From positions 350,641-384,192 of the forward strand of contig MU069661.1 of assembly GCA_002284615.2 (NCBI GenBank): a DNA stretch of 33,552 nucleotides, in the 5' to 3' direction. Below the pieces are notes generated by a model. It had not been told where the DNA came from and ran no database searches. It worked only from the letters and a program-made list of their open reading frames with translations. Source of the DNA: Dunaliella salina. Taxonomy: Eukaryota > Chlorophyta > Chlorophyceae > Chlamydomonadales > Dunaliellaceae. The translations under genes were made by a program, and so were the position numbers. Positions 1 through 33,552 of this stretch are shown here, piece after piece (position 1 is the first letter of the stretch; each line of letters opens with the position of its first letter).

Positions 1-625
1 CACTGCAATGGTCTCTCCAGCTCTGTTGGTGGAACCAAGTGGTAATTTCGGGAAGCTCTGGGACAGCAAACCACGGTCGGCTGATCCCCAACAGCCACCA
101 GCCCAGCATGCTCCTCGTGTGCAGCTGTCGCATGCAATGATGGCCAGGTTGCTCCATAACAACTAGACATGCTGCTGCTAGCTTGACACTTCCCAAACGT
201 GGGAAAGCACCCTCAACCCGTTCCCCTAAGCCCCAAAGACAGGCATCTGGCTCTATCTCTGAACTGATCACATTTTGAGATTCTACGTGGAAAGAAATTT
301 TCCAATTAGCAGTAATGGAAAGTGTTAAAGTGAGCCGTTTACGATTGACGCACTTTAACAGGTCTCATGACTTTAGGCCCGAAGGTGGAATAGTGAGAGG
401 TGACCGATCATTTCTCATGAATTTTGAAACGATGATTTTGCTTTGTATTTCAGCGGGCAGGGGGAAGGGGGGGGGAGGGGGGGCTCAGCTTTCTGATTGC
501 TGCTGATGGGATTGAAGGCTGCCACCATGATTCTGGCTTGCTCAGTGATCTGGCTTGCTCAGCTATTTGGCTGGTCTGTATTCCCAGCATGCGGGATTCC
601 GGGGCAAAGCTGATACCCGATTTGA
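1..625. other. Unassigned left flank
   Basis: I see no gene here. The stretch holds a G-rich run at about 460-483, two copies of CTGGCTTGCTCAG at about 532-563, and a short element-like match described separately. Short open frames here have no recognisable domain. Confidence 0.5.
60..118 (-). repeat. Short inverted match to the 3' region of LINE D
   Basis: About 60 bases match the reverse complement of 14262-14320, sharing CCACGGTCGGCTGAT and AGCCCAGC. At 14262-14320 the same sequence lies just downstream of the RLE remnant of LINE D, so this is probably another family 1 3'-end relic on the minus strand. Confidence 0.5.
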
Positions 626-689
626 AAAGCTTGGCTCAGCCAGGTGTGCCCTCGAAACCAGGAGTATTTGTCAACTTGGAAACCCTGGC

Positions 690-866
690 GCCCTGGAGCC
701 GCGAGCTGCCGAAAACCCACCGGATCCACATGAAACTCCTTTGCATCTTCTGGTGAGGGAGACACATGTCATGTTGAGCCTGTGTCTCCTTTTCCTCAAC
801 AGGTATAGGGAGNGCTTCTTTGGGCAACGGGGGTTTTCCTTTCCTCCTTTTTCTTCTTTTTAATTC
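690..866 (+). repeat. Dispersed LINE-G-type 3'-tail repeat (left arm copy)
   Basis: The order CCACCGGATCCAC, then TGTGTCTCCTTTTCCTC, then a GGGAG/GGCAACG/TTTTCC block matches the 3' untranslated region of LINEs F (24290-24470) and G (25381-25545). It includes a short hairpin, GGAGACACA pairing with TGTGTCTCC. The same copy occurs inverted in the right arm at 17232-17408. Confidence 0.6.
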
Positions 867-1426
867 GAATTTGAAGGGATGTTTGATGTTTCCCATGCAG
901 ATTCTAACATGGTCTTCGTGTATCGTGCAATCAGATATGGTGGTAGTGTCTGCGGAAGCAAGAGCCTTACTTCTGGCTCTCTCTCTCTCTCCTGAGGGGG
1001 TTTGGATGTGCCTTGCATGGGTTCAGAGTGCTTCCGGCTGAGGCCTGTACACAGCCTATGTAGCTTTCAACTTAGGGTACCTTCCCTTCATGCCCGCGGT
1101 TTCTGGCTTGCGTAGACTTTTCTTTCCTTGTTCTTTTCTCGAGCTGAAACTCTCTCTGCCAGATATTTGGAAGCATTAGAATTGAGAGAACAAGGAGAAA
1201 AAGCATAAGAATAGGAGGGCAAGAAGGAGAAGCAGATCAGCTTCCCATGAGGTGCATTGAGGAAAAAGACCCTGAAGTCAGCGCTGTACAGCGTGGGCAG
1301 AGTGAGGCCCACGAGCGCATGTGATTTGCACTGGAGGCCAACCCAAACTCAGAACTATTTCCCTGTGAAAGGTGAAAAAAACATTTGGTGGAAAAAGGTG
1401 AAAAATTGTTTGGTGGGTTCAAAAGA

Positions 1427-1517
1427 TTCCGCCACAGGGACTCGAACCCTGGTCCCGCGGGATTCCATACGATCGAGCNTGAGAGCCGCGTATACTGACC
1501 ACCTATACGATAGCGGA
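1427..1517 (-). tRNA. tRNA-Glu(CUC) with an 18-nt intron (left arm copy)
   Basis: Read on the minus strand, this is the mirror copy of the gene at 16581-16671. It has a 7-bp acceptor stem (TCCGCTA with TGGCGGA), a D arm of GTAT with GTAT type, an anticodon stem CGCGG/CCGCG, a loop with anticodon CTC, a 4-base variable loop GGAC and a perfect T arm with the B box GGTTCGAGTCC. The first intron base is an N at 1479 and the intron sits between positions 37 and 38, the canonical eukaryotic site. A TTTT run follows the 3' end on the minus strand, as expected for a Pol III terminator. Whether it is transcribed is unknown. Confidence 0.85.
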
Positions 1518-2503
1518 CTGGTCGCAGAGGGGCCGCTGAATCTCACCCGCCCCTCAACTTGATCCACAACAAAATTGGATATATTTTAATAAATATATAC
1601 ATTTATGTTGTCGTGGCACCTGATGCTCTGCTCAACTCTGTGTGAGTCTCTTTTGTCTCTGTTGTCCTCTCTTGCTTCCAGTGGCCTTGCCTTTTTTATG
1701 GGCTTGTGTCCTTCTTAGTTTGAACAGTCCTCCTTCTGCTGCTTGCTTTGGGTGGAGCTTGGGGTGTTGTTTCCTGCTTGAGTTAAGTTTCCTTCCTGCA
1801 ACTGCTCTCCCGCGTGTCTTCGGACAGCTTGGCCTGGCCTTGTCCTTTTTCCCGTGGGTTCTCAGTAGGGCTGGTCCTTTTCTTGAGTTGTGTTTCAGCG
1901 TCTCTTGTTCTCGCTCTTTCTTGCGGCTCTTCTTCTGCTGTCAGGTCCCTGCTGGGGGCCGCTCATGTAATAGCAAAAAGCAAAAATGCTAACAAAAAAA
2001 ACAAAAAAAAAATCTGAATGCATTCAGCTTGCTGGAGAGGCTGCCGCAACGAGCTGGCCTTGCGCGTGCACGTCACCGAAAAAGTTCAAACCCAGTAGCG
2101 AAACCATTTTGTCAATGAGTGGCCTGGCAGGAAGGCAAGAAACACTTAGCTTAAGCTTGTCAACAATTAGTTACGTTGCGGTTTATCGATCTCAGGAGAC
2201 CCCTTTCTTGCACTCTCTCAATAGACGGTGTAATAGACGGCGAATGTGTCTCATATAACAGTGCGACAATAGGGTCCATTGGGGCTGCGGAGGAGGGAAG
2301 GTCTCACCCTCACCCGTGCACGGGATACGTGATAATGGTTAGGGGCCAGAAGGGCCAGGGTGTGCTGCAGAAACAGGGGAGGTGCCAAAGAAATTCCTCC
2401 ATTGAAGGAAGGGGCCTTGAGGCAGGCCTTGCGAGCCATGCAAAGAAGTCTGGATCAAATCCTCCAGAAATTTGATTGCTTTGCATGTATGTGCCCCTAG
2501 GGC

Positions 2504-2530
2504 TAATGTAATGTAATGTAATGTAATGTA
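2504..2530 (+). repeat. (TAATG)n microsatellite differing between arms
   Basis: About five tandem TAATG units lie here. The mirror site in the right arm (about 15605-15622) has only about two, showing slippage since the arms separated. A similar short TAATG tract occurs at about 19230-19242. Confidence 0.8.
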
Positions 2531-3283
2531 ACATATGTGTCCCTCAGGCTAGCCTCATTTGCGCCAGAGCAGTTGCCACCCCAATCTTATTGACAGGACT
2601 GGAGGGAAACAGGACGGGATCAGCTATGCAGGAAAGACGTCTGGATCAAGCCCTTAAGAAATTTGGTTGCTTTGCATGTATGTGTCCCCAGTGCCAGCGC
2701 TAGCCTCATTTCCGCCGGAGCAGTTGCCACCTCCTGATGGCCAGCCCTCGATTTCCAATCTTGTGGACAGGACTGGAGGGAAACAGGATGCATCGGGATC
2801 TTGGGATCAGTACCGCTTTTCCAGCGCATGTGTGGCTGTGAGAGTGCAAGCACCAAATACCACACATCCCTCTGCAAATTAGTCTACGATCAGTGCGTGT
2901 GATGCTGTTAGGATCATCATGATGTGGCCTTCTGACAGCACCACATGCGGAGCGCCTGTGTGATGACCCCAAGAATCCGGACAACATTGAATTCTAGGCC
3001 TCTAAAGAATCTCGCTGCAAAGGAAATGCAGAAAAAACACCCTGTGGTTGATGAAATGCAGAAATTCAGCCATGAAACTTCAACCTTCGAAATCCAGCGC
3101 TAGCAGATGCCAATTTTTGACCTCATTCTTTCCTATTTCTGGTTGTGCAGGATGCTAGCAGTGTCTATGGGGGTTACATATACAAAACTTTGGGAATAGG
3201 AACATGGTCCCATGCTGGAGTTGAATGCCATTTTGGGGTAATCTTAGGCTGGGAGAGTGATCTGAAGTCCTCCATTTTTGTCA

Positions 3284-3760
3284 ATTTTCTTGACAAAGAG
3301 GTTTTCAAACCCTCTTCAATTTGACGTTTCCTTCAACACTTACTTCAGCGCAAGCTGCCGTGACCAGGTCTTTGGGGCACACACAGACGCCCTCTCTGTG
3401 CGCTTCAATGGCTTCTCCTTTTGTGATCCCCCTCATGATGACGAACTTATGTTTAGGCTCTTGCGCCATGTAGTGCACNCCTCCCTCCAAACCGCAGAAC
3501 CAGTCGCCACCTTCATGCTCCTGCCCCACTGGAGAGGCTTCAGCTGCAACGCTTATATGAGCTGGCTTAACAATTACCCAGATCTTGCAAAAGTGCTCGC
3601 CCAATTTCCTGCCGGACATTTNCAAGTCCAACCACCCCAACACNGGTTTGGTACCCTTCCTTACCCTACCCCTCCTTCTTATCCCATGCAACTAATTGTT
3701 GCCTGGNATTTTACTGCCAGAGACGCGCTATTTAGCGCTAACAAAGGTTGGTNTCAACTC
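3284..3760 (+). pseudogene. PCIF1-like adenine-N6-methyltransferase-like domain, LINE B copy
   Basis: The open frame from 3278 (191 residues to its stop) contains VRFNGFSFCDPPHDDELMFR (residues 41-60) and FMLLPHWRG (79-87), then QPPQH and MQLIVAW. The pattern G-x-S-F-x-x-PP-x-x-x-ELM followed by F-x-x-x-P-x-WR matches what I know of the PCIF1 cap-adenosine methyltransferase fold, where the PP belongs to an NPPF catalytic motif. Here the motif reads DPPH, so catalysis is doubtful. The homologous domains in LINE A (8560-9110) and LINE C (30620-31110) lie immediately before RNase H too. Five undetermined bases interrupt the segment. The family call is by eye, without a profile search. Confidence 0.6.
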
Positions 3761-3959
3761 AAACAGAATGTCTCGGCTCACTGGCTACCCTTGCATCTTC
3801 CAAATTCTGCCACGCCATTGCACACTCACCAGTACCTTGCATCAAACACTTGAAAAAAGAANTTCCAATCANTTCCCCCGGACATCCATACCTGCTCCCA
3901 CAAGTGCCCTCAAGCAANGGCAGCTTTCCNCCNTGCCAACTACNAGAATGTTCACACTT

Positions 3960-4605
3960 AAAATTNAGGACTGAAGAGAAATCACGTACACAGATGGCAG
4001 TGTCATTAAACACCAAAATNATGACTCCCNACCACTCTCTGGTTCAGGCGTTTANAAACCAGGTAGGAACACTTCCCCATCCTCTCAAAACCTACAATTG
4101 CACATAAAACCCAATGGTCATGGGCCTACTTACATCATCACCAGAGCAGAATTTGCACCCATCCTTGTGGCACTCCAAAATGAGCAGAATGACATTGCCT
4201 CTGATAGTGCATCCTGCCTCTCCCAGATTNAAAACAAATTCTGAATCCGATGCGCATGAGGTACCACCTGCGTGCAGAGGTCATCCACGCTATATCGTAC
4301 ATATTGCAGCATTCTCCCCACCCTATCCATTTCTACAAAGTCAGAGCCCACTCTGGCATAAGACTATTCCTAGTAGTAGTATGCCTAGACGGCAACGAGG
4401 GGGCCGACGCCTGCGCTCACAAAACAGCCCTCACAAACACCTTGTACATTGTGCTTCCAGATGCCAGGGACCCATTCCACAATTTCTACTGGCTCTCATT
4501 GAAGACATCTCACGCACAAAATGATGGCATGCACAGCTCCCATGCTTTCCCAATCAGATATCTCACCAACCTAAATGACAAACTTAAAGAACACATGCGC
4601 TAAGT
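3960..4605 (+). pseudogene. RNase H domain, LINE B copy (broken)
   Basis: Across shifting frames one can read EITYTDGSVIKH (first catalytic Asp), ITRAEF (Glu), IASDSAS (second Asp) and NEGADACAH (final Asp), with FYKVRAHSGI before the last motif. This is the D-E-D-D core of retroelement RNase H1, which degrades the RNA strand of RNA-DNA hybrids during reverse transcription. Four undetermined bases and several frameshifts prevent one open frame. The order methyltransferase-like, RNase H, CCHC, RLE matches LINEs A and C. Confidence 0.75.
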
Positions 4606-4637
4606 GCACAAGCTTGGCTCTTCTGTTCCTCATTCTG

Positions 4638-4695
4638 ATTCCTTAATTGATGTAGGGAGAGTTTTTGCCTATGTAGTTTTTCTTTATCTTTTCTG
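4638..4695 (+). repeat. Dispersed LINE-G-type tail core inserted in LINE B
   Basis: The sequence TTAATTGATGTAGGGAGAG, then GCCTATGTAGTTTTTC, matches the cores at 18917-18988, 20641-20716, 24401-24470 and 25381-25452. The homologous point of LINE C (about 29770-29830 on the minus strand) lacks it: both copies share AAGCTTGGCT and ACCACTAC on either side. So it is an insertion in LINE B. Confidence 0.7.
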
Positions 4696-4879
4696 ATGCT
4701 TCTAGCTACCACTACAACAGATGGTAGAAGCTCTGCCCCGCCATCTGTTTCCCCAACCACCACAGCCAACCAGTCAACATCCAAGCTCACAGTCCAAAGT
4801 GTCGACTTGTTAACGAGGAAATCAGCAACTCTTTCTGGAAAAATCCTGAGATTACCCGTAAACAGCAAATTAATGTTAT

Positions 4880-5488
4880 AAGTCATGGAACAAATACAGT
4901 GTACACACACAAATGCCTTCGAATTCAACTTTTCTTCCACCTCTGTAAGATGCCCACTCTGTGGTGATGAAGGCAACATTGATCACGTACTCCTCAGGTG
5001 TACCAACTCCACAATGAGTGGGATACACACCAACAGGCACCATGCAGGCCTTAGTCTCTGTGTTAATGTCCTCAGTAAAGGCCGGTATGGCTCAACCCTT
5101 ATTGGCATGGATGGCTGTAGTAATGAGAGACTCCAGAAGCAGGGCATGCAAGTCCCTGAAAACATAACGCATAGCATCCCTGGTTGGATATTCCCTATAG
5201 CACTGGCTCCTTAGCCCGCCACCAAAACCGCCTGGATGCTATCTTTGTGCGCTCTATCCCAGGCCGACCTGTCCACCATGATCCCTCCCAGATCCCTGAT
5301 CGTGACAGGAACATCCACCTTGCTGAATTAAAATTCTGTCCCGACACCAACCCCTTCGTCACTTTGGAATGTGCAGCAGCTCAACATTCCCACACTGCAA
5401 CCAGACTTGAATCCTGCAGCTCAAGAAATTCAAACAGGAACAACAAAGCGACTCTACATATTATCTTAATTGGTGTGGCTGGCATTAT
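4880..5488 (+). pseudogene. CCHC knuckle and restriction-like endonuclease, LINE B copy (interrupted)
   Basis: One frame reads CPLCGDEGNIDHVLLRC at about 4950-5000, a C-x2-C-x7-H-x4-C motif typical of RLE-encoding LINEs. It is followed by NRHHAGLSLC, KGRYGS, then RLDAIFVR and HLAELKFCPDT at about 5230-5345. RxD and ExK form the PD-(D/E)xK nuclease core used to nick target DNA. Here Pro of RPD is replaced by Leu. The frame ends at GVAG, where LINE A is inserted; the remaining residues are at 11010-11165. Confidence 0.75.
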
Positions 5489-5780
5489 CCAAAGTCAAGT
5501 AAAATCTACGCTGGTACTTACCAGCGTGCATTAAGGAAAGACCCAACAGTTAGCACTGGCACTAACAGTGAGCCCCACCAAAGAAGGCTAGCTATGAGCA
5601 GCCTAGCTAATGAGGGTCCGACGGGTTGTCGGCCATCCGTCCGGCTGCGCGCCTCGCTGTCCTGTACGCAGCCCTCCCTGTAGCCCCCTCCCCCAAACCT
5701 CCGTTGCTTATGTTACTGAATTGGATGGCATTTTTGGTGTTGTGAATTTTTGTTAGGGACTTTACAGCGTGATAGTGGAG
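5489..5780 (-). promoter_or_regulatory. LINE A 3' UTR with terminal hairpin
   Basis: The 3' UTR is shared with LINE E (17891-18868) and the relic at 17736-17890. Near its end, 5508-5527 forms an 8-bp stem with a 4-base loop (ACGCTGGT and ACCAGCGT). About 20 bases follow before the junction with LINE B at 5488/5489. A conserved 3'-terminal stem-loop is the usual recognition site for the LINE's own RT, so that role is inferred here. AATGCCATCCAAT and AACATAAGCAA, further upstream, are shared with LINE D. Confidence 0.6.
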
Positions 5781-6400
5781 TTATTTGGCAGTTTTGTGAG
5801 CTTTGTCTTTGGTTAGGCCAAGTTTGCAGAGGGGATCAATAGTGTAGGGATTGAAGATAGTCCCTGCAACTCCAATTAGTATGGTATGTAGTGTGACTCT
5901 GTTATTGCGGAATGTGCCCCAAAGAGATCTTGTGTGTAAGCTTTCAATGGTGTATTTGCGCTGACTTTGGGCAGTGTGGAGAGTCTGTTCGAATTTGGTG
6001 TCAGAACAAATTTTGAGCTCAACGAGGTGGATATCTCTGTCTCTGGGATTCATATCCTGCAGGTGATGTGTGGAGTCTCTGCCTTCAAGGGGTCGAACTG
6101 TAATGCCATCAGGGCGAATGAGCTGTGTGTGTGGTGGTTGTCTGGATGGAAACAGCCAATTCGGAATATGTTGATGGACAGTATTTGGAATTTCCATGTC
6201 CAGGGAGCGTAACCTCTCTGTACATGCATCTATACAGACAATGTAAGATCCAAAGTCTCCTTTGCTTATTGCTTCACCACAGATGCTGAGTGCTTGATGG
6301 TGGCGATTGATATTCATCCTGTTTATCTGTGGGTGAGTGCATTTGAGTAGGGTATGGAGGTGCTATCAGGTGTACCACAAAGAGGGCAAAGAGATCGCCC
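5781..6400 (-). pseudogene. CCHC remnant and restriction-like endonuclease, LINE A copy
   Basis: The 178-residue frame at 6317-5781 reads NINRHHQALSICGEAISKGD, then LIRPDGITVRP and DRDIHLVELKICSDTKFEQT, then TLHTILIGVAGTIFNPY. RPD and VELK give the PD-(D/E)xK nuclease core, which nicks target DNA in RLE-type LINEs. The CCHC before it keeps CPLCG but a small indel destroys the His and last Cys, and the frame shifts there. This is the best preserved RLE in the window. It is expected to act in the nucleus as part of one LINE polyprotein. Confidence 0.8.
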
Positions 6401-6495
6401 AGGGTAGCCACTGAAGCGTCTGGCATGTTTGCCATTGTAAAGGGTGTCCATACGATACTTGTGGACATTGGTTTGTTCTTTGAGAGTCACAGCTT

Positions 6496-7380
6496 TCATG
6501 TGCCAGAAAGCATTACTATTTTTTGGATTGGCAGTAGGGTGAGAATTGGACATTCTGAGCAGGTTCTGCCAATCTTGGTAGCTATATGTGCTGAGGTTTG
6601 CTGTTCCCAATTTGTTGTTAGTTTTTCATGCATTACTTGTTTCAGTTTGTCCTGGAGGTTTGAAAGTGGCAAGTATTCTGTGTGAGAGCTATGTGTTGTG
6701 ACAGATGCAGCAAGCCAATAGAGATGGAAGAAAAAAGTTTCTGCCTGGTTGAGTGAGGTGTTAGCTTCATCAGGTAGCATAGCTGCTTGATGAGCAAGGG
6801 CATCTGCGCTTTCATTACCAAGGATCCCACAGTGTGATTTTACTTTGTAGAAGTGGACAGGGCCTTCTGAAGCATTTATGTAGGCTATGATTTCTTTGAG
6901 CAGTGGTGTATGTAAGTGCGTGGACATATCCATGGGTTTCAGAAGCTCGTTTTTAATCTGATTAAGTGCTGAAGAACTGTCAGTTGCAATTGAAGTGTGC
7001 CCTTGCTGTAGAGCTATCAGAATTGCAGCGAGCTCTGCTCTGTTAATAGTATAAGTTGGACCATGGCCCTTGGGATTTATTGTGCAGGTGACTGTTTCAG
7101 AGGAGGAGATGCCTGCCGGGATGAAAAAGGATGCTCCTGCTTGCTGTGTATTCTTGTTGTTGGACTTTATGACACTACCATCTGTATATGTTAGGTGTTG
7201 CCAACCTGGGATCTTTGGTTGCAGGGGTTGCAGGTATGGTTGTACGTTAGGTGTGATGGTTCTTTGTTGGCTGCAGACTTTGAAAATGTTGTGCGTGTCA
7301 TAATGCAAAAGTGCAAATTTCTCCCTCCATGTGCAGGGTGCTTTAGAAGAGAGGGTAGTCGTTGGAAAGTTGTTAAAGGC
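6496..7380 (-). pseudogene. RNase H domain, LINE A copy (catalytic residues intact)
   Basis: The 270-residue frame at 7308-6496 holds the full RNase H1 core: LTYTDGSVI (Asp43), NRAELAAI (Glu92), IATDSSS (Asp110), KSHCGILGNESADALAH (His159, Asp169). RNase H removes the RNA strand after cDNA synthesis. After the domain the frame continues as LPLSNLQDKLKQVMHEK, matching LINEs B and C, then shifts before the CCHC. Just upstream, 7309-7380 still reads as the linker in another frame. The repeat array at 7376-8545 separates this from the methyltransferase-like domain. Confidence 0.8.
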
Positions 7381-7696
7381 AGAAGCCCGTTTGATTCAAA
7401 CGAGAAGTCCGTTTGAACGCGTTTGAACGCACCGTTTGAAAGCGTTTGATTCAAAGTAATATTCAAATGGCGTTCAAACGTGATTCAAACGGGTTTCAAT
7501 GGTGTGCTTTTGAATTAAGCATGGCAGGACCCCGTTTGATTTAAACGCCATTCAAATACGTTCAATGTGTGCTCCCCGTTTGATTCAAACGCCATTCAAC
7601 CGTGTGCCCCGCCTGTTTCAAGCGTGGCCCGTTTGATTCAAACGCCATTCAAGCGTGCCCCGTTTGATTCAAACGCCATTCACATACATTCATTGC

Positions 7697-7815
7697 GTGT
7701 TTAATATTGTAAAAACGCAAGGGGGAAGATTCGAACTCGCGCAACCAAGTTCGCATGCACTTCTATAACTGTTCTCCACACAAGATGCGTGTATCGCTAA
7801 CGTTTCTTACAATAT
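7697..7815 (-). repeat. tRNA-like segment with short inverted ends inside the array
   Basis: On the minus strand GAGTTCGAATC is a good Pol III B box and TAGCGATACACG is a possible A box about 60 bases upstream. The unit is bracketed by ATTGTAAAAACG and its near mirror CGTTTCTTACAAT. I could not fold a full cloverleaf: the T stem pairs poorly. It is best read as a decayed tRNA-derived repeat, not a tRNA gene. Confidence 0.35.
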
Positions 7816-8013
7816 ATATAATGATATCAAAAAAATTTAATGATAATAACAAAGAATTTAAAAAATGATAACAATCAATGTTACCTTGTACACCATGTGT
7901 ACCTTGTACACATTTTAAAGCCTTGCAAAGCACATCCTTCTGATACCAATTGATTCAAAGGCAATTCAACTGGAATTCTAGGAGATTCAAATTACTTTCA
8001 AATAGGGTTCAAT

Positions 8014-8312
8014 GCCCCGCTTCCTCACACCCCTTGACCTTGCCCATCCTCATGGGAGCTCATGAAACACCATTGATTCAGATGGCAATCAAGCACAAAT
8101 CCTGCTGAATCAAATGGCACATTTGAATGCCGTTTGAATGCCGCTTGATTCAAAGTATTATTCAAATGGGATTCAACTTGAATTGAACGCTTCACTTCCT
8201 CATGTCCCTTGACCTTGCCCGTCCTCATGGGAGCTCATGAAACACAATTGATTCAAATGGCAATCAAGCAGAAATCCTGCTGAATCAAATGGCACATTTG
8301 AATGCCATGTGA
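8014..8312. repeat. Two direct copies of a 174-bp unit
   Basis: CCCTTGACCTTGCCC, CCTCATGGGAGCTCATGAAACAC and ATCCTGCTGAATCAAATGGC recur in the same order 174 bases apart (8032 and 8206 for the first). This is segmental duplication inside the array. Confidence 0.85.
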
Positions 8313-8543
8313 ATGCCCTTTGAATGCCGCTTCATTCAAGCGCATTTCAGCTGACAAATTTGTAGATTCAAGCGGCGGCTTGAAATGCATTTGATTCAAG
8401 CATATTTCAGCGGACAGGTTCAGAGATTCAAGCAGCAGCTTGAAACCCATTTGATTCAAACGCATTTCAACTGATAGGGTTGTAGATTCAAGCGGCGGCT
8501 TGAAATCCGTTTGATTCAAACGGGATTCAACTGCCTTCAAGCA
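8304..8543. repeat. 60-bp tandem repeat, about four copies
   Basis: AGATTCAAGC starts at 8364, 8424 and 8484, an exact 60-base period, with a degenerate copy before and a partial one after. Each unit contains a small inverted repeat, TTCAAGCGGCGGCTTGAA. On the minus strand it reads as a 20-residue periodic peptide, a consequence of the period being a multiple of three. Confidence 0.88.
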
Positions 8544-8559
8544 GGATTCATGTAAAACA

Positions 8560-9110
8560 TAACTTTCCGACGGTGTTTTGATTTTCTGCAAGCTGTTGAC
8601 TGCTTTTGTGGCACCAGTTTCCTACATGGATCTCCTGTTTTAAACCCTCAAGCCAATTTGGGTCATTCTGGAAGAGCTTTTGCTTTCCCTCATTGTTCCA
8701 AATGGCAATAAGTTGCATATGTTTCATATTTTTTTCAGGAGGAGCAAGAGGAGTTAGGTAGGCTTGGGGTGGCTGGAATGTTAGGCACCCTGAGGGGAAT
8801 TTGGCTAGGATTGTGGCATGGTCTGGGTAACATATGAACCAGCGCATGTATCCTTTTTTGGTCCATCCCATCTGGCTGGGGAGGAGCATGAAGGCGGCCG
8901 TTGGGGTAGTTGTGCTAGTGGTTGAAGACAGGGCATGCATGACAAGGTAGTAGATGAATTCGTCATCATATGGAGGATGGCAAAAGGAGAAGCCTGTGAA
9001 AATGGTTCCAAACGTATCAGTGTTGGCCTTAAAAATTCTTTCTCGAGCAAAAGGGCTCCAGTATGCTTTGAAGTGCATGTCATAATCAAGGGGGCTCGCA
9101 ACTTTTCCTT
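8560..9110 (-). pseudogene. PCIF1-like adenine-N6-methyltransferase-like domain, LINE A copy
   Basis: The 176-residue frame at 9078-8548 reads DTFGTIFTGFSFCHPPYDDE (residues 21-40), then AAFMLLPSQMGW (61-72), GYMRWFICYPD, LTFQPPQAYL and MQLIAIW. This aligns along its length with the LINE B and C domains. PPY-DDEF occupies the place of the catalytic NPPF/NPPY of PCIF1-type methyltransferases, with His in place of Asn, and FMLLP matches the strand after it. The domain would methylate adenine N6 if active; the substrate is unknown. The frame runs into the repeat array at its C-terminal side. The 5' neighbour is the linker at 9111-9464. Confidence 0.6.
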
Positions 9111-9464
9111 GGGTAACGAGCGCACAGCGCGTGAGAGCTGTAAGAATGTTAACCAGTGTGACAAAGAATTAAATTCTTTTATTTTTTGATTGTCTTTTCC
9201 GAGATGGGAAGTGTACCTGTGTAGAAGACCCATAATTTCTGTTGCTTCATTTTGAACAGGGGGCTGGATTGAAGTGTGTAGACCAGCTTGTCTGGCCGCA
9301 CTGTATGCTGGAAGCAGAATTTGAAGACGGTGAGGGATGATAATGCCTGTGCATTTCCCTTTGGTGTCATAAATGCATACAGCTTGAGTGGTGAATGCAA
9401 GAGGGATTTGTGGTTGTTCAGAATCCTTGTTAGATCCTGGTACCATGAGATCCATGTTTCTCAG
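9111..9464 (-). pseudogene. Linker upstream of the methyltransferase-like domain, LINE A
   Basis: The frame starting at 9455 reads QAVCIYDTKGKCTGIIIPHR and then AARQAGLHTSIQPPVQNEAT. The second part aligns with AAKRAGIHATIQPPVQDSAS in LINE C (31115-31909). No catalytic motif is visible. It joins the PHD region to the methyltransferase-like domain and is separated from each by a frameshift or stop. Confidence 0.6.
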
Positions 9465-10183
9465 CTAAATTTCACATCTTTTTGTTGGTATGATGTCCGT
9501 CTGGGGATTATTAGTCTTGAGGTCAAAGCGTGCTTTGTTGCGCATGGGGTGGCCCTGGGTTGTGAGCCAGTGCCTGTTTGGAGGCTGTGTGGCTCCCTCA
9601 AAACCTCGAAGAGTGAAGTTGTCTACAGTGTCGTCAGCAGTTGGTGAGTGTTGTTGTGGAGAAGGAAAGTTGTCTGTATGAGATTGCTCAAATCTGTGGA
9701 CATGCTCCTTGAAGTCTGGATGTTCAAGGAGCATAGGAGTTGGTTCCCAAGTGGGCTGCCAGGTGACTTTGACCATTTCTGTTTCTTCTGCTGTCTTGGT
9801 ACGCTGTCTTTTTTGAGGATTAGTAAGTTGAGCGCAAGAAGGGCATTCCCAAGTGGACATTTGCTCTGCCTGGATGCGCTGTGATGGGGTGCAGAGGTTG
9901 TGGTGAGTAGGCGCTTCCAGTGATACGTGCGCTGGCATGTGTCACATTGAGGCATGTCAATGAAGTTATGTTCTTCATGTTCCATGTTGGTGGGAGTCCA
10001 GCAGATCTGGCAGGTATCATCTTCTATTTGGCTTCTGGGGAAGGGCTCAAGATGAGCTACCATGAGGCCTGTTTTTCGAAGGATTGTCAGAGCCCACCTT
10101 TCAATTATCATTGGCTCCCAACGAATGAGGTATTGTGATTGCGAGTGTGCGGGTGGGGTATTTTTTCTTTTCCTGCTTAGCAT
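9465..10183 (-). pseudogene. PHD-finger region, LINE A only
   Basis: The frame at 10183-9623 reads DDTCQICWTPTN (Cys58, Cys61), then MPQCDTCQRTYHWKRLL (Cys80, Cys83, His88, Arg91). The next frame (9938-9465) supplies STWECPSCAQL (Cys32, Cys35). Together this is the Cys4-His-Cys3 spacing of a PHD finger, except that the sixth ligand is Arg (codon CGC, one step from TGC). PHD fingers typically read histone-tail marks, so a chromatin-targeting role for the LINE protein is inferred. A frameshift lies within the domain. LINE C has no equivalent in its linker, and copy B starts downstream. Confidence 0.6.
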
Positions 10184-10190
10184 TTTCCAG

Positions 10191-11009
10191 TTAAGGATGG
10201 CTTGGATTTGAATTCGTACTTAAAGATGGTCTGGCAGAAGGACCCTGGAACTGTGCATGCCTCTTTTTATGGTCTCTCAAGTTTTTAGTACTGATGGAGT
10301 TTGTGTGCATTGTTGGTGAACTGACCCCTGTGACTTCATTGGGGCAGGTAAGGAATCTTGTGGAGTTGCGCTTAAGCTTTTTTGTGATCTGGGTTTCTGG
10401 AATACTTTGCATTTGATGAGGGCTTGGCAAGGCTGAACTCGGTCGCTTGTTGCTGTGACTGTCTTGAGTGGATGGAACAGGTAAATTTTGTTGAGAGCTC
10501 CAGGACCAACCTAAGGGTGTAAGCTGGGTGAGTAGGTGTAAAGAGTTGCGGTTTATTTGTCTGAGTTCTGGAGCTTTGTCGGGGTCGGCATCAGTGTTTG
10601 TAAAAGCGTGGTCAACAGTGGATAGGCTGAGATTATTGCAGTTTGCAAGAGACGCAAGCCTGTTGAGAGTGATAGTCTGCTTCTTCTTGATGGTGTGATG
10701 GTAGGAACCAAGAGCTTCGGCATTTAAGACATGTGTGTGCTCATGTGATAGAATAGAGAAGAAACTGGAAATGCCAGCTTCCATGATAGAATGTACGATG
10801 CAATTGATCAGTCTTGGGATTTCTCGGGTTTTTGGTGTCAGAGGATGTTTGCTATAGGTTGAAAAGTGTCAGTGAAGGGAAGTTGGCCTTGATAAGTCCG
10901 CTTGCATGTATACTGCTGCATTGCCGTGGTCGTACGTTGTATTTAAGCATTTGATTGAGATACTTGGGAGCTTGACATTAGGGCCCTAGCAGACCATTGG
11001 CTATGTTAT
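10191..11009 (-). pseudogene. RT C-terminal remnant and basic linker, LINE A 5' end
   Basis: The 197-residue frame at 10784-10191 contains TITLNRLASLANC, matching CKIALHRLAALANL in LINE C, then a Ser/Lys/Arg-rich stretch (TKKLKRNSTR, LRDHKKRHAQ) of nuclear-localisation character. Upstream, in broken frames to about 10990, LKYNVRPRQ and INCIVHSIMEAGIS match LNYNMRARQ and NTCIMQPLLNMGIS at the end of the RT thumb in LINE C. The catalytic RT core is missing, which marks the 5' truncation. Confidence 0.65.
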
Positions 11010-11165
11010 GTAAGTGAGCAGACACTGTTTACAATGAATACACAATCAAACCTTTTATGAATCTGGGCCTTACCAAAGAAAATGCTAAATCACTAGCAAC
11101 TGAGCTTAGCCGAAAATTGACATCCATCAATAAGACCAGACATGCTCTTCATTTTCAGGGGGCTT
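11010..11165 (+). pseudogene. C-terminal end of LINE B RLE, resumed after LINE A
   Basis: The sequence reads DTVYNEYTIKPFMNLGLTKE, then NAKSLATELSRKLTSINKTR and HALHFQG. This continues directly the RLE that stops at GVAG at 5488. The pattern YTI-x-P-x-x-x-LGLTK matches the end of LINE A RLE (6317-5781). It shows that LINE A is nested within LINE B. Past about 11165 the G-rich sequence gives way to a minisatellite. Confidence 0.85.
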
Positions 11166-11184
11166 TTCAGGGGGCTCAGGGGGG

Positions 11185-11430
11185 GGTAGGCTCAGCAAGG
11201 CAGGCACAACTGAGCCAGCAAGGCATAACTGGGCCAGCAAGGCACAACTGAGCCAGCAAGGCACATGCAAGAAACTAGGCTCAGCAAGGCCAGGACTAGA
11301 GGAGCAAGCCCGCCCAAGGCACGACAGCCTAAGCGCACAAGCGAAGGAATGGCAGCATGCCAGAAAAACTTGGGAGAGCCAGCAAGGCACTTAAAAACAC
11401 TAGGCTCAGCAAGGCCAGGCTTAGAAAGGC
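11185..11430. repeat. CAGCAAGGC minisatellite
   Basis: A degenerate unit of about 19 bases, CACAACTGAGCCAGCAAGG, is repeated three times near 11205-11265. Looser CTCAGCAAGGCCAGG copies continue to about 11430. No gene is visible. Confidence 0.75.
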
Positions 11431-11461
11431 AGGCCAGCATGGAAAGCAAGAAGTACTCACG

Positions 11462-12310
11462 TTAGCGTGGAGGAGGAGGAGGGAGGCGCACCCCAGTCAG
11501 CTTGGGGCACTCGCCAATCGTGTGCCCATAATGCCAGCAATGGAAGCACTTCAAAGGTCCGGGGCTGGGAGGGTTGAACTGCCTCTTGGGGGCTGCTGCC
11601 TTGGCCTGCTGCTGTTCCCATTTCTCGAAATTCTTGGAGACCTTCTTAGAGTACCCATCCCTGGAGGAGGAGGGGCCCCTGGCTGCCCTTGCTGCATTCC
11701 ACCCTTTGTCTGCTGCTACCGCCAGCAACTCCCCCAGCAGTTTGAGCTCATCCTTGAGCAGCTTCCAAGCTTTGTACTGCCGGTTTGGCTTGGGAGGGCG
11801 TGCTGCCAGGGCAAGAGTGGCTGGCTGCAACAGGTCATGATGCATGCTCGGGAGGCCCTCCGTATCCAGGCGGGACCTGGAGGAGCGCTAGCGCAGCAGC
11901 GAGCGAGCTTTCTATAGAAAATTTGTGCACTCATCCTTGTCACTGTCGCTGCTGCTGCTGCTGCTGCTGTCACTGTGCTGCTATCGACTGCGCTTGTTCC
12001 TGCGCTGCTGTCGCTGCTGCTGCCCCTGCTGCTGTCGCTGCATGTCTGCAGCAACTCATGGTTTGCCGTGTCAGCAAAACCCATGCCGGAGTCGACTTCC
12101 TCCTCGTTGGGCGTGGGCACGGGCTGGGCAGCGCGCCCTCTGCCGTGGCCTCTACTAGCAACCTCTGCCCTTCCGCAACCTCGACCAGTGGCCGGGGGCG
12201 CGGGGGCGGGGGTAGCCTGTCCCCGACTCCAAACTCTGGATCGATTGCTACGACGGACTGCATCACCTCTGTCTGGCATGACTCTAAAACTAAGCTAACA
12301 CAGGTCTGAA
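11462..12310 (-). pseudogene. Gag-like protein relic with a CCHC zinc knuckle
   Basis: The frame at 11845-11462 reads KPNRQYKAWKLLKDELKLLG, KKVSKNFEKWEQQQAKAAAP and ends with LKCFHCWHYGHTIGECPK, a C-x2-C-x4-H-x4-C zinc knuckle typical of retroelement Gag nucleocapsid regions. Upstream, in another frame (12279-11716), MPDRGDAVRRSNRSR begins a Gly/Arg/Ala-rich region with an acidic Ser/Ala stretch encoded by CTG repeats (about 11943-12045). The two parts are joined only across a stop or frameshift near 11890. No protease, RT or integrase follows, so the parent could be an LTR or other retroelement. The element sits between the end of LINE B and the resumed left arm. Confidence 0.5.
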
Positions 12311-12477
12311 GCCCAAGAAAGGAAAATTTGCGTACTCATCCTCCTCGCTGGGCGCACGGTGGAGGACAGCGGGAGGAGGAGAGTTCGGGCGTCCAGGAGC
12401 ATGGCGGGCAACTCCCCAGATCCTCATAAGCTCTGTTCCTGGCTCGCTCCTAGGCTAGCTGTGTCTAGTGTAGGTTA

Positions 12478-12560
12478 AGTGGGCCTTCTGGTGAGGCCAC
12501 TGCTTGCTTGTTAGTTAGCAGACCTTCCCTTCCCTGCACACGGCCTCTGGCCTGTGTAGA
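12478..12560 (+). repeat. Direct repeat shared with 19248-19345
   Basis: GTGGGCCTTCTGGTGAGGCC, GCTTGCTTGTTAG, then CCTCTGGCCTG-GTAGACTT recur in order at 19248-19345. The last part resembles a site in each inverted-repeat arm (1085-1125) and, more distantly, the LINE-G-type tail core. It ends at the T-rich junction where left-arm homology resumes. Confidence 0.65.
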
Positions 12561-12564
12561 CTTT

Positions 12565-12830
12565 TTTCTTTTTTTTTTTTAAATGCACTGTTTTTATGAC
12601 ATGTACTGTATTCGTTTGATGCAGTACATGGTCCAGGTGCGGGTTTGGTGGCGAAGCTAGGGTTCTTGCTGTGACTAATTAGGCACATTCTCCGCAACTG
12701 ACTGTTTTGAATCCCAAGAGAAACCATAGGCCCAAGCTCGAAAACAGCCACTTACTAAGAACGTGCGTGAGGTGCATGCAAGAAGCAATTGTGGCCTCAG
12801 TTGGCCACCTCGGAAAAATTCAATCGCTGA
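12565..12830 (+). repeat. Left arm of the inverted repeat, inner part (resumed)
   Basis: This matches the reverse complement of about 14325-14565, including TTTGATGCAGTACATGGTCC, CATTCTCCGCAACTG and ACCATAGGCCCAAGCT, at roughly 80-85 percent by eye. In the right arm this lies directly next to the partner of 3275. So everything from 3276 to about 12555 is extra DNA inserted in the left arm. Confidence 0.8.
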
Positions 12831-13669
12831 CAGGGTAACTCAATGTTAGTCTTTTGGAGTTTGAGTAGGATACTCTGGTCTAGCTGACATCATTGTGTTT
12901 AAATAAACTCAGGGATTCCAACGAGGTGTGTTCTGTCTAATTCACCCTATTACCATGAGGAGAAGTAAAATGTTCAATTGTGCACTGGAATATGTAAAAA
13001 AGAAAAGCTATGAGTGTATTCCCCCTTGGCCATGTTCTTGGGTGTGAGTGGGCTAGCAACTAGCACATGCGACTTCTTCAATATAACTCTTAGTGTGCCC
13101 CGCGCCGAGGACAGGAAAGAGAAGATAACAAAAGTCAGCACATCCCAGAGACCGCATGCATGATATCATGCATCGATGGAAGGCTCCTGGGCTGTTAAGC
13201 TTGCTTAAGATGGAGCATCACCAAAGCACCAGGCCCCTCGCCCCGGATGCATGCTACACAGCACAGATGGCAGCTCGAGCATTTGAGCAGATTTTCCAAG
13301 GACAACATCCCGCCAGAATATTCAAATGGCATCATATAAGTCTGCGGTGACATGATAGGTTAATCATCAAAGTGTACTAGTCCTTGCGCCGGCACAGCAT
13401 GGAACGAACCCTAAAGGAAGACCTCGGCCAAGCAATCCAGGATCTGGTGCAGCCATCATGGAGCAGCAATCAGAAGTCGAGCCAAAAATGCCACTCCTCC
13501 CCCCCTCCCCCGAAGGACTCGTTTAATTCTGTTTCAAGTGCCCGCTGAAAACATAAAATGATCAATTCAAAACTCATAAGAGATGGTTGATGAACTCCTC
13601 ATTATGGACATTTGCATTAAAAACCCCCTCTTTAAAGAAACTTGCCGTCAACACTTCCAAAAAAATTTG
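12831..13669. other. Spacer between inverted-repeat arms, nothing recognised
   Basis: This contains no RNA gene, TIR or known domain that I can see. A 64-residue frame at 13156-13350 has no recognisable motif. CATGCATGATATCATGCATC at about 13153-13172 is a short near-palindrome. Confidence 0.4.
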
Positions 13670-14320
13670 CAAAAATTTCAGCAAAGGGGACTATGGATCT
13701 TATATCGTCTCTATAGATGCATGCAATGCAGAGAGGCTCTGATCCCAGGCGATGGAAATTCCAAGTAGTGTCCATCGAAACGTTCCACATTGGCTACAGC
13801 TGTTTCCATCCAGCCACCACTTAAAACACAGCTCAGTCGCCCTGATGGCAATTTAGTTTTGCCCCTTGAAGACAGAGACTGCACGCATCACCCGCAGAAT
13901 ATGAATTCCAGAGACAGAGGTATCCATCTCGTTGAGCTACAACTTTGCTCTGACACCAAATTTGAACAAACTCTCCACACTGCACGACATCAGCACAAAC
14001 AAACCATTGACAGCCTACGCACAAAGAACCTCGAGTCACACATCGCAATTACAGAATCACATTGCACACCATACTAATTGAGTTGCTGGGACTATCTTCA
14101 ATCCCTACACTGTTGGTCTTCTCTGCAAACTTTGCCTAACCAAATACAAAGCCCACAAAACTGAAAAAAAAAACCTCCACTACCACGCAGTAAAGACAAA
14201 AATGAACAACACCAAAAATGCCATCCAATATGGCAACATAAGCAATGGGGTTTTGGGGGAAACAGGATCACGCTGGGCTAATGACTGCTGGGAATCAGCC
14301 GACCGTGGTCTGCTGTAAAG
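13670..14320 (+). mobile_element. LINE D, family 1 RLE and 3' UTR remnant
   Basis: Across broken frames one reads SAKGDYGSYIVSIDACNAER (compare SKGDFGSYIVCIDACTERLR in LINE A), VAGTIFNPYT and LCKLCLTKYKAHKT. These follow the RLE of LINE A in order. The RLE catalytic motifs are damaged: RPDGN survives in the short frame 13790-14077, and ELQ replaces ELK. From about 14190 the 3' UTR shares AATGCCATCCAAT and AACATAAGCAATGG with LINE A. The element lies in the spacer of the inverted repeat. Confidence 0.75.
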
Positions 14321-14890
14321 AGCAACCAAGGCCAATAATTGCCTGTTTTTTGCATGCACCTCACGCGCGTCCTCTGTGACACACTGTTTTCAAGCTTGGG
14401 CCTATGGTTCCTCTAGAGATCTTGGGTTTCAAAACAGCCAGTTGCGGAGAATATGCCTAATCAGCCAAAGCATGAACGCTATCTTCACCACCAAACCCCA
14501 ACTGGACCATGTACTGCATCAAATGAAAACAGTGCATGCCATGAAAACTGTGCATTTTCCAGGAAAAGAACTGGAGGACTCCAGATCACTCTCTCAGCCC
14601 AAGATCACCCCAAAATGGCCTTCAGCTCCAGCATGGGACCATTTTTCCATCCCCAAAGTTTTGTATATGTAACCTCTATAGACACTGTTAGCATCCTGCA
14701 CATCCAAAAATAGGAAAAAATAAGGTCGAAAATTGACATTTTTGGTACCCCTAGCGCTGGATTTCGAAGGTTGAAGGCTCATGGCTGAATTTCTGCATTT
14801 TATAACCACAGGGCGTTTTTTCCCCCATTTCCTTTGCGATGAGATTCCTTAGAGGCCTAATTCGATGTTGTCCGGATTCTTGGGGTCATC

Positions 14891-15182
14891 TGTTATGTTG
14901 CAAAAAGGACTAGTCAGGTTTTGGATACCCAACCTCTCAATCGCAACGTATATATAGTCACAACGTGACATTAACCCCCATATACTTCTGGGGAAACGCA
15001 AGGTATTGGTTTCCTCGACACATCGTCCGGGTATCAACTACACCAGAAACTTCCCCGCCACGACTGCATCCGCCAGGACTCAAAACCGCGCTTCGCTACC
15101 ACTGTAACGTTGCGAAAAGGACTAGTCAGGTTTTGGATACCCAGCCTTTTAATCGCAAGGTGTATACAGTCACAACGTGACA
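14891..15182 (-). mobile_element. TRIM (miniature LTR retrotransposon) with 5-bp target duplication
   Basis: Two 80-base LTRs, 14891-14970 and 15103-15182, each begin TGT and end ACA and differ at about nine positions. The pair is flanked by TCATC on both sides (14886-14890 and 15183-15187), and the left arm has the empty site with a single TCATC. In minus orientation a candidate primer binding site TGGTAGCGAAGC (15090-15101) lies one base inside the 5' LTR, and the purine-rich GGGGGTTAA abuts the 3' LTR (14971-14979). The 132-base interior has no coding capacity. It must be mobilised by another element's proteins. Insertion followed formation of the inverted repeat. Confidence 0.85.
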
Positions 15183-16580
15183 TCATCACACAGGCGCTGT
15201 TGTGTGGTGCTGTCAGAAGGCCACATCCTAACAGCACCACACGCACTGATCGTAGACTGATTTGCAGAGGGATGTGTGGTATTTGGTGCTTGCACTCTCA
15301 CAGCCACACATGCGCTGGAAAAGCGGTACTGATCCCAAGATCCCGATGCATCCTGTTTCCCTCCAGTCCTGTCCCCAAGATTGGAAATCGAGGGCTGGCC
15401 ATCAGGAGGTGGCAACTGCTCCGGCGGAAATGAGGCTAGCGCTGGCACTGGGGACACATACATGCAAAGCAACCAAATTTCTTAAGGGCTTGATCCAGAC
15501 GTCTTTCCTGCATAGCTGATCCCGTCCTGTTTCCCTCCAGTCCTGTCAATAAGATTGGGGTGGCAACTGCTCTGCGCAAATGAGGCTAGCCCGAGGGACA
15601 CATATGTTACATTACATTAGCCCTAGGGGCACATACATGCAAAGCGATCAAATTTCTGGAGGATTTGATCCAGACTTCTCTGCATGGCTCGCAAGGCCTG
15701 CCTCAAGGCCCCTTCCTTCAATGGAGGAATTTCTTCCGCACCTCCCCTGCTTCTGCAGCACACTCTGGGCCTTCTGGCCCCTAACCCTTATCACGGGTGA
15801 GGGTGAGACCTTCCCTCCTCCGCAGTCCCAATGGACCCTGTTGTCGCACTGTTATATGAGACACATTCGCCGTCTATTACACCGTCTATTGAGAGAGTGC
15901 AAGAAAGGGGTCTCCTGAGATCGATAAACCGCAACGTAACTAATTGTTGACAAGCTTAAGCTAAGTGTTTCTTGCCTTCCTGCCAGGCCACTCATTGACA
16001 AAATGGTTTCGCTACTGGGTTTGAACTTTTTCGGTGACGTGCACGCGCAAGGCCAGCTCGTTGCGGCAGCCTCTCCAGCAAGCTGAATGCATTCAGATTT
16101 TTTTTTTTGTTTTTTTTGTTAGCATTTTTGCTTTTTGCTATTACATGAGCGGCCCCCAGCAGGGACCTGACAGCAGAAGAAGAGCCGCAAGAAAGAGCGA
16201 GAACAAGAGACGCTGAAACACAACTCAAGAAAAGGACCAGCCCTACTGAGAACCCACGGGAAAAAGGACAAGGCCAGGCCAAGCTGTCCGAAGACACGCG
16301 GGAGAGCAGTTGCAGGAAGGAAACTTAACTCAAGCAGGAAACAACACCCCAAGCTCCACCCAAAGCAAGCAGCAGAAGGAGGACTGTTCAAACTAAGAAG
16401 GACACAAGCCCATAAAAAAGGCAAGGCCACTGGAAGCAAGAGAGGACAACAGAGACAAAAGAGACTCACACAGAGTTGAGCAGAGCATCAGGTGCCACGA
16501 CAACATAAATGTATATATTTTAATTTTGTTGTGGATCAAGTTGAGGGGCGGGTGAGATTCAGCGGCCCCTCTGCGACCAG

Positions 16581-16671
16581 TCCGCTATCGTATAGGTGGT
16601 CAGTATACGCGGCTCTCAAGCTCGATCGTATGGAATCCCGCGGGACCAGGGTTCGAGTCCCTGTGGCGGAA
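16581..16671 (+). tRNA. tRNA-Glu(CUC) with an 18-nt intron (right arm copy)
   Basis: The acceptor stem is TCCGCTA (16581-16587) with TGGCGGA (16664-16670) and discriminator A (16671). The D arm starts at 16590. The anticodon stem is CGCGG (16608-16612) with CCGCG (16638-16642), and the loop reads CTCTCA then C, giving anticodon CTC at 16615-16617. An 18-base intron (16619-16636) follows position 37, the canonical place. The variable loop GGAC and T arm CAGGG-TTCGAGT-CCCTG are complete, and a TTTT run begins at 16674. All pairings are Watson-Crick or GU, so the gene looks functional. It carries glutamate to GAG codons. Confidence 0.9.
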
Positions 16672-17231
16672 TCTTTTGAACCCACCAAACAATTTTTCAC
16701 CTTTTTCCACCAAATGTTTTTTTCACCTTTCACAGGGAAATAGTTCTGAGTTTGGGTTGGCCTCCAGTGCAAATCACATGCGCTCGTGGGCCTCACTCTG
16801 CCCACGCTGTACAGCGCTGACTTCAGGGTCTTTTTCCTCAATGCACCTCATGGGAAGCTGATCTGCTTCTCCTTCTTGCCCTCCTATTCTTATGCTTTTT
16901 CTCCTTGTTCTCTCAATTCTAATGCTTCCAAATATCTGGCAGAGAGAGTTTCAGCTCGAGAAAAGAACAAGGAAAGAAAAGTCTACGCAAGCCAGAAACC
17001 GCGGGCATGAAGGGAAGGTACCCTAAGTTGAAAGCTACATAGGCTGTGTACAGGCCTCAGCCGGAAGCACTCTGAACCCATGCAAGGCACATCCAAACCC
17101 CCTCAGGAGAGAGAGAGAGAGCCAGAAGTAAGGCTCTTGCTTCCGCAGACACTACCACCATATCTGATTGCACGATACACGAAGACCATGTTAGAATCTG
17201 CATGGGAAACATCAAACATCCCTTCAAATTC

Positions 17232-17408
17232 GAATTAAAAAGAAGAAAAAGGAGGAAAGGAAAACCCCCGTTGCCCAAAGAAGCNCTCCCTATACCTGTT
17301 GAGGAAAAGGAGACACAGGCTCAACATGACATGTGTCTCCCTCACCAGAAGATGCAAAGGAGTTTCATGTGGATCCGGTGGGTTTTCGGCAGCTCGCGGC
17401 TCCAGGGC
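17232..17408 (-). repeat. Dispersed LINE-G-type 3'-tail repeat (right arm copy)
   Basis: This is the mirror of 690-866, with the same undetermined base (17285, paired with 813). See the left copy for its relation to LINEs F and G. Confidence 0.6.
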
Positions 17409-17472
17409 GCCAGGGTTTCCAAGTTGACAAATACTCCTGGTTTCGAGGGCACGCCTGGCTGAGCCAAGCTTT

Positions 17473-17735
17473 CGCGCAAATTATCCAGAGTTGAAATGGA
17501 GCTTCTTGCAAGTTTGGTACAGAGTTGTGATCTATTTCTAGCTCTCTGATCTGATCGAAGGTACGGGCAGTATAGATGGTCCTATCCGCACCCAGAAAGG
17601 ATTGAAGAGTGATCTCAGCAGCTGGAGTCCTTCGTATGGTGAATTATGTTGCTGCTGTGAAGCCTCGAGTCGGACAACAACCGTGTATCTTTGGGGTATT
17701 TGACTCCTAGAAAAGTGCAAGTCTATGCTGGACAG
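17473..17735 (-). pseudogene. RLE C-terminal remnant of a LINE G-type element
   Basis: On the minus strand broken frames read RLEASQQQHN, then AAEITLQSFLGADRTIYTAR and TFDQIRELEIDH. These align with QQHADLCKLI, AKAVTIHPILLGVGGTIYAE and RTLKQFKQLGLDH in LINE G (25865-25644). The ELK-type catalytic motif is not visible. The fragment ends exactly at the outer border of the right arm. Confidence 0.55.
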
Positions 17736-17890
17736 CAACCAGCGTGCATTGAGGAAAGCCCCAACAGTCAGCACTATCATAAACAGTGGGTCCCACCAGG
17801 TAAGGCAAGCTTAGAGCAACTGAGCTAGCGTGGGTCCAGCAGGGTGTTAGCCTTGGTCCAGGGGTGCGCCTTGCGCTCCTGTAAGCAGGA
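17736..17890 (-). mobile_element. Family 1 LINE 3'-end relic
   Basis: On the minus strand this matches the last 150 bases of the LINE A 3' UTR, including AGTGCTGACTGTTGGGGC and AATGCACGCTGG, followed by a decayed terminal hairpin (CGCTGG and CCAGC). It abuts LINE E, which lies on the plus strand. Confidence 0.7.
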
Positions 17891-18218
17891 GAGGAGTTCT
17901 ATCAATTGAACATATTCAGAAACGGCAAGTAACAGAGTCGCGATACACATCATACTAATTGGAGTTGCTGGAAATGAAATGACAGTGTTTACAACCCATA
18001 CACTTTTGATCCCCTCTTCAAGCCAGGCCCAACCAGAGACAAAGCCCACAAGACTGCAACTCAACTCTACAATTATGCTGCCTTAGACCTGAACAAAAAT
18101 CAAAAACACCAAACATACCATTCAATTTAGCAACCCAAGTAATGGGAGGCTGGGGAAGGGGGGCTGCGGGATGGGCTGCTGGAGAGCGAGGTGTGCAACT
18201 GGACGGAAGGCCAACACC

Positions 18219-18324
<106 letters not shown>

Positions 18325-18658
18325 NNNNNNNNNNNNNNNNNNNNNNNNNNNNNNNNNNNNNNNNNNNNNNNNNNNNNNNNNNNNNNNNNNNNNNNNNNNN
18401 NNNNNNNNNNNNNNNNNNNNNNNNNNNNNNNNNNNNNNNNNNNNNNNNNNNNNNNNNNNNNNNNNNNNNNNNNNNNNNNNNNNNNNNNNNNNNNNNNNNN
18501 NNNNNNNNNNNNNNNNNNNNNNNNNNNNNNNNNNNNNNNNNNNNNNNNNNNNNNNNNNNNNNNNNNNNNNNNNNNNNNNNNNNNNNNNNNNNNNNNNNNN
18601 NNNNNNNNNNNNNNNNNNNNNNNNNNNNNNNNNNNNNNNNNNNNNNNNNNNNNNNNNN
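18325..18658. other. Assembly gap (334 N)
   Basis: A run of 334 undetermined bases follows the (TTG)n tract. The right edge resumes with GTTG, so the gap probably hides more of the same repeat. Confidence 0.99.
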
Positions 18659-18871
18659 GTTGTTTACACTGCCCAAGGAAGTAGCTACTCCCCAGGAGGG
18701 CCTCTGCTAGTTTAATCAGAAAGCTCAGGAAGAAAAAGGAAGGGAATGAAGGAAGTCCCGGGCTCTCACTGCACGCACTTTCACTGTTAGTGTCAGTGCT
18801 GACTGTTGGGTTCTTCCTCAATGCTCGCTGGTCGTGTCCAGTCTGGACTTAAAATTCTCTGGGATGGAGAT

Positions 18872-18988
18872 TTCTGAACTTTGTGGTGGGTGGGTCGTAC
18901 GGTCTTTGCAACAATATGGCCCCCTTCCCTTAATTGATGTGAAGGTTTTTCACTGCCTACGTTGTTTCTGTTTTGTTTTTCCTCCAGG
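18872..18988 (+). repeat. Dispersed LINE-G-type 3'-tail repeat
   Basis: CTTTGTGGTGGGTGGGTC, ATGGCCCCCTTCCCTTAATT and GCCTACGTTG match 20641-20757 (minus) in order and more loosely the 3' UTRs of LINEs F and G. It starts just after LINE E ends. Confidence 0.65.
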
Positions 18989-19247
18989 TTTTTCCTCCAG
19001 GGTTCAGGGCAGGTGGGATAGATAGGGTGATCATGATAACCCATGGTGATCTTTCCACTATTTTTTTTTTGAAGGCAAGAAGAAGAGAATCTATGCAGGC
19101 AGAGGTCCCTCTCTACGTCATCTAGCTCTAGTTTGGATCTCGATCTCAGAGAGAGCTGAGCAGCCAAACTTTTTGGCTGAAAGCTTGTATACCATCGTAA
19201 CCTTTTTTTGTTCTCAAACAGGCTGTGTTTAATGTAATGTAATTTTG
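18989..19247. other. Unassigned segment
   Basis: I see no gene or clear repeat apart from a short TAATGTAATGTAAT tract at about 19230. A 124-residue minus-strand frame (19167-18793) has no recognisable domain and partly overlaps repeats. Confidence 0.4.
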
Positions 19248-19345
19248 GGTTTTGTGGGCCCTTTGGTGAGGCCCCTACTAGCTTACTTGTTAGGAAGCCT
19301 CTCCTTAATGCATGCAGCCCCTGGCCTGCGAAGACTTATATATTC
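19248..19345 (+). repeat. Direct repeat of 12478-12560
   Basis: GGGCCCTTTGGTGAGGCC, AGCTTACTTGTTAGGAAG and CCCCTGGCCTGCGAAGACTT match 12478-12560 in order at roughly 75-80 percent by eye. Confidence 0.65.
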
Positions 19346-19479
19346 TACCATCAATATAGAAAGAAGGAGAAACATTGGTCCAAAAAGCCGTCAGTCTCCT
19401 CAAAGAAAAAGGAGAAAGATTAACGCTTGTCATTCGGCCGCACGCATTGAGGAAAGAGCCCCCATTGACTCCCACCAAT

Positions 19480-19600
19480 AGAGGACCAATTATAAACCCT
19501 GGCCGCAAGGACTCGATCCGGTCCCCCTCACTAAATGACAAGGGGAGAATCAATGTGGATCTGGTGGGTTTCTGGCAGCAGGCACATAGTCCGTGCACTT
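19480..19600 (-). repeat. Possible tRNA-related SINE-like repeat
   Basis: On the minus strand AAACCCACCAGATCCAC matches the LINE-G-type tail, and downstream GGATCGAGTCC resembles a Pol III B box. No convincing A box or full tRNA head is visible. Confidence 0.35.
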
Positions 19601-19685
19601 TATTTCTTTTGTTGCTCTCTTGGCATGGGACGTTATGAGTAACCCTCCTGATTCATGGGACTCATGGGATTCATGGAGTATTACT

Positions 19686-20160
19686 ATACTATAGCACCCT
19701 TGTGTCCATCCTGCAAGGCCTATATCACGCGAATGAATGTGTGGATAGCCAGGTTCACAAGCTCATTCTGCAGGCGCGCCCTCTTCAGGTCCATCACTGC
19801 CTGTGCTGCGTCGCTGCTGTCGCAGAACCTTGCGTGTGCCGCTGCCGCTGCCTCTGCCATGCTGAGCTGTACAGCATACCGCTGCTTGCCCAATACGCTG
19901 CCCCGCATGCGCTCATCATGCTGCACAGTGCCCACCTCGCACTGCAGGAAGGCTTTGAACCCTGCAGCTCCAGACCCTGATTCAGTTGCGTATCAGGCGT
20001 CCAAAGTTCTGATTTCAGAAGCCTGCTACCAGGATATCGCCAGGGGCCACATTGCTGCCTCAGTTGGACATGCGCCGCGGAATTAAATCGGTGCACTATA
20101 CTATAGTAATCCCTTTGTTTTGTGTCCATCCTGCAAGGCCTATATCACGCGAATGAATGT
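19686..20160. repeat. Insertion flanked by long direct repeats in an RT fragment
   Basis: TGTGTCCATCCTGCAAGGCC and TATATCACGCGAATGAATGT occur contiguously at 19701-19740 and at 20121-20160. Each copy is preceded by ACTATACTATAG. The repeat encodes SILQGLYHANE of a LINE RT, which continues only after the second copy. So about 350-380 bases (19741-20120) are inserted with a 40-base or longer duplication. The insert has a minus-strand Ala-rich frame (19935-19720) with MAEAAAAAHARFCDSSDAAQ, unrecognised. Confidence 0.7.
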
Positions 20161-20370
20161 ATATTACTGGATGGAGACAAAAAAGCAAGCGTGCAGCCAA
20201 CATTTGTCAAACAAGGATGCCCCCTCTCCCCCTCACTTTTCTCAACGTGCCTAAACGACATTGAGAATGTGGCTGAAGGAGTGCAGGGTGCACTCATAGG
20301 AAATCCCAAATTTACAGTGACTCTTGTGCTTTTTGCTGATGAACTGTCCCTTATCAAAATCGCTTAAACA
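20121..20370 (+). pseudogene. LINE reverse transcriptase fragment (motifs 3-5)
   Basis: The 81-residue frame at 20122-20367 reads SILQGLYHANE, then QPTFVKQGCPLSPSLFSTCL (RT motif 4) and LVLFADELSLI (motif 5). The catalytic FADD is changed to FADE, which should inactivate polymerisation. It is related to, but separate from, the RT downstream, because motifs 1-3 of that RT start only at 20720. Confidence 0.8.
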
Positions 20371-20640
20371 CTCATGCTCAGCGTACTCATGGAAAGTAAA
20401 GAAGGCTGTGTTTCTGGACAGGCTCCAAAGGCACACCCCTGACATACACGAGTTGCTGAGGAAGCCCAAGAAAAACCAGCAGACCCCTGTCACTGCAGAA
20501 GGCTGGAGGTCATACCTATACAGACATTTTGGTGCCCACCTTGACAGCTCTTCACAAACTAATGGAGCAGATGTTCATATGCATGGCATGGGTAGCTGCC
20601 CCAAAAGCACACACAATTAGGATGGTGCCTTGCGTTGTCA

Positions 20641-20757
20641 GGCTAGAAAGAAAAGAAAAGAAAAGCTACGTAGGCAGAGAAACCCATCCTACATCAATTA
20701 AGGAAAAGGGGCCACATAGGTGCGCAGGCCGTATGACCCCCCCACCACAAAGGCTAC
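20641..20757 (-). repeat. Dispersed LINE-G-type 3'-tail repeat inside LINE family 2
   Basis: On the minus strand: TTTGTGGTGGGGGGGTCATA, GTGGCCCCTTTTCCTTAATT, TCTCTGCCTACGTAG, then a TTTTC-rich run. The order and spacing match 18872-18988. It splits the N-terminal region of the LINE from its RT. Confidence 0.7.
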
Positions 20758-21830
20758 GTTGGCGCCAACTCCTGATAAGATCGAATTGTCGGATGCAGCT
20801 GCAGTGTATCCTACAGTCTGTCATCACATGCTAAGCTTAAGTCCTAGGGCCTCCCCTGGTTTTGGTGCAACGGCTGCCAAACCCTTTCTTAAGTGTGCTG
20901 AAAGGAGAGCCCCGGCAGTAAATGGTAGAGGTAAAGACAGGATCAACGTTGTGGCGCCATATGGTGCTCGCTTGTTTGCTGCCGTGATGGATAAGGCTGA
21001 AATTCCTACATGTTGGAAAGCAGCAAAGCTTACTCCCCCACATAAAAAGGGCTCTCTGCTAGACCCAGCAAGCTATCGCATGCTTGCTGTGAGCGACATC
21101 ATGTATGGAATGCACGTTAATGTACTTAAGGATGTTGTTACAAGGTGGTGCAGGGATAACAACAAAATCCCAGATACACAAAATGTTTTTTACCCAGGCC
21201 GTAACACCCTGTGGCCAATATATTTTTTGAGTCATCTGCAGCATGCGGCACAGATCAGCACTTTCTAAGCGCCCTCCTTCCTCACCGAGGTTGCATGCAG
21301 CCTTCATTGATTTCAAGCAAGCTTATGGTACAATGCCCGGGGATGCTTTATGGACTCATTTTTAAAGCATTCGCATGCCATCTTGCCTCCTGAATATTTT
21401 GAGAAACATTTGTAACAATGATGAATAGGTGTTGGTGGATGGATGTAAGAGAGCTCATGTTCATTGAGCTCAACTAGGGATTAAGCAAGCCTGTCCATTG
21501 TCTCCTCTGCTATTTCCCTTTTATATTAATGATGTTGGCAGCTTGGCATAGCACGTTAGCGGTGCAGCTACTGGTGCTGGGGATTTCCTAATAACACATA
21601 GGTTGTGTGCGGATGACCTTTGCCTCACTGCCAATCATCCCAACGAGCTTCAGTACATGCTGGATAGGTTACATGGGTTTGCACAGAGGAAAGGATTAAT
21701 CATCAACGTGTTGAAGTCTGAGGTTGTGCACTTTGATTCAAAAGGAAATAGTGTTCCTGTTTTTACGCTAGGTGGAGCACAGCTTGTGCGCACAGAGTCA
21801 TTTTAGTATTTGGGTATGCTACAAAACAAA
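20758..21830 (+). pseudogene. Reverse transcriptase core of LINE family 2
   Basis: In the 182-residue frame at 20720-21268 one sees SPGF (motif 0), CWKAAKLTPPHKKGS (motif 1), YRMLAVSDIM (motif 2) and FYPGRNT (2a). Frame changes then give AAFIDFKQAYGTMPGDALW (motif 3, first catalytic Asp, about 21300), GIKQACPLSPLLFPFYINDV (motif 4, about 21480), LCADDLCLTANHPNELQYML (motif 5 with the Asp-Asp pair, 21603), GLIINVLKSEVVHF (motif 6) and YLGML (motif 7, preceded by a TAG stop). All three catalytic aspartates remain, but at least two frameshifts and stops break the gene. RT copies the LINE RNA at the nicked target. Confidence 0.85.
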
Positions 21831-23004
21831 CCAATCCCCTTTCCTCTTCTGAGCACCTTGTGTGCACCTTTCTTGGCTGGACGTCATTGTATTAGGTAAC
21901 TTGCAGGTGACTATAAGCTGGCGGATAGGCCTCATACTGTGCATTGGCTGACTAAGGCATATGCTCTTCCTGCATGCATGTACGCTAGCCAAATTTGGGG
22001 TACAAGGTTAATGAAATCAGAAGCTGAGATGACCTGCCCATTGCAGATTGTGCACTTGTGTTTTCTGAAGCGTATCCTTGGAGTTAAAAGGAGTACGCCA
22101 AGTTGGTCTGTGCTGCGTGACTGCGGGCTTAAACCATGACAATTTCATCGGTTTCGAGCTGCTGACAGATTTCATAACACCTCCCTTGCCTGCCACAGCA
22201 CAACTTTGTGCAAGGTGCTTGGAGCAGATATTAAAATGAATGGTATTTCTAAGAAGTGCTGTGCATCAGAGTTCATATCTGCCTTTGAGGGATTGGACAG
22301 ATACAACTGCTTCACACAACGCGTTTAATCAGGCCAGCCAATTGGCATAAAAGATTTTGTGGCAGATTTGAGGAAGAGGCTGCGTAGTGTTGGTCGACTG
22401 ATGATTTGGCAGGGCATGGTGAGCATCCCACCAAATTGGCTAAACGTCATAACTGGGTGGCACTCCCTCTCAGACCAATGGCAAACCCTTCCACGCTTCT
22501 AGGTATCTTTACCTCTATTTAGGTAGGCGTATCAAAGAAACATTGCGTGCTTCCAAACACACGCCCAAACTTAGAGTTGAAACTTCTCATTGGCAAGGAC
22601 ATACACCTCAATGTGATTTGTGTACTTCAGGACATTTACAGGATGAGAAACATGCTCTTTTCCTGCTCTTGCAACTTCCTGTGCTGTCTCATAAGAAAGT
22701 GTGTACATCTTTTTGCTGCCTTTTCTGCACACAGAGTAACGTTAGAAAATACAGGCTCTTCCTATTTTTCCGGTGCTCGTTCTCAAATGTTTCAATTTTT
22801 TCCAAAACCAAGATACTGAGACTTATTATTCTATCTCCAAGCTGGAGGATTTCTTTCAACACACCGAGCACCCAAACAATCTGGCTGAAGATTTTATTCC
22901 CTGGCATTGAATGCAATGTACTGCAATGCAATGTAAAGGAAAGGCTGAGGTTATATTTTCTAACTCCAGGACTGACAACTTGCCTTCCTTCTCCTTGGCT
23001 CATG

Positions 23005-23424
23005 ACGCTACACCACTCTTAAATACCTCGGAATGGTAGTGGACAGAAATATAAATCTTTACTCTGCAGCTGATGCAGCGTTGCATCAATTCGTGGCTGT
23101 TTCAGAGTCAAGGAGTTTGCTCATGAGCACAACCAGCTGGTTGTATAGAATCCTCTGCAGGTTTTGCTTCCCCAGACTTATGCTACTCCTGCTGGAATGT
23201 AAGCATGTCATATTTGGGCCGCTCCTTTCTTGAGACAAGGCAAAGCGATGGACAACCCCATACAATAATGACTGTCAACAGTGTTGGAGAGGATTTTGGG
23301 GGTAAAGGATGCTATCCCCTCTTGGTCTGTCATGCGATAATATGGCCTGGAGCCTCTACAGTTCAACAGGACCACCATGGATGCGTCAATACAATTCCTT
23401 CACTCAATGCAACAGCTGCACAAT
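23005..23424 (+). pseudogene. RT thumb fragment of LINE family 2
   Basis: LKYLGMVVDRN (RT motif 7, about 23018) is followed by ATPAGM, ATPFLRQGKAMDNPIQ and RILGVKDAIPSWSVMR, then YGLEPLQFNRTTMD, in broken frames. This aligns with the thumb of the LINE at 20376-22820. It begins and ends abruptly and joins the G-type RLE fragment at about 23425. Confidence 0.75.
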
Positions 23425-24320
23425 AAAAAAGATCCTACATGCAGACAAACGGCTGACCTCCAGGTCAGATGGTTGTTGATACTCTCACATTCTCTCAGCC
23501 AGGCTGTCATCGATGGGACAGCGTCCTCCATATGCTCTCAGGCTGCAGAACCACTTCATCTATAGCATGAAGAATGAACACCATTACATTGCAGGCAGAA
23601 TGTTGAACTGCCTACAATGTTATGGTGCACTCAGCAAAAGCCCCATGGGAGCAGGCCTGGTCTACACAGACATAGGAAGCAATTTTAAACTTGCACAACA
23701 CAACCATTAACTCCCTACACATACCTCAAACAGAACTACACCTGCTTACTTCTTCCCTTATAACCTTCAAGAGAGGGGAAGACAACTCCAGTCGACCAGA
23801 TGCTGTCCTGATCACCCCTTATGCCAGACCTACTTCTAACAGTTTTTCTCCTATCCATCCACATCACGCTTTGCGCAGATGCGGCAAACAACCAGAATTT
23901 GCCGAGTGAGGCAACCCCAGAAACTGTATACAAATAAACGCCATGTGCACCTGATAGAAATCAAGTACTGTGAAGACACTGGAGCATCAGTTGAGCGCAG
24001 CAATGCAGCAGCATGCAGACCTTTGTAAATCTATTCACGCTATAGCTGTTACAATTCACCCTACCCTTCCAGTTGTTGGTAAAACATTTATACTTAACAT
24101 ACTCTGAAGCAATCCAAACAACTAGGACTGGATCGCCAGCGTGCCACTAAGCTTGCTCAACAACTTCATGCTCATTCTGTTCAATACGCCCACAAACTAG
24201 TTTTCACGCGTCATGCTATCAAAAACAAGAGTACTGCAAGTACCCATAGCCAGGTTCTAGAGCCAGGTGCTTCTAGCAACCCTCCAGATATCCATTTTCT
24301 AGCCTGTCCTGCCTCATATG
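23425..24320 (+). pseudogene. LINE F, G-type CCHC and RLE remnant
   Basis: Broken frames read PGCHRWDSVLHMLSGC (CCHC end), HHYIAGRMLN, SPMGAGLVYTDIGSNFKLAQ, then RPDAVLITPYA and RHVHLIEIKYCEDT. RPD with EIK gives the PD-(D/E)xK core. TLKQSKQLGLDRQRATKLAQ and HSQVLEPGASSNPPD follow. It aligns all along with LINE G on the opposite strand (25520-26420), so the pair forms a convergent arrangement around 24480-25380. Stops and frameshifts make it a relic. Confidence 0.78.
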
Positions 24321-24470
24321 TTGTGGTTGAGGGGACTAAAAGCTCATTATGAGTCAATGCCATGGACTCATGATGAAGGAAAAGGAGACACAGTGTGTCT
24401 CCTTTTCCTCACTTGATGGAGGGAGAGTTTCTCTGCCAACGTAGTTTTTCTTCCCTTTTCTTTTCTCTCA
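24317..24470 (+). repeat. LINE F 3' UTR tail with a perfect 33-nt hairpin
   Basis: TTGTGGTTGAGGGGACT, then CTTGATGGAGGGAGAG and GCCAACGTAGTTTTTC match the LINE G 3' UTR in order. Positions 24377-24409 form a perfect hairpin: 16-base arms (AGGAAAAGGAGACACA and its complement) around a single G. A weaker version of this stem is in both inverted-repeat arms. Confidence 0.75.
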
Positions 24471-24479
24471 GACATGGAT

Positions 24480-25040
24480 GGTATCACACATCCTCACATT
24501 TTCAAACAAAAGCTCCTGAATTGCGAACCAACTGATCTCAGCCGGCTTGTCGTGGACCTCAGGATGAGGCACTTGAAATGCCGCACACCACTTTCAGACT
24601 CGCACCCTAGAAAACACGACAGCAAACGGCTGACCTACCACCAGTGGTGCGCCCGCCCACAAAGAGAGTCGTGGCTACTCATTCCCATAGACTTCCCCAA
24701 TACCTGTTTCTTGACCTCCCTCAGGATACTCTTTGTAGCAAGGCTCAATTTAGACACCGTGTCCATACCCTTTGTTATGAGGAAGCAACTTGGAATCCTG
24801 TCCCGTCCCCTAATTGTGACCAATGCCAAGCTGCTGATGATCTTCAAGGTGAAATACATGCCATCTTTTTTGCGCACACCCACAGGTAGTTTCACTTAGC
24901 ATAAATTGTGCGTCCTTTATGTGCCCATTCTGGGGCTCAGGATGTGTCTACCTTTCTGCAACAAGAGAACAACAAATTTATCATCTTCATGATATTGTTT
25001 TTTTTAAATGAGCAGGCTTGCAGTTGCACGTCTTGACTCA
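24480..25040 (+). pseudogene. C-terminal fragment of a LINE family 2 ORF2
   Basis: Frames read VVDLRMRHLK, LFLDLPQDTLCSKAQFRHRV, HTLCYEEATWNPVPSPNCDQ, then CDQCQAADDLQGEIHAIFFAH and DVSTFLQQENNKFIIFMILF. C-x2-C-x10-H plus a downstream Gln/Asn-rich tail is the end of the ORF2 that is also seen degraded at 22540-22700. The last Cys of the CCHC is lost. No RT core precedes it. It lies between the tail of LINE F and unassigned DNA. Confidence 0.7.
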
Positions 25041-25380
25041 AGGCCTGACTCAGTTGATTATGACAAAGGCTTTATCAGCAAACCCTGTAAACCTCCTGGT
25101 TCTCTTACTTTTCTTTGCCTGGCTTTGTGGTTATGTGTCTTGACCGATGGCTTTCACCTGCGACCATGATACATTTCGCCCTGTCTCCTCCTTTCTTCTG
25201 TTTCTTCTGTGATGTGGTGGGGATGCCAGGTTCCGAAGCCTGAAGCATTACCCTTTGCTATTTTTCACCGCAGATATTACAGCCACTGTCAATGCTCTCT
25301 GCTCAGTTCCTTTTCACAACTTTCCATTTCTTTTCTGCTCACTGTCCAGACAGGCACCAGATACCAATAGCCAGGGCATG
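25041..25380. other. Unassigned segment between convergent LINE ends
   Basis: AT-rich sequence without a recognised gene, RNA or repeat, other than pyrimidine-rich runs near 25190-25210 and 25310-25340. Confidence 0.4.
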
Positions 25381-25643
25381 CAAAGAAAATTAAAAGAAAA
25401 GAAAAACTACATAGGCAAAGAAACTCTCCCTACATCAATCAAGGAAAAGGTGGCTCATTGGCTCAAAAGAGCCGTGAGCCCCTTTCACCACAAGGTATGA
25501 AAAGGAGAAATCTATTGTGGATCTGGAGGGTTACTAGAAGCACCTGGCTCTAGAACCTGGCTGTGGGAAGTACTCTTGTTTTCAATAGCACGGCGTGTGG
25601 AGACTAGTTTGCGGGCATATTGAACAGAATAGGCATGAAGTTG

Positions 25644-26420
25644 TTAAGCAGGCTTCATGGCACGCTGGTGATCCAATCCTAGTTGTTTGAATTGCTTCAG
25701 GGTACGCTCGGCGTAAATAGTTCCACCTACACCCAGGAGAATAGGGTGAATTGTAACGGCTTTAGCGTTGATAAGTTTACAAAGGTCTGCATGTTGCTGC
25801 TTTGCTGCGTCCGACTGATGCTCTGGCCTTGTGTCTTCACAGAACTTGATTTCTATTAGGTGCACATGACGTCCATTTGCATAAGTTCATGGGGTTGCCT
25901 CAGGGATAGTTCTGGTGGTCCTCTGTGCGGAGCTGCGCAAAGCGTGATGGGAGTGGGTAGGAGAAACATCGTTTGAAGTATGATTGGCATTAAAAGGGGT
26001 GATCGAAACAGCACCTGGTCGACTGGAGTTGAGCCTATTTCTGTTTGGAAGGTTGCGAGGGAAGAAGTAGGCAGGTAAAGTTCTGTTTCAGGCATGTGTA
26101 GGGAGTTGGAGATTTTGTTGAGCAAGCTTAAAATCGCTTCCTTTGTCTGTGTATACAAGGCCTGCCCCTACAGGGCATTTGCTGAGGGCTTTTGTAATCA
26201 TTCTGCCTGCAATGTTATGGCGTTCAGTTCTCATGTTGGAGATGATGTGGTTTTGGCAGCCTGAGAGCATGTGTAGTGCGCTGCCCAAATGATGGCAGCC
26301 TGGGAGGAGGCAAGATGGATCAGTTGACCTTTTAAAACGTGCTGCATGTTTTTGGTTGTCGAGGATGCCTGTGCGGTACTGCAGGATGGTCCGCTTCATG
26401 GGTACAGAAATGTTGGGCAC
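25644..26420 (-). pseudogene. CCHC and restriction-like endonuclease, LINE G
   Basis: The 110-residue frame at 26420-26088 has CLLPGCHHLGSALHMLSGC (C-x4-C-x7-H-x4-C), HNIAGRMITKALSKCPVGAG and LVYTDKGSDFKLAQQN. After a frameshift, the 73-residue frame at 25865-25644 has HLIEIKFCEDTRPE, AVTIHPILLGVGGTIYAERT and LKQFKQLGLDHQRA. The ExK of the nuclease is intact. The RPD upstream is altered to RPG in a shifted frame. The frame ends in a stop where LINE F continues QLHAHSVQYA. Confidence 0.75.
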
Positions 26421-26459
26421 ATTTCTGAAGGCATTGCTGATTTTTTTTATCTTCTTGTG

Positions 26460-27336
26460 TTAATCAGTTTTTATATTAAGAGTAGTAACCTGTTTTGGCA
26501 TTGGCATATCCAAGCTTGTGCTTAGAATGCATGTGGGATGTGAGAGCACCTTGAAGATTGGGGAGATAGGTGAGGTTGTGGGTGGTGGTGGACCCGCAGA
26601 TGTGCCTGCAGCATGTGCTTTTTCCTCCTTGGCTAACCAGAAAACAAGTGTAAATGGATTTCCACCTAAATGGATTTCCACCAGGGCCTGCACCAGGGAT
26701 CTCGGTGTCTGCCAAACAGTTCTGGGCTTGCTTTGCTGATGCTTTGCAATGGCATCTGCACATTCATGTCCAGCGATGCCAGCATGGGACTTCACTTTGT
26801 AAATTCGAATTTTGGTATGGAAGTCCCTAATGAGCGTTGACATCTCCTTGGATATGCCACAGATGTCTTTCAGGATAGAGAAGCTGTTTGCGTATTTGAT
26901 TGAAAGAGGTGAGGCTGTCTGACGCAATATCGACATATTTGGTGATAATAGCAGCAGCAATTGCTGCTAATTCAGCTCTAATGATGGTTTTAGTAATCCC
27001 ACCACCGTTTGGTTCTACAAAATTCTTGCAGTCAGTGGACAGGCAGTAGATGCCTGCTCCAATTTCTTGCTTACTGTTATGGACAAGGCAGCTGCCATCT
27101 GCGTATGCCCATGTCCTCCAGTCAGCATCTTTGAGAGTTAGGAGAGTACTGGATTGGCTGGGCACCAAGTCTGTACCTTGGATACTCATGTGTGAATTCC
27201 TGTGCTGCTTGGAGACGTGCTGTTTGTCAAGTGGGAGGTGTTCCAGTTTATTGAAACCTGGCATGTGAGGATGCATGGGATTTAGGACAGGGTGGCTGCT
27301 GACACTCTTGAGCTTCCACTCTGTGGCTTCTTCCAA
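26460..27336 (-). pseudogene. RNase H domain, LINE G
   Basis: The 169-residue frame at 27336-26827 has WAYADGS (Asp80), IIRAELAAI (Glu122) and IASDS (Asp140). The overlapping frame 26960-26460 continues with KVKSHAGIAGHECADAIAKH (His59, Asp69). All catalytic residues of RNase H1 remain, split by one frameshift near 26900. A proline-rich stretch (SAGPPPPTTSPIS) separates it from the CCHC. The N-terminal 70 residues have no recognisable domain. Confidence 0.8.
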
Positions 27337-27556
27337 ATCTCCTTTCAGGCGCCCCTGAGTGCTCGGACTCTCCTTCTTCCATCCTCAGCCGCTGCTGTGC
27401 GCCCAGCAAACCCCCTCCCAGATTCCCTCTGAAAGCGAAGTGCATGTCTTGTGTTAATGATGGTGGATAAAATTTTGAATGGCATGGTCCCTGAGCTTGG
27501 ATGCTAGCGATTTGGCTTTTTATTTGGTTAGACAGGAGGCCAAAAAAAAAAGTAGT

Positions 27557-28222
27557 GGACGTCATGTCAAAATTCTCGGCGGGAGGCCCAAAAGGACCCC
27601 CCCCCCCTTCCCCCCAAATACTGCCCCCCTCCCCACAATAAGGGTACCAACCTGCTCCTTTTTTAAATAGCTATCAATTTGCATACTCATCGCAGTCAAA
27701 CATTGAGTTGGGGCAGAGTTATTGGGCAAAAACTGGTGAACGGACGCCCATGCAAACCTGCCCTTCCAGGCACCCACAACTGGCTTGCAGTCCATAAACT
27801 GCCCTTCTGAGTTCACCATGCAAGGATGTATTATACATTGTTACTGTCATTGAAGTTTGGATTTGTTTGCTGCATGTGTGCCTTCACATCCCCAGCAACC
27901 TATGCCCATGCGCATGTGGCACTGACTCTGATCCATGCACAGCTGCAGAGACTCCTGCTTTTACCCAATTTCCTTAAAGAGGGTGCCAATCAACAGTTCT
28001 GAAGCTCAGGAAACCATTTATATATTTAAAACTCCGAAAAAGTGGCTCAGAAAAATTCTGGAGGGGGGGTCCCAAAAAGTCCATGGACTCTCTGGCCAGA
28101 CCCCCTCGAAGGACCACCCACCAACCACCCTCTTCGATTGGACCCATATATATTCCAATCGATAGCTCTCGACCTCAGGATTCCGAGTACGTAGTTTTTA
28201 TTCGGATTGACACATGACGTCC
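27557..28222. mobile_element. Possible nonautonomous TIR element (666 bp)
   Basis: The ends are GGACGTCATGT and its mirror ACATGACGTCC. Flanks AAAAGTAGT (27548-27556) and AAAAGTTAT (28223-28231) agree at 7 of 9 positions, which would fit a decayed 9-bp duplication of a Mutator-like element. Two internal segments near 27570-27600 and 28050-28085 resemble each other. A minus-strand 85-residue frame (27819-27562) is unrecognised. The flanking LINE sequence does not join cleanly, so recombination between LINE ends is an alternative. Confidence 0.35.
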
Positions 28223-28342
28223 AAAAGTTATGCAGACTGGTGCCTCCTGGGTTAGACCCAGATTTATGAGAGGTGAAATTGATAGCTGATTGTACCGTGC
28301 CACCCACACCAATTAAGATGGTATTCCTGTATGGGTTTCTTA
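28223..28342 (-). pseudogene. LINE C RLE end, after the MITE
   Basis: The minus strand reads RNPYRNTILIGVGGTVQSAI directly after the MITE. This matches RNNRVTLHTILIGVAGTIF of LINE A. NLGLTQE follows in another frame. Together with 29084-29560 it forms one RLE. Confidence 0.7.
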
Positions 28343-29083
28343 GGGTGCGTTCGCATTGGCGAGAGAAAAAATAAAGAAAATCCGTGTCCTAAAGAATTTT
28401 TTCAGTGTGTTTTGGTGGTCGGTGTTCGCATGGGCGGTATTCCAGAGCTCTGTTGCTTGGTGGTCCGCGTTCGCATTGGGGGTAGCAGTTTTCTCATGTT
28501 TGAGGGTCAAATTGCTGCAAAGCCTTCGTTGCAGTCCTTCATGCTAAGTGAATTTTAATTCATGGAAGCAAGCAAGTGCTGCTGCTTGGCTGTGCCCAGG
28601 GAAGCACGCGGGATGGACACCAGGCAGGCCCCCTGCACCAGCCATGGACAGGCTGGGGACCATTTGTGGCATGGGCATGTTGCCCAGCGGTGTCATGGGC
28701 TTGCTGGTGCCCATCTGCCTCTCCATCCGCTCCCCGCGGGATGAGCAGGTTCCCTGAAAGCCCGCCAGGCATGCCGCTGCTCGCGGGCATGTTGTCCAGC
28801 TGCGTCGCTGGGAAGGAGGGGGCCAGACTCCTAGGGCCACTCCGTCGCGCTCGGTCAACCACGGTCAGAACGTGGTGGGAAGACCCCGCTGTTTTTAAGA
28901 ATTTTTTCTCGTTTTCAGTATTTTTTCTACAGCTAGGGAGTGGAGCTATAGGAAAAATACTTTTTTTCAGAAAATTTTCTAAAAAAATTATCCCCCATGC
29001 GAACGCGGACCACCCAAAATAATGCCATCAGGCAACCAGTATTCGCGAGAAAAGAGAAAAACCTCGCCAATGCGAACGCACCC
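28343..29083. mobile_element. PIF/Harbinger-type MITE (741 bp) inserted in LINE C
   Basis: Perfect 21-base terminal inverted repeats begin GGGTGCGTTCGCATTGGCGA at 28343 and end with the mirror at 29083. A TTA target duplication flanks both ends (28340-28342 and 29084-29086), typical of PIF/Harbinger. Leaving out the element and one TTA joins the LINE C frame as KTRSL/RNPYRNTI, so the empty site is inferred directly. A second inverted pair lies inside (GGTGGTCCGCGTTCGCAT near 28468 and its mirror near 29005). There is no transposase; a GC-rich block fills the centre. Confidence 0.9.
28550..28862 (-). pseudogene. GC-rich captured segment inside the MITE
   Basis: This block is clearly richer in GC than its AT-rich surroundings. 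On the minus strand two overlapping frames give LAPSFPATQLDNMPASSGMP and, shifted, MTPLGNMPMPQMVPSLSMAG, a Met/Pro/Gly-rich low-complexity peptide. It looks like a fragment of a host gene picked up by the element, as in Pack-MITEs. I do not recognise the parent gene, and the coding frame is uncertain. Confidence 0.4.
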
Positions 29084-29560
29084 TTAAGCTGCGTGTTTTA
29101 AGTCTAGTTATGGTGTGGGAATGTTGAGTCCGTGCACGTTCCAGAGTGATGAAGGGATTTGTGTCAGGGCAGAATTTAAGTTCGACAAGGTAAATATCTC
29201 TATCATTTGGGGGGATCTTGGTAGGACCAAGGTGGGCTTGTCTGCCTGGGATGGGGCGCACAAAAAGAGCATCAGGGCGGCTTTGGTGCCGAGCAGGTGA
29301 GGCAATGTCATTTGGGAAAACCCAATCTAAAATAGCTCGAGAGGTGTTTTCAGGGATTTGTATGCCTTCAGAAGTCTGTCACAATCGCAGCCATCCATGC
29401 TAATGAGGAATGAGCCGTACCGGCCTTTACTCAGGGCTTCTACACAGAGACTAAGGGCCGCATGGTGTCTGTTGGTGTGCATCCCACTCATTGTTGGGTT
29501 GGTACACCTAAGCAGAATGTGATAAATGCTGTCCGTATTTGCACAGAGTGGGCATCTATC
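29084..29560 (-). pseudogene. LINE C CCHC knuckle and RLE, first part
   Basis: Near 29555-29505 the minus strand reads CPLCANTDSIYHILLRC, an intact C-x2-C-x7-H-x4-C motif, then TNRHHAALSLCVEALSKGRY. Towards 29270-29160 it reads RPDALFVRPIPG and DRDIYLVELKFCPDTNPF, an intact RPD...ELK pair of the PD-(D/E)xK nuclease. A deletion or frameshift near 29350-29400 separates the parts. The 77-residue frame at 29261-29028 runs into the MITE end as LKTRSL. The RLE would nick target DNA for reverse transcription. Confidence 0.8.
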
Positions 29561-29918
29561 AGAACTGGGAAAATTGAAGTTGGAGGCATGACTCTGTGTG
29601 CACAGTGTATCTGTTCAATACTTCATAAGGTTTATTTGCTGTTTAAGGGTTATCTTTGGGCTTTTCCAGAAGGAGTTGCTGACCTCCTTGTTTGCAAGTT
29701 GAGGGGTTGGGTTGTAAGCTTCAGTGTGGGCATTGGTGGTGGGTGGTGTGGCATCGTTAAGCTTCTGCCATCTCTGGTAGTGGTATCCAGAGGTGTCAGC
29801 GGAGCCAAGCTTGTGTTTCTTGTGCATGTGTGATTAAGTTTGTCGCTCAGGTTGGTGAGATAGTGCATCGGAAGCGTGTGGGAGCGGTGCATGTCATCAT
29901 TTTGTGTGGAAGAGGTCT
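29561..29918 (-). pseudogene. LINE C connector between RNase H and CCHC
   Basis: The 90-residue frame at 29922-29650 reads LPMHYLTNLSDKLNHTCTRN, then TPLDTTTRDGRSLTM and a Pro-rich stretch with LQTRRSATPSGKA. It aligns with the same region of LINE B (4550-4830), where a dispersed repeat is inserted. No catalytic motif is seen. Confidence 0.55.
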
Positions 29919-30917
29919 TCAATTAAAGCCAATAGAAATTGTGGAAAGGGTCCCTGGCATCTGGAGGGCTGCGGTGCGAGCGCAAGCATTGGCCCCCTCA
30001 TTTCCTATGATGCCGGAGTGGGCTTTGACTTTGTAAAAATGGATAGGGTGAGGGGAGTGCTCTAATATGGTTGATATTGCATGAATGAGCTCNGCATGTA
30101 GGTGATACCTCATGCGCATCGGGTTAAGGGTTTGATTAGAAATCTGAAAATGGCAGGATGCACTATCAATGGCAATCTCGGTTTGTTCGTGTTGGAGTGC
30201 CACAGGGATACCCACAAGTTCTGCTCTAGTGATGGTATTGGTTGGCCCATGGCCATTGGGTTTTATGTGCAGTTGCAAGTGTTGGGAGGGTGCAGCAGTG
30301 TCACTTCCTGGTTTGTAAACACCTGAACCGGAAAGGGGTGGGGAGTCGTCATCTTTGTGTTTAATCACACTGCCATCAGTGTAGGTGATTTCCCTCCAGT
30401 CCTTGACTTTAGATGTGAACATCTTTCTGAAGTTGGCAGGGGTGAATTCTGCCCTTTCCTGAGGGCACTTGTGTGAGCAGCTAGAGGTGTCAGGGGAGAG
30501 TGATTGAAATTCCTGTTTCCAAGTATTTGATGCTAGGTGTTGGTGGGTACGCAGCGGCGTGATGGTATCTGGAGTATCCGAAGGTAGCCAACAAGCTTCT
30601 GGTGTAACTTGCTTTACATCTTGCTGGAGGGACTGGAACCAGTCTTTGTTTGCGGTATCTAGTATTTCTCTGGCGTTAAGGTTCCACACAACGATGAGTT
30701 GCATAGGATAGGAAGGTGGAGTAGGATTGGTGATGGTATCAAACCAGTGTTGTGGTGCTTGGAATTGGATTTTCCTTGCAGGGAATTTGGCAAGAACTTT
30801 TGCAGTATCTGGGTATTGTTTCAGCCAGCTCATATGCGCGTTACAGCTGAAGCCTCTCCAGTGGGGCTGGAGCATGAAGGTGGCAACTGGATCTGTGGAA
30901 TGGAGGGAGGAGTGCAC
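29919..30917 (-). pseudogene. Methyltransferase-like C-terminal half fused to RNase H, one open frame, LINE C
   Basis: A single 332-residue frame begins in the methyltransferase-like domain (PVATFMLQPHWRGFSCNAHM, residues 10-29; QFQAPQHWFD 51-60; MQLIVVWNL 72-80). It passes through a linker and enters RNase H: EITYTDGSV (Asp181), TRAELVGI (Glu233), IAIDSAS (Asp251), KAHSGIIGNEGANACA (His300, Asn310). The fourth catalytic Asp is Asn here, so this copy is probably inactive. The uninterrupted frame proves that both domains belong to one polyprotein. The N-terminal part of the methyltransferase-like domain is in another frame at 30918-31110. Confidence 0.8.
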
Positions 30918-31110
30918 TGCATGGCGTAGGAGTTTGAATTCCCCCTTCCTTCGTGTGGAGGATGGTAGAAGGAGAAGCCAGTGTAGCGCACAGAGAGGGC
31001 ATCTGTGTGCGCCCCAAAGACCTGGTCTCGGTATTATGTGCTGAAATAAGTGTTGTAGGGATTTTCAAAATCAAGAGGGCTGGAAAACCTCTCTGCTGAG
31101 ACCATGCACC
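30918..31110 (-). pseudogene. Methyltransferase-like N-terminal half, LINE C
   Basis: The minus strand reads AERFSSPLDFENPYNTYFS, then DQVFGAHTDALSVRYTGFSF followed by YHPPHEG. The motif position that is DPPH in LINE B and HPPY in LINE A is HPPH here. A small deletion after it causes the frame change relative to 30917-29919. Confidence 0.6.
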
Positions 31111-31114
31111 ATTT

Positions 31115-31909
31115 TTACAGGGCTGATCGGATGTGGGAAGGAATATACATGTTTGAATTGAAAACTTTTTTTTTCTGGGCCAAAAGATGTTTCTGTTGAG
31201 CCTTTTGGTGTGAGAGCAGACCCATGACTTCAGATGCTGAATCCTGGACAGGAGGCTGAATGGTGGCATGGATGCCTGCTCTTTTGGCTGCTTCAAAGAA
31301 AGAGGTTTTTCTCAATGCTGAGCGTGTGCGTTTGCTGGGTGGCCCTTCTGCAGTAGTATCTTCAAGTTGTATGGCAGGAGCCAGAGTATCCAGACTTGCA
31401 GTGGATCCGTCTGCAGAGGGGTGGAGTGCTTGTGTGGGAACGCTGTTGAGTTTAGAATTGGAACGAGTTCTTCTGCTGAGTGGCTCCTCCAGTGATTGCA
31501 TTGCCATGACATTTGCAGCTTGTTGTGTTCCAGGACAATTTATGGGTGTAGGAGGATTGGCTGTGCGTCTGAGGCGGCGTCTGGTGTGTACATGGGTGTA
31601 GTAAGATGTGGAGCGAGGCTGTGGCGGTGGCACTGCTTGAGTGCACTCAACACGTGTGGGGGATGAAGCTGGGTTGGGGGCTTGCTCGTTGGAAGACCTG
31701 GGTGTGGGAAGGCTGTTCCCCACCCATGCTAGTGTTGGAAAGGCCGCTGACATGTGTATTGTTGATACGATGGTAAACTGGAGGGTATTCGGTTCAGTGC
31801 TTTTGTAGGCAATGATCTTTTGGATTGAGAATGTTTTCAAGTCTTGTTGTGGGGCAAGGTTGGCAAGAGCTGCCAGCCTGTGAAGTGCAATTTTACATTT
31901 GTTGTTCAC
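31115..31909 (-). pseudogene. LINE C basic linker region
   Basis: The 264-residue frame has CKIALHRLAALANLAPQQDL near its start, then low-complexity Pro/Ser/Thr sequence, four Arg-rich clusters (THVHTRRRLRRTA, LSRRTRSNSK, PPSKRTRSALRKT) resembling nuclear-localisation signals, and FFEAAKRAGIHATIQPPVQD near its end. It aligns at both ends with the LINE A linker, but has no PHD finger. No enzyme motif is visible. Confidence 0.65.
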
Positions 31910-31972
31910 CTCGGGGTGTTTAGCCTGAAATTTAGAAATTGAGATGATGTGAGTTTTGTAACAAGATGTAAG

Positions 31973-32910
31973 CTAATGTAGCCCGCTGATTCCCATATTC
32001 AGCAGAGGTTGCATAATGCAGGTGTTGAGAGTAAGGAGGTTGTGAGGAGGTGGTTTGTGCAAGGTTAGGGCTTCACAAACGTGCTCTAATTCCTCCTTGA
32101 ACATACTAGTGCCATTTTTCGTGAGATGGAGCTTGCTGGAATGCACGCTAGCCAGCTGGCGGGCGCGCATGTTATAGTTGAGCTGACGTTTAATGTGCAG
32201 ATTTGTTCCTTTTCGTTTGGTGAGGTAGGTTTCAGATAAAGTATTTAGGTTTTCTATCTGTTTAGTTAGGAGGTTGAGGCTGACTGTGCGGTGTCTTGCT
32301 GAGGGGTCCCCAAGGCTGGAAGAGAGAGCAAAAGCCTGGCGTCTATGGTATTCTACACAGATTGAAGTGCGTCCAAGTCCAAAATTATCATGATCTTCGC
32401 GGATCATTGCTGCAGCTGTGCTTTTCCAGAGTTTGTGTTTGTGTTTGACCATTCTGTCTGTCATGGTGTCCCAGATGTTATTGTCAGTAGGGGTGCAGGG
32501 AGTTACTGCAAGAGAGTATGCAAGGCTAGGGATAACGGCTGTGCGGACAATGTTGAGCACTTGGCGTGGGGATGCATAGGATGCGTCAAGATTACCTAGC
32601 TTACTTTTGAGGTTAAATGTCATACGCTGAATCTGGTGCTTCCAGTGAAGGTCCATTGTCATTTGAATTCTCAGATAGAGGAAGGGCTCACTTGAAGCAA
32701 GGAACTGGGCCTTCTGCCCTTGGATTCTATTTTCCCCTGAAGCCTTTGATGGAGAGCTTGAGATGAAGTCACCCCATCGTGATCTTTTCTTGAACGTCTT
32801 AGCAGAATGCCGGCAGCTTTGGTTTTGCTGCCTGAAATAATGAGTGCGGCCCAGTCAGAGTAGAGGGTGAGTTTCCTGGCTTGTGCTTTCAAATGCATGC
32901 CATTTTTCAA
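31973..32910 (-). pseudogene. Reverse transcriptase C-terminal part, LINE C
   Basis: The 79-residue frame at 32910-32671 contains KAQARKLTLYSDWAALIISG and SKTKAAGIL (RT motif 6, normally G-x-x-x-N-x-x-K). After a frameshift, FLYLRIQMTMDLHWKHQIQR corresponds to motif 7 with YLG changed to YLR. The 229-residue frame continues with the thumb (LGNLDASYASPRQVLNIVRT, AVIPSLAYSLAV). The catalytic palm (YxDD) is not in the window. Its order, RT then linker, methyltransferase-like, RNase H and RLE, defines family 1. Confidence 0.75.
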
Positions 32911-32915
32911 GTCGA

Positions 32916-33500
32916 CCCCATTATACCTGAGTCGATCCCCCTGGAGAAAAGAAAAATAAAAAAGGGTTGGCTGTGGTGCTGGAGCGAGGCCGCGGCATGT
33001 ATATTCGTACAGACAGCACCCCTTCTGAAACAGCCAGTACTAAACGTTTCTCTAAGCAGGCATATAAGAGGTGCGGTACTGCAGTCTGGACCACATGATA
33101 CGTGACAACATAAGCAACAGCACTGAGCACATTTGTTGACCCGCCCAGTGCCCCCCTTCACATCCAAACCCCCACTCCAGCATGTATACAGTTTCCTTCA
33201 GGTGCAACTGTTGCTCCTGCATTCATGCGCGCGTGCTGCCTGCACCCAACGCCATGACATGACCCAAGCTAATGGTCATCGTCTCGTCGCCAGCACCTGT
33301 GGGTGCTTGCACACTGCTTCGCGCAGGCGTGGGGGCTGCAATCTGTGCTGCCTGTGCTCCCAGAGCATGAGCACCACTCGCGCTGCCGTGACACACTTGC
33401 GGCGCTCCCCCTGCTGCTGCAGTTGCAGCTTCTTCACCTTTCTCCACCCTGTGCGCAAGCAGGCAGTACGCGGACATGCCCTGGTGAGCTTTTGTGTGCA

Positions 33501-33502
<2 letters not shown>
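32916..33502. other. Unassigned right flank
   Basis: No recognised gene. Minus-strand frames at 33223-33501 are Ala-rich (EEAATAAAGGAP) and resemble in style, not in sequence, the gag-like relic; a frame there has no conserved motif. Sequence left of 33220 is not repetitive by eye. Confidence 0.4.

Positions 33503-33552
<50 letters not shown>
33503..33552 (+). repeat. (TG)n microsatellite, cut by the window end
   Basis: About 24 TG units run to the last base. The total length is unknown. Confidence 0.97.

Follow-up and report, generated by a model that had tools for sequence, protein, structure and literature searches.

CR1-like LINEs reportedly carry esterase and PHD domains in ORF1 (work of Kapitonov and Jurka from 2003), de Mendoza is said to have described in 2018 retrotransposons that captured cytosine DNA methyltransferases, and the founding Dualen paper, by Kojima and Fujiwara in 2005, reportedly lists an AP endonuclease (APE), a reverse transcriptase (RT), an RNase H, a cysteine protease and a restriction-like endonuclease (RLE). 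In the accessible text of two papers, Dualen/RandI elements are described as encoding both an APE and a PD-(D/E)XK or restriction-like endonuclease (PMC3636483, PMC4640811), with an RNase H given in the latter, and the accessible part of PMC3747384 lists RandI for green algae, the elements having tails of short repeats instead of poly(A). The PCIF1 family, which includes the cap-specific adenosine N6-methyltransferase PCIF1/CAPAM, is presented in the accessible text of PMC8868631 as found only in eukaryotes and bearing an NPPF motif.

Here we analysed a window of 33,552 nucleotides (C226:350641-384192) from the 285-Mb genome of Dunaliella salina (1403 contigs), in which tblastn with parts of the relative L009 and comparison of 3' ends revealed LINE copies in various states of decay, belonging to three families that are related to each other (Table 1). 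None of these copies is complete, and we therefore read better-kept relatives elsewhere in the genome. In these relatives the domains are arranged in the order APE, RT, PHD-type finger, PCIF1-like domain, RNase H and RLE. In family 1, the RT of L009 extends over two open reading frames (ORFs; Pfam RVT_1, 41.7 and 37.5 bits) with a FADD motif, and is followed by a PHD-like stretch, PCIF1_WW (34.5 bits) and RNase H (50.5 bits). L002, from the same copy, adds CPLC-x7-H-x4-C and then RPDG...ELKFC, read by motif as a CCHC finger and an RLE, and L029, just upstream of L009, ends in SRIDDILLS...KHSDHLPL, by motif an APE C-terminus, in which Pfam finds nothing. In family 2, L070 contains an APE match slightly below the cut-off (Exo_endo_phos, 23.3 bits, E 6.3e-5; cut-off 24.5) with SRIDDIL and SDH motifs seen by eye, an RT ORF of 843 aa (RVT_1, 88.4 bits), PCIF1_WW (40.3 bits), RNase_H (35.7 bits) and a C-terminal CPLC..H..C followed by RPD..ELK, by motif an RLE, with the domains spread over several ORFs. 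The RLE of the L009 and L070 pieces is a motif reading, no Pfam family having matched there. In family 3, motif reading shows a PHD-like stretch in the open frames of both L066 and L067 (998 and 890 aa); both frames also match PCIF1_WW (39.1 and 39.4 bits), and that of L067 continues into RNase H (38.9 bits).

By-eye comparison gave same-strand pairs of an APE and a PCIF1-like match, at distances of 4.6-5.3 kb, in eight contigs (C868, C743, C196, C422, C438, C813, C21 and C168), and a PHD finger jointly with a PCIF1-like domain at 13 places. Read by eye, the motifs of RT, RNase H and the endonucleases in the relatives looked canonical. Family-1 copies have a near-common 3' end point and different flanking sequences, and their tails are short TTTAC-like repeats, as is usual for LINEs. 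A terminal GTAGACTTT motif is common to families 1 and 2 (3' end of L009; L070 8260-8310), where it precedes TTTAC- or TTATC-type tails; it is possibly a 3'-end recognition signal.

The combination of APE, RLE and RNase H in one element follows the Dualen/RandI pattern, and we regard the element as a probable Dualen/RandI-like LINE, an assignment made by domain set. It resembles Dualen/RandI in its two endonucleases, RNase H and short-repeat tails, and differs, as far as the accessible descriptions of those elements go, in carrying a PHD finger and a PCIF1-like domain after the RT and ahead of RNase H, neither of which they mention. A cysteine protease is reportedly among the domains of Dualen; Pfam found no peptidase in the seven L009 and eight L070 pieces scanned. 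This element type goes beyond what a previous, sequence-only reading of the locus had described. That reading is partly confirmed: the domain that it placed between RT and RNase H/RLE is present in copy A, with the RT region on one side and the RNase H and RLE regions (5491-7326) on the other.

Table 1. Features of LINE copies in the window (positions are those of the window)
Feature	Position	Strand	Evidence and remarks
Copy A, CCHC, restriction-like endonuclease and 3' end with short-repeat tail	5491..6486	-	tblastn
Copy A, RNase H region	6622..7326	-	Pfam RNase_H 54.1 bits (6496-7395); tblastn
Repeat-rich insertion splitting copy A (between PCIF1-like and RNase H)	about 7378..8551	.	tandem and dispersed TTTGATTCAAACG-type repeats
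Copy A, PCIF1-like domain (GFSFCHPPYDDE), motif CHPPYDDE	8614..9323	-	read in two frames, with a frameshift near 9087-9198
Copy A, PHD-type zinc finger	9783..10066	-	frameshift at about 9905; sixth ligand Cys to Arg (YHWKRLL)
Copy A, reverse-transcriptase region, end part (5'-truncated copy)	10812..11022	-	tblastn with L009 RT
Copy B, PCIF1-like domain, motif CDPPHDDE	3281..3772	+	Pfam PCIF1_WW; tblastn
Copy B, RNase H and RLE	3960..5483	+	tblastn
Copy C, RNase H and RLE	29082..30518	-	Pfam RNase_H 33.3 bits; tblastn
Copy C, PCIF1-like domain, motif YHPPHE	30615..31297	-	two frames; tblastn
Copy C, reverse-transcriptase (thumb) region	32066..32910	-	tblastn
Family-3 copy, RNase H and RLE only	25584..27120	-	tblastn

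Copy A occupies about 5491-11022 of the minus strand; its 5' truncation falls within the RT region, and it shares its 3' end with other copies. By tblastn, its PCIF1-like domain is 86% identical to that of L009 over 8614-9198 and 66% at 9087-9323 in the other frame, its PHD region matches in two frames at 87 and 90% identity, and its CCHC/RLE part is 88% identical over 5724-6356. The parts flanking the insertion that splits the copy are contiguous in L009. This insertion, which adjoins the lower edge (8560) of the span covered by the previous reading, is built of TTTGATTCAAACG-like units, among which are a 60-bp tandem array at 8334-8519 and a direct pair of 164 bp; it has the appearance of a mobile or satellite unit that does not code for protein. 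At 11018-11149, the truncated 5' end of copy A adjoins the 3' part of another related, plus-strand LINE, which suggests nested or neighbouring insertions.

Copies B (plus strand, 3281-5483) and C (minus strand, 29082-32910) both belong to family 2. Copy B begins within the PCIF1-like domain; in copy C, no PHD region was seen between RT and PCIF1-like domain, which we attribute to a probable internal deletion, and its RT-thumb ORF (31973-32854) had no Pfam match. Besides the family-3 copy, the window contains smaller LINE pieces, and the Pfam scan of its remaining ORFs gave nothing useful. A comparison with NCBIfam yielded one weak RNase H match, below its cut-off. A long trinucleotide run (18120-18710; polyV/C/L or polyQ/T/N when translated) lies beside a run of Ns. 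Two ORFs, at 20720-21268 on the plus strand of the window (SYRMLAVS-type) and at 8585-9001 of L070, resemble pieces of another reverse transcriptase lineage by eye; Pfam gives no RT match.

Individually, the PCIF1-like domains of copies A (15.4 bits, E 0.015; frame 8548-9168) and B (26.7 bits, E 4.7e-6; 3266-3853, plus strand) fall below the Pfam PCIF1_WW cut-off of 31.1 bits, and relatives score above it (34.5, 35.6, 39.1, 39.4, 42.3, 35.8 and 40.3 bits). Genome-wide, all 150 scored places exceeded the cut-off (35.9-47.3 bits), versus none of 14 control genomes, indicating more than chance similarity. In a PDB search with an alignment profile of the domain, PCIF1 was the sole match (E 6.8e-6). 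Of the 22 sequences in the alignment, 17 hit PCIF1_WW with an E-value no higher than 0.01, and one matches another family. Foldseek searches with the predicted fold returned PCIF1 at ranks 1-6 (E 4.8e-6 to 3.9e-5), followed by RlmJ (E 0.056), so that a methyltransferase-type core appears to be present; the model itself is weak (pLDDT 59.5, pTM 0.49), and its long rmsd values should not be over-read. Neither outcome that the sequence-only reading had named as refuting, a lack of any methyltransferase match or of a Rossmann-like core, occurred, and a PCIF1-like domain in this LINE is supported by these comparisons. The matches to PCIF1 start at its residue 416-422 and span about 416-673, leaving the helical cap-groove domain outside. 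At an E-value limit of 0.1, neither L066 (998 aa, from RT thumb through PCIF1-like domain) nor L067 showed a WW domain, and none appeared in the scanned pieces of L009 and L070; the stretch read begins at the APE.

The domain occurs in all three LINE families, with 32-48% identity between families. A protein search of the genome with the copy A domain gave at least 151 matches (150 of 4474 first-look candidates scored), and a 99-aa piece of human PCIF1 gave 150 matches (150 of 557 candidates scored) with 27-35% identity, the best at 36.6 bits. No match stands out from these 150, so a recent capture from a host PCIF1, which we considered, has no obvious donor; one could be hidden by introns. 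Outside the genome, two protein searches returned 4 and 18 relatives, 19 of them distinct, from ENA, JGI proteins, EukProt entries and one cluster labelled MMETSP1126, which we take to be a Dunaliella tertiolecta transcriptome. Seven EukProt relatives (P0013, P0016, P0019 and P0023-P0026) are labelled Pelagomonas calceolata, which might reflect cross-contamination or true relatives, the LINE then being present in another lineage as well.

To examine selection, we compared shared and singleton variants in 40 family-1 copies on L009 coordinates, after dropping same-copy loci (L001, L002, L003, L008 and L030-L033), L029 and then the divergent L027. In the PCIF1-like region, singletons comprised 354 nonsynonymous (N) and 107 synonymous (S) variants, and variants present in at least four copies 33 N and 34 S (index 0.29, Fisher p 6e-6). 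Changes of amino acid thus make up a much smaller part of the shared variants than of the singletons, indicating that the PCIF1-like domain is under purifying selection. The RLE behaved similarly (index 0.30, p 0.016); the shift was not significant for RNase H (0.48, p 0.19) or two linkers (0.49, p 0.15; 0.94, p 1.0), the RT thumb gave 0.94 from 7 shared variants, and the signal for the PHD finger is thin, with just 2 N and 2 S shared variants. Between subfamilies (L009-L027), the PCIF1-like domain showed dN 0.17 and dS 1.3, the latter near saturation, for a dN/dS of about 0.13, and in family 3 (L066-L067) dN/dS was 0.31 for the PCIF1-like domain and 0.45 for the PHD finger. Family-1 pairs ranged from 0.27 to 1.59 (L009-L014) in the PCIF1-like domain, and values of 1.17 (L009-L028, PHD) and 0.83 (L069-L021, family-3 RNase H) were also obtained; such high pairwise values are those given by copies decaying after insertion.

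The PHD-type Cys4-His-Cys3 pattern that had been credited to copy A does lie there, but with a frameshift and an Arg as sixth ligand, so that copy A itself lacks a complete set; nor is the finger special to this copy. A complete Cys4-His-Cys3 is present in the relatives L009, L004, L005, L022, L028, L066 and L067, and in 7 of 10 segments given by a loose pattern search. The finger occurs in families 1 and 3 and, with one ligand changed, in L070, the one family-2 copy read through the region; we thus rejected its limitation to copy A. Pfam PHD reached at best 17.1 bits against a cut-off of 24, with no match in L066 or L070. Conversely, in a four-row alignment (A3; 35-91% identity to the first row) each of the eight ligands is invariant, as is the Trp that precedes the final two, and the Foldseek rows listed for the region are almost all PHD-type. 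These last two results argue against a structural or nucleic-acid/protein-binding zinc finger that does not read histones, a possibility that we take seriously and consider the lesser one; a histone-reader role would be most likely for the predicted finger.

Our alignment places CHPPY of the element on ANPPF of PCIF1. We examined this site in 64 distinct copies (56 from family 1, 3 from family 2 and 5 from family 3), leaving out nine repeats (L001-L003, L008, L030-L033 and L064) and matches not spanning the motif; the count leans on family 1 because this family was chosen by likeness to copy A. The NPPF counterpart reads HP-[P/A/I/D/T]-[Y/H]: the Asn position holds His in 59 copies and Asn in one, the first Pro is kept in 62 and the second in 26, and the Phe position is occupied by Tyr (46), His (16) or Cys (2). 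The database relatives spanning the motif have HP (P0011, P0012, P0014, P0016, P0017, P0019 and P0024) or RP (P0021). The ASPL motif is kept and FG mostly so, and we infer that the SAM site is probably conserved. Catalytic sites are thus ordinary elsewhere in the element and consistently different at the PCIF1-like domain. In the G-x-S-F-x-x-PP motif of the sequence-only reading, the second Pro is not conserved, and the NPPF on which that reading based methylation is not kept, with Phe replaced by Tyr or His in 62 of 64 copies.

In this enzyme class the catalytic Asn holds the adenine amino group. The element might nevertheless encode an active nucleic-acid methyltransferase, acting on N6 of adenosine where the LINE RNA begins or on target DNA, in which His replaced Asn without loss of chemistry; strong purifying selection, a cap-adjacent m6Am methylase as closest homologue and the retained ASPL and mostly retained FG motifs would agree with this, and the conserved His could serve a methyltransferase reaction. 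However, besides the replacements of Asn, Phe and second Pro, the N553A and F556G changes lower the activity of human PCIF1, according to the accessible text of PMC11550742, and the element shows neither a WW domain in the scanned stretch nor a match to the helical cap-groove domain. We consider such an enzyme unlikely; altered chemistry, or a module repurposed for SAM/RNA binding, seems the likelier reading when set against adenosine N6 methylation. Of the proposed pairing of a chromatin reader with a methyltransferase module, a PHD-type finger alongside a domain of PCIF1-related methyltransferase fold is supported, and an adenosine methyltransferase is so far not. The cap modification, self-marking and target choice suggested in that reading would be possible roles.

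A captured host-gene fragment hitch-hiking without function would be in keeping with the many decayed copies, A, B and C among them, but its persistence in three families at 32-48% identity and the lack of a stronger host PCIF1 match speak against it and the selection tests led us to reject it, leaving it very improbable. Chance similarity without a methyltransferase-type fold, suggested by the low single-copy score of copy A and the low model confidence, is the least credible alternative and was rejected on the genome-wide counts and the agreement of searches from the element and PCIF1 sides.

We therefore favour, with a probability of roughly one half for the whole view, a Dualen/RandI-type LINE that has taken up a PHD-type finger and a PCIF1-family-derived domain between RT and RNase H, the latter being a binding/regulatory or altered-chemistry module. 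Both domains are old and fixed in three diverged families, and they spread with the element. The PCIF1-like domain would presumably act in cis, on the RNA/protein particle of the element that encodes it, most likely having retained a SAM- and/or RNA-binding surface, either as an RNA-holding or regulatory module or with altered chemistry, and the PHD finger would most likely tether this particle to the histone tails of the target site. We prefer a binding or altered-chemistry role because the catalytic Asn has become a conserved His while ASPL and mostly FG are kept. A more specific version, in which the PCIF1-derived domain would modify or recognise the LINE RNA 5' end in cis and the PHD finger would steer integration to marked chromatin, is more doubtful than even the active enzyme; if true, one protein would mark the element's own template and choose its target.

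The element shares a PHD-type finger with the CR1-like LINEs, which reportedly belong to another clade, have the finger in another ORF and carry an esterase where this element has its PCIF1-like domain. It shares a methyltransferase-family domain with the retroelements ascribed to de Mendoza, which are said to be LTR elements with 5-cytosine enzymes. Compared with PCIF1/CAPAM, it has HPxY/H for NPPF, no WW match and no recognised helical cap-groove domain, and the domain is embedded in a LINE protein. Our literature search, of partial coverage, found no report of a PCIF1-like domain with a PHD finger in a retrotransposon; a 2016 paper by Iyer, Zhang and Aravind, reportedly on eukaryotic adenine methylases, might mention such domains, as might the 2005 Dualen paper. 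The LINE type with two endonucleases and RNase H is thus known, and the PHD-type finger and PCIF1-like domain inside it are seemingly new. These observations raise the questions of whether a PCIF1-type fold can be functional without its Asn, and whether a LINE may select itself or its target through RNA 5'-end recognition or chromatin reading. If confirmed, they would mean that a LINE recruited the PCIF1 family and that selection has since maintained the domain, one of its catalytic residues being altered.
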